64,000 bases of DNA from NCBI GenBank assembly GCA_029882395.1, contig JAOUKT010000007.1, forward strand, positions 1-64,000, written 5' to 3'. A program made the translations under genes and the position numbers. The DNA is from Gammaproteobacteria bacterium. Its GTDB lineage: Bacteria > Pseudomonadota > Gammaproteobacteria > SZUA-229. Positions 1 to 64,000 of the stretch are shown here, piece after piece (the stretch's first letter is position 1; each line of letters begins with the position of its first letter). The notes below the pieces were generated by a model. That model saw only the letters and a list, made by a program, of their open reading frames with translations, did not search any database and was not told where the DNA came from.

Positions 1-33
1 TAAGTATATTATTGCAAGACGTATGCCAAATTT

Positions 34-138
34 AGAAGTTGAAAGTTGAAAGTTGAAAGTTGAAAGTTGAAAGTTGAAAGTTGAAAGTTGAAAGTTGAAA
101 GTTGAAAGTTGAAAGTTAGAAGTTAGAAGTTGGAAGTT
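34..138. repeat. Heptanucleotide tandem repeat (GAAAGTT)n
   Basis: Eleven exact head-to-tail copies of GAAAGTT run from 41 to 117. One degenerate unit precedes them (AGAAGTT, 34-40) and three follow (118-138), so about 15 units share the 7-base period. The array lies 3' of flgH in non-coding DNA. Seven-base short tandem repeats of this kind are known from cyanobacteria and large sulfur bacteria; a role here is unknown. It is the sort of tract that changes copy number by slippage. Confidence 0.95.
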
Positions 139-151
139 GGAATTCTAAAAC

Positions 152-190
152 CTCAAGTCGACAATCAATAGACTTGATTGTCGACTTAAG
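152..190. repeat. Long perfect palindrome (stem-loop) 3' of flgH
   Basis: AAGTCGACAATCAA (155-168) and its exact complement (174-187) form a 14-bp stem with a 5-nt loop, and two more pairs are possible beyond a mismatch. On the flgH strand the stem is followed by GAGGTTTTAG, a poor U-tract, so it would be a weak terminator at best. It could also be a protein-binding dyad or the remnant of a mobile repeat. Confidence 0.85.
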
Positions 191-204
191 ACTTAAGACT
201 TAAG
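184..204. repeat. Three tandem ACTTAAG heptamers
   Basis: Three exact copies of ACTTAAG (184-190, 191-197, 198-204) begin inside the right arm of the 155-187 palindrome and end 10 bases before the flgH stop codon. The 7-base period matches the GAAAGTT array nearby. Confidence 0.9.
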
Positions 205-213
205 CATCATGAT

Positions 214-894
214 TTAAAACGGCCACCATTTACTATTAAAGAATTGCGACAGCCAGCCTTGCTCATTGCTTTCATGCACAAAACCTTCGCCGCTATAAGC
301 AATTTGTGCATCGGCAATCCGGTTTGACAATATTGTATTATCGGCTCTGACATCTTGTGGTCGCACAACACCTTTGATGCGAACATATTCATCACCCTGA
401 TTCAGGGTTAGCCATTTTTCACCATGCACGACCAGGTTATTGTTTGATAACACATCAATCACGGTGACGGTAATATTTCCGGTTAAGCTGTTGCTTTGAC
501 TGCTATCCCCTTCACCGGAAAACTGTCTGTCTTGAGCTGTATTGGTGTTGAGTATTTCCGTACCATTATCGGTAATCAGATTGCCGAACAATGTCGGCGA
601 GGTCAGTGTATTGGCATCATTTTTCGAGGTTGCTGTTGAGGCAGTTTTACTTGCATTCGTACTCTCCTGTAACACAACGGTCAGCAGATCACCCACTCTG
701 TGAGGCCGGGGGTCTTCAAACAATAACATATTGCTCGGCTGATAAAGTGACGCACTTTTATAAACCGCCTGCGATGTGAGAACAGGTCTGACAACCGGTG
801 CAAACTCAGCCTTTTCTGTCGGCCTGATGGTCGTACAGCCATTACCGAGTAAAACAATGACGAATAATAATAGTTTATTTTTCACTTTAATCAC
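214..894 (-). CDS. flgH: Flagellar L-ring lipoprotein FlgH
   Basis: FlgH forms the L-ring of the flagellar basal body in the outer membrane, a bushing for the rod. The protein is 226 aa, the usual length. It starts with a lipoprotein signal peptide (MIKVKNKLLLFVIVLLGNGC) whose Cys at residue 20 should be lipidated. The FlgH core follows: LLFEDPRPHRVGDLLTV, the Ser/Thr-rich linker, ITVTVIDVLSNNNLVVHGEK and the AQIAYSGEGFV region near the C-terminus. It is the last gene visible in the leftward flgB-H series, five bases after flgG. flgI normally follows flgH directly, but the next 213 bases are repeats, so flgI is either farther left or elsewhere. Confidence 0.96.
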   Translation of the reverse strand: MIKVKNKLLLFVIVLLGNGCTTIRPTEKAEFAPVVRPVLTSQAVYKSASLYQPSNMLLFEDPRPHRVGDLLTVVLQESTNASKTASTATSKNDANTLTSPTLFGNLITDNGTEILNTNTAQDRQFSGEGDSSQSNSLTGNITVTVIDVLSNNNLVVHGEKWLTLNQGDEYVRIKGVVRPQDVRADNTILSNRIADAQIAYSGEGFVHESNEQGWLSQFFNSKWWPF

Positions 895-899
895 CGCTG

Positions 900-1685
900 T
901 TACAGATTATTATTAACGTACTGAAGCATGCCGTCTGCCGTCGAAATGACTTTTGAATTCATTTCATAGGAACGCTGGGTTTCAATCATGTTAACCAGCT
1001 CTTCAACCACGTTCACGTTTGAGGTTTCCAGCGAACCACTAAGGATAGAACCGATTCCATTCAAGCCCGGTGTGCCGACCTGGGGGGCACCACTGGCCGC
1101 TGTTTCTGAGTACAGATTTTCACCCGTTGCCTGTAAACCCGCCGGATTAATAAAATCAGCCAGCTGAATGTTGCCAATTTGAGTCGGTGCTGTTGCGCCG
1201 GGCAGGTTGACTTCAACCGTGCCATCCTGACTCACTGAAAAACTCTGAACACCCTGAGGAATATTAATCGCAGGCTGCACCAAATAGCCATTGGATGTCA
1301 CAACCTGTCCCTGAGCGTTGGTTTGAAAACTGCCGTCACGGCTATAACCCAGGTTGCCGTCAGGTCTTAGTATCTGGAAAAAACCACGGCCATTTATTGC
1401 CATATCCAGTGCGTTTCCTGTTTGCACGATGTTGCCCTGGCTGTGCATTTTTTCCGTGGCGACCAGACGCACTCCCGTACCCACGGCCAGACCTGACGGC
1501 AGCTGCGTATCCTGTGAGGTTTGCCCGCCTGACTGACGCAGGTTCTGGTACATCAAATCTTCAAAGATTGCGGCATCTTTTTTGAAACCATTGGTGCTTG
1601 AGTTCGCCAGGTTATTGGAAATAATTGATAAGCGGGTTTGCTGTGCATCCAGTCCGGTTTTTGCTACCCATAATGTTTGATTCAT
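900..1685 (-). CDS. flgG: Flagellar distal rod protein FlgG
   Basis: FlgG builds the distal rod of the flagellar basal body, running through the P and L rings. The 261-aa length is typical. The N-terminal rod motif (LDAQQTRLSIISNNLANSST) and the C-terminal heptad region (SNVNVVEELVNMIETQRSYE, then TADGMLQYVNN) are the paired helices shared by axial proteins. The middle carries the FlgG-type MAINGRGFFQI and YSRDGSFQTNAQG motifs. It sits 22 bases after flgF and 5 bases before flgH, so the genes are surely cotranscribed. Confidence 0.97.
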   Translation of the reverse strand: MNQTLWVAKTGLDAQQTRLSIISNNLANSSTNGFKKDAAIFEDLMYQNLRQSGGQTSQDTQLPSGLAVGTGVRLVATEKMHSQGNIVQTGNALDMAINGRGFFQILRPDGNLGYSRDGSFQTNAQGQVVTSNGYLVQPAINIPQGVQSFSVSQDGTVEVNLPGATAPTQIGNIQLADFINPAGLQATGENLYSETAASGAPQVGTPGLNGIGSILSGSLETSNVNVVEELVNMIETQRSYEMNSKVISTADGMLQYVNNNL

Positions 1686-1707
1686 GACTCAGACCTCTTA
1701 AGACTGT

Positions 1708-2451
1708 TTATTTAGTTCGCATTAACTTGGTTGATGACTCGTCGGTTTCTTCAGCCACTTTCATCATTTTTACCTGTATCTCAAACTGCCGGGTGTTGTT
1801 GAGCATACTGACTAATTCACTCACTGCGTTGACGTTACTCGACTCCAGTGTTCCGGAAACCAGCCTGACCGATGCATCCGGCTCAGCTATATCCTGCCCC
1901 TGAATTCGCAGCAAACCGTCATTGCCTTTAACCAGCTGCGATAATTCGGGCTTGACCATTTTAATCCGGTCAACAATCGTCACCGCTTCGGCTGACTGGC
2001 CTCGTGCAATAATGCTGATAGAGCCATCACTACCGATATCCAGTTTCTGATAAGGCGGCACAGAGATCGGCCCTCCTTCACCTATTACTTGCAGGCCAGT
2101 TCCTGTGGTTAAAAAACCATTGGGATCAACCCTAAAGTCACCTGCCCTGGTATAGGCTTCGGTGCCGTTAGGTGCCTGTACAGCAAATAAACCTTCTCCT
2201 TGTATTGCTGCATCCAGCTCACGCCCGGTACTGAGCATGGAACCGCTTTTAAAATCAATGCCGGCACGATAATGCTGATTGTAAACACGCGAATCAAAAC
2301 TACCGTTGCCTTTTAGCGCCAGACTTTTATAAGCATCCAGATCAGCCTGAAAGCCGGTGGTGCTGACATTCGCCAGATTATGCGCAATGGTTTGTTGCGC
2401 ACGCAGGTTTTGTGAAGCGCCGGACATTGATATATAAAGTAAACGATCCAT
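1708..2451 (-). CDS. flgF: Flagellar proximal rod protein FlgF
   Basis: FlgF is a proximal rod component of the basal body. The 247-aa protein has the N-terminal axial motif (SGASQNLRAQQTIAHNLANV), the central AAIQGEGLFAV and YTRAGDFRVDPNG motifs, and the C-terminal LESSNVNAVSELVSMLNNTRQ helix. It lacks the signature details of FlgG and stands between flgE and flgG as in most proteobacteria. The spacing to flgE is 24 bases, which leaves little room for a separate promoter. Confidence 0.96.
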   Translation of the reverse strand: MDRLLYISMSGASQNLRAQQTIAHNLANVSTTGFQADLDAYKSLALKGNGSFDSRVYNQHYRAGIDFKSGSMLSTGRELDAAIQGEGLFAVQAPNGTEAYTRAGDFRVDPNGFLTTGTGLQVIGEGGPISVPPYQKLDIGSDGSISIIARGQSAEAVTIVDRIKMVKPELSQLVKGNDGLLRIQGQDIAEPDASVRLVSGTLESSNVNAVSELVSMLNNTRQFEIQVKMMKVAEETDESSTKLMRTK

Positions 2452-2475
2452 TTGCTGGTTCTCTCTATCTGCTCA

Positions 2476-4041
2476 TTAACGGATATTAATGATGGATTGC
2501 GTTACGGTATTAGCCGTTTCAATCGCCTTGGAGTTGGCCTGGAAATTACGCTGCGCTGTAATCAGTTTCACCAGCTGAGCCGTCAGATCGACATTCGACT
2601 GTTCCAGTGCGCCGTTATAAATCAGGCCATAAGTACCGGTGCCAGCCTGACCCGTGTTCGCCAGGCCCGAGTCGTTATTTTCAGTCCAGGTCGTATTGCC
2701 ATTCTGGGTCAGTCCCTGCGGGTTATCAAAAGCCGCTATAGCAATCTGGCCTAATGCCTGCTGCCGGCCATTACTGAAGTTGGCTCTGACCACGCCATCG
2801 CTGCCGATATCCAGTCCCACTAACTGTCCGGTTGAAAAACCATCCTGCTCGACATTTGCAACACCAAAGGGACCAAAAACCTGTTGCGTCGAGGCCGAAT
2901 TATTAATACCGAAATCAAACGTCAGATCCAGCGGCGCCGAGCCGTTGATTAAGGATAAATCATAGGAATCGTAGACAATTTCACCATTGGTGGTTGAATT
3001 GGTTAAATCCAGATTACCGTTCTGGTCAAAATCGAGAATTTCCGTACCGGCTGTTGATGTCAGCAATACACCATCGAGTGTGGTTCTTACTTCCCAGGTA
3101 TTATTGATATCATCTGTCTGAATAAAATAGGAGCGCGCGATATGTGTGCTGCCCTGAGAATCATAGACGGTAACAGACGTTGAATAGTTATACTGATTAG
3201 GGTCAGTTGGATCAAACTCCTGCACCGATAAAGCCACCGCATTCGCCACATCCGCAATCGCCTGAGTAACAGCAAGCGGATCCGGTGCTGGTGTCAGTGC
3301 ATATAATGCCGCGGTGTTATTGGCTGCATTTGTAATCGCTGCAATCACATCGGTATCCGCACCAGGGCCGATGGCTGCAATCGCATCGGCTGCGGCCGAT
3401 GCTGCGGCCGCAGCAGGATCATCAAGCGGGAAAGGATCAGCGGTTAACGCCGCGGCCGCGCCGGATGCCACGGCAAAGGGCTCATCGGTGATATAAAAAT
3501 TGGGTAAAATTGTATTAATGTCTGACGGCAAATTCATATTCAAATTCACCGTGGTAGTTGGCTGCGGTGTGCTCACGCCATCCGGCACCTGAAGACTAAC
3601 GGTACTGTTGATACTGGTAGTCAGCGGATTGCCATCGGTATCCACCGGGTATGCCTGCAATGAATCACCATTACTGTTGACAATATAACCATCGGCGTTG
3701 AGCTGAAAAGCACCTGCCCGTGTAAACAGTGAAGCGGAAGCCTGACCGGCTGTAATTTCAGGTGAAAGGATAAAAAAGCCTTCGCCACTAATCGCCAGAT
3801 CGAGTGAGTTCTGAGTGAATTCAAGATTACCCTGAGCAAACTGCTGAGTCACAGACGAGAGCAAAACACCTGAGCCAATCGCGTTATCGGCATTTCCCAA
3901 TGTCGAGGTTGCAAAAATATCCACAAACTCGGCACGCGAACCCTTAAAACCAGTTGTTCCTACGTTAGCAATGTTATTACTTGTCACTGATAACTCAGAA
4001 GAAGCGGCATTTAGACCACTTAACGAAATATTAAACGACAT
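2476..4041 (-). CDS. flgE: Flagellar hook protein FlgE with Ala-rich insertion
   Basis: FlgE polymerises into the hook, the universal joint between rod and filament. At 521 aa it is about 100 residues longer than the enterobacterial protein. The N-terminal axial helix (SLSGLNAASSELSVTSNNIA), DLAISGEGFF, the SVTVYDSQGSTH domain and the C-terminal YNGALEQSNVDLTAQLVKLI motif are all present. The extra length is an alanine-rich segment at about residues 187-273, with runs such as DPAAAAASAAADAIAAIGPG, placed between the D1 and D2-like parts. That segment is encoded by GC-rich DNA holding two GCGGCCGC octamers, unlike the surrounding sequence. The reading frame is intact on both sides, so this is a real part of the protein. 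Confidence 0.96.
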   Translation of the reverse strand: MSFNISLSGLNAASSELSVTSNNIANVGTTGFKGSRAEFVDIFATSTLGNADNAIGSGVLLSSVTQQFAQGNLEFTQNSLDLAISGEGFFILSPEITAGQASASLFTRAGAFQLNADGYIVNSNGDSLQAYPVDTDGNPLTTSINSTVSLQVPDGVSTPQPTTTVNLNMNLPSDINTILPNFYITDEPFAVASGAAAALTADPFPLDDPAAAAASAAADAIAAIGPGADTDVIAAITNAANNTAALYALTPAPDPLAVTQAIADVANAVALSVQEFDPTDPNQYNYSTSVTVYDSQGSTHIARSYFIQTDDINNTWEVRTTLDGVLLTSTAGTEILDFDQNGNLDLTNSTTNGEIVYDSYDLSLINGSAPLDLTFDFGINNSASTQQVFGPFGVANVEQDGFSTGQLVGLDIGSDGVVRANFSNGRQQALGQIAIAAFDNPQGLTQNGNTTWTENNDSGLANTGQAGTGTYGLIYNGALEQSNVDLTAQLVKLITAQRNFQANSKAIETANTVTQSIINIR

Positions 4042-4058
4042 AATCTATCTCCAGAATC

Positions 4059-4730
4059 TTAAAGAATTTTACTGATGCTGCTAAAAGGCACTTGTCCCAG
4101 ACCCTGAACATCAACCTGCAGTTCTTCGCCGACATTTCCTAATGCCAGACTATTAACATTGCCATATAACAATGTCGGTGCAATTGTTGTTTGACCGTTT
4201 TGAATCACTTCTACTTCCATCCTGTACTGCCCCATTGGGGCCTGATCACCGTTAAAGAGCGAGCCATCCCAGGCAAAAACAGTGGTACCTGAAAGCTGTT
4301 CTCCTAAATCCATCCTGCTAACTAAAGAGCCGGCGCTGTTATAAACATTGACAGCCACGTTTGATGCAGGGGAATCAAGCTCAACACCACCCTGAACAAG
4401 ACCGGATGAATTTAACTGCCCGACATTTGTTTCAACCAGCACTCCCCGACCAATCATATTGGCTGCTTGTAGCGCCTGATTCGATTGCATATCTTCCGAG
4501 AAGGAGACAAAAGAGTTTTTCAATTCCTCGATACCGTTCACGGTTCCAAACTGCGCGATCTGTGAAAGAAACTCACCGTTATCCATCGGTTCAAAAGGAT
4601 CCTGGTTTTGCATCTGCGCGGTCATTAATTTCAGAAATGAATCCTGACCCAGCTGTGAATCACCAGTGCTAGCTGTAGTGGCTGCTGATGTGTTGCTTTG
4701 AAGCTGTGTAATACTGCCTATTGCACTCAT
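4059..4730 (-). CDS. flgD: Flagellar hook cap/assembly protein FlgD
   Basis: FlgD caps the growing hook and permits FlgE assembly. The N-terminal region shows the family motif (LGQDSFLKLMTAQMQNQDP, then NGEFLSQIAQFGTVNGI), and the C-terminal half has the FlgD Ig/tudor-type domain with the FAWDG and GQYRMEVE motifs. I chose the ATG at 4728-4730 (MSAIGS, 223 aa). It lies 4 bases after the flgC stop with GAGGA about 7 bases upstream. The longer frame would need a TTG at 4746-4748 inside flgC. flgE follows after 17 bases. Confidence 0.95.
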   Translation of the reverse strand: MSAIGSITQLQSNTSAATTASTGDSQLGQDSFLKLMTAQMQNQDPFEPMDNGEFLSQIAQFGTVNGIEELKNSFVSFSEDMQSNQALQAANMIGRGVLVETNVGQLNSSGLVQGGVELDSPASNVAVNVYNSAGSLVSRMDLGEQLSGTTVFAWDGSLFNGDQAPMGQYRMEVEVIQNGQTTIAPTLLYGNVNSLALGNVGEELQVDVQGLGQVPFSSISKIL

Positions 4731-4734
4731 ATTT

Positions 4735-5148
4735 TTATCCTCGACCAAGTTGCAGGGTGCGTAGTAAAAGTTCTTTTGATGTATTCATCATTTCTGTATT
4801 ATTTTGATAACTTCTTGATGCTGACATCATGTTGGTCATTTCTTCTACCGCATTCACATTTGAACCAAAGACATAACCTTGTTCATTAGCCAAAGGATGG
4901 TTTGGCATATAATTCATCGGTACCGTGGCATCACTTTCAACAATCTGTGTAACCCTTACTTTAGAACCGTCTTCATTATTCAAATCATTTAACACGGTTT
5001 GAAATACCGGCTGTCGAGACCGATAGGCACCCTCTTCTGTTGTTGAATAGGTTTGTGCATTGGCCAGATTACTGGAAACCGTATTGAGTCTGAGCATTTG
5101 AGCACTCATGCCACTTCCGGCTATATCAAAAACTTTAAACAATGACAT
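4735..5148 (-). CDS. flgC: Flagellar proximal rod protein FlgC
   Basis: FlgC is a proximal rod subunit. The 137-aa length is typical. The N-terminus (FDIAGSGMSAQMLRLNTVSS) carries the SGMSAQ rod signature and the C-terminus has GSNVNAVEEMTNMMSASRSY, both hallmarks of FlgC. It begins 11 bases after flgB ends and its stop codon lies 4 bases before the flgD start. Confidence 0.97.
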   Translation of the reverse strand: MSLFKVFDIAGSGMSAQMLRLNTVSSNLANAQTYSTTEEGAYRSRQPVFQTVLNDLNNEDGSKVRVTQIVESDATVPMNYMPNHPLANEQGYVFGSNVNAVEEMTNMMSASRSYQNNTEMMNTSKELLLRTLQLGRG

Positions 5149-5159
5149 TGATAGACTCC

Positions 5160-5549
5160 TTATTCGCCTCTAAAGGCCGCTGTCAGGCCAGAAAATTTTC
5201 TCGATAAAAAACTCACCGTCGATTGATAACGAACAGAATTATCAGCCACTGCGGCTTTTTCTTGTTGGATATCTACAGTATTACCGTCAACTGAAGGCTG
5301 TTCAGCGACACGGTATTGTTCATAAGGTGGTGACTGAGGCATAACATCTATATGACTGGCATGCGTTCGGAAGACGCCTACTTGTTGCAGGTGTACTGAT
5401 TTCAGCGCGGCACGAAAATCAATTTCTTTGGCTTTGTATCCGGGCGTGTCTGCATTGACAACATTTGTTGCCAGCACTTGTGTTCGTTGCTGACGAACAT
5501 TTAATGCCTGCACGTGGATTCCCAGTGCTTTATCAAAATTGATTGTCAT
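5160..5549 (-). CDS. flgB: Flagellar proximal rod protein FlgB
   Basis: FlgB is the first proximal rod subunit built on the MS ring. The 129-aa protein has the N-terminal motif LNVRQQRTQVLATNVVNADT followed by PGYKAKEIDF, and the C-terminal NTVDIQQEKAAVADNSVRYQ helix. Its ATG is preceded by a GAGGAAA ribosome-binding site. It is the first gene of the flgBCDEFGH series and has a -24/-12 promoter upstream (5575-5592). Confidence 0.97.
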   Translation of the reverse strand: MTINFDKALGIHVQALNVRQQRTQVLATNVVNADTPGYKAKEIDFRAALKSVHLQQVGVFRTHASHIDVMPQSPPYEQYRVAEQPSVDGNTVDIQQEKAAVADNSVRYQSTVSFLSRKFSGLTAAFRGE

Positions 5550-5574
5550 AGTATTTTCCTCATGCCGAATGAAT

Positions 5575-5592
5575 AAGCAAAGGCTATGCCAA
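5575..5592 (-). promoter_or_regulatory. Sigma-54 promoter of flgB operon
   Basis: Read on the minus strand the sequence is TTGGCATAGCCTTTGCTT. The invariant GG and GC are separated by exactly 10 bases, as in the consensus TGGCAC-N5-TTGCW. Transcription should start near 5566, about 17 bases ahead of the flgB ATG. In Pseudomonas and Vibrio this operon is driven by RpoN with a FleR/FlrC-type activator. Confidence 0.75.
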
Positions 5593-5670
5593 TTAGTTTG
5601 AATTGAATTAAATCAATGACTTAGAGCAGACTGCTGGAGAAAGAGAAAAGCTTGATATGAGATTATGAGA

Positions 5671-5695
5671 GCAGGCGGCAAAGATTGCCGCCTGC
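5671..5695. other. 11-bp perfect stem-loop between cheR and flgB
   Basis: GCAGGCGGCAA (5671-5681) pairs perfectly with TTGCCGCCTGC (5685-5695) across a 3-nt loop. It lies just after the cheR stop and upstream of the flgB promoter. Neither side has a T-tract, so it is either a weak or Rho-assisted terminator for cheR, an mRNA 3'-end stabiliser, or a REP-like element. Confidence 0.7.
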
Positions 5696-5714
5696 CGGCA
5701 AAGCAGGATAAAAA

Positions 5715-6548
5715 CTATGGTTTCAACTGATAAACAGCACCTTTAGGCGTTCTTATCATATTAAAGCTGTCTGAATACTGGACGATTGACTCTGATGAGC
5801 CCAGAAACAGGTAACCGCCGGGGTTTAGCATAGAGGCGAGCCGGCTAAGAATATCTTTTTTTAACTCTGCGGAAAAATAGATCAGCACATTTCGGCAGAA
5901 AATGACGTCAAATTTGCCTAATGAGGCATAGCTTTGCATCAGGTTATGTTCTCGGAAAGTCACTCTTGAACGAATATCCGTATTCACCTGCCAATAATTG
6001 CCTTGTTGTGTGAAATAGCGCTGTTTACGCTCCTCAGACAAGCCTCTGGCCAGCGCCATTGATTCGTACTTTGCCTCTCTTGCACTATTTAAAATGGGCT
6101 GGTCGATATCAATGCCCACAATTTGAAACTGCATATTGGCGCCAAAATTCTTTTTCATGAATTCATCGGCAATGATACTGATTGAATAGGGTTCTTGGCC
6201 GGATGAGCAGGCAGCGGACAGGATCTTTATCTGGGTTTTTTTCTGGTTTTTATATTCAGTAAAAATGGTTTCCGGCAGTATTTCAAAGGGGTAGCCGTCC
6301 CTGAACCACAACGTCTCATTGGTGGTCATGGCTTCAATCACTTGGTTCTTCAGCGGATTCATACCCACAGCACTGTCGATTCTTGCCACCAGTTCAGTCA
6401 AAGACGGGATATCTTGCTCACGCATTAGCTTGGATAAACGACTGTTCACCAGGTAATGTTTGTTTTCCCCCAGCACGATTCCACAGGCATTTTCTAAAAA
6501 AGCTTGAAATAGCTGGTATTCTTCTTGGTTATATTGTGATGCAGTCAA
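5715..6548 (-). CDS. cheR: Chemotaxis protein methyltransferase CheR
   Basis: CheR transfers methyl groups from S-adenosylmethionine to glutamates of chemoreceptors, setting adaptation. The 277-aa protein has the all-helical N-terminal domain with TTNETLWFRDGYPFE (usually TTNxTxFFR), the SAM-binding motif LSAACSSGQEPYS and the catalytic-domain motif FDVIFCRNVLIYF. The C-terminus has GGYLFLGSSES. Translation appears to start at a TTG (6546-6548), as no ATG lies near the conserved N-terminus. It follows cheV by about 100 bases, the arrangement seen in Pseudomonas. Confidence 0.96.
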   Translation of the reverse strand: MTASQYNQEEYQLFQAFLENACGIVLGENKHYLVNSRLSKLMREQDIPSLTELVARIDSAVGMNPLKNQVIEAMTTNETLWFRDGYPFEILPETIFTEYKNQKKTQIKILSAACSSGQEPYSISIIADEFMKKNFGANMQFQIVGIDIDQPILNSAREAKYESMALARGLSEERKQRYFTQQGNYWQVNTDIRSRVTFREHNLMQSYASLGKFDVIFCRNVLIYFSAELKKDILSRLASMLNPGGYLFLGSSESIVQYSDSFNMIRTPKGAVYQLKP

Positions 6549-6651
6549 GTAATTACCGGTTACATTTGATGTGAAATTATCGAGAGCACAGAATAATCTG
6601 TATTACATATCAGGACAAGCGGCAAGTTAATAAACTTTTGCACATGTATTG

Positions 6652-7584
6652 TCACTGGCCATGTTTCTTGACGATGCTGAGTATCGTGGTTGCCAGCTCG
6701 TCCGGGTTAAACTTAGGTACAAAGTTATCCGCCCCTACCTTTTCAACCATTGACTTGTTGAAAACGCCACTGAGTGAGGTATGCAGCAGTACATATAACT
6801 TCTCCAGCTTAGGATTGCTCCTGATTTCGGTGGTTAAGGTATAACCGTCCATGCGTGGCATTTCTATATCCGATATCACCAAACCTATACGCTGTTCTAT
6901 AGGCATATCATCATTTGCCCACTCTTTTAAAATATCCAGTGCTTCCTGGCCATCATTAGCCAGCGTACAATCTATACCTACTTTTGTCAGCAGGCGTTTA
7001 ATCTGGTTTCTGGCCACTGATGAGTCGTCAACAACCAACGCATGCATCTGCTCTACCGCCTCAGTCTGCTCGGCCTGATCTAAAATTCCCGTATCGACTT
7101 CTTCACTCACCCCCATTATTTCTGCAAAAACCTTTTCGACATCAATAATTTCAACCATTTCATCCGCAACATGGGTCACGGCTGTGAGATAGGAGTTTTT
7201 GCCGCTGGCTTTCGGGGGCGGTAGAATATCTGACCAGTTAACATTAACAATGCGGTCGACACCGTTGACCAAAAAACCTTGTGTATGACGATTGTACTCA
7301 GTAATAATCACAAAGGATTCGTCGCTATCAGGCAATGCACGGTGTTTAATCGCCATGCGTAAATCTATAATCGAGATTGTTTTACCCCGCAAATGCGCCA
7401 CACCTTTAATAACGGCATGAGCCTGGGGCATACTGTTTAGTACCGGGCAACGGATAACTTCTTGAACTTTGAAGACGTTTATTCCATATAACTGACGACC
7501 ACCAAGACGAAACATTAAAAGCTCAAGACGATTGCGGCCGGCCAATTGTGTTCGCATGTCGACCGAATCTAGCATTCCTGCCAT
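6652..7584 (-). CDS. cheV: Chemotaxis coupling protein CheV (CheW-REC)
   Basis: CheV couples chemoreceptors to the kinase CheA and is tuned by phosphorylation of its receiver domain. Residues about 18-165 form a CheW-like domain (LLMFRLGGRQLYGINVFKVQ, then VAHLRGKTISIIDL). Residues about 180-305 form a receiver domain with the acidic pair in ALVVDDSS and the phosphoacceptor aspartate in LVISDIEMPRMDG. The ATG has a GAGGTG ribosome-binding site. It is transcribed divergently from flgA and precedes cheR. Confidence 0.95.
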   Translation of the reverse strand: MAGMLDSVDMRTQLAGRNRLELLMFRLGGRQLYGINVFKVQEVIRCPVLNSMPQAHAVIKGVAHLRGKTISIIDLRMAIKHRALPDSDESFVIITEYNRHTQGFLVNGVDRIVNVNWSDILPPPKASGKNSYLTAVTHVADEMVEIIDVEKVFAEIMGVSEEVDTGILDQAEQTEAVEQMHALVVDDSSVARNQIKRLLTKVGIDCTLANDGQEALDILKEWANDDMPIEQRIGLVISDIEMPRMDGYTLTTEIRSNPKLEKLYVLLHTSLSGVFNKSMVEKVGADNFVPKFNPDELATTILSIVKKHGQ

Positions 7585-7655
7585 TTTTCACCTCTGTAAT
7601 ATTTAAATCCTAAACAACACACTATTTATAGTTGAAAAAAACGAGTCTGCTCACA

Positions 7656-7673
7656 ATTCAATGAGCATTGAAT
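7656..7673. promoter_or_regulatory. Dyad ATTCAAT-N4-ATTGAAT, possible activator site
   Basis: Two 7-base arms form a perfect inverted repeat around GAGC. Its distance from the flgA -24/-12 promoter suits a remote enhancer-binding site for a sigma-54 activator. It could equally control cheV, whose start codon is about 70 bases away. No experimental motif is matched with certainty. Confidence 0.35.
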
Positions 7674-7845
7674 ATGCTTTTTACAAAATGCCTACAATCA
7701 GTCAACTACTGCGTCAAAATAACGTCTAATTAGTGAGCAACTCTTCCAGCACATATAAGCCACTACACAAACAAAAAATATAATAGCTTAAATAACAGTC
7801 ACTTATAGCTTTATTCACTGTAAAGACCTGAACACATATTAAAGC

Positions 7846-7861
7846 TGGCCGGTTTTTTGCA
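7846..7861 (+). promoter_or_regulatory. Sigma-54 promoter of flgA
   Basis: TGGCCGGTTTTTTGCA matches the -24/-12 consensus, with GG and GC exactly 10 bases apart and TTGCA at the -12 element. The expected start is near 7872, giving a short leader before the flgA ATG at 7898. Confidence 0.75.
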
Positions 7862-7897
7862 TTATTTACGACAAATGACTCATTACAGATATCATCA

Positions 7898-8596
7898 ATG
7901 AAACCAATAACGTTAATACTTTTTTTGTTACTAGGCCCGCTGCCATTATCACTTCATGCCAGCAGCTACCATGATATGAGTACACTCAATAATCTGGTCA
8001 CGGATTTTCTTTATAATCTGCCTGACATTAAACGCAATAATAATACCCAGATAAAGGTGCACGCTATTGATCGCAGACTCAAACTGTCTAAATGTAATAA
8101 AGTGACACTAAACCTGGCCACGGGCTCTCAATTATTGGGGAAAACCAGCATCCGGGTGATCTGTAAACAGCCGAAAGCATGGAGCTTATACGTTACCGCC
8201 ATGATTTCTCGTTATGATGACATCTATTTATCAAACGGCTCTTTTAACCGAGGCCATATCATCCGGCAAAATGATGTCTATAAATCCAGAAAAGATTTGG
8301 CCAAGTTGCCTTTTGGTTATATTACCAACCCTGTCGATATTATTGGTAAGCAGTTTAAGCGACACGTGCAACCGGGTAGAATTATCACGCCTTCACAGCT
8401 GAGCAACCCGGTTGTGATTAAAAGAGGCGATATCATTGCTTTGCAAAGTAAAACCAACGGTTTTAGGGTCAGCATGAAAGGCAGCGCGATGACGGATGGT
8501 GCCATTGGCGATAGAATACGTGTGAAAAATAGCTCATCCAAGCGCATTGTAGAAGGGAGAGTGACACGATCCGGCGTTGTGGAGATAGGAAATTGA
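7898..8596 (+). CDS. flgA: Flagellar P-ring assembly chaperone FlgA
   Basis: FlgA is the periplasmic chaperone needed to assemble FlgI into the P-ring. The 232-aa protein has a Sec signal peptide (about residues 1-21, MKPITLILFLLLGPLPLSLH). A SAF-like domain follows, marked by RGHIIRQNDVY and VQPGRIITPSQL, and the C-terminal part has the FlgA motifs VKRGDIIALQSKTNGFRV and VEGRVTRSGVVEI. The ribosome-binding site is weak. It opens the rightward flgA-flgM-flgN set, although flgM has its own sigma-28 promoter. Confidence 0.94.
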   Translation: MKPITLILFLLLGPLPLSLHASSYHDMSTLNNLVTDFLYNLPDIKRNNNTQIKVHAIDRRLKLSKCNKVTLNLATGSQLLGKTSIRVICKQPKAWSLYVTAMISRYDDIYLSNGSFNRGHIIRQNDVYKSRKDLAKLPFGYITNPVDIIGKQFKRHVQPGRIITPSQLSNPVVIKRGDIIALQSKTNGFRVSMKGSAMTDGAIGDRIRVKNSSSKRIVEGRVTRSGVVEIGN

Positions 8597-8653
8597 TATA
8601 TATCAGTAACTTATATTATTTCTCTAATTTGGCAATCAATCGGAAGATTTTAC

Positions 8654-8680
8654 TAAAGTTATCATTATCGCTGCCGATAA
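8654..8680 (+). promoter_or_regulatory. FliA (sigma-28) promoter of flgM
   Basis: TAAAGTTA (8654-8661), an 11-base spacer, then GCCGATAA (8673-8680). This matches the enterobacterial consensus TAAAGTTT-N11-GCCGATAA at all but one base. It should start transcripts about 30 bases ahead of flgM, so FliA drives synthesis of its own inhibitor. Confidence 0.9.
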
Positions 8681-8717
8681 CAATGATGGGTAAAAGTAAA
8701 TTAATTAAAGGTGTGTT

Positions 8718-9035
8718 ATGACTAATTCAATCAGTGGTAGTTCCAGGAGTCGTGGTGATATCCTAAGCGACCAGAGCACTAAAGCGACTAAAACCGGCGA
8801 TGTTTCGAACGCTGGCGAGAAACAGGTCTCTGCCAAAACCAGCAGTGCCGACACAGTCAGCATAACCAGTGAAGCCAATAAAATCCGTGAGCTTCAGAGT
8901 TCTCTGGCCAATGCGCCTGATATTGATCTGGCAAAAGTCGAATCTATCAAACAGGAAATTGCCAACGGTAATTACCCTATTGACCATGAGCGAATTGCCA
9001 GCAATTTAATCGACCTGGAAAAAGCACTTTCTTAA
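8718..9035 (+). CDS. flgM: Anti-sigma-28 factor FlgM
   Basis: FlgM binds and holds FliA until the hook is finished, then is exported through the flagellar secretion channel. The 105-aa protein has a disordered Ser/Thr/Lys-rich N-terminal half. The C-terminal half carries the sigma-binding helices (DTVSITSEANKIRELQSSL, then DLAKVESIKQEIANGNYPID). The ATG has an AGGTG ribosome-binding site. flgN follows 10 bases later, which fits coupled export control. Confidence 0.95.
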   Translation: MTNSISGSSRSRGDILSDQSTKATKTGDVSNAGEKQVSAKTSSADTVSITSEANKIRELQSSLANAPDIDLAKVESIKQEIANGNYPIDHERIASNLIDLEKALS

Positions 9036-9045
9036 AAAGGCTATT

Positions 9046-9531
9046 ATGATGAATACAGCAGACAACTTAAACCACATCACCGATCTGATTACCCAGACAC
9101 TGCACCGTGTCAGTCTGCTAAATGAATGCCTGCTAGAAGAACTGGATATTCTTAAATCTAACAATGCTGAAGAGCTCATCACTATCAGTGAAAAGAAAGA
9201 AACACTGATGCGCGAGCTTAATGAAATAGACTGTCAGCGCAAAGACCTGACCCGAGCCAACCAGATTAAATCCAAAGAACAATACCTTCAGTGGCTTGAT
9301 ACATTAGATCCTACGACTGAGCTGAAAAAACAGTGGCTTGAGGTTGGTCAACAGATTCTTGCCTGCCAAAACCAAAACAGCTGTAACGGCATTATCAGTG
9401 AAAATATGGCTTCTGCATCACAGCAAGCGCTCAACATCATTAGCGGTAACAATACCCCTGCTCACAGCACTTACACCTCAAGCGGGAAAAAACCGGCTCA
9501 ATCGAGCTCACTGCATAAAACCACCGCCTAG
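9046..9531 (+). CDS. flgN: Flagellar export chaperone FlgN
   Basis: FlgN is the cytosolic chaperone for the hook-filament junction proteins FlgK and FlgL. The 161-aa protein is largely helical, with a coiled-coil N-terminal half (LTQ-type start, LHRVSLLNECLLEELDILKS, then ISEKKETLMRELNEID) and a low-complexity Ser/Thr/Lys tail. Sequence conservation in this family is low, so the call rests on size, the FlgN-like helix pattern and the position just after flgM. It ends 21 bases before the convergent recO; no terminator hairpin is visible between them. Confidence 0.85.
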   Translation: MMNTADNLNHITDLITQTLHRVSLLNECLLEELDILKSNNAEELITISEKKETLMRELNEIDCQRKDLTRANQIKSKEQYLQWLDTLDPTTELKKQWLEVGQQILACQNQNSCNGIISENMASASQQALNIISGNNTPAHSTYTSSGKKPAQSSSLHKTTA

Positions 9532-9552
9532 TCGCTAATGACAGTATCCGGC

Positions 9553-10257
9553 TTAACGAAACAACTCCCTGCTTTTCAGACTTTTGCCGGCCAGCGAATA
9601 ATTGATAAGGTAACGCATTAGTTTTTTTGCATCCCTCAAGACTTCAGCATTATCAAGTCTGTTTTCTGCTATAGCTAACAGGCTTTTACCACTTAGCACG
9701 GGTATGTTTCTGGCATCAAACGAACGATCAAACTCCGATAAGCCCCGCTCTATTTGAAAATAATACTCTGCCGACTCATTCAAGCGCTTGCCAGTTATCA
9801 CATCGCGGGATAAATCCACCAAAACACCAAGCTCATCGAGTAAGGCTAACTCAAAAACTCTTAATTCATATTCAAGCCTGGTGGCTTCAAATAGCCGGTT
9901 AACAGTATGATGATACTGTGAAAACAGGTTTTCATGCACATCATGTTTGTAGATCAGGTACATAACGAGCTCATTAACATACAAAGCACAGGCCAGCGAT
10001 TTGCCCTGAAGAAAAGCCACTGTTTGTGCAGCCGGCTCAGCACTGGTCAGGGTTGGCATTTCACCACGCCCACTCCAGCTTATCTCCAGAGCACGAAAGG
10101 GTTGCAAGATGCTTTTAAGACGTGATTTGTTTGCGCGAGAACCGCGACTCATGAGACTTAAACGGCCGTAATTTTTGGTAAAAACTTCAAGTATCTGACT
10201 GGTATCTCGAAACGGCCGTTGATGCAGAATATAAGCGGGCTGTTTTTCAACTCGCAT
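9553..10257 (-). CDS. recO: DNA repair protein RecO
   Basis: RecO anneals complementary strands and, with RecR, loads RecA on SSB-coated DNA in the RecF pathway. The 234-aa protein has the N-terminal OB-fold (AYILHQRPFRDTSQILEVFT, then YGRLSLMSRGSR) and the helical C-terminal domain (YLIYKHDVHENLFSQYH, FELALLDELG). The zinc-binding cysteines of some RecO proteins are not evident, as in other gammaproteobacteria. The ATG has a GAGGT site. It ends the long leftward block; pdxJ, which often follows, is absent because flgN converges here. Confidence 0.95.
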   Translation of the reverse strand: MRVEKQPAYILHQRPFRDTSQILEVFTKNYGRLSLMSRGSRANKSRLKSILQPFRALEISWSGRGEMPTLTSAEPAAQTVAFLQGKSLACALYVNELVMYLIYKHDVHENLFSQYHHTVNRLFEATRLEYELRVFELALLDELGVLVDLSRDVITGKRLNESAEYYFQIERGLSEFDRSFDARNIPVLSGKSLLAIAENRLDNAEVLRDAKKLMRYLINYSLAGKSLKSRELFR

Positions 10258-10305
10258 AATCGCTTACCTCAACAGCTGCCTTTAAAAAATCAGACCGTCG
10301 AGACA

Positions 10306-11226
10306 TTATTTATCAAGATCTGTATAACCCAGACTGGATAATGCCTGCTCGTCATCAGACCAGCCTTTACGTACTTTGACCCAGACCCTTAAAAACACTT
10401 TAGAGTCCAGTAATTGCTCTATGTCATGCCGCGCATTGGTTGACATAGATTTTAAACGCTCACCTTTATTGCCAATGACAATACTTTTTTGACCTTTAGT
10501 CTCAACCAGCACCAAGGCATGTATCCTTACCAGATTGCCCTCCTCCTTGAAGGACTCAATATCTACCGTTGTTTGATAAGGCAACTCTTCTCCCAGTTCG
10601 CGTACCAGTTTTTCCCGGATTATCTCGGCGGTTAAAAACCGAACACTGCGATCCGTTAGCTGATCATCAGGAAAGTATGGCTCGTTCAGCGGCAGGTATT
10701 TTTCAATTAGGCACTCAAGGTCTTTTACATACGTGCCTTTCAATGCAGAGATAGGAATGATATCTGTAAACGCATGCTTGGACTGAACTTCCTGCAGATA
10801 AGGCAGTAATCGTGTCTTATCTGTCACCCAGTCAATTCTATTGACGGCGAGAATTAACGGCAACTTTGTGTCTTTGAGTTTGTTTAGAACAGCCTGATCT
10901 TCGTCAGTCCATTTCAAGGCATGGACTACAAATACAATCACATCGACATCTTTTGTGATCGAGGTTGCCGCCTTGTTCATGTAGCGGTTAATCGCTTTTT
11001 TTGCACCGCTATGAATACCCGGCGTATCAACATAAACAACCTGGCTGCTGTCTGTTGTTTTGACACCGAGAATCTGGTGCCGCGTTGTTTGTGGCTTATC
11101 CGCCGTGATACTCAGCTTCTGCTCGACGATATAATTTAATAACGTAGACTTGCCGACATTAGGGCGTCCAACAATGGCTACGTAGCCACAGCGCTTTTTT
11201 TCCTGATCATTTTCATTTGATGACAT
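10306..11226 (-). CDS. era: GTPase Era
   Basis: Era is an essential GTPase that binds 16S rRNA near its 3' end during 30S maturation. The 306-aa protein has the G1 motif GRPNVGKSTLLN, G3 DTPG, G4 NRID, and a C-terminal KH domain with VIGNKGERLKSM. Its start codon lies 2 bases after the rnc stop, the rnc-era order conserved in gammaproteobacteria. Confidence 0.98.
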   Translation of the reverse strand: MSSNENDQEKKRCGYVAIVGRPNVGKSTLLNYIVEQKLSITADKPQTTRHQILGVKTTDSSQVVYVDTPGIHSGAKKAINRYMNKAATSITKDVDVIVFVVHALKWTDEDQAVLNKLKDTKLPLILAVNRIDWVTDKTRLLPYLQEVQSKHAFTDIIPISALKGTYVKDLECLIEKYLPLNEPYFPDDQLTDRSVRFLTAEIIREKLVRELGEELPYQTTVDIESFKEEGNLVRIHALVLVETKGQKSIVIGNKGERLKSMSTNARHDIEQLLDSKVFLRVWVKVRKGWSDDEQALSSLGYTDLDK

Positions 11227-11228
11227 AA

Positions 11229-11909
11229 TTAATTTGTTAACTCTATAGATTCAATGGCTTTTTTCGCAGCTTCCTGCTCCGCAATTCTACGGCTTCTTCC
11301 ATAGCCACTGGTTTGTATCTCTAATTCTTTGATATGGCACTCAACTGAGAAGGATTGCTGATGCGCTTTTCCTGATATATCCACAACCGTGTATTCCGGC
11401 AGCCGATAACGCCTCGACTGCAGATACTCCTGCAACAGTGTCTTCGCGTCTTTTTCGGGGCCGTCAACAATAGTCTGATCGATCTTGTCTTTGCAAAGCC
11501 GCAGTATCAGCTGCTGACAGTCATCAAAACCACTGCTCCTGAGCACGGCGCCGATGATAGCTTCTACCGCATCCGCGAGTATGGACTCGCGCCTGAATCC
11601 ACCGCTTTTTAGTTCACCACTGCCCAGTGAAATGTAATCACCCAGCTCCAGACTCTTGGCAATTTCTACCAGACTTTCTTTTTTTACGACCGATGCTCTT
11701 AAGCGACTCAGGTCACCTTCGCTGGCTTTCGGCAGCCGCATAAATAACTGCTCGGCAACCACAAAATTTAAAACGCTGTCCCCGAGAAACTCCAGCCTTT
11801 CATTATTTAAAGCACCGACACTGCGATGTGTCAGTGCCTCTAACAACAGACTGTTATCATTGAAGCTGTAGCCAATTTTTTTACACAGTTTTTCTATATC
11901 TGGCTTCAA
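11229..11909 (-). CDS. rnc: Ribonuclease III
   Basis: RNase III cuts double-stranded RNA, maturing rRNA precursors and many mRNAs. The 226-aa protein has the catalytic signature NERLEFLGDSVLNFVVAE at about residues 36-53 and the second acidic site in ADAVEAIIGAV. A C-terminal double-stranded RNA-binding domain ends with RRIAEQEAAKKAIESI. The start is a TTG that overlaps the TGA of the upstream DUF4845 gene (TTGA), suggesting translational coupling. Confidence 0.98.
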   Translation of the reverse strand: MKPDIEKLCKKIGYSFNDNSLLLEALTHRSVGALNNERLEFLGDSVLNFVVAEQLFMRLPKASEGDLSRLRASVVKKESLVEIAKSLELGDYISLGSGELKSGGFRRESILADAVEAIIGAVLRSSGFDDCQQLILRLCKDKIDQTIVDGPEKDAKTLLQEYLQSRRYRLPEYTVVDISGKAHQQSFSVECHIKELEIQTSGYGRSRRIAEQEAAKKAIESIELTN

Positions 11910-12283
11910 GGAGTTATCTCAACTTCGTGCTGAAAGACTGTCACAAAAAACAAATTGCCAATTATTCTGCCTCTGTCTTCATAAGACAGTATCACTTTAT
12001 ACCCTGCTCTGTCTGAAGCACCTCTGTTTTTAAAAACGATAGACTTTGAGGTATTAATATTACGCAGGTTATTGGTATTAAACCGGGCGCTAATGATAGT
12101 CTTGATTTCTTCAGCCGATTTACCCTTAACAATAGCATCACTTTCTAGTGAGTTAAGGACAGAACGCGCACTGAAATAATTAAGATATGAAGGGATGATA
12201 TTGAGCGCTGAGATCGCTATGGTACCAAAAAAAGAAATAACGATAAGCCAGCTCACCATCGACAGACCATGTTGTTTATGCAT
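11906..12283 (-). CDS. DUF4845 membrane protein (pilin-like N-terminus)
   Basis: A 125-aa protein of the DUF4845 family, found between lepB and rnc in Pseudomonas and relatives. An N-terminal hydrophobic helix (about residues 8-28, LSMVSWLIVISFFGTIAISA) resembles a type IV pilin/pseudopilin segment, and the remainder should be periplasmic. No function is established. Its TGA overlaps the rnc start by four bases. The operon position suggests steady housekeeping expression. Confidence 0.85.
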   Translation of the reverse strand: MHKQHGLSMVSWLIVISFFGTIAISALNIIPSYLNYFSARSVLNSLESDAIVKGKSAEEIKTIISARFNTNNLRNINTSKSIVFKNRGASDRAGYKVILSYEDRGRIIGNLFFVTVFQHEVEITP

Positions 12284-12312
12284 ATTTATTTCCTCTTATC
12301 ATTATCGGTTTT

Positions 12313-13077
12313 TTATTCAATCATATTACCTAAGCGTTTCCAGTCGATGCCGTCATCACTCCAGTTCATCCAGATCATCACCGCTTTGCCAACCAGGTTT
12401 TCATCTGGCACGGTACCCCAGACTCGACTATCGCGACTGTTATCACGGTTGTCACCCATTACAAAATAATGCCCTGCAGGTACCTGATATTCACCTTCAG
12501 GACTCAGGTAACCCGGCTTCAGCAAGATGTTGTGTTTAACATCTGCCAGCAGCTCCTGATGTTCATTTGCCCTGATTTCACCCGGCCCGGTATACTGAGA
12601 AACAAAGGTTCGGCTAACCGGCTTATCATTAACATATAGCACTTTTTCACGATAAACCACACGGTCACCCGGCAGGCCTATCACGCGTTTTATATAATCA
12701 ACACTGGGCTCGGGAGGATAGCGAAAAACAACCACATCACCACGTTCAGGCTTGGCGTTACCTATAACCAGTTTGTTGAGCACTGGCAAACGCACACCAT
12801 AAGAGGATTTGCTAACGAGGATGAAGTCACCAATATTAAGCGTGGGAATCATGGAGCCAGATGGAATACGAAACGGCTCTACAATAAAACCTCTCAGCAG
12901 AAATACAATCGCCAGTACCGGAAAAAAGGACCTGGCATATTCAACTACCAGCGGTTCTTTGGTATTGCCAATGTCATTCGCCTGTCTCTTTGGTAGAAGA
13001 TACCATTTGTCAAACGCCCAAATTAGCCCCGTAATAAGAGATCCCATAAAAAGATAAAAGGCAAAGTCAAAATTCAT
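12313..13077 (-). CDS. lepB: Signal peptidase I
   Basis: LepB removes signal peptides from exported proteins at the periplasmic face of the inner membrane. The 254-aa protein has two N-terminal membrane helices. It carries the catalytic serine in FRIPSGSMIPTL, the catalytic lysine in VDYIKRVIGLPGD, and the conserved GHYFVMGDNRDNSRDSR box. It lies 30 bases after lepA, the usual lepA-lepB pair. Confidence 0.98.
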   Translation of the reverse strand: MNFDFAFYLFMGSLITGLIWAFDKWYLLPKRQANDIGNTKEPLVVEYARSFFPVLAIVFLLRGFIVEPFRIPSGSMIPTLNIGDFILVSKSSYGVRLPVLNKLVIGNAKPERGDVVVFRYPPEPSVDYIKRVIGLPGDRVVYREKVLYVNDKPVSRTFVSQYTGPGEIRANEHQELLADVKHNILLKPGYLSPEGEYQVPAGHYFVMGDNRDNSRDSRVWGTVPDENLVGKAVMIWMNWSDDGIDWKRLGNMIE

Positions 13078-13107
13078 TATTTTTTCCTGTTTATAAATAT
13101 AGTGTGT

Positions 13108-14904
13108 TTATTTATTATCAACTTTCAATACAGCAAGAAACGCGTCCTGTGGTATTTCGACTTTACCAAACTGTTTCATACGTTTTTTTCCCTTTTTCTG
13201 TTTTTCAAGTAGTTTTCGTTTACGGCTTGCATCACCACCATAACATTTTGCCGTTACATTTTTTCGTAAGGCTTTAACATTGGTACGGGCAATTATATTT
13301 CGGCCAATCGCTGCCTGAATAGCCACATCAAACATTTGCCTGGGTATCAGCTCTTTCATTTTTTCTGTGAGCAATCGGCCACGTGCGATAGAGTTATCAC
13401 GATGCACAATCATTGCCAGCGCGTCCACCACTTCATTGTTAATAAGCACATCAACTTTTACCAGATCGGCTGCCTGAAAACGCACAAATTCATAATCAAA
13501 TGATGCATAACCGCGGCTGACTGATTTCAGACGGTCAAAGAAATCCAGAACCACTTCACTCATCGGCATTTCATAACTGATGGAAACCTGTTCACCCATA
13601 TATTGCATGTGCGTTTGCACACCACGCTTTTCGACACAGAGCGTTATAACGTTGCCCAGATATTCCTGAGGCACAAGAATATTCGCAACAATAATAGGCT
13701 CACGAATCTCTTCAATGTAGTTAACTTCGGGAAGGTCATCGGGGCGGTGAATCTGAAAAACCTCACCTTTGGTATTTAAAATTTCATAGATAACGGTAGG
13801 TGCCGAGGTGATCAGGTCGAGATCATATTCACGCTCCAGCCTTTCCTGAACAATTTCCATGTGCAGCATGCCAAGGAAACCAATACGAAAGCCAAAACCA
13901 AGTGCCGATGAGGTTTCAGGTTCATAATTTAGCGAGGCATCATTGAGCCTTAGCTTTTCAAGTGCATCACGCAGGTTTTCATAGTCATCACTAGCAACCG
14001 GAAACATGCCGGCAAAAACACGAGACTGCACCTGTTTAAACCCGGGCAAAGGTTCTTCAGCCGGTTTTTGTGACAGGGTAATGGTGTCACCGACTTTAGC
14101 GGCATCAATTTCTTTGATACCGGCGATGATAAAACCCACTTCACCTGCCGCCAGCTGACTGGTATTGAGCCGCTTGGGAGTAAATACCCCGGTAAAATCG
14201 ACCGGATAGACCATGCCCGTCGACATGATTTTTATCTTCTGTTTTGGCTTGACGGTGCCCTGAACGATACGAACCAGAACAACGACACCAACATAACTAT
14301 CAAACCATGAGTCTATTATCAGCGCTTTCAGCTCAGCATCAGGATCGCCTTCAGGTGCCGGGGTTTTTTTGATCAATTGCTCGATCATGTCTTCGACACC
14401 AATCCCTGTTTTGGCTGAAACATGCACCGCCTCACTCGCGTCTATGCCGATCACATCTTCAATTTCCTGCGCAACTCGAAGCGGATCAGCGGCCGGCAGA
14501 TCAATTTTATTTAACACCGGGATCACTTCGAGCCCCTGATCTAATGCCGTATAACAATTGGCTACACTCTGCGCCTCAACACCCTGAGAAGCATCGACAA
14601 TGAGCAACGCACTTTCACATGCCGTCAACGAGCGAGAGACTTCGTAAGAAAAGTCAACATGCCCTGGCGTGTCAATAAAGTTAAGGTGATAGGTTTCGCC
14701 GTCTTTTGATTTGTAATCTAATGTAACGCACTGGGCCTTAATAGTGATGCCTCGTTCACGCTCAATATCCATCGAGTCGAGCACCTGCACATCCATTTCT
14801 CGATCGGAGAGACCTCCACAAATCTGGATAATGCGATCAGCCAGCGTTGATTTACCATGATCGATATGTGCAATTATTGAAAAATTACGTATATTTTTTT
14901 GCAT
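13108..14904 (-). CDS. lepA: Elongation factor 4 (LepA)
   Basis: LepA is a ribosome-associated GTPase that can back-translocate the ribosome and assists initiation-complex or 30S biogenesis. The 598-aa length is exact for the family. G1 is [14 protein letters not shown]2/G3 include [10 protein letters not shown] and DTPGHVDF, and G4 is NKIDLP. The C-terminal domain contains the LepA-specific [13 protein letters not shown] stretch. The ATG lies one base after the stop of the upstream thioredoxin-fold gene with no clear ribosome-binding site, so translation is probably coupled. Confidence 0.98.
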
Positions 14905-14905
14905 A

Positions 14906-15136
14906 TTAGGAGAGTACTTTAATAATTTTATCTTGATCGAAAAAATGCTGACAGATCACTTCATCATTGAACATTAATACCGGCACATCATTACCATACT
15001 TATTTTGTAAGGCTTGCCGGCCATCAATATCAATTTTTTCACAGGCCATTTCAGTAGTCTGTAAAAAATTTTTCAGCTCTTCTTCGAAGGCTTCGCACAA
15101 ATGACAATTTGTGCGACTGTATAGAACCATATTCAC
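14906..15136 (-). CDS. Glutaredoxin-like thioredoxin-fold protein (DUF836 type)
   Basis: A 76-aa single-domain thioredoxin fold. The redox motif CHLC sits near the N-terminus ([12 protein letters not shown]) and the cis-proline is in [10 protein letters not shown]. Proteins of this glutaredoxin-like/DUF836 group are widespread small dithiol proteins whose partners are mostly unknown. It lies between mucD and lepA, 9 bases after mucD, and its stop almost touches the lepA start. A link to the envelope-stress operon is inferred only from position. Confidence 0.85.
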
Positions 15137-15145
15137 AGACAGTGA

Positions 15146-16552
15146 TCAGTCTTTAAGTTTTAGGACATGGAATAAACGTCCGCCATCGCGCATTATCAAT
15201 ACAGGAATGGATTTGTTAACAGGTAACTGTTTCATTATTTTTTTGTAATCAGAAACAGAGGATATTTTTTTATGATTTAACATTAAAATCACATCATTCT
15301 TTCTCATGCCAGTTATGGCCGCTGCACTTTTAGGCTCAACAGCTGTAATAACCACGCCTTGTTTGCTTTCGGCTGCGGAGACCAGCAATCCAATACGATC
15401 AAACTTTTTATCTGGTGCTGACGGTGCAATAACGGATTCTTTTTCGTCTTTCAGCGCGGCAATAACCACATACAGTACCTTGATCTTTTTATCACGCAGC
15501 ACTTCAACTTTTACTTTTGTACCAACAGCGACCCGGCCTACCAGAGCCGGCAGGTGATTGGAGTCGGTAACCGCTTTGCCGTTAAATTTTAATATAACAT
15601 CACCGGCTTTGATGCCGAATTTTTGCGCCGGTGAATCTTCAATTACCTGAGAAACAAGCGCGCCCTGAGGTCTGTCCAGGCCAAATGACTCGGCCAGCTC
15701 TCTTGATATTTCCTGTATGTATACACCCAGCCAGCCTCGTGTTACATGCCCTGATTTTTTAATTTGAGAAACCACGTCCATTGCCACTTCAATGGGAATG
15801 GAAAACGACAGCCCCATAAAGCCACCCGTGTTGGTATATATCTGTGAATTTACCCCCACCACTTCGCCATTCATATTAAATAATGGCCCGCCAGAATTAC
15901 CCGGGTTAATCGCGACATCTGTCTGGATAAACGGCACATAAACATCGCGGGGCAAACTGCGTCCTTTAGCACTGACAATACCTGCCGTCACTGAATGATC
16001 AAAACCATAAGGTGAACCGATAGCCAGCACCCATTCACCCACTTTCAATTCGCTGGCATCACCAATTTTTACCGGGTTTAAATTTTTAGCATCAATTTTA
16101 AGCACGGCCACATCAGTCATGCGGTCTGAGCCGATCAACTTTGCCACCAGACTGCGTTTGTCATGCAGGCGAACAATAATTTCATCCGCTCCTTTAATGA
16201 CATGATGATTGGTCAATATATAACCATCATTGGAGATGATAAAACCTGAACCCAGAGACTGCGCTTTTTCTTCAGGCATGCCATTGCCCTGGTGGTCTTT
16301 ATCAAATTGCTCGCCAAAAAAATGTTTGAACAAATCACCAAAGGGGTTATCTTTTGGAATATCCATGCCTTCAAAGGGTGATGCGGCTGTCTTTCTGGAG
16401 GTACTGATATTCACTACCGATGGTCCGTTATCAGCAGCCAGCTGAGTGAAGTCTGGCAAAGAAGACGCCAACAAACCCTTAGAAATCAGTAATGTAGCCA
16501 TAAAGACTAGCAGTGACACGCTTTTCTGATAAAGCGATTTATAACTTGGCAT
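15146..16552 (-). CDS. mucD: Periplasmic serine protease MucD/DegP family
   Basis: A Do/HtrA-type periplasmic protease and chaperone that degrades misfolded envelope proteins and restrains the sigma-E response. I start at 16552 (468 aa), where AGGAA precedes the ATG; the frame could extend 11 codons upstream without such a site. A signal peptide covers about the first 30 residues. The triad is His117 (LTNHHV), Asp147 (RMTDVAVL) and Ser220 (NPGNSGGPLF), followed by two PDZ domains (GWLGVYIQEIS and a second ending near the C-terminus). As in Pseudomonas it follows the rseA-rseB-rseC genes. A 223-base gap upstream leaves room for its own promoter. Confidence 0.95.
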   Translation of the reverse strand: MPSYKSLYQKSVSLLVFMATLLISKGLLASSLPDFTQLAADNGPSVVNISTSRKTAASPFEGMDIPKDNPFGDLFKHFFGEQFDKDHQGNGMPEEKAQSLGSGFIISNDGYILTNHHVIKGADEIIVRLHDKRSLVAKLIGSDRMTDVAVLKIDAKNLNPVKIGDASELKVGEWVLAIGSPYGFDHSVTAGIVSAKGRSLPRDVYVPFIQTDVAINPGNSGGPLFNMNGEVVGVNSQIYTNTGGFMGLSFSIPIEVAMDVVSQIKKSGHVTRGWLGVYIQEISRELAESFGLDRPQGALVSQVIEDSPAQKFGIKAGDVILKFNGKAVTDSNHLPALVGRVAVGTKVKVEVLRDKKIKVLYVVIAALKDEKESVIAPSAPDKKFDRIGLLVSAAESKQGVVITAVEPKSAAAITGMRKNDVILMLNHKKISSVSDYKKIMKQLPVNKSIPVLIMRDGGRLFHVLKLKD

Positions 16553-16622
16553 ATAGTTTGTTCCTGAACATTTAGACATAGACATATAAAACAGCAGAAT
16601 ATTATCACGGACAGCAATAATT

Positions 16623-16634
16623 TGCTCTAGAGCA
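16623..16634. other. 12-bp palindrome in rseC-mucD gap
   Basis: TGCTCTAGAGCA is perfectly self-complementary and lies about 70 bases upstream of the mucD start. It could be an operator. A 12-bp palindrome can occur by chance in a window this long, so the support is weak. The rest of the gap shows no convincing sigma-E promoter for mucD. Confidence 0.25.
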
Positions 16635-16775
16635 TCAGTATATTACTGGCCAAATCTGGCATTTCTCTTGGCGCTGCAATGATTATTTCCCAACAGGCTT
16701 TGCATTGTGATATGGCGGGCAGGGTTTTATCTGTTTTCGTGCCATCTTAAGATATAGCATGAATGCGTTTATGAC

Positions 16776-17249
16776 TTAAACTGGCTTAGCCTGTGACGGT
16801 TTGCTTAGCAGAACCGGTTCGAAATCAGCACGCTGATGGCCTTTTAGAATGTACCAACGGGAGCCATAAAGACCGCTGACCAGCCCTAATAAAGCACTCA
16901 ATACAATATGCAGCTCACCTTTCCACATCAAGACCGCCCCGATCCAGTTGGCGATTAATGCAAAACACATCAAACCCGCCAGTGGCACCAGATAGGCCAG
17001 CATAGAGCCGCTGAACAACATATTTTCATTGATACCGATAATGACTTCATCGCCTACTGACAAAATCGGCTCTGCCGTTTCGGTTTTGCTAATTGACACG
17101 AAAGAATGCTTTTGACCCACCGCTTTTGACAGCACAGCTGTACCGCAGGCTTTGTTAGCCGCGCAGCTGTTACAGGATGTTTTTCTTAAGGTCTGGACAA
17201 TGACAAATTCTGTCCCTACTTCAACAACCGTCGCTCGTTCTTCAATCAT
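16776..17249 (-). CDS. rseC: Sigma-E regulator RseC/MucC
   Basis: RseC is an inner-membrane protein that modulates sigma-E activity; the family is also tied to the SoxR-reducing system (RsxC/RseC). I use the ATG at 17247-17249 (157 aa, MIEERATVVEVG), which overlaps the rseB stop as ATGA and matches the family N-terminus; a longer frame from 17279 runs into rseB. The Cys cluster CNSCAANKACG, typical of RseC, is near residue 30. Two membrane helices follow (about residues 70-90 and 95-125). Confidence 0.93.
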   Translation of the reverse strand: MIEERATVVEVGTEFVIVQTLRKTSCNSCAANKACGTAVLSKAVGQKHSFVSISKTETAEPILSVGDEVIIGINENMLFSGSMLAYLVPLAGLMCFALIANWIGAVLMWKGELHIVLSALLGLVSGLYGSRWYILKGHQRADFEPVLLSKPSQAKPV

Positions 17250-18202
17250 TGACGATGACGGATTGATTTTGCAATCCATTTAACCGTATCTAAAGGGGCT
17301 TCACCTATTGCGGTTACCTGATGATCACCCAGCATTAATCCAAACGCGTTGACCGAGCCCATTGATGTGTGGCCATCAAGGCGATGCGGCGTCACCACGT
17401 TACGGTCGATAAAGACCGAGACCGAGGCCAGCCCATCACTGAATACCAGCTGCTGCACGCTGTCCTGTTTTTTTCTCATCGGTTTGAGAATATTTTTAGT
17501 CAGCACAAATCCCTCAGGAAGCTGCGCTGCAAACCAGTTATCACCCGCTTTACGCAGCGACTGAGTTTCATCTTGTTTTAATATTTTGTAATTTCGGGGT
17601 ATTGCTGTTTGTTTAAATGCCTCATGAGGCGGCGCTTGCAAATACTCAAAGTCGGTAAACATCATATGCTCAAGCACTTTTTTCTTTTCATTAAAAACAT
17701 CACAGCGCAACATCAGGCCCGTATCTTTATCCAGCCAGTATTTGAAACCGTAGCGAAGCGCATCTTTGGGATTAACCAGGATCACCTGCGTCTCTCTGCT
17801 GGCGACTCTGTCCTGGCCGAGCATGGTGAGTTCGTAATGCTTGCTCAGCTGTTTAATGTCTTTTGGCAGGTCAGGATGAAATGGCAAATTAGAGGTCATT
17901 TCATTAATACTAACGAGGTGTTTATCGGGGAAAATTGAAGTCACTTCACCGTTTTGATGAATCAGCTGGCGTGACTCACCATTCAGCGATTCTAGACCGA
18001 CCCAAATCCGGCCGTCTTTACTGCCATGCGAGATATGCATGGCCTCCAGCTTTTGATCGCGCCAGAAAACAAAAGTCCCCTGGTAATTTCCCTGATGACT
18101 TGAGCTACTCATTTTGTTGATCCAGCTCTGTACACTTTCAGCCAATACAGAGCCGGGAATGACGCTGCCCAGCAAGGCGATCATTAACAAGCGTTTTATC
18201 AT
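17246..18202 (-). CDS. rseB: Sigma-E periplasmic negative regulator RseB/MucB
   Basis: RseB binds the periplasmic part of RseA and shields it from cleavage until envelope stress is sensed. The 318-aa protein has a cleavable signal peptide (about residues 1-21, ending SVLA). The MucB/RseB two-lobe domain follows (NYQGTFVFWRDQKLEAMHI, then YGFKYWLDKDTGLMLRCDVF in the lipoprotein-like N-lobe and DGLASVSVFIDR in the C-lobe). It begins 21 bases after rseA and overlaps rseC by four bases. Confidence 0.96.
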   Translation of the reverse strand: MIKRLLMIALLGSVIPGSVLAESVQSWINKMSSSSHQGNYQGTFVFWRDQKLEAMHISHGSKDGRIWVGLESLNGESRQLIHQNGEVTSIFPDKHLVSINEMTSNLPFHPDLPKDIKQLSKHYELTMLGQDRVASRETQVILVNPKDALRYGFKYWLDKDTGLMLRCDVFNEKKKVLEHMMFTDFEYLQAPPHEAFKQTAIPRNYKILKQDETQSLRKAGDNWFAAQLPEGFVLTKNILKPMRKKQDSVQQLVFSDGLASVSVFIDRNVVTPHRLDGHTSMGSVNAFGLMLGDHQVTAIGEAPLDTVKWIAKSIRHRQ

Positions 18203-18223
18203 TTTAAAATTTCACCCTACTCA

Positions 18224-18820
18224 TCATTTCTGCTTTCTGTCGGGCTCATAAGCAACGGCACGCACATAGGGCACCATGCCCTGATAATTGCCACCTGAAG
18301 CCGAACGGGCGTGGTTGACCAGGTAGTTATTCAGCTCTTCGCGCACGGCCAAATCGACATCGATCTCTTCCGCATTTTCAGCCAGTTGAGTGATATTAAT
18401 CGTTTTATGATTATTAATTTGTTGCTGAGCCAGCGTCTCAATAGCCGGGTTATCAGCAACACCTGTCACAGTCTGGTTGAGCATTACCGTGAAAACGGCA
18501 ACAACAGCTGCAAACGTGGCACCTATTGCCGGCTTAAACCAGTTCGAGGAAAACATTGCCAGAACCGCTGATTGAGGTTGAGCTGAGCGCTCAGGTATTT
18601 CGTGCGGTAATTTTGCTATCGCATTCGCCACAGCCTGGCTCACATCAATCGATGAATAAATATCGCTTTCAGCTCGCAGGGCATGACCAATACGCGCAAA
18701 ACGCTGCAACTGCTTTTTATTCTCAGCCTGCTGAATATGCCGTGACAAATGATCTAACTCTTTATCGGAAAGCTCACCATCGAGAAATTCTGAAATTCTT
18801 ACACCTGATTCTTCTTTCAT
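18224..18820 (-). CDS. rseA: Anti-sigma-E factor RseA/MucA
   Basis: RseA is the membrane-spanning anti-sigma factor that holds RpoE until DegS/RseP-type proteolysis. The N-terminal sigma-binding region has ISEFLDGELSDKELDHLSRH. A membrane helix lies at about residues 105-125 (AIGATFAAVVAVFTVML), and the rest is periplasmic. I prefer the ATG at 18818-18820 because the GGGAG site is 9 bases away; an ATG two codons upstream is only 3 bases from that site. It lies 48 bases after rpoE. Confidence 0.94.
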   Translation of the reverse strand: MKEESGVRISEFLDGELSDKELDHLSRHIQQAENKKQLQRFARIGHALRAESDIYSSIDVSQAVANAIAKLPHEIPERSAQPQSAVLAMFSSNWFKPAIGATFAAVVAVFTVMLNQTVTGVADNPAIETLAQQQINNHKTINITQLAENAEEIDVDLAVREELNNYLVNHARSASGGNYQGMVPYVRAVAYEPDRKQK

Positions 18821-18868
18821 CTGCATTTACTCCCGGATATTAACCGGTCAGCTATCACCTTCATCTGA

Positions 18869-19450
18869 TCAATCCTCAAGATGTGGTTTTAGTTGTTTAT
18901 CAATAGCTTCACGCGCTCTAAAAATACGCGATCTGACAGTTCCTATCGGACAATCCATGACCAATGCAATTTCTTCATAGTTTAAACCTTCCAGCTCTCT
19001 CAAAGTGATCGCTGCCCGAAGGTCTTCCGGCAACGCAGCAATCGCTTTGTTAACCGTCTGTTTGACTTCCTCGGCCTGTATTTCCCTTTCAGGTGTTGCT
19101 GACTCCTGTAAAGCATAAGCGCCTTCATACTGCTCTGCTTCCTGAGCATCCAGCGTTCCACCAGCAGGACTGCGCCTACCCGATGAAACCAGGTGATTCT
19201 TGGCGGTATTGATCGCAATCCTGTACATCCAGGTATAGAACTGACTATCGCCTCTGAAATTCTTTAACGCCTTGTATGCTTTAATAAAAGCCTCCTGCGT
19301 TACATCTTCGACATCGGCCGCATTGCGAACAAAGCGTGATACCAGATGATTAATTCTTGACTGGTATTTCAAAACAAGCAGATTAAATGCTTGCTGATCT
19401 CCCTTTTGAACTCTCTCCACCAGTGCCTGATCTTCACTATGGTCGACCAT
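18869..19450 (-). CDS. rpoE: RNA polymerase sigma factor RpoE/AlgU
   Basis: An extracytoplasmic-function sigma factor that directs the envelope-stress regulon. The 193-aa protein has region 2 (YQSRINHLVSRFV, DVTQEAFIKAYKALKNFRGD, FYTWMYRIAINTAKNHL) and region 4 (ELEGLNYEEIALVMDCPIGT, then VRSRIFRARE), nearly identical to the E. coli/Pseudomonas RpoE-AlgU type. A GGAGG lies 12 bases before the ATG. It heads the leftward rpoE-rseA-rseB-rseC unit and is divergent from nadB, as in E. coli. Confidence 0.98.
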   Translation of the reverse strand: MVDHSEDQALVERVQKGDQQAFNLLVLKYQSRINHLVSRFVRNAADVEDVTQEAFIKAYKALKNFRGDSQFYTWMYRIAINTAKNHLVSSGRRSPAGGTLDAQEAEQYEGAYALQESATPEREIQAEEVKQTVNKAIAALPEDLRAAITLRELEGLNYEEIALVMDCPIGTVRSRIFRAREAIDKQLKPHLED

Positions 19451-19489
19451 ATGGGACCAAAACCTCCGAATTAATGTCCCATTCGTTAA

Positions 19490-19518
19490 TTAGGACAATA
19501 TTATTTTATTTTAGTTCT
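19490..19518 (-). promoter_or_regulatory. Candidate sigma-E promoter of rpoE
   Basis: On the minus strand AGAACTA (19518-19512), a 16-base spacer and TCCTAA (19495-19490) resemble the sigma-E consensus GGAACTT-N16-TCTRA. The position is about 40 bases upstream of rpoE, where an autoregulatory promoter is expected from E. coli and Pseudomonas. The match is partial. Confidence 0.4.
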
Positions 19519-19682
19519 TAGTATATTTCAGAACCTGCGGCGCGCAATACACACTTAGTCTCACTATATTGACTAAAGAAACAATATTCAAATCATGTGA
19601 TGTTGTTTAAACTGTAGGCTAATTTTATTTTTACACACTACAAGACCCTATTAACCATTAATAATTCATTTTATATTAATCT

Positions 19683-21317
19683 ATGACCGCACATTCTTCT
19701 ATCGATCAACAATTCGACGTTCTCATCATTGGCTCGGGTGCAGCCGGACTCAGCCTGGCACTGAGACTGGCTGATTACGCCTCGGTGGCGGTCATTTCCA
19801 AAAACACACTGCAAGAAGGCAGCACCTACTATGCTCAGGGCGGCATTTCAGCGGTATTGAAACCCACCGATAGTTTTGACTCCCATATCAAAGACACGCT
19901 TAATGCCGGTGTCGGCTTATGTGACCCTGAAGCTGTAAAGTTTACCGTCGAACACGCACCGGAAAATATTCAATGGTTAATTGATCTCGGCGTGCCCTTC
20001 ACCACCGATCAGCACAGAGACGGCAAACGTGATTTTCATTTAACCCGCGAAGGCGGCCACAGCCACCGTCGTGTTATCCATGCCGCCGATGCCACCGGAC
20101 AGGCTTTATCTGGCACGCTGGTTAATCACGCCAGGCATCATCACAACATCACTTTGTTTGAAAACCATATTGCGATTGATGTCATTACCGGTAAAAAGCT
20201 AAAACAGAAAGACAACCGCGTTTATGGTGCTTACATTCTTAACCGGGATAGCGAAGCGGTAGTCACCTTCAAATCGCGCTTTGTGGTGCTGGCCACAGGC
20301 GGGGCTAACAAAGTTTACCTTTATACCAGCAACCCGGACGGTTCTACCGGCGACGGTATTGCGATTGCCTGGCGAGCAGGCGCCGAGGTAGCTAATATGG
20401 AATTTATGCAATTTCACCCAACCTGCCTCTATCATCCGGAAGCCAAATCCTTTCTGATAACAGAAGCAGTTCGCGGTGAAGGCGGCAAACTGCTTTTGCC
20501 CAATGGCGAACAATTTATGCATCGTTTTGATTCGCGTGGCGAACTCGCTCCGCGTGATATTGTAGCCAGAGCTATCGATCATGAAATGAAACGTCTGGGC
20601 ACCGAGTTTATCCACTTAGATATTAGCCATAAGCCGGCCGCTTTTATCAAATCACATTTTCCGACTATTCATAAGCGCTGTCTGGAATTTGGTTATGACA
20701 TGACCAAAGAACCTATTCCTGTGGTACCTGCAGCGCATTACACCTGTGGCGGTGTAAAAACTGATCTGAATGGCAGCACTAATATCAAAGGCCTTTATGC
20801 CATCGGTGAAACCGCTTGCACAGGGCTGCATGGCGCTAACCGCATGGCCAGTAACTCTCTGCTGGAATGCCTGGTGTTTGCCGAGTCGGCCTGTAACGAT
20901 ATCCTGCAGCAACTCAAAGATAAAACCACGCTGCCGGCGATTCCCTATTGGGATGAAAGCCAGGTCACCGATTCTGATGAAGAAGTCGTGGTCACACACA
21001 ACTGGCATGAATTACGCCAGTTTATGTGGGATTACGTCGGCATTGTCAGAACAGACAAGCGGCTGGCGCGCGCTAAACGCCGAGTTAACCTGCTGCTGAA
21101 TGAAATTGATGAATATTACGGCAATTTTAAAGTAACCAATGATCTGATCGAGTTGCGTAACCTCGCTGTTGTCGCCGACCTCATTATTCAAAGCGCCATC
21201 GCACGAAAAGAAAGCCGCGGCCTTCACTATTCGCTGGATTATCCGGAAGCCAGCACCCGTGACGAGGCGAAAAATACCGTCTTAAATCCAAACAAGATAC
21301 ACAACTCCGAAACTTAA
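19683..21317 (+). CDS. nadB: L-aspartate oxidase
   Basis: NadB oxidises L-aspartate to iminoaspartate, the first step of de novo NAD synthesis. The 544-aa flavoprotein has the FAD-binding motif [17 protein letters not shown] near the N-terminus. It also has the substrate-binding [20 protein letters not shown], the QFHPTCLY motif, and [20 protein letters not shown] in the flavin domain. A C-terminal helical domain follows. It is divergent from rpoE, an arrangement shared with E. coli. No ribosome-binding site is clear ahead of the ATG. Confidence 0.97.
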
Positions 21318-21328
21318 ACAGGATATTT

Positions 21329-22141
21329 ATGAGCGATTTACCTTTAGTCATCGACCCAGACCAGCTTGAACACCTATTAAACACTGAAAACATTCTGCTA
21401 GTGGACATGTGCAAAGCCGAGCAATACGCTAAAGGCCATATTGCAGGCGCCGTCTATCTGGATTACCCGCTAATAATCAGCGGTGAAAAACCGGTAATGG
21501 GACGTTTACCGGATATCGACAAACTGAACCAGGCATTATCCTCTATTGGCCTGACCAAGCACTCGCATGTGATTGCTTATGATGATGAAGGCGGTGGCAA
21601 GGCAGCACGCCTTATCTGGACACTGCACTCGCTAGGCCATCAGTGTGCATCGATATTAGATGGCGGGCTGATCAGCTGGGTTAATGAAGGTCATGCTCTG
21701 ACAACCGAACCGACAACAGCCAGCGCGTCTGATTATAAATCTGAAATCTCTGAAGACTACCTGGCGCACCGTGCTTATATCCTGCAACATTTAGATGATA
21801 AAAACGTGGCTTTACTCGATGCCCGCAGCCTTCAGGAATATACCGGCGAAAAAGCCTTTGCCGCCCGCGGGGGGCATATTCCAGGTGCCATTCATTACGA
21901 ATGGACCGATGCTATGGATAAAGAACACAATATGCGACTGTTGCCTGACGAGGTCATTCAAGCTCGTTTGAACGAGCTGGGTTTAACGGCCGATAAAGAA
22001 ATTATCTGTTACTGCCACACCCATCATCGTTCAGCGCTGAGTTATCTGGTGCTTAAAAAATTAGGCTACCAGAATGTCAAAGGCTACCCATCCTCCTGGT
22101 CAGACTGGGGCAATCAGGCAGATACGCCGATAGAAACCTAA
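21329..22141 (+). CDS. Sulfurtransferase (two rhodanese domains)
   Basis: A 270-aa tandem-rhodanese protein of the thiosulfate/3-mercaptopyruvate sulfurtransferase family, moving sulfane sulfur to cyanide or thiols. The C-terminal domain has the active loop CHTHHRS, with catalytic Cys229. The N-terminal domain has DDEGGG at the equivalent loop and no cysteine, so it is structural, as usual. The loop does not match the textbook CRKGVT of rhodanese or CGSGVTA of SseA, so I do not assign the donor. It lies 11 bases after nadB and ends at a strong terminator, so the two are probably cotranscribed. Confidence 0.88.
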   Translation: MSDLPLVIDPDQLEHLLNTENILLVDMCKAEQYAKGHIAGAVYLDYPLIISGEKPVMGRLPDIDKLNQALSSIGLTKHSHVIAYDDEGGGKAARLIWTLHSLGHQCASILDGGLISWVNEGHALTTEPTTASASDYKSEISEDYLAHRAYILQHLDDKNVALLDARSLQEYTGEKAFAARGGHIPGAIHYEWTDAMDKEHNMRLLPDEVIQARLNELGLTADKEIICYCHTHHRSALSYLVLKKLGYQNVKGYPSSWSDWGNQADTPIET

Positions 22142-22156
22142 GGCATTAATGATCAC

Positions 22157-22192
22157 GCACAAAAAAGCCGCTATTGAGCGGCTTTTTTGTGC
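22157..22192. terminator. Bidirectional intrinsic terminator
   Basis: GCACAAAAAAGCCGCT and AGCGGCTTTTTTGTGC form a perfect 16-bp stem around ATTG. A six-base A run and a six-base T run flank the GC core, so it ends transcripts of the sulfurtransferase gene from the left and of the convergent DUF2892 gene from the right. Confidence 0.95.
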
Positions 22193-22239
22193 GCAATTTC
22201 CGGTAGCCCAGATCCTGCTCAAATAAAAACGAGAGATTG

Positions 22240-22443
22240 TTACTCGAAAGCACAGCCTGGTTTCTTACCTAACATTTTTAATATATTGGCTAACGGGCAA
22301 AAACGAGTAAAAGCCGACTGGAACAAATTCAGACCAACGAAGCCTGTCAGCCATAACCAATTAACACTGTGGTACTGAGACAAAGCCAAACTTACTAAAA
22401 TAACTAAACCGGCAAAAGCAAAAACGATACGATCGATAGACAT
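22240..22443 (-). CDS. DUF2892 inner-membrane protein (YgaP N-terminal-like)
   Basis: A 67-aa protein with two membrane helices (about residues 5-22 and 27-45). It matches the DUF2892 pattern of a start like [19 protein letters not shown] and a central [20 protein letters not shown] followed by [10 protein letters not shown]. Related domains accompany rhodaneses, as in E. coli YgaP, and here the neighbour is a two-domain sulfurtransferase across the terminator. The ATG has a GAGGATGG site. A role in sulfur handling is inferred only from this association. Confidence 0.88.
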
Positions 22444-22737
22444 TTTTAACCATCCTCTATAAGTAATTTATAATATTCTAATCTTTATTGTTTTTATGTC
22501 AAGAAGTCATTTAAGTTTTTATAACACGAGCCACTTTTCAGGAGATCGCATCATTTATATACTTTTTGATTCGAAAACAGTCTTTTTTAACTATTTTCTT
22601 AATACTTCCTTGCTACATCATACATTGAAAAATAATAAATTCAAAATTCTAATGATGTCGGTAAAATAAAGTGCAATGTAAAATCATTAAGTGTGGCAAT
22701 AACGTATCAAAATGTACTGAAGTTGCATATAAAAGAT

Positions 22738-22768
22738 AAAAAAAGGCCCACTTCGTGAGAAGTGGGCC
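22738..22768 (-). terminator. Intrinsic terminator (leftward)
   Basis: A perfect 10-bp stem GGCCCACTTC/GAAGTGGGCC with a 4-nt loop (22745-22768) is followed on the minus strand by seven Ts. It works only leftward, because the plus side lacks a T-tract. It could terminate orn or a separate small transcript. Confidence 0.9.
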
Positions 22769-22806
22769 TCAATCAACCACAATAAAAGGAGACTCAAATT
22801 TGAGTA
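22738..22806 (-). ncRNA. Candidate small RNA ending in intrinsic terminator
   Basis: On the minus strand a transcript starting near 22806 would contain the palindrome ACTCAAATTTGAGT, then a stretch with TCTCCTTTT, which could pair with ribosome-binding sites. It would end in GGCCCACTTC-TCAC-GAAGTGGGCC followed by seven Ts. An A+T-rich TTGAAA/TAAAAT pair upstream could serve as promoter, but the 15-base spacing is poor. Alternatively the hairpin is simply the distant terminator of orn, 175 bases away. Confidence 0.3.
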
Positions 22807-22942
22807 TTTTAATAATAGTACATATATTTCAAAAAACAGAGAATTTGTTCAAATAATAATCAATATATGATTAATATCGATAATTTATGCCTTTTTAAGC
22901 CCCGTTTTCTTTTTCATGGCCTTTAATTGTTAATTGAAAAAA

Positions 22943-23503
22943 CTATATTTTGAGTATTTTTTCTCTATAAAAAGCTAATTCAGCGATTGAATCTTTAATA
23001 TCATCCATTGCCAGATGTGAGCCTTTTTTTTCAAAGCCTTTAAGAGACTCAGGAGCCCAACGATTGGCCAGTTCTTTTAAACTGCTAACATCAAGATTAC
23101 GATAATGAAAAAACGCTTCTAATTCCGGCATCCACTTAGCCATAAAGCGACGATCCTGACAGATACTGTTACCACACATAGGTGATGCACCGGCATCAAC
23201 ATACTGCTGCAGGAACTCAATGGTTTGTTTTGCCGCGTCTTGCTCTGATAGCTTGCTGTCTTTCACCCTCTGTGTCAGACCGGACTTGCCATGCTGGTGA
23301 GTACACCATTCATCCATTGCCTGTAAAACATCATCACTGGCGTGTATCGCCATTTCAGGGCCTTGTGCCAGTATGTTCAGCTGTTTATCCGTGACTATTG
23401 TCGCAATTTCTATAATACGGTCTGTTTCAGGCTCTAGACCGGTCATTTCTAAATCAATCCAGATCAGGTTTTCTTGCTTATCAGTCTGACTTTGTTCGGT
23501 CAT
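22943..23503 (-). CDS. orn: Oligoribonuclease
   Basis: Orn is the 3'-5' exoribonuclease that degrades di- and short oligonucleotides, including pGpG from cyclic-di-GMP turnover. The 186-aa protein has the DEDDh motifs [20 protein letters not shown] (Exo I), [16 protein letters not shown] (Exo II) and [15 protein letters not shown] (Exo III with the catalytic His). The family length is about 180 aa. It is divergent from the Ste24-type protease gene. Confidence 0.97.
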
Positions 23504-23571
23504 TTCTTCGATTCCACTCCGCTTTTTAATTGTTTAATATTCTAGTCGGCTTATTAGGCTAGCGTAAAGCG

Positions 23572-23583
23572 TCCAGATCTGGA
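23572..23583. other. 12-bp palindrome between orn and protease gene
   Basis: TCCAGATCTGGA is a perfect palindrome in the middle of the 124-base divergent spacer. It may be an operator for one or both genes. No regulator is suggested by the sequence. Confidence 0.25.
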
Positions 23584-23627
23584 TAATAGAACTCATTATT
23601 ATAAATATTTCCTCCCGGGAGTCAGTT

Positions 23628-24866
23628 TTGCACAATTTCACCGTTTTATTTCTTGTTATGCTGTCACTATCTGTACTCGTACGGTTCTGGCTAAATCAGC
23701 GCCACATAGCCCATATTCAAGCACACCGCGCAGAAGTCCCTGAAGCTTTTAAGGATAAAATATCATTAGAAGAGCATCAAAAAGCCGCTGACTACACCAC
23801 CACAAAAAACAAATTCAGCCGCTGGCCGGGACTTTACGACACCGCCCTTTTACTTGTATGGACGCTCGGTGGCGGCCTGACATGGCTCGACTCAAACATT
23901 CAAAGCCTGGGGCTTAGCCCAATATTAACTGGCATCGTCGTCATTCTGGCCCTAATGCTCATTTCCTCATTACTCGACCTGCCGTTTACTGCTTACAGTA
24001 CTTTTGTGATTGAAGAGAAGTTCGGCTTTAACAATACAACACTTAAAACCTTTATCATCGATCTCTTTAAAGGCGCAGCGCTCTCTTTAATGCTGGGCGT
24101 TCCGCTGATCTTTGTCGTTTTATGGTTAATGGAGCAAGCCGGTGAACTCTGGTGGCTATATACCTGGCTCGTCTGGATGGCTTTTAATCTCTTAATTGCT
24201 TGGGCATACCCGATCTGGATCGCGCCTGTTTTTAATAAATTTACTCCGCTGGAAGAAGGCGAAACCTTAACGCGTATCACCAGCCTGCTTGAAAAATGCG
24301 GCTTTTCGAGCAATGGCATATTTGTTATCGATGGTTCAAAGCGCTCCAGTCATGGTAATGCTTATTTTTCTGGTTTTGGTCGAAATAAGAGAATCGTTTT
24401 TTACGATACGCTGCTCAAGACACTCGATGATGATGAGCTCGAAGCGGTACTGGCACATGAGCTGGGGCATTTCAAGCACAAGCACATTGTCAAAAGCATT
24501 GCCTTGTCATTTGCTATTTCGTTATTAGGCCTGGCTTTGCTGGCATGGCTAATGAACCAACCGTGGTTTTTTACCGCCTTAGGGGTTCAGAACTCATCCA
24601 CCTATATGGCATTGATTTTATTTAGCATGGTACTGCCTGTATTTACCTTCTTAATGCACCCTGTGATGACACTGCTCTCACGTAAAAATGAATTCGAAGC
24701 CGATGCCTTTGCCGCAGAACAAAGTGATGCCGGCAACCTGATACGCGCACTGGTGAATTTGTATAAAGAAAATGCCAACACATTAACTCCCGATCCATTG
24801 CACTCTGCATTTTATGACTCGCACCCGCCTGCACCTGTCAGGATTGCGCATTTATCCAACCAATGA
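23628..24866 (+). CDS. Ste24-type M48 membrane metalloprotease
   Basis: A 412-aa integral-membrane zinc endopeptidase of the CAAX-protease 1 (Ste24) branch of M48. It has several membrane helices before and after the catalytic site, the zinc motif HELGHFKHKH starting at His277, and the third ligand in NEFEADAFA. The likely role is membrane-protein quality control rather than prenyl processing, which bacteria lack. Translation starts at a TTG (23628-23630), with GGGAG six bases upstream; that site sits inside the palindrome CTCCCGGGAG. Its TGA is 11 bases before the cytochrome start. The gene opens a coupled operon ending with rsgA. Confidence 0.92.
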   Translation: MHNFTVLFLVMLSLSVLVRFWLNQRHIAHIQAHRAEVPEAFKDKISLEEHQKAADYTTTKNKFSRWPGLYDTALLLVWTLGGGLTWLDSNIQSLGLSPILTGIVVILALMLISSLLDLPFTAYSTFVIEEKFGFNNTTLKTFIIDLFKGAALSLMLGVPLIFVVLWLMEQAGELWWLYTWLVWMAFNLLIAWAYPIWIAPVFNKFTPLEEGETLTRITSLLEKCGFSSNGIFVIDGSKRSSHGNAYFSGFGRNKRIVFYDTLLKTLDDDELEAVLAHELGHFKHKHIVKSIALSFAISLLGLALLAWLMNQPWFFTALGVQNSSTYMALILFSMVLPVFTFLMHPVMTLLSRKNEFEADAFAAEQSDAGNLIRALVNLYKENANTLTPDPLHSAFYDSHPPAPVRIAHLSNQ

Positions 24867-24877
24867 AAGGACTCAGA

Positions 24878-25159
24878 ATGAAAACTATAATAATGTTAAG
24901 CCTGCTGTTATTTTCGGCTGCAAATTACGCCGCTGAAAAGACATCAGCGCAGCTAAATCACGGTCAAAACGTGCATCAAAACCACTGCCTGAAATGTCAT
25001 ACCGCGTCCATTTACACCCGTGAAAACAGGGTTGTTAAATCGATTAACGCTCTCGGCAAACAGGTTCGTATCTGCCGGGATAACACCAATGCGCCTTGGT
25101 TTAATGAAGACACAGACGCTGTTATTAACTTTCTGAATAAAAAATATTACCAGTTTTAA
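24878..25159 (+). CDS. Small periplasmic cytochrome c
   Basis: A 93-aa secreted monohaem protein with a signal peptide (about residues 1-19, MKTIIMLSLLLFSAANYAA) and one haem site, CLKCH at residues 37-41. No methionine follows the haem motif, so the sixth iron ligand is not the usual Met. The C-terminal pattern with APWFNEDTDAVINFLNKKYY recurs in a small family found beside pterin dehydratase and rsgA genes, mostly in betaproteobacteria. I use the ATG at 24878, with AAAGGA six bases upstream, rather than the ATG overlapping the protease stop. Its TAA shares a base with the phhB start. Confidence 0.85.
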   Translation: MKTIIMLSLLLFSAANYAAEKTSAQLNHGQNVHQNHCLKCHTASIYTRENRVVKSINALGKQVRICRDNTNAPWFNEDTDAVINFLNKKYYQF

Positions 25160-25497
25160 TGGGCTCTCTTTCTCAGGCCCATTGCAGAGCCATAAGACCC
25201 GACGAAGCCGGATTAAATGAAACTGAAATCTCAGACTTTCTGAACCAGCTAAACAGTAGCTGGAAACTCAAAGACAATGCCCGCTCTATTGAGCGGACAT
25301 TGTCTTTTAATGATTTTTACGAAACCATGTCTTTTGTTAATGCCGCTGCCTGGATTGCTCATCAGCAAGACCATCACCCTGAGATACAAGTCAGTTATAA
25401 ACACTGCCTGATCAGTTATACGACGCACAGTATTAATGGTTTATCGCTTAACGATTTTATCTGTGCCGCCAGAATCAATACGATTACGGATCAATAA
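25159..25497 (+). CDS. phhB: Pterin-4a-carbinolamine dehydratase
   Basis: A 112-aa PCD/DCoH-family enzyme that dehydrates 4a-hydroxytetrahydrobiopterin, regenerating the pterin cofactor of aromatic amino acid hydroxylases. The active-site signature is visible in AWIAHQQDHHPEIQVSYKH and in the TTHSINGLSLNDF segment. No phenylalanine hydroxylase gene lies in this window; many bacteria have this protein without one, where a role in molybdopterin chemistry has been proposed for some. The start overlaps the cytochrome stop (TAATG), and the stop overlaps the rsgA start. Confidence 0.93.
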   Translation: MGSLSQAHCRAIRPDEAGLNETEISDFLNQLNSSWKLKDNARSIERTLSFNDFYETMSFVNAAAWIAHQQDHHPEIQVSYKHCLISYTTHSINGLSLNDFICAARINTITDQ

Positions 25498-26465
25498 TGG
25501 CTCGCCGACTCACTCACAAACAACAGCGCCGCATCAAACAAAACCAGCAACAGCAACTCGAGCAATACGATGATGTCAACACCGAAACGCCTAACCTGCC
25601 AGCCAGGGTCATTACAAACTTTGGTAAAACAATCATTGCAGAACTTGAGAACCGGGAATTAATTCGCTGCAGCCCGCGTCAAAACCTTCAGCAAATTGTC
25701 TGTGGTGACAATGTCCTGATTCAAAAACTCGATAACAAAGATGCCGTGGTCACGGCGGTTTTAGAACGTGAATCACTGCTCAAAAAGCCCGGCTTTGGTG
25801 GCAAGCTAAAACCCATGGCAGCCAATATCGATCAGGTTGTTATTGTCATGTCGGTCAGCCCGCCACCCAATACCTATCTTATCGACCGCTACCTTGTAGC
25901 AACCGAAAACCTCAGTGCCAGTGGCCTGATCATTTTAAATAAAACCGATCTCGCTGATGAAAATACCGATTTAAAAGCCTTATTAAATGAATACCGCGAA
26001 CTTGGCTATAACGTTTTACCGACAAGTATAAAAGACAAAAACAGCATTAAAGCGCTGGATCTGGCACTGAATGAGCGCACTTCAATCATGGTAGGCCTTT
26101 CAGGTGTCGGCAAGTCTTCATTAATCAATACTCTGCTGCCGGAACAGAACATCCGCGTCGGTGAAGTCTCCGCTGCCAGCGGTGAAGGCACCCATACAAC
26201 AACCAGCTCAATTCTGTATCACCTGCCAAACGGTGGCGAAATTATTGATTCACCGGGAGTCAGGGATTTTGGTTTGTGGAATAACAGCGCAGAAGATGTT
26301 TTATACGGCTTTAAGGAAATCAGAGATCTGGCTGGTCAATGCAAATTTTCAGACTGTAAACATGACGTCGAACCTGGCTGCGTCATTAACAAAGCCGTTG
26401 ATGATGGATTGATTAAGCAACAGCGCTTTCAAAACTATAAAAAAATTATTCACGAATACACTTAA
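25497..26465 (+). CDS. rsgA: Ribosome small subunit GTPase RsgA
   Basis: RsgA is a circularly permuted GTPase that checks late 30S maturation and releases RbfA. The 322-aa protein has an N-terminal OB-fold, then G4 (LNKTDL) before G1 (GLSGVGKSSLINTLL) and G3 (DSPGVRDFG), the permuted order. A C-terminal zinc knuckle has CKFSDCKHDVEPGC. It starts one base within the phhB stop. rbfA, its functional partner, lies elsewhere in the window at 47449-47832. Confidence 0.97.
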   Translation: MARRLTHKQQRRIKQNQQQQLEQYDDVNTETPNLPARVITNFGKTIIAELENRELIRCSPRQNLQQIVCGDNVLIQKLDNKDAVVTAVLERESLLKKPGFGGKLKPMAANIDQVVIVMSVSPPPNTYLIDRYLVATENLSASGLIILNKTDLADENTDLKALLNEYRELGYNVLPTSIKDKNSIKALDLALNERTSIMVGLSGVGKSSLINTLLPEQNIRVGEVSAASGEGTHTTTSSILYHLPNGGEIIDSPGVRDFGLWNNSAEDVLYGFKEIRDLAGQCKFSDCKHDVEPGCVINKAVDDGLIKQQRFQNYKKIIHEYT

Positions 26466-26499
26466 AAAAAGACAAACGCCTGTCGATATATACGCTGGC

Positions 26500-26988
26500 T
26501 TAGGATTTTTGAGTTTCGGCTTTTAACTGCTTTTTATCATCCCGGCGCCTTTTAAAAAAGCGCTTTAACATTTCACCGCTCTCATCCGCTAAAACCCCGC
26601 CAGTAATTTCTAATCGATGATTGTGTTGATTATCTTCACAAAGCTGAAAAGCGCTCTCAACCGCGCCCGTCCTGGGCTCTGTAGCCGCGTACACAACCCG
26701 GCTCACCCTGGCATGAACTAATGCACCGATGCACATCACACAAGGCTCAAGGGTTACATAAAGCGTGGTATCGGGCAGCCGGTAATTACTGAGTGTATAA
26801 CCGGCTTTTCTTAAGGCGACTATCTCTGCGTGAGCTGTGGCATCATGTGTTGATATAGGCTGATTCCAGCCTTCAGCTATTACCAAGTCATTCTGAACAA
26901 TAACCGCGCCGACCGGCACCTCGCCCTGTTGCTCGGCATGTTCGGCCAGCTTTAGCGCATACTGCATCCAACGCTCATCATTAGTCAT
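26500..26988 (-). CDS. tadA: tRNA adenosine(34) deaminase
   Basis: TadA converts the wobble adenosine of tRNA-Arg(ACG) to inosine. The 162-aa protein shows the zinc/catalytic motifs THDATAHAEIVALR and TLEPCVMCIGALVHARV of the deaminase family. The C-terminus has the basic MLKRFFKRRR tail. It is convergent with rsgA and lies downstream of guaA behind a terminator. Confidence 0.96.
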   Translation of the reverse strand: MTNDERWMQYALKLAEHAEQQGEVPVGAVIVQNDLVIAEGWNQPISTHDATAHAEIVALRKAGYTLSNYRLPDTTLYVTLEPCVMCIGALVHARVSRVVYAATEPRTGAVESAFQLCEDNQHNHRLEITGGVLADESGEMLKRFFKRRRDDKKQLKAETQKS

Positions 26989-27011
26989 AAAAAAATATAC
27001 CTTAGAAAAAT

Positions 27012-27038
27012 AAAAAGGCTACTTAACGCAGCCTTTTT
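27012..27038. terminator. Intrinsic terminator of guaA
   Basis: AAAAAGGCT (27012-27020) pairs with AGCCTTTTT (27030-27038) around a 9-nt loop. On the guaA strand the U-rich side follows the stem. It separates guaA from tadA. Confidence 0.8.
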
Positions 27039-27066
27039 ATTAATTGTTAGACTACATTTCAAACAA

Positions 27067-28659
27067 TTATTCCCATTCAATCGTACCGGGCGGCTTACCC
27101 GTGACGTCATACACGACTCTTGAGATACCGTCAATTTCATTGACGATACGCCGTGAGACCAGGTCAAGGAAGTCATATGGTAAATGCGCCCAGCGTGCGG
27201 TCATAAAATCAATCGTCTCGACTGCACGCATTGCAACAACGTATTGATAACGGCGGCCATCCCCGGTTACACCGACCGATTTTACCGGCAGGAAGACGGT
27301 GAAGGCTTGTGACACGCCATGGTATAAATCATGCTTGATTAATTCTTCGATAAAGATATGATCGGCCAGGCGCAACAGATCGGCATACTCTTTTTTAACC
27401 TCACCCAGAATACGAACACCCAGGCCTGGCCCCGGGAATGGGTGGCGATAAACCATTTCATGCGGCAAACCTAACTCAACACCCAGTTTGCGCACTTCAT
27501 CTTTAAATAATTCACGTAATGGCTCACACAATTCCAGCTTCATGTAGTCTGGCAAGCCACCGACATTATGATGTGATTTAATTAAATGCGCTTTACCTGT
27601 TTTTGCGCCTGCCGATTCAATGACATCCGGGTAAATTGTGCCCTGTGCCAGCCATTTTGCATTTTTTAATTTTTTCGACTCTTCTTCAAAAATATCAACA
27701 AACAAATTGCCGATAATTTTGCGTTTGGCTTCCGGCTCATTCTCGCCTTTCAAGCCATCAAGGAAACGCTGCTCAGCATCAACACGGATGACCTTTACAC
27801 CCATATTTTTTGCAAAGGTCGCCATCACCTGGTCGCCTTCATTAAGACGCAGCAAGCCATTATCAACAAACACACAGGTCAGCTGATCACCAATTGCTTT
27901 ATGCAACAAAGCCGCAACAACTGATGAATCAACACCACCCGATAAGCCGAGAACAACCTCGTCACGGCCGATATTTTTTCGCACAGTCGCAATCGCATCA
28001 TCAACAATATTGCTGGCATTCCACAAAGACTCGCAGCCACAGATGCCATGCACAAAGCGCTCAATAATTCGCTGGCCCTGTAAGGTATGCGTGACTTCCG
28101 GATGAAACTGCACGCCATAAAAGCTTTTCTCTTCATTTGCAATCCCGGCAATCGGCGCCGAATCGGTTGATGCCATCAGCTTAAAGCCTGCTGGCATTTC
28201 GGTGACGTGATCACCATGACTCATCCAGACATCCAGCAAACCATAACCTTCTGCAGTCACTTCATCTTCAATATCAGTTAATAACGCCGTGTGACCTCGC
28301 GCGCGCACTTTGGCAAAGCCGTATTCATGCTGAGCGGCATTTTCTACTTTCCCGCCTAACTGCGCGGCCATGGTTTGCATGCCATAACAAATACCCAAGA
28401 CTGGCACACCCAGCTCAAACACGATTTGTGGTGCCACGGGTGCATCTTCACCGATCGTACTTTCCGGACCACCTGATAAAATAATGCCACTTGGCTTAAA
28501 GTTTTTAACATCCTCAGCATTAATATCCCAGGCATAGAGCTCACAATAAACACCGGCCTCTCGAATTCGACGGGCGATAAGCTGGGTGTACTGAGAACCA
28601 AAATCAAGGATTAGTATTCGATCGCTGTGGATATTTGCCAGAGAGTTTTCTGATGTCAT
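27067..28659 (-). CDS. guaA: GMP synthase (glutamine-hydrolysing)
   Basis: GuaA aminates XMP to GMP with glutamine and ATP. The 530-aa protein has a class I glutamine amidotransferase domain ([15 protein letters not shown] at the start; nucleophile Cys in [18 protein letters not shown]). The ATP-pyrophosphatase P-loop is [15 protein letters not shown], and the C-terminal dimerisation domain ends PPGTIEWE. It follows guaB by 78 bases, but a terminator-like hairpin stands between them. Confidence 0.98.
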
Positions 28660-28696
28660 GGATTGCCCGATTAACTATAAATTAAGAGAGAGAATT

Positions 28697-28720
28697 AAAA
28701 ACGCAGCCCGAAGGCTGCGC
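28697..28720 (-). terminator. Intergenic guaB-guaA hairpin/terminator
   Basis: On the minus strand CGCAGCC, a TTCG tetraloop and GGCTGCG form a 7-bp stem (28702-28719) followed by five Ts. It could lower guaA expression relative to guaB by partial termination, since guaA appears to lack a clear promoter of its own in the remaining bases. Confidence 0.7.
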
Positions 28721-28737
28721 TTACAAGCTGCAATTTT

Positions 28738-30201
28738 TTATGATTCGATACGGTAGTTTGGCGCTTCTTTGGTGATCGTCACATCATGTACATGTGACTC
28801 ACGCATACCTGCCGAAGAGACTTTAACGAATTCAGGTTTGCTGCGCATTTCTGTTATGTCTTTACAACCAACATAACCCATGCTCGAGCGCACTCCGCCC
28901 ATTAACTGATGCACGATATTGACCATCAGGCCTTTGTAAGCCACCCGGCCCTCAATGCCTTCGGGCACTAATTTTTCTTCGCCATCTTTGTTGTCCTGAA
29001 AATAACGATCACTCGAACCCTGAGCCATTGCTCCTAATGAGCCCATGCCGCGATATGATTTATATGAACGCCCCTGAAACAGCTCGATTTCACCGGGAGC
29101 TTCTTCTGTACCGGCAAACATGCTGCCAACCATAATACTGTAAGCACCTGAAGCCAGTGCCTTGGCCATATCACCAGAAAAACGCACACCACCATCTGCT
29201 ATTAATGGCACACCAGTGCCCTCCAGTGCCTGAGCGACGTTATCAATCGCTGAAATTTGTGGCACACCGACACCGGCTATAATTCGAGTAGTACAAATCG
29301 AGCCAGGGCCAATACCTACTTTGACCGCATCAGCCCCTGCTGCAACCAGATCTAATGCCGCCTGGCCAGTCGCGATATTGCCGCCAATCACCTCTACCTG
29401 TGGGAAATTTTCTTTAACCCATTTGACGCGATCAATAACGCCCTGTGAATGACCATGCGCTGTATCAACCACAATCACGTCAACGCTTTCAGCTACCAGC
29501 GCAGCAACACGTTCTTCAGTATCCGCACCTGTACCCACAGCGGCACCGACCCGTAAACGCCCCTGATCATCTTTACAGGCATTGGGAAAATCATCGGATT
29601 TTTGAATATCCTTAACCGTAATCATGCCACGCAATGCAAACTGATCATTCACTACCAGGACTTTTTCAATGCGATGTTTGTGCAATAGCGCGGCCACCTC
29701 TTCACGGCTGGCACCTTCAGAAACCGTCACCAGTTTATCTTTTGGTGTCATGATCGATGAAACATCATTATCCAGCTGGGTTTCAAAACGCATATCTCGA
29801 CTGGTGACGATACCAACCAGTTCTTCGCCATCAACTACGGGCACACCTGAAATTTTGTATTCCTGAGTGATTGCCAGCACATCACGAATGGAAGCCGTTG
29901 AATCAATCGTGATAGGCTCGACAATGACCCCGCTTTCGTATTTCTTGACGTGACGAACTTCCGCTGCCTGCTGAGCCGGAGTCATATTTTTATGGATAAT
30001 GCCGACGCCACCTTCCTGAGCCAGTGCTATGGCCAGTCTGGATTCGGTTACCGTATCCATGGCAGCAGATAGCAGGGGGATGTTCATTCTAATCTTCTTC
30101 GTCAGCTGAGTACCCAAATCGACTTCTTTAGGTACGACTGTTGAGTGGGCTGGAATCAATAAAACATCGTCAAAGGTAAGAGCTTCCTGAACAATTCGCA
30201 T
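28738..30201 (-). CDS. guaB: IMP dehydrogenase
   Basis: GuaB oxidises IMP to XMP with NAD, the first committed step of guanine nucleotide synthesis. The 487-aa protein is a TIM barrel with the catalytic cysteine in [11 protein letters not shown]. Two CBS domains are inserted at about residues 95-200 ([20 protein letters not shown] and [20 protein letters not shown]). [12 protein letters not shown] is near the C-terminus. A perfect TATAAT lies about 15-20 bases before the start, with a poor -35. Confidence 0.98.
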
Positions 30202-30365
30202 GGCTATCCCGGGTATATTATAAAATCCTTTAATTATAGAATTAAGCTGATGAAAGGTAAACGATAAAAAATGATTTTACTTTCCAGTCAAGTTCGTTAG
30301 AATCATGTAGCCGAATATTTTAAGAATATAAAAAACGGCGTTTAAGAAAGGCAAGGTTAATTAAT

Positions 30366-30378
30366 AACTTATTAAGTT
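30366..30378. other. 13-bp palindrome upstream of lipoprotein gene
   Basis: AACTTA-T-TAAGTT lies about 47 bases upstream of the lipoprotein start in the divergent guaB spacer. It could be an operator overlapping the promoter. The region is very A+T-rich, so chance occurrence is likely. Confidence 0.25.
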
Positions 30379-30424
30379 CTAATAATGCCGAATTATTACA
30401 AAAACCAGTATGTGAGGAGTTCAA

Positions 30425-30790
30425 ATGATTCAGAAAGCTACGTTAGCTGGTATCATCTTAGCAGGCCTAGTAGGCCTTAGCGGCTGCACAGTCGCAAAAG
30501 TTGGCAAATATAATGCTGATGAAGATGGCTACAAAATGGCACTGGCAGATACTACTGCCCTTGTAGATAAAGCAAAAAAAGCAGGCGCAGAATGGCGTGA
30601 CATTCGCTGGCCTAGTGCTAAGAAAGAGAAAAATGCTAAAAAGCATGCCAAAACCTTATTTGGTAAAGCATCTGCTGCAGCAAAAGACGGCGATTATGAA
30701 GTCGCGATCAAACTGCTGAACAAAGCAGCTAAACATGCCGAACTCGGCTTGCAAGTCGCTGCCACTCAGAAAAATGCTGGCCCTCATTAA
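30425..30790 (+). CDS. Lipoprotein resembling SoxXA-binding protein (SoxK)
   Basis: A 121-aa lipoprotein. The signal peptide ends in the lipobox GLSGC (Cys21). The mature part has a conserved-looking EWRDIRWPSAKK stretch, then a helical repeat (FGKASAAAKDGDYEVAIKLL) followed by NKAAKHAELGLQVAATQ. This layout, a W-R-D motif then AxxAxxxGDYExAIxLxxxAxxxAELGxxxA, resembles the small SoxXA-binding proteins (SoxK/SAXB), partners of the thiosulfate-oxidising SoxXA cytochrome. No other sox gene is in the window, and the family occurs outside sulfur oxidisers, so function is inferred. GAGGAG lies six bases before the ATG. A strong terminator follows, so it is monocistronic. Confidence 0.65.
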   Translation: MIQKATLAGIILAGLVGLSGCTVAKVGKYNADEDGYKMALADTTALVDKAKKAGAEWRDIRWPSAKKEKNAKKHAKTLFGKASAAAKDGDYEVAIKLLNKAAKHAELGLQVAATQKNAGPH

Positions 30791-30810
30791 TTGAGACCGT
30801 AATTTTCTAA

Positions 30811-30839
30811 AAAAAAGCCGGGCTTGCCCGGCTTTTTTT
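30811..30839 (+). terminator. Intrinsic terminator of lipoprotein gene
   Basis: GCCGGG-CTTG-CCCGGC (30817-30832), preceded by six or more As and followed by seven Ts. It isolates the lipoprotein gene from xseA, which starts 54 bases later. Confidence 0.93.
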
Positions 30840-30892
30840 ATGCCATCCGCTATATACTAAGCCTCAAGTCCAATTCTGTTTAAACCCTACTC

Positions 30893-32263
30893 ATGTCACT
30901 GATAACCGAAGACCGCACGCCTCTGAGCATTAGCCAGCTCAATACCATGGTTAAAGAACTGCTGGAGAACAATTTACCGCCATTATGGGTTGAAGGTGAA
31001 ATTTCAAATTTTGCCAAACCCGCTTCCGGTCATATGTATTTCAGCCTTAAAGATTCAAACTGCCAGGTTCGTTCAGTTATGTTTCGTAACCGCAATATGC
31101 TGCTGGATTTCAAACCAGAAAATGGCAGCCAGGTATTAGCCAAGGTCAAGATTGGTTTTTATGAAGCACGCGGTGAGTTTCAGCTCATTGTTGAGCGACT
31201 TGAAGAGGCCGGAGATGGCCAGCTACAACAACAATTTGAACGTTTGAAGAAAAAACTCGCTGCAGAAGGCCTGTTTGACAGCGAGCATAAACAAGAGTTA
31301 CCCGCATTACCCCATCATATTGGCGTCATTACCTCACCCACTGGGGCCGCTATTCGTGATGTTTTGAGTGTATTAAAAAGGCGTTTCCCGGCTATTCCTG
31401 TGACCCTCTATCCGGTGCCTGTGCAGGGAGACCGTGCCGCAGCACTGATCGCTGAAATGATTCGCAAGGCTGAGCGGCATGATCAGTGCGATGTTTTATT
31501 GCTGGTACGTGGCGGTGGCTCACTGGAGGACTTATGGGCCTTTAATGAAGAAGTTGTCAGCCGGGCAATATTTGACTGCCGCATACCGATAGTCAGCGGC
31601 GTGGGACACGAAGTTGATATCACTATTGCTGATTTTGCCGCTGACGTTAGGGCCGCGACCCCCAGCGCTGCAGCTGAACTGGTTGCGCCGGATCAGTTTA
31701 GCTATCTGCAAAGTTATGACTATTACAGCCTTCGTCTGCAACAATTAATGACCGAGCAACTGGCTCAACATAAACAGACATTAAACTGGCTTCATACCCG
31801 CCTTAAACAACAACACCCACAAAACCAGCTGGCCCAGTTTGAAAGTCAACGACGCAATCTGAGCAAACGCCTGCTGAGCCACTGGAAAAACCAGATCTTT
31901 GTTAAAAAATCAGCGCTAGCATTCAGGCTCTTTCAATTACAGCAACACTCACCGCAGCGACTAAGGTTAAGCCGGCAGCAGCAGTTAGACCGGCTCATAA
32001 GGCGGCTGAAACAAAGCGCTTTCGATCTGCATCAAAGCCGGCAACAACAGCTGGCTTCCCATGCCCGCACTTTAAATGCGCTCAGTCCATTACAAACCTT
32101 AGGCCGCGGCTATGCTATCGTCAACAAAGAACACTCGACCGACAACATTACTTCAAGCCGGCAACTAAATATTGATGATATTCTTAAAATCCGCTTACAT
32201 TCAGGCTCTGTGCGATCAAAGGTAATTGAATTACTTGCTGAACCCAAAACCGATAATTCATGA
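30893..32263 (+). CDS. xseA: Exodeoxyribonuclease VII large subunit
   Basis: XseA is the catalytic large subunit of ExoVII, a single-strand DNA exonuclease acting in both directions. The 456-aa protein has the N-terminal OB-fold (LWVEGEISNFAKPASGHMYF) and the catalytic domain (GVITSPTGAAIRDVL, LLVRGGGSLEDLWAFNEE, GVGHEVDITIADFAAD). A long basic coiled-coil C-terminal region follows, and then LQTLGRGYAIV. The small subunit gene xseB is not adjacent. No ribosome-binding site is evident before the ATG. Confidence 0.97.
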   Translation: MSLITEDRTPLSISQLNTMVKELLENNLPPLWVEGEISNFAKPASGHMYFSLKDSNCQVRSVMFRNRNMLLDFKPENGSQVLAKVKIGFYEARGEFQLIVERLEEAGDGQLQQQFERLKKKLAAEGLFDSEHKQELPALPHHIGVITSPTGAAIRDVLSVLKRRFPAIPVTLYPVPVQGDRAAALIAEMIRKAERHDQCDVLLLVRGGGSLEDLWAFNEEVVSRAIFDCRIPIVSGVGHEVDITIADFAADVRAATPSAAAELVAPDQFSYLQSYDYYSLRLQQLMTEQLAQHKQTLNWLHTRLKQQHPQNQLAQFESQRRNLSKRLLSHWKNQIFVKKSALAFRLFQLQQHSPQRLRLSRQQQLDRLIRRLKQSAFDLHQSRQQQLASHARTLNALSPLQTLGRGYAIVNKEHSTDNITSSRQLNIDDILKIRLHSGSVRSKVIELLAEPKTDNS

Positions 32264-32333
32264 TAATTTTAAGCGGTTTTATAGCCAAAAACATGTTACC
32301 TTTATGACTGAATATAATAAAAAAACTTGCACA

Positions 32334-32364
32334 AAGCGCGAAAATTTGTTAAAAACACGCGCTT
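32334..32364 (+). other. Inverted repeat in dksA leader
   Basis: AAGCGCG (32334-32340) and CGCGCTT (32358-32364) form a perfect 7-bp dyad with a 17-base A+T-rich loop, ending 33 bases before the dksA start. If transcribed it would be a leader stem-loop; if not, it could be an operator around the promoter. Confidence 0.4.
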
Positions 32365-32397
32365 CATTATTGACATAGCTAGCACGGAGTACCCCCA

Positions 32398-32829
32398 ATG
32401 GCTGACAATTCGTCGTATCGCCTCAATTCTATCGAGCCTTATAAGGAAAAGAAGGGCGAGGAATACATGAATGATAATCAGGTTGAGCATTTCACGATGA
32501 TTCTTAATGCCTGGAAGGATGAATTAATGCATGAGGTTGACCGCACTGTTGACCACATGAAAGATGATGCCGCTAATTTCCCGGACCCTGCTGATCGCGC
32601 TTCTCAGGAAGAAGAGTTCAGTCTGGAACTGAGAACAAGAGACCGTGAACGCAAGCTGATCAAGAAAATTGACAAGACACTGGAAGAAATCAGTAGCGGT
32701 GATTATGGCTACTGTGAAACCTGTGGTGTCGAGATTGGCATACGCCGGCTTGAAGCCCGACCTACCGCCACTCAGTGCATCGATTGCAAGAGCCTCGATG
32801 AAATTCGCGAAAAGCAACTCAAAGGTTAA
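32398..32829 (+). CDS. dksA: RNA polymerase-binding transcription factor DksA
   Basis: DksA binds the RNA polymerase secondary channel and, with ppGpp, resets rRNA and amino acid promoters. The 143-aa protein closely follows the E. coli sequence. Its coiled-coil tip is DPADRA (Asp63 and Asp66), and the four-cysteine zinc site is C106, C109, C127 and C130 (CETCG and CIDCK). The ATG has GGAG 8 bases upstream. A terminator and then gluQ follow, the order found in E. coli. Confidence 0.98.
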
Positions 32830-32850
32830 CGGCAATGCTTCGCTGATATC

Positions 32851-32877
32851 AAAAAAGCCGATCTTTCGGCTTTTTTT
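32851..32877 (+). terminator. Terminator between dksA and gluQ
   Basis: AAAAAAGCCGA, loop TCTT and TCGGCTTTTTTT form an intrinsic terminator whose T-tract ends 5 bases before the gluQ ATG. In Shigella and E. coli a terminator at this same place limits read-through from dksA into gluQ. Confidence 0.9.
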
Positions 32878-32882
32878 ATGCC

Positions 32883-33806
32883 ATGAACACAACTAAATCA
32901 GTTTACAAGGGCCGCTTCGCTCCCTCACCTACCGGCGCATTACATTTCGGCTCACTCATCGCTGCTGTAAGCAGTTACCTGCAGGCAAAGTCTCAACAGG
33001 GCCAGTGGCTGATAAGAATTGAAGATGTCGATAAAACCCGGGAAATACCCGGCTCTGCTGAACATATACTCTCTACTCTCGACAGCCTTGGATTTGAATG
33101 GGACGATACGGTCATCTACCAAAGCCAGCAAACCGAGCTGTATGAATATTATCTACACACATTAATCAGCAAAGGCCTGGTATACGCCTGCGATTGCAGC
33201 CGTAGCAAGTTAAAACAAAGTGCCACTAAAGCGGGTATTTACCCTGGCTATTGCCGTGATAAAAAGCGCTCTCTAACTAGCCCTTACGCCCTCAGATGCC
33301 AGGTCTCTTCAGACACCGTGAACATTAACGATCAGATTCAGGGAGCCTTATGCGTCAATTTGGCGGATAACTGCGGTGACTTTGTTATAAAACGACGAGA
33401 CCAGTTTTTTGCCTATCAACTGGCCGTGGTAGCCGACGATCACAGCCAGGGTATTACCGATATCATTAGAGGTGCTGATTTACTGCCATCGACACCGATA
33501 CAAATTTATCTGCAACAGCAGCTTGAGTTCTCGACACCTCACTACGGCCACATTCCCGTGGCGATGCACGCGCATGGTCAGAAGCTTAGCAAGTCTCATC
33601 AGGATCTTTCCCTGCATGAGCATGACGCCGTTGAAACCTTGCATCAGGCACTGTTATTTTTAGACCAGTCTCCGCCAGAGGATCTGGCTCACAGCTCACA
33701 AAGCGAATTCTGGCAATGGGCCATACAAAACTGGGATATTAAGCGCATTTCTCGGCAACGCGAAAAAGTATTTGCTCTGGATCTATCATTGGGCGGTACG
33801 TTATAA
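32883..33806 (+). CDS. gluQ: Glutamyl-Q tRNA(Asp) synthetase
   Basis: GluQ (YadB) attaches glutamate to queuosine at the wobble base of tRNA-Asp. The 307-aa protein is a truncated glutamyl-tRNA synthetase lacking the anticodon-binding domain. It has the HIGH-like region GRFAPSPTGALHFGSLIAA, a zinc site formed by CDC with later Tyr and Cys (GYCRDKK), and the KMSKS-like KLSKSH. The ATG follows a terminator T-tract directly and has no ribosome-binding site, so expression is probably low and depends on read-through. The stop codon falls at the start of a short AATTATG repeat. Confidence 0.95.
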   Translation: MNTTKSVYKGRFAPSPTGALHFGSLIAAVSSYLQAKSQQGQWLIRIEDVDKTREIPGSAEHILSTLDSLGFEWDDTVIYQSQQTELYEYYLHTLISKGLVYACDCSRSKLKQSATKAGIYPGYCRDKKRSLTSPYALRCQVSSDTVNINDQIQGALCVNLADNCGDFVIKRRDQFFAYQLAVVADDHSQGITDIIRGADLLPSTPIQIYLQQQLEFSTPHYGHIPVAMHAHGQKLSKSHQDLSLHEHDAVETLHQALLFLDQSPPEDLAHSSQSEFWQWAIQNWDIKRISRQREKVFALDLSLGGTL

Positions 33807-33825
33807 TTATGAATTATGAATTATA
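33805..33825. repeat. AATTATG heptamer repeat, ~3 copies
   Basis: Two exact AATTATG units (33805-33818) are followed by AATTATA (33819-33825). The first unit overlaps the gluQ stop codon. The flanks TTATAATT and AATTATAA are complementary. The 7-base period is the same as in the repeats at 34-204. Confidence 0.8.
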
Positions 33826-33904
33826 ACCAACCATTGATGCTATCAGCATGACGCAGTATGCTTATAGCCTATTAATCCATGCTGTTCTAAGAGGACTTCG
33901 TTAA

Positions 33905-35869
33905 ATGAGCTCAAACAATATTGAATCGGTTTTAATCGAAAATCGTCAATTTCCACCTAATGATGAATTTGCTAAGAATGCACGTATTAATGCTGAAAAG
34001 CTAGCAGCACTTCACCATCATGCCGAAACAGATTACACCGGTTTTTGGGCCCAGCAAGCCAATGAAATGCTCGACTGGCACAAACCTTTTTCCAATGTGT
34101 TAGACGAATCAAACGCCCCTCTTTACAGCTGGTTCAATGACGGTGAAATTAACGTCTCCTATAACTGCATAGACCGTCATCTGGCCGACAAAGCAGACAA
34201 GAACGCCATTATTTTTGAAGGCGAACAGGGCGACACTAGCTTCATCACCTATAAAGACTTGCACCAGCGTGTTTCCTCTTTTGCTAACGCACTTAAAGCC
34301 AAAGGCATTAAGTCGGGTGATCGTGTCGTTATCTATATGCCAATGACGCCTGAGGCGGTGATCGCGATGCAAGCCTGTGCTCGTATCGGTGCCATTCATT
34401 CTGTCGTTTTTGGCGGCTTCTCAGCTGACTCACTGCGTGATCGTATCAATGATGCCGGCGCAAAAATGCTTATCACCGCAGATGGCGGCCAGCGTGGGGG
34501 TAAAATTGTTGAATTAAAGTCAGCCGCTGACAAGGCACTGGCAGGTGGCTGCCCGAGCATCGAGAATGTGATTGTTTACCAGCGCACCCAACATGATATT
34601 CCCATGCAGGCCGGTCGTGATAGCTGGTGGCATGATGCTGTTGCAAACCAAAGCGATGACTGTGAGCCTGAATGGGTTAATGCCGAACACCCTCTCTTCT
34701 TGCTTTATACATCCGGCTCCACCGGCAAACCCAAAGGCATCCAGCACTCCAGTGCCGGTTATCTTTTAGGTGCCGCTATGACCAATAGCTGGGTATTTGA
34801 TTTAAAAGATGATGATGTTTTCTGGTGCACCGCCGATGTTGGCTGGATCACCGGCCACACTTATGTCGCCTACGGGCCCTTAGCAGTTGGTAGCACCATC
34901 GTGATCTACGAAGGCGCTCCTACTGTACCCGATGCCGGGCGTTTCTGGAAAATGATCGAAGATCATAAGGTGACGGTATTTTATACTGCCCCGACTGCCA
35001 TCCGCGCCCTCATGAAACTCGGCGACAGCTACCCAAATGCCTATGATTTGTCATCATTGCGCTTACTGGGCACCGTCGGTGAGCCAATAAACCCGGAAGC
35101 CTGGATCTGGTACCACAAAGTCATTGGTAAAGAAAAATGCCCGATTGTTGATACCTGGTGGCAAACTGAAACCGGCAGCAACATGATAGCGCCAATTCCG
35201 GGCGTCATTGCCACCAAACCAGGCTCTTGCACCAAAGCTTTACCCGGTATCATTGCTGACGTGGTTGATGATGACGGCAACAGCATCACAGAAGCCAATC
35301 GAGGCGGTTACCTGGTGATCAGAAAACCCTTCCCCTCAATGCTGAGAACGATCTGGGGTGATGATCAGCGGTATAAAGATACGTATTACCCCAAGTTCGA
35401 TGGCCGTTTCTATCTTGCCGGTGACAGCGCCCGTAAAGACGCGGATGGCTACTTCTGGATTATGGGCCGAATTGATGATGTGTTAAACGTTTCAGGCCAC
35501 CGCCTCGGCACCATGGAAATTGAATCGGCATTGGCTGCGCATGAACTGGTCGCCGAAGCCGCTGTTGTCGGTAAGCCACATGAGGTCAAAGGTGAGTCCA
35601 TCTTTGCCTATGTTGTGCTCAAAGGCGAGCGCCCGGCTGGCGGAGTGGATGAAGAGCTGACAAAAACATTGCGCAACTGGGTGGGTGAGCAGATAGGTGC
35701 GATTGCCAAGCCAGATGAAATCAGGTACTCGGATAACCTGCCTAAAACACGTTCTGGAAAAATCATGCGCCGTCTGCTACGCACAATCGCAAACGGTGAA
35801 GAGATCACTTCCGACACTTCCACGCTGGAAAACGAATCAATCCTTGATCAACTTCAGGGTAAAGCCTAA
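33905..35869 (+). CDS. acs: Acetyl-CoA synthetase
   Basis: Acs activates acetate to acetyl-CoA through acetyl-AMP. The 654-aa protein has the AMP-binding P-loop [13 protein letters not shown] (about residue 265), [28 protein letters not shown], and [20 protein letters not shown]. The C-terminal lysine in [13 protein letters not shown] is the one acetylated to switch the enzyme off in other bacteria. An AGAGGA site lies 9 bases before the ATG. The exosortase gene starts six bases after its stop, so read-through between them is possible. Confidence 0.98.
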
Positions 35870-35875
35870 AAACAG

Positions 35876-37387
35876 ATGATTAACAATATGAAAAAGGACT
35901 TTCAAGTAACGATACCTGCACCCCCGATTCAAATCGGGGCAGGTATATTTTTACTTTTCCTTGCGTTTTACTGGAAGAGCATTATTGAACTGGTCGATCT
36001 CTGGAACAGCAGCTCAACCTATTCCCATGGCTATTTAATCCCGCTGGTCACTCTTTATTTAATCATCAGTAAAAATAAATTGTTAATCAACACGCCGCTC
36101 AAACCCTCTCCTTTATTGTTAATACCCTTAGTTTTTACTTTATTGCTCTGGCTTTTTGCAACAATTACAGAAACCAAAACGATCGAATTAAGCCTGTTAC
36201 CGCTTGTTTTTATTTTCACCTATACCAGCATCATAGGTTATAAGTCTTCTCTTTTAATAGCCACGGCATTGCTGTATTTGCTGCTGGCGGTACCCATTTG
36301 GAACATCCTGATACCGACACTGCAAGACATGGCTGTGTTTTTCAACCAACACGCGCTTTCTTTAGCCGGCTTTCCTACCTATATCGAAAACACCAGTGTC
36401 ACTATACCCGCGGGCACATTTGAAATTGAAGATGGTTGCAGTGGCATAAGATACCTGGTGGTGTCGCTGGCTTTGGGTAGTTTATTTTCTTTAATGAATT
36501 ACAAAAGCCTAAAGCCTGCGCTGATTCTTTTAGTTTTATCGTTTGTCTTCCCCGTCATACTGAACTGGATTCGAATATACATTATTATTCTGATTGGCCA
36601 CTTCAGTGAAATGCAAAGCCCACTGGTGACAAAACATCATACCTTTGGCTGGGTATTATACGGCATCAGTTTAATACCTTTTTATTTTATAGCGCATAAA
36701 TTATCCGCTTTTGAAACAAATACAACAGAAACCGAAGCAAACATCAGCCCTGAAGCCGCAAAGCAATATAGCACTTTATATTATGCGTTTTACATCACAC
36801 TGCCACTGGCATTTATGATTAGCCCGACATTTTTCTCCAGCTATTTAGCCACAAAAAACATTAAAACTGTCGGCCACATTACTGCTCCTTCTGCCGTATC
36901 CCCCTGGCTGGGCCCCATTCATTACAATAAATGGGCGCCAGGATATAAGAATGCCGGTATAAGTAGCAATACGATATACATCGGCAGTGACTCACACCCC
37001 GAAATCGCCTTGCATCTTTATTATTATGGCAAAGAGTCTGCAGACAGCGAACTTATCAATGAGAACAATATAATAACAAAAGACGAATACATTAGTTCAG
37101 AGAAAGTTTTTCTATTCAAAGACCATAAAATCATTGAAAATATAGTCACGATTCCGGGCATACAAAGCCGCCTTGTTTGGTACTGGTACTATGTCAACAA
37201 TAAAAGCACCACCAGCCCCATTGAAAGTAAAATTTTACATGCACAAGAACTCATAACAGGAAAGGCAACATCTTCATTAATTGCTGTTAGCACAGAATGT
37301 TTCAACCAGTGCAACAGAGAGCGGAGCGAACTGAAACTTTTTTTAGAAAAACATCACAGCAATATTACCGACACATTATCGATGTAA
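35876..37387 (+). CDS. xrtA: Exosortase A fused to EpsI domain (XrtA)
   Basis: XrtA is the membrane transpeptidase-like enzyme thought to recognise C-terminal PEP-CTERM sorting signals on exported proteins. The 503-aa protein has about eight membrane helices in residues 20-280. The catalytic set is Cys188 (IEDGCSGIRYL), Arg233 (LNWIRIYII) and a His at 255-256 (KHHTFGWVLYG). A further membrane helix at about 305-322 leads to a periplasmic EpsI domain (SPWLGPIHYNKWAPGYKNA, ALHLYYYG), the standard C-terminal fusion in XrtA. The first ATG lies six bases after acs; a second, at codon 5, is an alternative, and neither has a clear ribosome-binding site. It starts the xrtA-prsT-prsK-prsR module. Confidence 0.95.
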   Translation: MINNMKKDFQVTIPAPPIQIGAGIFLLFLAFYWKSIIELVDLWNSSSTYSHGYLIPLVTLYLIISKNKLLINTPLKPSPLLLIPLVFTLLLWLFATITETKTIELSLLPLVFIFTYTSIIGYKSSLLIATALLYLLLAVPIWNILIPTLQDMAVFFNQHALSLAGFPTYIENTSVTIPAGTFEIEDGCSGIRYLVVSLALGSLFSLMNYKSLKPALILLVLSFVFPVILNWIRIYIIILIGHFSEMQSPLVTKHHTFGWVLYGISLIPFYFIAHKLSAFETNTTETEANISPEAAKQYSTLYYAFYITLPLAFMISPTFFSSYLATKNIKTVGHITAPSAVSPWLGPIHYNKWAPGYKNAGISSNTIYIGSDSHPEIALHLYYYGKESADSELINENNIITKDEYISSEKVFLFKDHKIIENIVTIPGIQSRLVWYWYYVNNKSTTSPIESKILHAQELITGKATSSLIAVSTECFNQCNRERSELKLFLEKHHSNITDTLSM

Positions 37388-37400
37388 AACAGGCATTAAA

Positions 37401-40136
37401 ATGAACATAAAAAACACCTTAAGTATAAAATTATTATTTCTCATAGTTTTATTGCTGTCTGCTTGTGATGAGAACAAACCGCAAGTAAGCGCTAACGACC
37501 ACCTTGACCTCGCTCGACTGTATTTCAACAAGGGCGCTTTCAAAGCAAGCGTGATCGAGGCCAGAAATGCCTTACAGATTGAACCTGATAACATTGAAAC
37601 ACTGACCACGATGACAAAGACACTCATCAAACTCAATGACTATGCCTCTGCAAAAAAAACCATCTTACGTGCCATAAGTCTGGACAAAGGCAACGAAGAC
37701 CTGAAGACAATGCTTGCAAAAAACCAACTACTTGAGAACGATATCGCATCGGCCAGAAAAACAATCGATGCGATTAATACCAGCTCCATACAAAACATTG
37801 CAAACTATAACAATACGAAAGCCGATATACTGTTTGCCTTAAAAGACTTCACTGAAGCAAAAAAATGGTATAACAAATCACTAAAACTCGACAAAAAAAA
37901 TGTTATTTCATTGATCGGCGCCGCAAAATCATCAACGCTTCTGAAACAAGCTGAAGAAGCTGACAAGCTGACACAACAAGCCGTTACATATAACCCCAAT
38001 AATATAGACGCCTTAATCTGGCAAGCCCAGGTCTATATCTATAAAAAACAATACCGTGATGCTGAAGCCTCGCTTTCAAAAGCAATGGTTGAGCTAGAAC
38101 AATACGACACGTTAACCAGTGACAAATACATTGCTATAGAGCTGCTTTCAAAGGTCCTGCTGGCCCAGGGGAAGATAGAAGAATCCTTCCGTTTCAGCAA
38201 CTACCTTAGCCAATCCAGGCCCGGTAAACTGCAGGCCGCCTACAAAAAAGCATTCAGCCTTATATCTAACAAAGACAACATTCTGGAAGCCGAGAAAGCA
38301 TTTGAAGATGTTTTACGGCAGGCCCCCAGTCACACACCCAGTGGCGTTATGCTTGGTATCATCAACTTTAACAAAGGCGATTATTCACAGGCCGATGAAT
38401 ATTTATCCAAATTTGCCAATGAACACAACAGCGCTTTACGCAGTAAAAAGCTGTTAATTTTAACAAAGATCAAACTTAACAACGCGGACGCCGCTATACA
38501 GATTGCATCTGAAAGCTTAAAAACTCATGGCAATGACGCCGACTTACATGCGCTCTCAGGTTATGCATATTTCATAAACAAAAACCTGAAACAGAGCATC
38601 ATAGCATTAAACACCGCAATCGGGCTGTCTGATAACAATGCGATTTACTATTCAAATATTTCTAGCGTCTACCTTAAAGATAAGGATATCAAAAACGCGC
38701 AAAAGTACGCCAAAATAGCATTGAAGCTCAAGCCTGACTCTGTGCAGGCAAAACTTGTACTGATAGAAACGTACCTGGCCAATAACCAAATTAAACAAGC
38801 AAAAACGATGGCTACCAACTGGATCAAAAAAACTCCAGGCAACGTGTTAGCTTTAAACACTTCAGCTTCTATCTCACTTAAAAGTAACAATCACTCGGAC
38901 GCAAAAAAACTTTTTCTAAAAGCCCTGTCAATCGATCCGCTTAACCTTAACGCCAATACAGCTCTGGTACAGTTTGACATCAACGAGAACAATACCGACA
39001 AGGCCTACGAAAGACTTTATCTGGTACTTAATCAGCACCCTGAACATAATGCGTCATTATCCATGTTGTTTGAACTTGCTAAAAAAACCAACTCTTTCCA
39101 CAAGATGGAAAAAATTCTCAGCCTGGTCATCACAAAAAACCCTACAACGATCAACACTCGCTTAGTTTTAGCCCAGTATTATCTGCTGACAAAATCAGCA
39201 GATAAAACGTTACAGATTTTTGACCAAATCACTAAACTAGATCCGAGGAATAGCAAAGCTTACATCTTAAAAGCCAAAGCATTGCATTTACAAAACAATA
39301 AACAGCAGGCTATTGACACTTATCTTTTGCTGGCTTCAATTCTTCCTGATAATGCGATCGGCTTCACTGAGCTCGGTAAATATTACCTGCAAAACAATAA
39401 TTCTGGGCTGGCGACTGAGCATGCTAAAAAGGCCTTATTGATTAATAACACTTACCTTGATGCCCACATTTTACTGGTTAAATCGGCTATCCAGAACAGC
39501 AACAAGCCTCTGGCTATGCAATCCATTACTTTTGTAAAAGATCAACTGCCCGATTCGCCGCTGGCAGATATAATGGAGACAGAGCTACACCTTAAACTCA
39601 ATGACACAGAATCGGCATTAAAAGCTCTCGATAGAGCCTGGAAAATCAAAAAGAGCATACAACTCGCCGAGAAATACAAAACTATATTCTTGATTAATAA
39701 GCAGGACAAACTTGCGTTTAGAGCATGGCATGAATTATCCAAAGAAAATCCATCAAACCTTAAAGTCCAGGTTGCTTATGCTGCCAGCCTGCACCAGTCT
39801 GAGCAATACAATTTAGCCAAACAGGTACTTGAAGCTCAGCTCAGGCTTTCTCCTGACAATGCGGTGTTGCTCAACAACATGGCAGAGATATATCTTCAAA
39901 CAAATGACCAGCGGGCGCTTGAGACTGCAAAAAGAGCACATGATCTAGCTCCTCACAGCCCAGCTGTTAAAGACACTCTCGGCTGGATATATCTCCAGCA
40001 ACACAAAGACACGACAAAGGCAATTCCATTGCTACAGCAGGCTTATAATGACAGCTCAAGTCAGGACATTAAACAACACCTCATTATTGCCCTGACACAA
40101 GCGGGAAGAACTAAAGAAGCCGACAGCTTAAAATAG
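37401..40136 (+). CDS. prsT: PEP-CTERM system TPR lipoprotein PrsT
   Basis: A 911-aa lipoprotein made almost entirely of tetratricopeptide repeats, matching the PrsT family that accompanies exosortase A. The lipobox is LLSAC (Cys22). TPR units of 34 residues recur from about residue 35 to the end, for example HLDLARLYFNKGAFKASVIE and DTLGWIYLQQHKDTTKAIPL. Function in the family is inferred to be scaffolding for exopolysaccharide export or PEP-CTERM protein processing. It lies 13 bases after xrtA. A+T-rich codon use (many Asn/Lys AAT/AAA) sets this gene somewhat apart from the ribosomal block. Confidence 0.93.
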   Translation: MNIKNTLSIKLLFLIVLLLSACDENKPQVSANDHLDLARLYFNKGAFKASVIEARNALQIEPDNIETLTTMTKTLIKLNDYASAKKTILRAISLDKGNEDLKTMLAKNQLLENDIASARKTIDAINTSSIQNIANYNNTKADILFALKDFTEAKKWYNKSLKLDKKNVISLIGAAKSSTLLKQAEEADKLTQQAVTYNPNNIDALIWQAQVYIYKKQYRDAEASLSKAMVELEQYDTLTSDKYIAIELLSKVLLAQGKIEESFRFSNYLSQSRPGKLQAAYKKAFSLISNKDNILEAEKAFEDVLRQAPSHTPSGVMLGIINFNKGDYSQADEYLSKFANEHNSALRSKKLLILTKIKLNNADAAIQIASESLKTHGNDADLHALSGYAYFINKNLKQSIIALNTAIGLSDNNAIYYSNISSVYLKDKDIKNAQKYAKIALKLKPDSVQAKLVLIETYLANNQIKQAKTMATNWIKKTPGNVLALNTSASISLKSNNHSDAKKLFLKALSIDPLNLNANTALVQFDINENNTDKAYERLYLVLNQHPEHNASLSMLFELAKKTNSFHKMEKILSLVITKNPTTINTRLVLAQYYLLTKSADKTLQIFDQITKLDPRNSKAYILKAKALHLQNNKQQAIDTYLLLASILPDNAIGFTELGKYYLQNNNSGLATEHAKKALLINNTYLDAHILLVKSAIQNSNKPLAMQSITFVKDQLPDSPLADIMETELHLKLNDTESALKALDRAWKIKKSIQLAEKYKTIFLINKQDKLAFRAWHELSKENPSNLKVQVAYAASLHQSEQYNLAKQVLEAQLRLSPDNAVLLNNMAEIYLQTNDQRALETAKRAHDLAPHSPAVKDTLGWIYLQQHKDTTKAIPLLQQAYNDSSSQDIKQHLIIALTQAGRTKEADSLK

Positions 40137-40182
40137 CAGGGCGAATATAATGATTCAACAACGCCAGCCAACGGCATTAAAA

Positions 40183-40226
40183 CTGACATTTTGTCAGCTA
40201 ATTTTACACCTGACAGGATACGTCAG
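40183..40226. promoter_or_regulatory. Paired CTGACA dyads upstream of prsK
   Basis: CTGACA-TTT-TGTCAG (40183-40197) is a perfect dyad. A second copy, CTGAC-N7-GTCAG (40210-40226), follows 27 bases later. Such spaced dyads are typical of sites for NtrC-family regulators, the class to which PrsR belongs. I see no convincing -24/-12 promoter downstream in the gap, so the regulated promoter is uncertain. The first dyad could also be an mRNA hairpin after prsT. Confidence 0.4.
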
Positions 40227-40286
40227 CGCTATCAGGAATAGATAAAAATGCATCATTCCTCCACAAATAACTGTAAAGCTATAAAT

Positions 40287-40320
40287 TAGCCAAATACTGC
40301 CGTTATGGCCTATTTTTTTT
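40287..40320 (+). terminator. Possible terminator of xrtA-prsT
   Basis: TAGCCA (40287-40292) can pair with TGGCCTA (40306-40312) with one bulged base, followed by eight Ts (40313-40320). The stem is short and the loop long, so efficiency is doubtful. Confidence 0.35.
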
Positions 40321-40360
40321 GTTACAATACTGCTGTTAATATAAATAAATTGATCTTCAC

Positions 40361-42433
40361 ATGGACTATAGCGTCAGTTTAATCAGTTACTATTCTGCGG
40401 CATTTCTCTACTTTGCGCTTCTCATACGCTCTCTTCCAAATTTAAAAACCGGCATTTCAAACAAGCTCATAGCGTTTTCTGCCTTCATTACCTGTATCTG
40501 GTTTTTAATTCTTGCCACACAGCTGCAACTAGACTTATTCGATGTCGCGGTTTATCAGTCACTCGAAATTATAAAATATGCGGCATGGATAGCTGTTCTA
40601 CTCTCGGTACTCTACACGGCCAGCCACCAGAAACTGATTCGAAACAAAATACTGCTTTCACTGACAATTACAGCATTCACAATCAATGCAGTTTTGTTAT
40701 CTGTGACCATGACACGACCTTTATTAACAATAAATCAATTCAGCTTTATCTATGGTGCGAAATTTTATTTAATCTGCTTAACAGTTCTTTCTATTTTAGG
40801 TCTGGCCCTGGTTGAGCAGGTCATGCGCAATACGCATAAAGATCACCTCTGGAATATCAAGTTCCTGTGTCTGGCTATTGGCGGCATGTTTGCTTATGAT
40901 TTTTTCATGTTCAGTGATGCTTTATTATTAAATCACATAGAAGAGTCTCTGCTCACTGCCCGTGGCTTTATTCAGATTTTTCTCGTACCGTTACTTTTTA
41001 TTACCATTTCAAGAAACCCGGTTTGGCGTTTGAAACTGGCTATTTCTCGCCGGGTTGTATTCCACACAGGCACCTTAGCCATCTCCGGTGTTTATCTTAT
41101 TTTAATGGCGACAGCAGGCTACTACATCAAAGCCACTGGCGGTGAATGGGGTAATTTATTACAGACTATTTTCTTTATTGCTGCTATTTTGGCTTTTTTT
41201 ATTCTGATTATGTCGCGACAGATGCGCGCCAAACTGGTCGTATATATAAGCCGACATTTCTTCCGTTACCACTATGACTACAGACATGAATGGGTTTCTA
41301 TGACTAAGGCCCTGTTCATTCAGAATCAGGATGAAAATTTAGCTCACCGTGCACTCACACAAATCAGTTTATTAGTTAACAGTAGCGGTGGCGGCATATG
41401 GATAAGAAATGAAGACAACATCTATGTTTATACTGATGACTTAAATGCTAACTGGGATTACTTGCAGCCTAATATCGATGAACAGGACTTCATCATCTAT
41501 ATGAAAGATAAAAACTGGATTATTGATATAGATGAATATAAAGAAGATCAGAAAAATTACCCGGATCTTACACTGCCCAATACCATCCTCTCATTACCCA
41601 ATGCCTGGCTAATTATTCCTTTAAACATACAGACAACGCTTGTTGGTTTTATTGTCTTGCAACATTCACATGCAAGCTTCGAACTCAACTGGGAAGATTA
41701 TGATATTCTGAAGATTTCCGGCCACCAGGCGGCCAGCGCATTAGCGCAGATGCTCGACAGCGAAGCCCTTGCAAAATCAAGACAGTTTGATGCTTACAAC
41801 CAGATGTCCGCTTTTGTGATTCACGACATCAAAACCGTGGTATCACAACTTTCCCTAATGGTAAATAATGCAGAGCAACACCGAACAAACCCGGCTTTTA
41901 TCGATGACATGATAAAAACCACTGAACACAGCGTCTACAAAATGCAGGGCTTACTTAAGCAACTAAAACGCGAAACGCAGCTAGCCGAGCAGTCTAAGAT
42001 AAACCTCTCTCAACTGCTTGCTGATGTCGTCTACCAGCATCACAACAACAAACCGGTGCCTCAGCTCACCGGGCATCAAAGCGATATCCATATTCTTGCC
42101 TCCTATGATCACATTCATTCTGCAATCACACACATAATTAAAAACGCTCAAGAAGCGACATCTGATGACGGATATATTAAGATATCCCTGTCAACGATAG
42201 AGCATACAGCGATAATAAAAATAAGTGACAATGGAATAGGTATGGATACTGAATTTATAAAAAACAATCTTTTCAAACCATTTAGCAGCACCAAAGGATT
42301 ATCAGGCATGGGAATCGGCGTCTATCAGTGCCGCCAATATATTCGCGCCGCAAACGGTGACATAAGTGTTGACAGCAAATTAAACAAAGGCACGGCATTT
42401 ACCATCACATTACCTATATACACACAGGAATAA
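40361..42433 (+). CDS. prsK: PEP-CTERM system sensor histidine kinase PrsK
   Basis: The 690-aa protein matches PrsK, the kinase paired with PrsR in exosortase A loci. About eight membrane helices occupy residues 5-290. A GAF-like domain spans about 310-465 (WLIIPLNIQTTLVGFIVLQH). The kinase core has the phosphoacceptor His488 in SAFVIHDIKTVVSQL, the N box ITHIIKNAQEAT, DNGIGMD and GMGIGVYQC. The signal sensed is unknown. The 224-base gap before it suggests a promoter separate from xrtA-prsT. prsR follows three bases after its stop. Confidence 0.93.
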   Translation: MDYSVSLISYYSAAFLYFALLIRSLPNLKTGISNKLIAFSAFITCIWFLILATQLQLDLFDVAVYQSLEIIKYAAWIAVLLSVLYTASHQKLIRNKILLSLTITAFTINAVLLSVTMTRPLLTINQFSFIYGAKFYLICLTVLSILGLALVEQVMRNTHKDHLWNIKFLCLAIGGMFAYDFFMFSDALLLNHIEESLLTARGFIQIFLVPLLFITISRNPVWRLKLAISRRVVFHTGTLAISGVYLILMATAGYYIKATGGEWGNLLQTIFFIAAILAFFILIMSRQMRAKLVVYISRHFFRYHYDYRHEWVSMTKALFIQNQDENLAHRALTQISLLVNSSGGGIWIRNEDNIYVYTDDLNANWDYLQPNIDEQDFIIYMKDKNWIIDIDEYKEDQKNYPDLTLPNTILSLPNAWLIIPLNIQTTLVGFIVLQHSHASFELNWEDYDILKISGHQAASALAQMLDSEALAKSRQFDAYNQMSAFVIHDIKTVVSQLSLMVNNAEQHRTNPAFIDDMIKTTEHSVYKMQGLLKQLKRETQLAEQSKINLSQLLADVVYQHHNNKPVPQLTGHQSDIHILASYDHIHSAITHIIKNAQEATSDDGYIKISLSTIEHTAIIKISDNGIGMDTEFIKNNLFKPFSSTKGLSGMGIGVYQCRQYIRAANGDISVDSKLNKGTAFTITLPIYTQE

Positions 42434-42436
42434 ACG

Positions 42437-43822
42437 GTGAAAGAAAACAAACGATCGCTCTTAGTTATTGAAGATGACCCGGGTCTGCAAAGTCAGATGA
42501 AATGGTGTTTTGACAAGGACATTGAAATCATTATAGCTGATGACAATAAATCAGCACTCACTGCGCTCAGGAGGTTTGAGCCGGCCGTTGTTACGCTTGA
42601 CCTTGGTCTGCCACCTGATCCCGGCGGATCAAGTGAGGGCTTCAAATTACTTGAAGAAATCATAAAACTATCACCGAATACTAAAGTCATCATCATTACA
42701 GGGCGTGAGGAAAAAGAAAATGCCGTCAAGGCAATCGGCATGGGTGCTTACGATTTTTATCAAAAACCCGTTGAAGCAGAAACATTAAGCTTTGTTGTAG
42801 AACGCGCATTTAAACTAGCAGCACTTGAGCAAAAAACCCGCGAATTCGAGAAAAACCAGGCCCATAATAACAATTACGGCATCATCACATCTAGTCCGGA
42901 AATGCTTCATATCATTCAAATGATTGAAAAAGTCGCACCATCTGACATTACAACATTAATACTAGGTAAAACCGGCACGGGTAAAGAATTAATAGCCAAA
43001 GCCTTACACAGCGCAAGCAATCGCTCAGATGCACCCTTCTCTGCAATAAACTGTGCAGCCATCCCCGAAAACCTGCTGGAAAGTGAACTCTTTGGCCATG
43101 AGAAAGGAGCATTTACCGGTGCTCATACCCAAAAGAAAGGAAAAATTGAAATAACTGATAGTGGTACATTATTTCTTGACGAGATTGGTGATATGCCGCC
43201 TCCGTTACAGGCAAAGCTGCTGCGCTTTCTTCAGGAGAGGAGCATCGAGCGAGTCGGCGGCACTCAGGAAATCCCGGTAAACGTCAGAGTAGTTTGTGCC
43301 ACCCATCAGGATTTACGTAAATTAATCAGTGAAGGCGATTTTAGAGAAGATTTATTCTACCGACTCAGTGAAATTATTATTGACGTACCTTCGCTGCAAG
43401 AGCGACAGGGTGACACGGTCATCATTGCCAACGCCTTGCTCGAATCAATCGCAAATGATCAGGGAACAACTAAAAAACGTTTTAATGATGATGCTTTAAA
43501 AGCCATTGAGCAGCACCCATGGCCAGGCAATGTCAGGGAGTTGGTCAATAAAATCAAACGCGCGGTGATCATGGCAAATGGGCAATATATAACCGCAGAA
43601 GACCTCGATCTTGATACAGATAACAATCAGGATTCGATGCCGTTTAATTTACGTGAAGTTCGTGCAAATGCCGAAAGGCTTGCGATCTTACGAGCGCTCA
43701 GCCATTGTCACGGCAAAATCGCCCAGTCATCCAGATTACTGGGTGTAACACGCCCTACCCTGTATACATTACTTGAGAAATATGACATCCCTACCAGACA
43801 AAAAGAAAGCCATGAGCTCTAG
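42437..43822 (+). CDS. prsR: PEP-CTERM response regulator PrsR (sigma-54 activator)
   Basis: A 461-aa NtrC-type activator. The receiver domain holds the phosphoacceptor Asp55 (VVTLDLGLPPDPGG). The AAA+ domain has Walker A GKTGTGKE (177-184), the sigma-54-contacting GAFTGA loop (224-229) and Walker B LFLDEIGDM. A Fis-type helix-turn-helix ends the protein (GKIAQSSRLLGVTRPTLYTL). With PrsK it should activate RpoN promoters of PEP-CTERM and exopolysaccharide genes. The start is GTG with AGGAA six bases upstream, immediately after prsK. Confidence 0.95.
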   Translation: MKENKRSLLVIEDDPGLQSQMKWCFDKDIEIIIADDNKSALTALRRFEPAVVTLDLGLPPDPGGSSEGFKLLEEIIKLSPNTKVIIITGREEKENAVKAIGMGAYDFYQKPVEAETLSFVVERAFKLAALEQKTREFEKNQAHNNNYGIITSSPEMLHIIQMIEKVAPSDITTLILGKTGTGKELIAKALHSASNRSDAPFSAINCAAIPENLLESELFGHEKGAFTGAHTQKKGKIEITDSGTLFLDEIGDMPPPLQAKLLRFLQERSIERVGGTQEIPVNVRVVCATHQDLRKLISEGDFREDLFYRLSEIIIDVPSLQERQGDTVIIANALLESIANDQGTTKKRFNDDALKAIEQHPWPGNVRELVNKIKRAVIMANGQYITAEDLDLDTDNNQDSMPFNLREVRANAERLAILRALSHCHGKIAQSSRLLGVTRPTLYTLLEKYDIPTRQKESHEL

Positions 43823-43840
43823 TCAGTCTCACGTCCCGGC

Positions 43841-43873
43841 AAAAAAAAAGGAGGCCTGAGGCCTCCTTTTTTT
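43841..43873. terminator. Bidirectional terminator between prsR and pnp
   Basis: GGAGGCC-TGA-GGCCTCC (43850-43866) is flanked by nine As on the left and seven Ts on the right. It ends both the rightward prsK-prsR transcript and the leftward pnp transcript. Confidence 0.95.
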
Positions 43874-43893
43874 AAAACCACAAAAAAGCTGAT

Positions 43894-45981
43894 TTAAGCT
43901 TCTGCCGTCTCGTTTACCGCTTTCATGCTCAGGCGAATACGCCCTTGCTTATCAATCTCAAGCACTTTAACTTCAACGGTTTCGCCTTCTTTGAGCTTAT
44001 CGGTAACAGCTTCAACACGCTCCTCACTGATTTGAGAAATATGCACCAGACCATCTTTACCCGGTAATATTTCAACAAACGCACCAAAGTCCATGATCTT
44101 CTTAACGGTGCCGTTATAGACTTTACCCACTTCAGCATCAGAAGTAATCTGTTCGATACGAATTTTAGCTTCTTCAGCAGCAGCCAGATCAGCTGAGGCA
44201 ATTTTTATATTACCTTCATCATCGATATCAATGCTGGCGCCCGTTTCTTCCGTAATAGAACGAATAACAGAACCACCTTTACCGATAACATCACGTATCT
44301 TGTCTGGATTGATCTTGATTGTTACATAACGAGGCGCATATTCAGACATATCTGTACGTGCTTCTGAAATGACTTTATTCATATCATCCAGAATAGACAA
44401 ACGTGCTGTTTGTGCCTGCTGTAAAGCCTGATCCATTATTTCGCGAGTGATGCCCTGAATCTTGATATCCATCTGTAAAGCATTAACACCGTTTACAGTA
44501 CCCGCTACTTTAAAGTCCATATCACCGAGGTGGTCTTCATCACCAAGAATATCAGTAAGAACCGCGAATTTATCGCCTTCTTTAATCAGACCCATTGCAA
44601 TACCGGCAACAGGTGCCTTCAATGGAACACCTGCATCCATTAAGGCAAGAGAAGTACCGCAAACAGAAGCCATTGAACTGGAACCATTCGACTCAGTGAT
44701 CTCTGAAACCACACGAATAACATACGGGTATTCTTCTTCGCTTGGCATACATGCCATGATGCCGCGCTTGGCCAGGCGACCATGACCTATCTCACGACGA
44801 CCCGGGTTACCAACACGACCCGCTTCACCTACAGAGAAGGGAGGGAAATTATAATGCAGCATAAACGGATCGCGACGCGAACCCTCAAGTGCATCAATAA
44901 TCTGTGCATCACGATCGGTGCCTAATGTCGTTACAACTAATGCCTGAGTTTCACCACGTGTAAACAATGCCGAACCGTGTGTGCGTGGTAAAACACCCGT
45001 ACGAACGGTAATTTTACGAACGTCATCAGTATTACGACCATCGATACGTTTTTCACCTGCAATAATGCGGCTACGTACGATTTTACCTTCTAACTCATGG
45101 AATACAGTGCTGATTTCATCAGCCGACCAGTCATCAGATGCTAATTTTTCAACCGTTGCATCACGCACGATGCCAACAGCAGCATAACGATCCAGTTTTT
45201 CAGCAATTTGATAAGCTTTTGTCAGATCAGCTGTTGCAAAATCTGCAATCGCAGCTTCTAAAGCAGTATTAGCTGGCGCAGCTGTCCAGTCCCAGGCCGG
45301 TGTAGCCACTTCCTGGGCGAGCTCACTGATGGCAGCAATGACAGTCTGTAATTGCTCATGGCCATACATAACCGCATCTAACATAACCTGTTCAGATAAC
45401 TGATCAGCTTCAGATTCAACCATCAGTACCGCATCAGATGTACCCGCCACAACAAGATCCAGTTTTGAATCTTTAAGCTGAGCATAGGTCGGGTTCAGCA
45501 CATAGCTGTCATTGATATAGCCAACGCGCGCTGCACCAATAGGGCCATTAAATGGCGCACCACTGATTGCTAACGCTGCCGAGGCGCCAATCAAGGCACC
45601 GATATCTGGATCAATTTCAGGGTTCAGGGACATAACGGTGGCAATGATCTGCACTTCGTTAGTGAAACCTTCGGGGAATAAGGGACGAATTGGACGGTCA
45701 ATTAATCGACTCGTCAATGTTTCTTTTTCGCTTGGGCGGCCTTCACGCTTGAAGAAACCACCCGGGATTTTACCCGCAGCGTAGGTTTTTTCCTGGTAAT
45801 TTACAGTCAGTGGAAAAAAGTCACGACCGGCAACTTCTTCTTTGACTGCAACAGCTGTAACCATGACGACAGTACCGTCCATGTCTACAAATACTGAACC
45901 TGAAGCCTGGCGTGCAATTTCACCAGTCGATAAAGTGACGGTATTGTCACCATATTGAAATGTTTTTGTTATAGGATTCAC
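43894..45981 (-). CDS. pnp: Polynucleotide phosphorylase
   Basis: PNPase degrades RNA 3'-5' with phosphate and is part of the degradosome. The 695-aa protein has two RNase PH-like domains (first from the N-terminus, second from about residue 315 with [20 protein letters not shown]). A KH domain with [18 protein letters not shown] and a C-terminal S1 domain ([20 protein letters not shown]) follow. Translation starts at GTG (45979-45981), with AAGGAA eight bases upstream. It follows rpsO in the conserved order. Confidence 0.98.
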
Positions 45982-46008
45982 TGGTTTGTTTCCTTGATGG
46001 GGGGCCGA

Positions 46009-46048
46009 TTTACTCGTAACCCCGTCAGCAGGGCAAAAAACCAGTAAA
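46009..46048 (-). other. Stem-loop in rpsO-pnp spacer
   Basis: TTTACT/AGTAAA form the base (46009-46014 with 46043-46048) and CCCC/GGG an inner helix. In E. coli a leader stem-loop at this position is cut by RNase III in pnp autoregulation. Whether this one is processed is inference from position. Confidence 0.35.
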
Positions 46049-46065
46049 ACAGCCCTTACAATATA

Positions 46066-46335
46066 TTAGCGACGCAGCCCTAAACGGGTGATGAGGTCTT
46101 TATAACGCCCCTGATTTTTACCTTTCAGGTAATCCAGCAATTTACGGCGCTGATTAACCAACTTCAACAGACCACGACGTGAGTGATGATCGTGTTTATG
46201 ACCTTGAAAATGACCTGTTAAATCAGTAATTCGTGCCGTTAATAGAGCCACCTGAACTTCTGGTGAGCCGGTATCATTTTCTACAGTCTGGTAAGACTTT
46301 ACTATTTCCGCCTTGTTGGCGCTGGTTAATGCCAT
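46066..46335 (-). CDS. rpsO: 30S ribosomal protein S15
   Basis: S15 binds the central domain of 16S rRNA early in 30S assembly. The 89-aa length is exact. [20 protein letters not shown] and the ending [13 protein letters not shown] are diagnostic. A good sigma-70 promoter lies upstream (46377-46404), so rpsO-pnp can be expressed apart from the nusA operon, as in E. coli. Confidence 0.99.
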
Positions 46336-46376
46336 TGATTGCTCCTGAACAATATATAGCTAATACTAATCGAAAG

Positions 46377-46404
46377 ATTTTAACATGATATTCAACCATG
46401 ACAA
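46377..46404 (-). promoter_or_regulatory. Sigma-70 promoter of rpsO
   Basis: On the minus strand TTGTCA (46404-46399), a 16-base spacer and TAAAAT (46382-46377). The match to TTGACA-N17-TATAAT is good, and the start near 46370 gives a leader of about 35 bases. Confidence 0.6.
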
Positions 46405-46491
46405 AACTTGTTTTTGATTTTTAGAGTATTTTAAGCTAAAAATCTGTTAATTCTTTGTGTTTTAAGGAAAATTGCTAAAATCAGTATAATC

Positions 46492-47409
46492 TTAACACTG
46501 TGTATTCATTAAACGTTTCGGCGCGACCAGACCATCATCGTTTATTTCCCCGATGCCTAAAAAGCGCTTTTCGTCATATAGCCTCACCAAACCATTTGCA
46601 GGGGCCTTAGGCACACGCACAGCCTGACCTAAACGCAAATAATACGATAAATCATCGTTCAACCTTAGCTCCGGCATTGTCATAATACCCGCGTCCACTG
46701 CTAGCAGTTCTTTATCCAGCTGAAGTTCACCTTGCTCTGCAAGCTCTTCAAGCTGCGCCATGGTTACCATTGGAAAACCGCTGAAACTACCCACATCAAG
46801 CCTGCGCAGCTGTGTCACATAAGAGAGCGTATTTAAGGCTGCGGCCACATCCTCTGCCAGCGTCCTGATATAGGTGCCTTTTGAACAGGCAACCTTCAAC
46901 TCAACCTGCTGCTGCTGAAATGACAATAGTTCTATTTCACTGATATGTATGCGGCGCGACTTACGCTCAACTTCAAGCCCTTTTCTAGCCAACTCATAAA
47001 GTCGCTGGCCGTTATGCTTTAACGCGGAATACATAGGTGGAATCTGCTCACTCTCACCCAAAAAAGAGTCGATCACCGATTCAATCTGCTGTTGCGTTAC
47101 CGCATCACAAGGTTTGGTCTCTATCACCTCACCTTCCGCATCACCTGTTGCCGTTCGCTCGCCCAGCTTAAAGCTGACCTGATACACTTTATCGGCTTCC
47201 AGCAAATACTGTGAGACCTTGGTCGCTTCGCCCAGGCAAATTGGAAGCATGCCGGTTGCCAGAGGATCAAGACTACCCGTATGACCGGCCTTAGCGGCAT
47301 TGAATAAGCGCTTAACTATCTGCAGCGCCTTATTTGAGCTCATATGAAGCGGCTTATCTAACAATAAAATACCGCTGACAGAACGGCCTTGAGACTTGCG
47401 ACGAGACAT
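46492..47409 (-). CDS. truB: tRNA pseudouridine(55) synthase
   Basis: TruB makes pseudouridine 55 in the T-loop of nearly all tRNAs and acts as a tRNA chaperone. The 305-aa protein has the catalytic aspartate in GHTGSLDPLATGMLP, the GILLLDKP start and the CSKGTYIRTLAEDVA motif. A C-terminal PUA-like domain follows. It lies 40 bases after rbfA in the conserved nusA operon. Confidence 0.98.
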   Translation of the reverse strand: MSRRKSQGRSVSGILLLDKPLHMSSNKALQIVKRLFNAAKAGHTGSLDPLATGMLPICLGEATKVSQYLLEADKVYQVSFKLGERTATGDAEGEVIETKPCDAVTQQQIESVIDSFLGESEQIPPMYSALKHNGQRLYELARKGLEVERKSRRIHISEIELLSFQQQQVELKVACSKGTYIRTLAEDVAAALNTLSYVTQLRRLDVGSFSGFPMVTMAQLEELAEQGELQLDKELLAVDAGIMTMPELRLNDDLSYYLRLGQAVRVPKAPANGLVRLYDEKRFLGIGEINDDGLVAPKRLMNTQC

Positions 47410-47448
47410 ATTGAAACTCTTAGGTATTCAGGTAAAGATTAGAAATGA

Positions 47449-47832
47449 TTATTCTGTGGCATCATCAATCAGGCCTTTTTCTGCGTCGTCTTTGCGTGCC
47501 GCATTGATGAGGTCTGTCAGATGAGCGCCGCGCTCGAGACTTTCATCATAGATGAATTTAAGCGCAGGCACGATACGAGCGTTGATTTCAGCCGCCAGTT
47601 TTTTCCGCAAAAAACCAGAGGCCCGGTTTAACGCCTGCACCGTTTCGTCTTTGTCTTCTTTATTCATCACACTGCAATAAACCGTAGCATGACTTAAGTC
47701 TCGACTTAATTTAATAGCTGTAAAAGACACCATCGCAACCCGGGGATCCTTGACTTCGTTCTGAACAAGCGCAGATAACTCTCTGCGGATTTGCTCTCCC
47801 AAGCGCTGGCTACGTGTAAATTCTTTGGCCAT
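47449..47832 (-). CDS. rbfA: Ribosome-binding factor A
   Basis: RbfA is a cold-shock 30S maturation factor that binds near helix 1/44 of 16S rRNA; RsgA (25497-26465) releases it. The 127-aa protein has the KH-like fold signature RSQRLGEQIRRELSALVQNE, VKDPRVAMVSFTAIKLSRDL and LKFIYDESLERGAHLTDLI. It starts 10 bases after infB. Confidence 0.97.
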   Translation of the reverse strand: MAKEFTRSQRLGEQIRRELSALVQNEVKDPRVAMVSFTAIKLSRDLSHATVYCSVMNKEDKDETVQALNRASGFLRKKLAAEINARIVPALKFIYDESLERGAHLTDLINAARKDDAEKGLIDDATE

Positions 47833-47842
47833 TTATATCAAC

Positions 47843-50377
47843 TTAGAGCGTACGTTTCACTTCAATACGATCAAATACTTCGATTTGATCGCCCGGGCGC
47901 ACATCAGTGTAATTCTTAACTCCGATACCGCACTCAGTACCACTTCGAACCTCATTCACATCATCTTTAAAGCGACGCAGTGATTCCAGTTCACCTTCGT
48001 AGATAACAATGTTTTCACGTAAAACACGTATCGGCTGGTCTCTTTTGATCGTGCCTTCAGTCACAATACTGCCGGCAATAGAACCAAATTTTGGCGACTT
48101 GAAGACATCTTTAACTTCAGCCAGACCGATAATTTTTTCTTCGTATCTAGCATCTAACATGCCGGTTAATGATGCTTTAACCTGATCAATTAAATCATAG
48201 ATGACGCTGTAATAATGCAGATCAACATCACGCTCTGAAACCGCGCGTCTGGCCGAAGCATCGGCACGAACATTAAAACCGAGAACCACTGCATTTGAAG
48301 CTGCCGCCAAGGTTACATCTGTTTCTGTGATTCCACCCACACCACTGCCTACGATAGTGACATCAATTTCATCATTACTTGCAGCCAGCTTCATTAAGGA
48401 ATCACGTATAGCTTCAAGCGAACCCTGCACATCGGCTTTAACCAGCACATTCAGCACCTTGATTTCATCAGCACCCATGTTGTCGAACATAGAGTCAAGC
48501 TTGGCTTGTTGCTGAGTCGCAAGACGCACATCACGTTCTTTATGATAACGCATTTCGGCAACTTCACGTGCTTTACGGTCATCTTCAACAACCAGTGCTT
48601 CATCACCAGCCTGAGGTGTTCCCGACAGACCCAGTACAACTACCGGTATTGATGGACCCGCTTCTTCGATAGGCCGTGCATTCTCATCAAACATAGCCCG
48701 CACACGACCGTATTCCTGGCCGGCAAGCAAGATATCGCCTTTCTTAAGGGTACCCTCTTGCACCAATACCGTTGCAATCACGCCGCGGCCTTTATCTAGC
48801 GATGCTTCAATCACCGTACCTTTTGCTTTGCCTTCCACACGCGCCGTCAACTCAAGCAGCTCAGCCTGTAAACTAATGGCTTCAAGCAGGGCTTGTATAC
48901 CGTCACCTGTTTTAGCTGAAACATGTACAAACATGTTTTCACCGCCCCAGTCTTCCGGGATCACTTCATGGGCACTCAATTCATTTTTAACACGTTCTGG
49001 ATCAGCGTCTTCTTTGTCAATTTTATTGACCGCAACAATCAACGGTACTTTGGCAGCTTTAGCGTGTTGAATGGCTTCAATAGTCTGCGGCATTACACCG
49101 TCATCGGCAGCCACCACTAATATCACAATATCGGTCGCCTGCGCACCACGAGCACGCATTGATGTGAAGGCAGCATGTCCCGGTGTATCAAGGAAGGTGA
49201 TAACACCTTTTGCTGTTTCAACGTGATAAGCGCCGATATGCTGGGTAATACCACCCGCCTCAGCAGAAGTTACTGTTGACTCACGAATATAATCCAGCAA
49301 AGACGTCTTACCGTGGTCAACGTGGCCCATGATTGTTACCACAGGAGGACGCAGCACTTTCTCTATATCAGAATCTTCACCATGTGACAGTAAGGCTGCT
49401 TCTCGCGCGCCTTCACTTACAGTCTTAACAGTATGTCCCATTTCCTCAGTAACCAGCACAGCTGTTTCCTGATCGATTACCTGATTAATGGTCGCCATTA
49501 CGCCCATTTTCATCATAACCTTGATCACTTCCGAGGCTTTTATCGACATCCGTGATGCCAGCTCAGCCACCGTTATGGTATTGGAAATCTCTACTTCACG
49601 GACAACAGGTGCAACCGGCATTTCAAAGCCGTGTTTAGAATCAGCTGCGGCAACGTGTTTTGCCGGCATCTTTTTCTTACGCTTGCCCCGCTTGTCTTTA
49701 GAAACATGCAACTCCTGACGATCAATATCGCCAGACGCTTTTTTACCCTTTTTGGCTTTTTTGCGTGTATCTGTCTGCGTTTTTGCTTCGGAATCTGCGC
49801 GCTTCTGATCGGCTTCCTGTTTAAGACGTTCTGCTTCAGCCTTGCGACTTTCTTCTTCTTTTAATTTGCTTTCAGCTTCTTTAGCGGCATCAGCTGCTGC
49901 TTTTTTACGCGCCTGCTCTTCTTCTTCAGCTTTTTTAGTTGCCGCTTGATCAGCTTTTTTCGCAGCATTGGCTTCCACCAATACCTGATCATCTTCCTGA
50001 CGCTTTTCTTTTTCTTCAATCAACTTGTTGAGCTCTTCCTGCTCAGGATTGACAGCGTCACTTCGCTTCACATAAGTACGTTTTTTGCGTACCTCTACGC
50101 TCACAGTTTTAGGTCTGCCTGCCGCAGCACCGCCTCCGCTGACTTTGAGCTCACTGACAGTTTTTCGCTTTAATGTAATCTTTTTGCTGCTGCTCAGGTC
50201 TTTATCTTTTTTGCCATGGATATTACGCAAAAAATTCAGCAGCTGTGCTTTATCAGCATCACCTATAACAGTATCTTCATTATCTATTTGCAAACCTGCT
50301 TCTTTACATTGCTCCAGCAGACGCTCAACTGGTGTATCCACAGTCTTTGCAAGTTGTTTGACAGTCACTTCTGACAT
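47843..50377 (-). CDS. infB: Translation initiation factor IF-2
   Basis: IF-2 brings the initiator fMet-tRNA to the 30S subunit. I start at the ATG at 50375-50377 (844 aa); a GTG three codons upstream lies only two bases after GGAG, whereas the ATG is 11 bases away. The N-terminus has the IF2N fold ([19 protein letters not shown]), a long Lys/Glu/Ala-rich coiled-coil (about residues 120-240) and a second IF2N region. The G domain has [19 protein letters not shown] and NKIDKED. Internal starts giving shorter forms are known in E. coli and not excluded. The initiator tRNA gene lies upstream in the same gene cluster. Confidence 0.98.
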
Positions 50378-50400
50378 ATTAGTCACATCTCCAGTCGCGT

Positions 50401-51912
50401 TTATTCTGCATCACTATTTTCAAACCAGGGTTTACGTGCCGTCATAATTAGCTCACCAGCTCTTTCTTCATCCATGTCATCAATCACCATTAATTCATCA
50501 ATAGACTGCTCAGCAAGATCATCCATTGTTGATATATTAATAGCAGCTAAGGCATGCGCCAGGGTATTATCCATACCTTCCATTGCCAGTAAGTCTTCAG
50601 ACGGCTGTACATCACTGGAAGTTTCTTCTTTGGCGATCGCTTTGGTCAGCAACCAGTCGCGCGCTCTGCCGCGCAACTCGGCGACGATATCTTCATCAAA
50701 CTCTTCGATATCAACCAGCTCTGACTCAGGCACATAAGCGACTTCTTCAACATTGCTGAAGCCTTCAGCCACAAGAATATTTGCAACTTCCTCATCAACA
50801 TCGAGGCTTTCCATAAATATCTTCAGCGTGTTTGCCGCTTCACTTTCATTTTTCTCAGAGGCCTGCTCTTCAGTCATCACATTCAGTTCCCAACCGGTCA
50901 ATTGAGAAGCCAGTCGGATATTCTGTCCGCCACGACCTATCGCCTGTGATAGTTTATCTTCCGCAACGGCAATATCCATGCTGTGCAGTTCTTCTTCGAC
51001 AACAATCGACAGCACTTCTGCCGGTGACATGGCATTGATAACATATTGCGCTGGATTTTCATCCCACAAGATAATATCGACACGCTCACCTGATAACTCA
51101 TTGGACACGGTTTGCACTCGAGAACCACGCATACCGACACAAGCGCCAACCGGATCCAGCCGGGCATCGTTGGTTAATACCGCTATCTTTGCTCTGGCAC
51201 CCGGATCACGGGCAGCACCTAATATTTCAATAAGGCCCTGACCCACTTCCGGCACTTCAAGCTTGAACAGCTCAACCAGGAATTCCGGAGCCGTACGGCT
51301 GACAAACAACTGTGGCCCGCGCATTTCTTCACGAACCTCTTTTAAATAACCGCGCAGGCGATCACCCGGGCGAACCTGTTCTCTCGGGATCAGCTCTTCG
51401 CGGGCAATGAATGCTTCTGCATTATTGCCAAGATCGAGATAGACATTGCCGCGCTCAACACGCTTAACAACACCCATGATAAGCTCGCCAACTTTATCGC
51501 GATAGGCTTCGACAACCTGCATGCGTTCTGCTTCACGAACTTTTTGTACAATAACCTGCTTCGCCGTTTGTGCCGCGATGCGCCCGAACTCAACCGATTC
51601 GATTTCGTCTTCAACAAAATCACCGGCCTGAATCTCCGGCTGATCAATTTGTGCAGCTTCAAGTGTTATCTCTCGGGTAGGGAATTCCAGCATACCGTCT
51701 TCAGCATCGGCAAGATCAATGACTTCCCAGCGACGGAATGTTTCATATTCGCCTGACTCACGATCGATGCAAACTCGCACCAGAATATCATTACGATGAC
51801 GCTTTCTAGTTGCCTGCGCTAACGCCGACTCTATCGCACTAAAGATGATTTCTTTTTCAACACCCTTTTCATGGGAGACTGCATCAACTACGTATAAGAT
51901 TTCTTTGTTCAT
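50401..51912 (-). CDS. nusA: Transcription termination/antitermination factor NusA
   Basis: NusA binds RNA polymerase to promote pausing, termination and antitermination. The 503-aa protein has the N-terminal polymerase-binding domain, an S1 domain ([20 protein letters not shown]), and KH domains ([21 protein letters not shown] and [20 protein letters not shown]). Two C-terminal acidic helical repeats, as in gammaproteobacteria, follow (from about residue 365). It starts 24 bases after rimP. Confidence 0.98.
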
Positions 51913-51936
51913 TACCGAGATCCACTCTGAACCAGG

Positions 51937-52398
51937 TTAATACTTAGGTATAATTCGGGCTTTTTCAATTGCGGCAATTGGTAACTCATATTCTTCACCA
52001 TCGACTTCAATCCTGGCCTGATCAGCTGTAACACCAACTAATATACCCGTAAAATTTCTTCTGTTATCCATGCCAACTGGCATAGTCATTTTAATTTTAA
52101 CTCTGTTACCGGCAAAACGCTCAAAATCAGAGGTTTTACGTAACGGCCGATCCAGCCCGGGAGAAGACACTTCAAGATTGTAACGTGCACTCATAGGCTC
52201 TTCGACATCAAACAAGGCACTTAACTGCAAACTTACCTTGCCACAATCATCGGCAGTAATACCGTTTTCTTGGTCGATATAAATACGCAGAATATTCATG
52301 CCATCCTGGCTCAAATACTCAATTTCAACCAGCTCATAACCAAGCCCGGTTACAACCGGCTCAACCATAGCCCAAAGAGCATCATTATTCTGGCGCAT
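51937..52398 (-). CDS. rimP: Ribosome maturation factor RimP
   Basis: RimP assists 30S maturation at the S12 region. The 153-aa protein shows EPVVTGLGYELVEIEYLSQD, LRIYIDQENGITADDCGKVS, YNLEVSSPGLDRPLRK and the C-terminal SH3-like domain. The ATG has an AGGAA site. It opens the protein-coding part of the nusA-infB operon after two hairpins that follow the initiator tRNA gene. Confidence 0.97.
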   Translation of the reverse strand: MRQNNDALWAMVEPVVTGLGYELVEIEYLSQDGMNILRIYIDQENGITADDCGKVSLQLSALFDVEEPMSARYNLEVSSPGLDRPLRKTSDFERFAGNRVKIKMTMPVGMDNRRNFTGILVGVTADQARIEVDGEEYELPIAAIEKARIIPKY

Positions 52399-52426
52399 AA
52401 ATTCCTGTTCATTATCTACAAATAAA

Positions 52427-52447
52427 AATAGGCCCTATAGGCCTATT
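52427..52447 (-). terminator. Second hairpin in rimP leader
   Basis: AATAGGCC (52427-52434) and GGCCTATT (52440-52447) form a perfect 8-bp stem with loop CTATA; on the minus strand TTTTTATTTG follows. It lies about 28 bases ahead of the rimP ATG and looks like a terminator or attenuator. Confidence 0.65.
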
Positions 52448-52486
52448 ATACTCTACACCCGATAACAAAAACGAAAGGCGTAGAAA

Positions 52487-52511
52487 CAAAAAAACCTCGT
52501 ATATTCGAGGT
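52487..52511 (-). terminator. Terminator after the initiator tRNA gene
   Basis: ACCTCG and CGAGGT (52494-52499, 52506-52511) form a 6-bp stem with a 6-nt loop, followed leftward by seven or more Ts. It begins 8 bases beyond the tRNA 3' end and should release most tRNA transcripts, with read-through into rimP. Confidence 0.8.
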
Positions 52512-52518
52512 CTCTAAG

Positions 52519-52595
<77 letters not shown>

Positions 52596-52610
52596 TCAAC
52601 TAAGTGGCGT

Positions 52611-52638
52611 ATTCTACTGGGTTATAAATAAAAAGCAA
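52611..52638 (-). promoter_or_regulatory. Sigma-70 promoter of metY-rimP-nusA operon
   Basis: On the minus strand TTGCTT (52638-52633), a 16-base spacer and TAGAAT (52616-52611). The start would be near 52604, a few bases before the mature tRNA 5' end. Confidence 0.6.
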
Positions 52639-52648
52639 GCCGTATTTA

Positions 52649-52954
52649 TTATTTATGGAAAGTATATCGATAAATGAAGCCAGGCACTGCAAAAACCAGA
52701 AACATAAAAAAGGTCACGGCATAAAATTCCCAATCCTGGGCATGAATCTGGCCGTTTATTTTACTCTCAAGCAGCAGACCTATCAGTCCAACTACAAAAT
52801 ACAATACAAGCACTTCCAGCAAGCGGTAGCCTGCCTTTTTCTCTGCACCTGCGTCAAGCACAAAAAAGAAAAACAGGCGATTATTGATGAAGGGTGCGTT
52901 AGCCGCAACGAGAGCCAGAGCTAACAGGCTCCATATTATAAAGTCATTATTCAT
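52649..52954 (-). CDS. DUF2818 membrane protein
   Basis: A 101-aa inner-membrane protein with three helices (about residues 5-25, 43-62 and 76-96). It matches the DUF2818 pattern, including the VAANAPFINNRLFFF motif after the first helix and a C-terminal PGFIYRYTFHK. The family typically follows nuoN, as here (58 bases after the nuoN stop), mostly in betaproteobacteria. It may be linked to Complex I assembly or stability, but no function is established. Confidence 0.85.
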   Translation of the reverse strand: MNNDFIIWSLLALALVAANAPFINNRLFFFFVLDAGAEKKAGYRLLEVLVLYFVVGLIGLLLESKINGQIHAQDWEFYAVTFFMFLVFAVPGFIYRYTFHK

Positions 52955-53011
52955 ACAGTCGTATTCAGTGTTCTTGTTACGAACCTGGCCTTAACAAGTT
53001 AAAAAGAGAGT

Positions 53012-54451
53012 CTAAACCGCAAATACAGAGAAGCACAGTGCCATTAACGCGCCGGGGTAAACGCCTAATAATAAAATAATGAGGCCATTAAAACTCAAAG
53101 CAATCTGCATGCCGGGTGTATTATCAATGGCGGCGGTTTCAATCGGCTCATCAAAATACATTAACTTAATCACACGCAAGTAGTAATAAACGCCAATAAT
53201 TGAGAAAAATACCCCGACTAACGCCAGCCACAGCATATCAATCTCAATTACTGCACTCAGCACCGATAACTTAGCCCAAAAGCCGACGGTTGGCGGCACA
53301 CCCGCCATCGAAAACATGAATATTAACATCATAAAGGCAAACCAGGGGCTGCGCTGGTTCAAACCTTTAAGGTCGCTAAGCTCTTCCGATTCAAAACCTG
53401 CTCTGGCCAGCAATAAGATAATGCCAAAGCCACCCAGGGTCATTAATGAATAGACCAGAATATAGAACATGGCGCTGGAATAACCGGCTTTAGTACCGGC
53501 TAACAAGCCTAATAATATAAAACCCACATGTGAAATCGTCGAGTATGCCAGCATACGTTTTAAATTTGTCTGCGCAATGGCAATAATATTGCCAACAGCT
53601 AAGGATAAAACAGCCAGAATGATTAACATGCCTTGCCATTCATTATGAAGCGAGCCCATGGCTTCAACCAGAACACGTATGATAATGGCAAAGCCGGCGA
53701 TCTTTGGTGCACTGGCAATGTAACTGGTTACTGTAGTAGGCGCACCGTGGTAGACATCTGGCACCCACATATGAAAAGGTACCGCACCGAGCTTGAATGA
53801 CAACCCAACAATCAAAAATACCAGACCAAAGATCAAACCAATGTTCATTTCAGTTTGCTTTATTAAGCTACTGGCAATATCGGTGATATTCATGCTGCCG
53901 GTAATGCCATAAACAATTGAAATACCGTATAACAGCATGCCGGATGCTATCGCGCCCAATATGAAATATTTCATGGCTGCTTCAGCCGACGTACCCGACT
54001 CACGGTTAAACGCGACCATCGCATACATAGACAATGACAACAGTTCCAGACCCAGATACAACGTCAGCATATGGTTGGAGGATACCATCAGCATCATTCC
54101 CAGCACACCAAACAGGCCGAGCACGTAAAACTCACCCTTGAAAATATTTCGGTCTTTCAGGTAGTCTCTTGAATAGACAAAGACCAGCGCAACAACAGCA
54201 CAGATAAATATTTTCAAAATATCGGCCAGCGGATCAACCACAAAGGTGCCATTAAAGGCTTCTGCTCGCTGGCCTGACATATTCATCCATATTAAAACCA
54301 GGCTACCGATTAAACTAAACTGGGCTATCAAATAAGAAGCATTTCGTTGTGACTGTTTCAGAAAAACATCAACGACCAAAAGCAGACAAGTCATCGATAA
54401 TAAAAAAATCTCTGGCCAGGCAATAGAAATATTTAGAGCGTCCAACGTCAT
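53012..54451 (-). CDS. nuoN: NADH-quinone oxidoreductase subunit N
   Basis: NuoN is one of the three antiporter-like proton channels of Complex I. The 479-aa protein has about 14 membrane helices. Conserved motifs include GLELLSLSMYAMVAFNRESG, the lysine in SFKLGAVPFHMWVPDVYHGA and the broken-helix AYSTISHVGFILLG. It is the last of the core nuo genes and lies 11 bases after nuoM. Confidence 0.97.
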   Translation of the reverse strand: MTLDALNISIAWPEIFLLSMTCLLLVVDVFLKQSQRNASYLIAQFSLIGSLVLIWMNMSGQRAEAFNGTFVVDPLADILKIFICAVVALVFVYSRDYLKDRNIFKGEFYVLGLFGVLGMMLMVSSNHMLTLYLGLELLSLSMYAMVAFNRESGTSAEAAMKYFILGAIASGMLLYGISIVYGITGSMNITDIASSLIKQTEMNIGLIFGLVFLIVGLSFKLGAVPFHMWVPDVYHGAPTTVTSYIASAPKIAGFAIIIRVLVEAMGSLHNEWQGMLIILAVLSLAVGNIIAIAQTNLKRMLAYSTISHVGFILLGLLAGTKAGYSSAMFYILVYSLMTLGGFGIILLLARAGFESEELSDLKGLNQRSPWFAFMMLIFMFSMAGVPPTVGFWAKLSVLSAVIEIDMLWLALVGVFFSIIGVYYYLRVIKLMYFDEPIETAAIDNTPGMQIALSFNGLIILLLGVYPGALMALCFSVFAV

Positions 54452-54462
54452 AACAGCAACCT

Positions 54463-55986
54463 TTAAAGCTTGGAAACAGCAATATGGTGTAACAGATTAT
54501 TAACCGATGCATGCATCACATCGATTAACGGTGCAGGCCATAAGCCCAGAATCAATACAGCAATTGCCAGCAAAGACATAATTAAAACCTCACGGGCATT
54601 CAAATCATTTAATTTAGCTACATTTTCATTGGCCACATCACCAAAGTAAACACGTTTAACCATCCACAACGTGTATGCAGCGCCAATGATCAGCGTCAAA
54701 GCCGCCAGAAATGCAAACCAGAAATTGGCTTTAAATGCAGCCAGAATTACCATGAATTCGCCAACAAAACCCGAGGTGCCCGGCAAACCCACATTAGCCA
54801 TCGCAAAAAACACAGCGAATGCCGTGAACACCGGCATGGTATTCACTACTCCGCCGTAATCTGAAATATTTCGACTGTGCATGCGATCGTATAAAACGCC
54901 TATCGCCAAAAACATGGCAGCCGATATAAAGCCGTGTGAAACCATTTGAATCATGGCACCCTCAACAGCCAGTACCGCTCCTGTTAGATTTGAATTGGCC
55001 GGATTTTCCCAGATCATAAAGACAATAAACAGGCCCAGTGTCACGAAACCCATATGTGAGATGGAAGAATACGCGACCAGTTTCTTCATATCATTTTGCA
55101 CCAGCGCGACAAAACCGATATAAACCACTGCCGTCAATGACATTAAGATTACTAACCAGTCAAGCATATGACTGGCATCGGGCGTAATCGGCAAACTAAA
55201 GCGTATAAAACCGTAACCGCCAATTTTCAGCATAATAGCTGCCAGAATCACAGAGCCGCCTGTTGGTGCTTCCACGTGCGCATCAGGCAACCAGGTATGA
55301 ACCGGCCACATCGGGACTTTTACCGCAAAAGCCATCAAGAAAGCCAAAAATATCCAGAACTGCTCGTCCATCGACAACTTCAAATTATGCATCTCAAGAA
55401 TGCTGAAGCTGCCCGACTGATAATACATATAAATCATTGCAATCAGCATAAAGACCGAGCCAATGAAGGTATAAATAAAGAACTTAATGGTTGCATATAC
55501 CCGGTTAGGACCGCCCCAGACCCCGATAATAATAAACATCGGTATCAGCATGCCTTCCCAGAAAACATAAAAGAAAATGGCATCCAGTGCAGAAAAGACG
55601 GCAATCATGAGTCCTTCCATGATCAGGAAAGCCGCCATATATTGAGACGGTTTAGTTTTAATAACATCCCAGCCGGCGATCACAACAATAACGGTAATAA
55701 AGGCCGTTAAAATAATCAGCGGCATCGAAATACCATCAACACCAAAATGGTAATTGATACTAAAGCTGCTTACCCAGGGATAAAACTCTACAAACTGCAT
55801 GGCAGACGTTGAGTTATCAAAGCCTGTAAACAATGAGAGGCTTAGAATAAACGTTGCGGTAGAAAATATTAATGCCAGACGTTTCGCACCCTGAGCACCA
55901 CCGTGATCACCGGCAAGCAATACCACCAGACCACCGAGTATTGGTGTCCAGACAAGTAAACTAAGTAATGGCCAATCAGCAAACAT
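54463..55986 (-). CDS. nuoM: NADH-quinone oxidoreductase subunit M
   Basis: NuoM is an antiporter-like proton-pumping subunit of the Complex I arm. The 507-aa protein has about 14 helices. FYVFWEGMLIPMFIIIGVWG holds the conserved glutamate, and FAVKVPMWPVHTWLPDAHVE and YSSISHMGFVTLG are diagnostic. It follows nuoL by 45 bases. Confidence 0.97.
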   Translation of the reverse strand: MFADWPLLSLLVWTPILGGLVVLLAGDHGGAQGAKRLALIFSTATFILSLSLFTGFDNSTSAMQFVEFYPWVSSFSINYHFGVDGISMPLIILTAFITVIVVIAGWDVIKTKPSQYMAAFLIMEGLMIAVFSALDAIFFYVFWEGMLIPMFIIIGVWGGPNRVYATIKFFIYTFIGSVFMLIAMIYMYYQSGSFSILEMHNLKLSMDEQFWIFLAFLMAFAVKVPMWPVHTWLPDAHVEAPTGGSVILAAIMLKIGGYGFIRFSLPITPDASHMLDWLVILMSLTAVVYIGFVALVQNDMKKLVAYSSISHMGFVTLGLFIVFMIWENPANSNLTGAVLAVEGAMIQMVSHGFISAAMFLAIGVLYDRMHSRNISDYGGVVNTMPVFTAFAVFFAMANVGLPGTSGFVGEFMVILAAFKANFWFAFLAALTLIIGAAYTLWMVKRVYFGDVANENVAKLNDLNAREVLIMSLLAIAVLILGLWPAPLIDVMHASVNNLLHHIAVSKL

Positions 55987-56031
55987 GAGTTAGTACCCTA
56001 ATTTCTAATATTATTGTTATATTAAGCAACG

Positions 56032-57984
56032 TTAAAATAAAACAAATTCTGTTAATAAATAAATCACACCGATAATCATCGCAAAGGCATAGTGGTATAA
56101 ATAACCGCTCTGTACTTTACGAATGAACATTGAAAACAGGCCGACCAGCTTCGCACTACCGTTAACGAGCAGACCATCAATTAATGCAACGTCACCAACT
56201 TTCCATAAACCCTTACCCAGAGAGATGCTGCCATCACCGAATATCTTTTGATAGGCGTTATCAAACCAGTATTTATTCATCAGCAAGTTATAGACTGGCA
56301 GAATTTTCTGTTTAACTTTTTCAGCCGCCGCCGGTTCTTTCATATACATATACCAGGCCAACAGGAAGCCGGCGAGTGCAAACCATACAGCAAAGCCCAT
56401 CATGCCATGCAAGACAAAACCAAACTGACCATGGTAACTTTCAGCCACTTTCGCCAACACATCATGCTCTGGCAACACCGTAATCACACCCTCAAAGAAA
56501 TTACCGAACAACATTGGCTCGATGGTAAACCAGCCAATAAACACAGAAGGTATAGCCAGTAAAATTAAGGGCACGGTAACCACTAAAGGACTTTCGTGGC
56601 AGTGCGATTTTGTTTTTTCATCCATTCTTTCCTTGCCATGAAAGACCAGGAAGTAGAGACGGAATGAATAAAATGATGTGATCACTACGCCACTTAATAC
56701 TGCAAAATAAGCAAAACCAGAGCCAAAGATTTCAGAGTGAGAAACGGCTTCTATGATCGCGTCTTTTGAGAAGAAGCCAGAAAACCCCGGAAAGCCAATT
56801 AATGCCAGCGTACCGATCAGCATCGTCATATAGGTGATCGGTGTGTATTTTTTTAGACCACCCATTTTGCGCATATCTTGCTGATGATGCAGCGCAATGA
56901 TAACGGAACCTGCCGCCAGGAATAACAGCGCTTTAAAGAAAGCGTGAGTCATTAAGTGGAAAACAGCCGCTGAATAAGCTGATGCACCCAGGGCTACAGT
57001 CATATAACCTAACTGCGACAATGTTGAATAGGCAATGACACGTTTTATATCATTTTGAACGATACCAATAAGCCCCATGAACAATGCCGTGATCGCACCG
57101 ATGATCATGACAAAACTGAGCGCGGTCTCTGAAAGTTCAAACAGCGGCGACATTCTTGCCACCATAAAGATACCCGCTGTTACCATCGTCGCAGCATGAA
57201 TCAAGGCCGAGATAGGTGTCGGGCCTTCCATAGAGTCCGGTAACCAGACATGCAAGGGAACCTGTGCCGATTTACCCATCGCGCCAATAAACAGCAAAAT
57301 ACAAATCACCGTCATCAACGCAAACTCAGTATCCCCAAAGATACTGATATTGGTCTTAGCCATCTGCTCTGATTGCTGAAAGACCTCTTTATAATCGAGT
57401 GAACCGGTATACATGACAATCGCGGCAATACCTAAAATAAAACCAAAGTCACCGACCCGGTTCACCAGAAAGGCTTTCATATTGGCAAAAATAGCCGTGT
57501 CTTTTTTATACCAGAAGCCAATCAATAAATATGACACCAGGCCCACAGCTTCCCAGCCGAAAAACAGCTGCATAAAGTTATTCGACATAACCAGCATTAA
57601 CATTGAGAAGGTAAACAATGAAATATAACTAAAGAAACGCTGATAACCCGGGTCATCATGCATATAACCGATTGTGTAAATATGCACCATCAGCGATACA
57701 CCGGTCACTACACACATCATCATTACAGATAACGAGTCAATCAAGAAACCAATTTCAAATCGAATGCCATCACTGATCATCCAGGTATAAACAGACTGAT
57801 TAAAAACCTCACCCTGGTCAAAAACAATATGGTTAAAGGCTATTAATGAAAGCAAAAAGGAAAGACCAACACCTGCAATAGTGACGATATGCGAGCCGGC
57901 TCTGCCAATCTTCTTACCGAAGAAGCCTGCGACAATGGCTCCAACTAACGACGCCAACGGAATGGCCAGATATAAATTTTGCAT
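56032..57984 (-). CDS. nuoL: NADH-quinone oxidoreductase subunit L
   Basis: NuoL is the distal proton-pumping subunit, with the long lateral helix. At 650 aa it has the usual length. FFGWEAVGLVSYLLIGFWYK, GKSAQVPLHVWLPDSMEGPT and IAYSTLSQLGYMTVALGASA are diagnostic. The C-terminal region holds the amphipathic transverse helix and a final membrane anchor. It starts 3 bases after nuoK ends. Confidence 0.97.
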   Translation of the reverse strand: MQNLYLAIPLASLVGAIVAGFFGKKIGRAGSHIVTIAGVGLSFLLSLIAFNHIVFDQGEVFNQSVYTWMISDGIRFEIGFLIDSLSVMMMCVVTGVSLMVHIYTIGYMHDDPGYQRFFSYISLFTFSMLMLVMSNNFMQLFFGWEAVGLVSYLLIGFWYKKDTAIFANMKAFLVNRVGDFGFILGIAAIVMYTGSLDYKEVFQQSEQMAKTNISIFGDTEFALMTVICILLFIGAMGKSAQVPLHVWLPDSMEGPTPISALIHAATMVTAGIFMVARMSPLFELSETALSFVMIIGAITALFMGLIGIVQNDIKRVIAYSTLSQLGYMTVALGASAYSAAVFHLMTHAFFKALLFLAAGSVIIALHHQQDMRKMGGLKKYTPITYMTMLIGTLALIGFPGFSGFFSKDAIIEAVSHSEIFGSGFAYFAVLSGVVITSFYSFRLYFLVFHGKERMDEKTKSHCHESPLVVTVPLILLAIPSVFIGWFTIEPMLFGNFFEGVITVLPEHDVLAKVAESYHGQFGFVLHGMMGFAVWFALAGFLLAWYMYMKEPAAAEKVKQKILPVYNLLMNKYWFDNAYQKIFGDGSISLGKGLWKVGDVALIDGLLVNGSAKLVGLFSMFIRKVQSGYLYHYAFAMIIGVIYLLTEFVLF

Positions 57985-57987
57985 GAC

Positions 57988-58293
57988 TTATCCCTTCAGA
58001 CTATTCAGATCATTAACATTTATAGTGCTACGGGTTCTGAATAACACAACCAGTATCGCCAGCCCTATTGCCGCCTCTGCAGCCGCAACTGTCAGTATAA
58101 AGAAGACAAAAATCTGCCCGGAGATATCACCGAGAAAGTGGGAAAAGGCAACAAAGTTTATATTTACTGCCAGCAACATCAATTCAACGCACATTAACAA
58201 TACGATGATATTTTTTCTGTTTATAAATATTCCGGCGATACTAATCGCAAACAAAACAGCGGCCAAGATCAGATAACTGGATAACGGGATCAT
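57988..58293 (-). CDS. nuoK: NADH-quinone oxidoreductase subunit K
   Basis: NuoK (ND4L-like) is a 101-aa, three-helix membrane subunit. The conserved glutamates sit in [16 protein letters not shown] and [14 protein letters not shown], both needed for proton transfer. It lies 53 bases after nuoJ. Confidence 0.97.
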
Positions 58294-58346
58294 ATATATT
58301 CTGCCTTATAACAGTCTGACACTGCACAGTCATTTATTGTATTCAT

Positions 58347-58943
58347 TTATTCGGAATCCATCTTCACAACACGCAGCCGGTCTTCTTTTTTCACCATTAC
58401 CTGTTTAGCAGGAGACTGATACTTGGTATTAGGCCGGCGACGCATGGTTAATGCAATGGCAGCGATTATTGCCACCAGCAAAATCACAGCTGCAATTTCA
58501 AACTGCAAAACATATTCAGTATATAAAACCGAACCGAGTTCCTTGGTATTACTGTAATCAGCGGCTTTTGGTACCGGCAAAGGATATGACTGAATGCCAA
58601 ACTTTGCCGAACCAACCACCATAATCATTTCAGCCGCCATTACAACCGCCACCAGAATACCGACCGGCAAGTATTGAATAAAGCCTTCTTTGAGTCTTGC
58701 CAGATTCACATCCAGCATCATGATGACGAACAGAAACAGCACCATTACCGCGCCGACATAAACAAGGATAAGTGTAATTGCCAGAAACTCGGCCTCAAGT
58801 AGCAGCCAGATAGCCGACGTCGTAAAGAACGTTAGTATAAGAAATAATGCCGAGTGGATAGTATTTCGGGACACAACCACAGCACTCGCCGACAACAGCA
58901 GTGCCAGTGAAAACAAATAAAATATAACTTCCTGAAAACTCAT
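58347..58943 (-). CDS. nuoJ: NADH-quinone oxidoreductase subunit J
   Basis: NuoJ (ND6-like) is a 198-aa membrane subunit with about five helices. It contains the conserved LILVYVGAVMVLFLFVIMML segment with the pi-bulge helix. The C-terminus is a short charged tail. It lies 19 bases after nuoI. Confidence 0.96.
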   Translation of the reverse strand: MSFQEVIFYLFSLALLLSASAVVVSRNTIHSALFLILTFFTTSAIWLLLEAEFLAITLILVYVGAVMVLFLFVIMMLDVNLARLKEGFIQYLPVGILVAVVMAAEMIMVVGSAKFGIQSYPLPVPKAADYSNTKELGSVLYTEYVLQFEIAAVILLVAIIAAIALTMRRRPNTKYQSPAKQVMVKKEDRLRVVKMDSE

Positions 58944-58962
58944 ATCACTCGTCTCTTAAAAT

Positions 58963-59451
58963 TTATCTATATGTTGAATCAGCTTGTTTACAGGCTGCAA
59001 TATCATTTTCGAACTTATCACCGACTGCCAGTAGTTTCTCTTTTGTCATGATTTGCTCACCGCGCTTTTCAAAATGGTATTCAAACACGGATGTTTCAAC
59101 AATAGAGTCAACCGGACAGGCTTCCTCACAAAATCCGCAAAAAATACATTTGAATAAATCGATATCATACCGGGTCGTTCTGCGGGAGCCGTCTTCGCGC
59201 ACTTTAGAATCTATCGTAATCGCCAGCGCCGGGCACACCGCTTCACACAACTTGCAGGCAATGCAACGCTCTTCACCATTCGCATAACGACGCAAGGCAT
59301 GCAAACCCCTAAACCGGTTTGAGATTGGTGTCTTTTCTTCCGGGTACTGCACGGTAACCTTTCTGGCAAAAAGATAACGACCTGTCAGCATCATGCCTTT
59401 GAACATTTCCAGTAACAGAAAACTTTGAAGATAATGTTTAAGAAGTCTCAT
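58963..59451 (-). CDS. nuoI: NADH-quinone oxidoreductase subunit I
   Basis: NuoI carries the N6a and N6b [4Fe-4S] clusters that pass electrons toward N2. The 162-aa protein has the two ferredoxin motifs [12 protein letters not shown] and [12 protein letters not shown], each with a remote Cys-Pro. [17 protein letters not shown] precedes the first. It lies 9 bases after nuoH. Confidence 0.98.
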
Positions 59452-59460
59452 AGTATCTAC

Positions 59461-60534
59461 CTACAGCGCCACTGAAATCGACCAGGGGCCAACTTTCATC
59501 AGAAACATAATGGCTTCGACAAATAACCAGATGATCGTTACCGGAATAAATACTTTCCAGCCCAGTCGCATAATCTGATCATAACGATAACGAGGGAAGG
59601 TTGCCCTCAACCAAAGGAAAACAAAAACAAAAAATGATGTTTTTATCAGGAACCAGGCAATACTGGGCTGAGTTAAAAATTCAAGACTCGTGCCAGACAG
59701 CACACCGAAGCCCTGAAGCGGCGACAACCATCCGCCAAGAAACAAAATAGCCGTCAGCGCAGCAATCAATATTATGTTGGCATATTCTGCAAGGAAAAAG
59801 ACGGCAAATGCCATGCCTGAATATTCCACATGGAAGCCGGCAACGATCTCAGACTCCCCTTCTGCCACATCGAAAGGAGCACGGTTAGTTTCAGCGACCC
59901 CCGAAATAAAATAAACAAAGAACAGTGGCAATAATGGCCAGATATACCAGCTGCCGACACCACCCGACTGACCCATTACTATATCGTGCAAGTTAAGACT
60001 ACCGGCGGCCATTAAAACCCCAACCAGCGCGAAACCCATGGCGATTTCATAGGCGACAATCTGTGCTGCCGAACGCAGCGCACCCATCATTGCGTACTTA
60101 GAATTTGATGCCCAGCCCGCGATAATAACACCATAAACACCCACCGAGGTCAGTGCCAGAATGTATAACAAGCTCGCATCTAATGAAGATAACAGTAAGG
60201 TATCGTTAAATGGAATCACGGCCCATGCAGCCAGTGAAGGCCCGATGGCTAAAATAGGCGCTACCAGAAACAGGAAACGATTGGCATTCGTAGGAATGAC
60301 TATTTCCTTGAACATCAATTTAACGGCATCAGCAATAGGCTGTAACCAGCCGCGGGGACCAACCCGGTTCGGCCCGATTCTCACCTGCATATAACTGATA
60401 ATTTTTCTCTCAGCATAAGTAGTATAAGCCACGGCCAGCATCAACGGTGCGACGATTGCAACAATTTTAAACAACACCTGCAAAGCATCAGGCATCCAAT
60501 TCCATACTGATATCAGCATTTCAAGCATGGTCAT
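59461..60534 (-). CDS. nuoH: NADH-quinone oxidoreductase subunit H
   Basis: NuoH (ND1-like) forms part of the quinone-binding chamber. The 357-aa protein has eight or nine helices. [20 protein letters not shown] and [20 protein letters not shown] (the loop lining the quinone site) are diagnostic. It starts 6 bases after nuoG. Confidence 0.98.
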
Positions 60535-60540
60535 AAACCC

Positions 60541-62928
60541 TTAAATTTTTTCCACAGTTATGGTGCTATATGCACCACCCAAACCAGCTGTTTCTGCCAA
60601 ACCTGCCGGTATACCTATATTATTGTCAGCGATAGCTTCGTCTATCGACAGAGCCATTACAATCGTCTTATTATTTTGTTTAATACAGACTTTGTCCGCT
60701 GCCTTTATTTTTAACTTATCAGCTTGTTTAGAATTTAGTTTTACAAAAGCCACGTTTGCATCGTCTGTTTGTTGCAATGGCACTGATCTGCGTACCAGCA
60801 TATCGCCCGCATAAATCGGTGTATCACCCATACGCACGATGCCAGCAAGATCTGCATACTGAGCCACAGTATCAGCGACCTTGTTATTATCGAGCGATAT
60901 ATCAGAGCAAAATGTTTTCAGCTCCTGCATAACATCATCTGATGAAAGCTGCTCAAAACCATCAAGGTCAAACTGGTTTGCCAGTACCCGTATCACCTTC
61001 CAGCCAGGACGAGACTCACCCAAAGGCGAGACACAGCCCTTGGCACTTTGCCAAAAACCTTCCATATTGACATAACTGCCCGAGGTTTCAGCGAAACTGG
61101 CAACTGGCAGGATCACGTCTGCGTATTCTTTCATCGCGTCACTTGCATAGGCGCTCAATACGACAACAAATTCTGCTTCTTTCATCGCCATCAATGCACC
61201 GGCAGAATCACTGCAGTCTAACTCAGGCTCAACATTCAGGTTAATAAAAGCTTTTGTATTGCCCTTCAGCATTTGTGCTGCATCAGCACCAGCCGAAGCC
61301 GAAGCAACACCGCCGGCCAGGCGATGAGGCACGGCACCGGCCAGCCAGGCGCCGGCTGTATTTGAAAACTCAGGCGTATAAGCCAGCTGACTCTGTGTAT
61401 TGCTGGCAATTTCGTAAGCTAAAGAGCGGATCAGTGCAAACTGTGGGTGATTAACGGCAATATTGCCGAGCAGAACCACTGACTTATCCGCTTTATCCGA
61501 TGATAAGGCATCAACAATCGCTTTATGCTGCGTTGTTACCGTCGCTGCATTTACAATTGTTTGTAAATGCGCCGCAACAGCTTGTGTCGATTTCTCACAA
61601 GCGGCTTTTGCAAGCGCTGCAAGCTCAGGCACCATTTCGCCAATGTCTGTCACCAGGCCTGTTTTAACTTTAAAATTAAACCGATAATCGCAAGGGTTAA
61701 CAAAGCTGACATTGGCATCATGGTGCTGAACCGCTTTGCGAATACGGTGGGCGACAATCGGCTGTTCTTTACGAATATTGCTGCCCACTAACAGCAGCGA
61801 ATTAACCTTTTCTATGTCTTTAATATTCATACCCAGCCAGGGCATAACTGGCGCGCTGTGCTGGTCTGAAAAGTCAACCTGACGCAGTCGATGGTCAATA
61901 TTATTAGAACCAATACCTCGCATCATTTTCTGCAACAGATACAGCTCTTCTAAGGTTGAGGTAGCCGAAACCAGAGAAGCGATACTTTCAGCGCCACTGG
62001 CTTTAATGATTTTATTTAGTGCGGCATGACTGGTTTCAAATGCCGTCTGCCATTCGGTTTCAACCCATTCTCCGTTTTCTTTTACCAGTGGTCGCGTCAC
62101 ACGATCATTGCTATAGATGCCGGCATAGCTGAAGCGGTCACGATCTGAAATCCAGACTTCGTTGAGGTCTTCGTTATCACGTGGTGCAACCCGAACCACC
62201 TTGTCACGTAAAGTATGAATAAAAATATTCGAGCCGACAGAGTCGTGCGGTGCAATCGCCGGGTGCTGTGTCATTTCCCAGGCACGTGCCGCGTATTGAG
62301 AAGGTTTTGCCGTCAATGCGCCCACCGGACATATATCGATCACATTGCCGGACATTTCAGAAGCCACTGATTTTTCAATATAAGTACCGATTTCCATGCT
62401 ATCGCCGCGACCAATACCGCCAAGTTCGCGCATGCCGGCAATCTCTTCACCAAAACGCACACAACGGGTACAGTGAATACAGCGGGTAAACTCGGTAGCA
62501 ATCAACGGACCGATATTTTTATCGAAAACTACGCGCTTAGTATCGGAATATTGAGAGACATCACCGCCATAACCCATGGCAACATCCTGTAACTCACATT
62601 CACCGCCCTGATCACAGATCGGGCAATCCAAAGGGTGATTAATTAACAGGAATTCCATAGTGGATTTCTGAGCATCGAGCGCTTTTTGAGAGAGCGTATG
62701 CACAACCATGCCATCCATCACCGGTGTCGCACAGGCCGGCATCGGCTTAGGTGCTTTTTCAACATCGACCAGGCACATACGGCAATTAGCAGAAACCGAA
62801 AGTTTTTTGTGATAGCAGAAACGCGGAATATTAATGCCTGCTTTATCGGTCACTTCGATCAGCATGGCACCCTTAGGCGCTTCATATTGCTGACCATCGA
62901 CGGTTATTGTTATCAGCTCTTCACTCAT
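60541..62928 (-). CDS. nuoG: NADH-quinone oxidoreductase subunit G
   Basis: NuoG is the large iron-sulfur subunit of the peripheral arm. At 795 aa it has an N-terminal [2Fe-2S] ferredoxin domain (IPRFCYHKKLSVSANCRMC). The His-Cys3 cluster motif CDQGGECELQDVAMGYG and the CIHCTRCVRFGEEIAGM site follow. The rest is a molybdopterin-oxidoreductase-like domain without cofactor, with SYVNMEGFWQ near residue 600. The C-terminal half has many Ala-rich surface segments and is less conserved. It lies 23 bases after nuoF. Confidence 0.97.
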   Translation of the reverse strand: MSEELITITVDGQQYEAPKGAMLIEVTDKAGINIPRFCYHKKLSVSANCRMCLVDVEKAPKPMPACATPVMDGMVVHTLSQKALDAQKSTMEFLLINHPLDCPICDQGGECELQDVAMGYGGDVSQYSDTKRVVFDKNIGPLIATEFTRCIHCTRCVRFGEEIAGMRELGGIGRGDSMEIGTYIEKSVASEMSGNVIDICPVGALTAKPSQYAARAWEMTQHPAIAPHDSVGSNIFIHTLRDKVVRVAPRDNEDLNEVWISDRDRFSYAGIYSNDRVTRPLVKENGEWVETEWQTAFETSHAALNKIIKASGAESIASLVSATSTLEELYLLQKMMRGIGSNNIDHRLRQVDFSDQHSAPVMPWLGMNIKDIEKVNSLLLVGSNIRKEQPIVAHRIRKAVQHHDANVSFVNPCDYRFNFKVKTGLVTDIGEMVPELAALAKAACEKSTQAVAAHLQTIVNAATVTTQHKAIVDALSSDKADKSVVLLGNIAVNHPQFALIRSLAYEIASNTQSQLAYTPEFSNTAGAWLAGAVPHRLAGGVASASAGADAAQMLKGNTKAFINLNVEPELDCSDSAGALMAMKEAEFVVVLSAYASDAMKEYADVILPVASFAETSGSYVNMEGFWQSAKGCVSPLGESRPGWKVIRVLANQFDLDGFEQLSSDDVMQELKTFCSDISLDNNKVADTVAQYADLAGIVRMGDTPIYAGDMLVRRSVPLQQTDDANVAFVKLNSKQADKLKIKAADKVCIKQNNKTIVMALSIDEAIADNNIGIPAGLAETAGLGGAYSTITVEKI

Positions 62929-62951
62929 TTCTTATAAACCGGTCCTGACAT

Positions 62952-64000
62952 TCACGCCGCACCAACCATGCTGCGCTTATGTTCAATATAATATTCAAAT
63001 TCATGACGGAAATGTTTTACAAAACTGCGCACCGGCATTGCTGCCGCATCGCCTAATGCACAAATTGTTCTGCCTTCGATTTTGCTGGCCACATCATCCA
63101 GTTTATCCAGGTCTTCCGGCAAACCCTTGCCTTCAACGATGCGCGTCAACATGCGGTATAACCAGCCGGTGCCTTCGCGACAAGGCGTACACTGGCCACA
63201 CGATTCGGAATAATAAAAGCGCGACAAACGATGCAGCGCTTTCACCATATCGGTACTGTCATCCATCACGATAACAGCGCCTGAACCGAGCATGGAACCC
63301 GTTACTTTTGTGATCGAGTCGTAGTCCATATTGGCCTGCATCATTAATTCTGCAGGTACAACCGGCACTGAAGAACCGCCGGGAATAACCGCTTTTAATT
63401 GACGACCTTTGCTCACACCACCTGCCATTTGCAGCAAATCTTTAAACGGTGTACCCATAGCAATTTCAAAATTTCCCGGTGCATTGACATGGCCTGAGAC
63501 TGAAAACAACTTCACGCCACCGGCGTTCGGCACGCCAAACTTTGCAAACCACTCACCGCCATTACGAATAATCGACGGCACTGATGACAGCGACTCTGTA
63601 TTATTAATTGTTGTCGGCTTGCCATACAACCCGACATTGGCAGGAAACGGCGGTTTAAAGCGAGGCTGGCCTTTTTTGCCTTCCAGAGACTCAAGTAAAG
63701 CGGTCTCTTCGCCACAGATATATGCACCGGCACCGAGTGAAGGATACAGCTCAAAATCAATACCCGAGCCAAGAATATTTTTACCTAAAAAACCCTTTTC
63801 ATAGGCTTCTTTAACCGCCTGTGAAAAACGAATATACGGTTCATCCATAAATTCGCCGCGCATGTAGTTATAACCCACGGTAGCGCCGATGGCGTATCCA
63901 CCGATCATCATGCCTTCAACTAATGCATGTGGATTAAAACGCAGGATATCACGGTCTTTACAGGTACCCGGTTCAGATTCATCCGAGTTGCAGACAATAT
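62952..64000 (-). CDS. nuoF: NADH-quinone oxidoreductase subunit F (5' end outside window)
   Basis: NuoF binds FMN and NADH and holds the N3 [4Fe-4S] cluster. The visible part has an ATG at 63909-63911, but the frame stays open to the window edge and encodes the expected upstream residues ([20 protein letters not shown], then HALVEG), so the true start lies beyond 64000. Diagnostic parts are the FMN/NADH glycine-rich [20 protein letters not shown] and the cluster motif [13 protein letters not shown]. The C-terminus ends [11 protein letters not shown]. nuoE and earlier genes are presumably to the right. Confidence 0.97.

Follow-up and report, generated by a model that had tools for sequence, protein, structure and literature searches.

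The 224-bp gap between prsT and prsK (positions 40137–40360) of the window, a stretch of 64,000 nucleotides analysed here as a whole, is probably an emptied cargo slot, in which only the distal box for the response regulator PrsR, at 40192–40208, is left as an orphan. The window comprises positions 1–64000 of one of the 160 contigs that make up a 3.29-Mb draft genome. The products of prsT, prsK, prsR and xrtA each score above the cut-off of their NCBIfam family, those of the first three being equivalogs. Besides the predicted box, the gap holds two CTGAC dyads, which an earlier note on this DNA had put forward as a possible PrsR site.

Table 1. Features of the prsT–prsK gap and neighbouring genes (positions in the window)
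Feature	Position	Strand	Basis and remarks
xrtA, exosortase A	35876–37387	+	TIGR03109, 229.7 bits, cut-off 208; precedes prsT
prsT, TPR lipoprotein	37401–40136	+	TIGR02917, 457.8 bits, cut-off 312.2
Dyad 1, CTGACATTTTGTCAG, CTGACA-N3-TGTCAG	40183–40197	.	Sequence match; sole terminator-like match in 40100–40420
Possible single 44-nt RNA hairpin from both dyads	40183–40226	+	MFE -13.9 kcal/mol, z -3.9
Predicted PrsR box, TGTCAGCTAATTTTACA, distal-type, no promoter after it	40192–40208	+	PWM from 60 PEP-CTERM upstreams, 16.2 bits
Dyad 2, CTGACAGGATACGTCAG, CTGAC-N7-GTCAG	40210–40226	.	Sequence match
Degraded terminator remnant	40299–40320	+	Aligns with CCGCCATCATGGCGG-T9 of L137, which follows the PEP-CTERM gene
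Possible prsK extended -10, TGTTACAAT	40320–40328	+	Read directly from the sequence; TGTTATAAT in L138 and L139
prsK, histidine kinase	40361–42433	+	TIGR02916, 691.4 bits, cut-off 300
prsR, NtrC-type response regulator	42437–43822	+	TIGR02915, 670.9 bits, cut-off 502.6

The box motif was derived de novo from PEP-CTERM genes. The 54 genomes of the window's family gave 69 PEP-CTERM places in 28 genomes and, after one place near the edge of its contig, two without a start codon and six with short or N-holding upstreams were set aside, a family set of 60 upstreams. Expectation-maximisation from random seeds revealed that the best refined solutions are registers of two motifs only, the sigma-54 motif TTGGCAtg.aa.TTGC (log-likelihood 343.7 at width 17) and the box motif gTGTCA.aAtttTTTACA (264.6 at width 17 and, in its best register, 351.2 at width 21). 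At the same width of 17, the best solutions from three dinucleotide-shuffled sets reached log-likelihoods of 70–72. Above 9 bits, the box is present in 53 of the 60 upstreams, the sigma-54 site in 52, and a box upstream of a sigma-54 site in 50; with at most one mismatch the box occurs in 38 (shuffle mean 0.58). A class set from other families was held out of motif training and scored at a threshold of 10 bits; it started from 45 places (E up to 3e-6), reduced to 41 by leaving out the place from the window's own genome, which the family set already contains, and three short upstreams. Here the box was found in 33 upstreams, the sigma-54 site in 29 and the box upstream of it in 27, against means of 1.3, 1.9 and 0.03 over 30 shuffles. 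A wrong guess at the PrsR operator is in this way replaced by a de novo motif that was confirmed on genes of other families kept out of training, and its position weights and spacing rules can be used to call PEP-CTERM regulons. Two or more boxes above 11 bits precede 23 of the 60 family genes, the last two being 107–164 bp apart in 19 of these 23. The left half TGTCAG is present in other boxes too, for example at L162, L181 and L183 of the class set. TGTAAA-N5-TTTACA was rejected as the main consensus, with 268 forward matches at up to two mismatches versus 203 for the reversed control; A at position 4 of the box matrix has a weight of 0.22, and TGTAAA-type sites are thus a minority form.

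TGTCA-N6-TTTACA agrees with the motif 1 that Haft et al. 2006 (PMC1569441) reported, as far as the text of that paper describes it, with the 5' half compared only via the motif derived here. According to that text, motif 1 is 17 nt long, ends in TTTACA, was assigned to PrsR as a prediction, and lies in the intergenic DNA preceding 99 of 167 PEP-CTERM genes from proteobacteria. A sigma-54 motif 2 follows on average 62.8 nt downstream, the most 3' copy of motif 1 being followed by motif 2 after 32–92 nt. The window box agrees with motif 1 in being 17 nt long, with TTTACA at its 3' end, intergenic and a predicted PrsR site, and the average distance at targets is recovered in the present data, where 50 genes have a median spacer of 64. 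Unlike motif 1 as described, however, the window site has neither motif 2 nor a PEP-CTERM gene after it. The statement in the earlier note that the PrsR site is poorly defined therefore holds for experiments, whereas a prediction has existed since Haft et al. 2006 (PMC1569441). Regarding the protein, DVUA0057 of Desulfovibrio vulgaris resembles PrsR as a response regulator predicted for PEP-CTERM genes, and DAP-chip enriched its five predicted PEP-CTERM targets (PMC3333781); according to a legend in that paper, binding motifs had not been validated for the regulators concerned. It belongs, however, to a distant bacterium and is likened by targets, not by site sequences. Similarly, pepA of Aquincola tertiaricarbonis is described as RpoN1-dependent with a predicted enhancer upstream, and adjoins prsT as the PEP-CTERM genes described below do, but it is intact, and its place is on the upstream side of prsT rather than in the prsT–prsK interval (PMC9850573). 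Together, these two cases provide published support for PrsR and such targets.

Scoring the window with the position weight matrix, whose training set does not contain 40192–40208, ranked this site best of all positions on both strands; the next match, at 4337, has 14.2 bits. The left half of the box is the right arm (TGTCAG) of dyad 1, and its right half falls between the dyads. TGTCAGCTAATTTTACA thus appears to be a predicted PrsR site of the motif-1 kind, known as a prediction since 2006, in non-coding DNA of a genome with PrsR, PrsK and PrsT. Accordingly, a predicted PrsR site does lie within 40183–40226, where the earlier note had placed one, but the CTGACA dyad is not that site. The remaining parts of a PrsR target are absent from the gap. 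Between 40137 and 40345 no plus-strand sigma-54 site exceeds 0.2 bits and none exceeds 7 bits on either strand, no PEP-CTERM gene lies between 40137 and 40361, the genome's TIGR02595 matches all being on other contigs, and the gap has no box above 7 bits beyond 40192–40208 itself and the same site read backwards (7.2 bits). Given that no sigma-54 promoter stands between the box and prsK, sigma-54 autoregulation of prsKR by this box is unsupported.

PrsR has predicted targets elsewhere in this genome, as two of its three PEP-CTERM genes carry a box and a sigma-54 site at 61–63 bp. The exact pattern TGTCA-N6-TTTACA occurs nine times in the genome, eight times outside ORFs of at least 100 aa, and only one copy is followed by a sigma-54 site within 200 nt. 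A box alone is thus no proof of function, and it is the positional match described next that carries the argument. A genome search with TTACA-N55..85-TGGYAY-N6-TGC gave 10 places, an incomplete regulon list since this strict pattern misses the genome's two PEP-CTERM promoters; at three of the 10 the sigma-54 score exceeds 14, and no box above 9 bits precedes any of these three.

A PrsK search of genome contigs retrieved three congener loci, L137 (MAG 8_1_Jan_SF_Bin65), L138 (CSMAG_304) and L139 (JAOULC010000028.1), of which L137 and L139 come from one MAG. At L137 and L138, ORF order and lengths match prsT, prsK, prsR and the 695-aa ORF behind them in the window, with one extra ORF before prsK that carries a PEP-CTERM signal at both loci; PrsK and PrsR of both genomes score above their cut-offs. 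Counted from the prsT stop, the L137 slot has boxes at +54 and +189 and a sigma-54 site at +280, and the L138 slot has boxes at +56 and +200 and a sigma-54 site at +289, followed in each by the PEP-CTERM gene and a terminator. The window box lies at +56, compared with +54 in L137 and +56 in L138. Because the sigma-54 site of L137 runs into the start codon called first, the gene probably begins further downstream. The cargo proteins of L137 and L138 have only the 26-residue C-terminal signal in common. Toward prsK, the remnant aligned with the L137 terminator (Table 1) has lost its fold: window positions 40280–40330 fold no better than shuffles (z -0.04), against z -4.8 for the L137 stretch with the terminator. 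The slot middle, about 40207–40296, gave no alignment above shuffle level with any of the three congener slots, so the deletion points are not visible, and a multiple alignment of the slots is poor except at the prsK start and the terminator. The L139 slot holds no long ORF and no box or sigma-54 site above 7 bits, and retains prsK. The slot was thus seen with two different genes, without intact gene and box (L139), and with a box only (the window).

The L139 stretch between prsT and prsK (4004–5000) ends, just before prsK, in what resembles a PEP-CTERM tail spread over two adjacent frames. This stretch is possibly a decayed cargo gene, with tblastn support no better than chance: its best E is 0.006, and the window slot reaches the same value through a chance match on the reverse strand. 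MAG 8_1_Jan_SF_Bin65 carries two prsT-prsK-prsR copies (L137 and L139), each followed by the 695-aa ORF, and the two PrsK proteins are 84% and 78% identical to that of the window, which suggests that the bin contains two strains or species. In another congener, with a draft genome of 97% completeness, neither PrsK nor PrsR reaches its cut-off, yet there is a PEP-CTERM gene (G002:C5, L104) with a box and a sigma-54 site at 62 bp. Over 126 residues, its product shares 74% identity with that of the PEP-CTERM gene at G000:C74; another activator or an assembly gap may account for this genome.

At intact targets, the distance between box and promoter appears to be phased. In 50 family and 27 class PEP-CTERM genes, the box-to-sigma-54 spacers cluster at about 51, 62, 73, 84, 94, 104 and 116 bp, a period of about 10.7 bp, around a median of 64 in the family genes. 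For the 22 family spacers that fall outside the main peak and are shorter than 150 bp, the mean cosine with respect to that peak was 0.81 at a best period of 10.75 bp, and none of 20000 jittered sets was as good; the family-set promoters are partly related and not independent. With period and centre fixed from the family set, the class spacers below 130 bp (n=15) gave a mean cosine of 0.86 (0 of 200000 as good). These tests omit the class spacers of 134, 178, 191 and 206 bp and the family spacers of 162 and 199 bp. The rule for choosing the box was set before the phase was noticed: of the boxes upstream of the best sigma-54 site, the closest one was taken. The results suggest that PrsR has to bind on a particular side of the helix with respect to the sigma-54 promoter, and the phased distances support a contact of PrsR with the sigma-54 polymerase via a short loop. 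If the phasing holds, it opens a test of how this contact is made.

Two dyads upstream of prsK-prsR are indeed present as the earlier note described them, between prsT and prsK and 27 bp from start to start. CTGAC-N3..10-GTCAG has only these two matches in the 64 kb (mean expectation 0.24; two matches in 2 of 100 shuffles), and CTGACANNNTGTCAG with up to two mismatches has four matches versus 2.28 expected. Genome-wide, there are 48 matches to CTGAC-N3..10-GTCAG versus 22 for the reversed pattern, so a single dyad of this kind is common; two adjacent dyads with one common half-site are unusual. Their reading as PrsR operators that autoregulate prsKR, or as extra half-sites used by PrsR besides the box, draws on the fact that the pair is real and upstream of prsKR, and that its half TGTCA(G) is the left half of the box. 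Moreover, the 80 nt flanking the window box contain three half-sites, more than expected from the 7.7 per kb found at boxes, an excess that a pure relic would leave unexplained. We nevertheless consider this reading very improbable. The recurrence upstream of PEP-CTERM genes that the earlier note had proposed as a check was not found, as the exact CTGAC-N3..10-GTCAG dyad occurs in none of the 60 upstreams, and CTGACA-N3-TGTCAG does not rise above chance there (1 of 60 at up to two mismatches, mean of 60 shuffles 0.47; 8 of 60 at up to three, 6.3). At up to two mismatches it is also absent upstream of prsK at all 24 other loci, three of which have less than 600 nt of upstream sequence (35, 33 and 130 nt), and it was not found in the L137 and L138 slots. 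Likewise, the idea that extra half-sites gather around boxes in general was rejected, their density being 7.7 per kb there and 7.7 elsewhere, and no sigma-54 promoter precedes prsK. With neither enrichment at PEP-CTERM genes nor conservation at other prsK loci or in congeners, the CTGACA dyad was rejected as the PrsR site.

Because the dyads share one half-site, the arms of dyad 1 and dyad 2 can pair with each other. Folded alone, 40183–40226 forms one hairpin that was matched in stability by none of 200 shuffles; more flank weakens this signal, to z -2.26 for 71 nt (5 of 200 shuffles) and z -2.08 for 104 nt (7 of 200). The pair might thus be an RNA hairpin at the 3' end of prsT, a terminator or stabiliser, with the box a chance match within it. 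Dyad 1 as the only terminator-like site in its surroundings favors this reading, as do the perfect 14–15 bp hairpins of unrelated sequence behind prsT at L138:4037–4072 (z -7.8) and L139:4086–4121 (z -4.8 in one calculation and -10.8 in another), to which the dyad pair may be the counterpart in the window. As an intrinsic terminator, however, dyad 1 has a stem of only 6 bp (-6.1 kcal/mol) and a tail, CTAATTTTAC, that is a poor U-run. No hairpin was found behind prsT in L137, and in other genera one with z below -2.5 follows only 4 of the 14 prsT genes scored. A hairpin with a chance box also leaves unexplained that the best box in 64 kb stands at the offset of the L137 and L138 boxes, and we regard it as unlikely. 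NtrC-type proteins can also act through a sigma-70 promoter or as a repressor. The box might therefore still be in use, with bound PrsR controlling prsKR or prsT via a sigma-70 promoter, or repressing. This would account for a site kept at 16.2 bits though the gene is gone, and a possible extended -10 sits 112 bp downstream of the box. In contrast, L139 keeps prsK without a box, and a box with at most one mismatch stands upstream of prsK at only 5 of the 24 other loci, at least two of these five facing a divergent PEP-CTERM gene; autoregulation of prsK as a general feature was rejected on this count. Continued use is in our view improbable, somewhat more so than the hairpin and a little less so than the dyads as operators.

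The emptied slot enables us to propose a putative course of events. Judging from its family, phosphorylated PrsR would bind the boxes at intact targets and contact the sigma-54 polymerase by a short loop. Ahead of prsK, the ancestral slot would have contained two PrsR boxes and a sigma-54 promoter, followed by a PEP-CTERM gene with a terminator behind it. The window's lineage would have lost this gene, its promoter and the proximal box, and the terminator would have decayed, with the distal box remaining. Since both a terminator remnant and the distal box remain, a gain of the gene in the congeners is less likely than a loss in the window, and we infer the latter together with loss of function. 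PrsR phosphorylated by PrsK would still be expected at 40192–40208, but with no sigma-54 promoter in reach there would be nothing to activate. The dyads would then be neighbours of the box that may fold together into a hairpin where the prsT transcript ends. An assembly error in the MAG may also lie behind the missing gene. More tentatively, and with somewhat less than even confidence, we extend this to a cargo slot of the genus, in which exchange or loss affects the PEP-CTERM gene but spares the PrsR/sigma-54 control region before it, so that orphan enhancers are left, along with a fixed-helix-face rule for the proximal box that would be general for the regulon. Compared across loci, the slots suggest a way in which genes for surface proteins come and go beside their own regulator. 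A limited search of the literature found no account of the emptied slot or of helical phasing in the PrsR regulon; a precedent in print is possible.

Three strong sigma-54-like sites were seen elsewhere in the window, at 13–29 (minus strand, 19.9 bits), 5576–5592 (minus strand, 18.3 bits) and 16546–16562 (plus strand, 15.3 bits), and none of the window's top ten box matches lies near them. As for prsK, it probably has its own sigma-70-type promoter, with TGTTACAAT as the candidate read from the sequence; a sigma-70 scan of 40100–40420 listed nothing on the plus strand, this candidate included. At the terminator remnant just 5' of prsK, a 13-bp direct repeat, AATACTGCYGTTA, is present at 40293–40305 and 40326–40338, with 12 of 13 positions identical.
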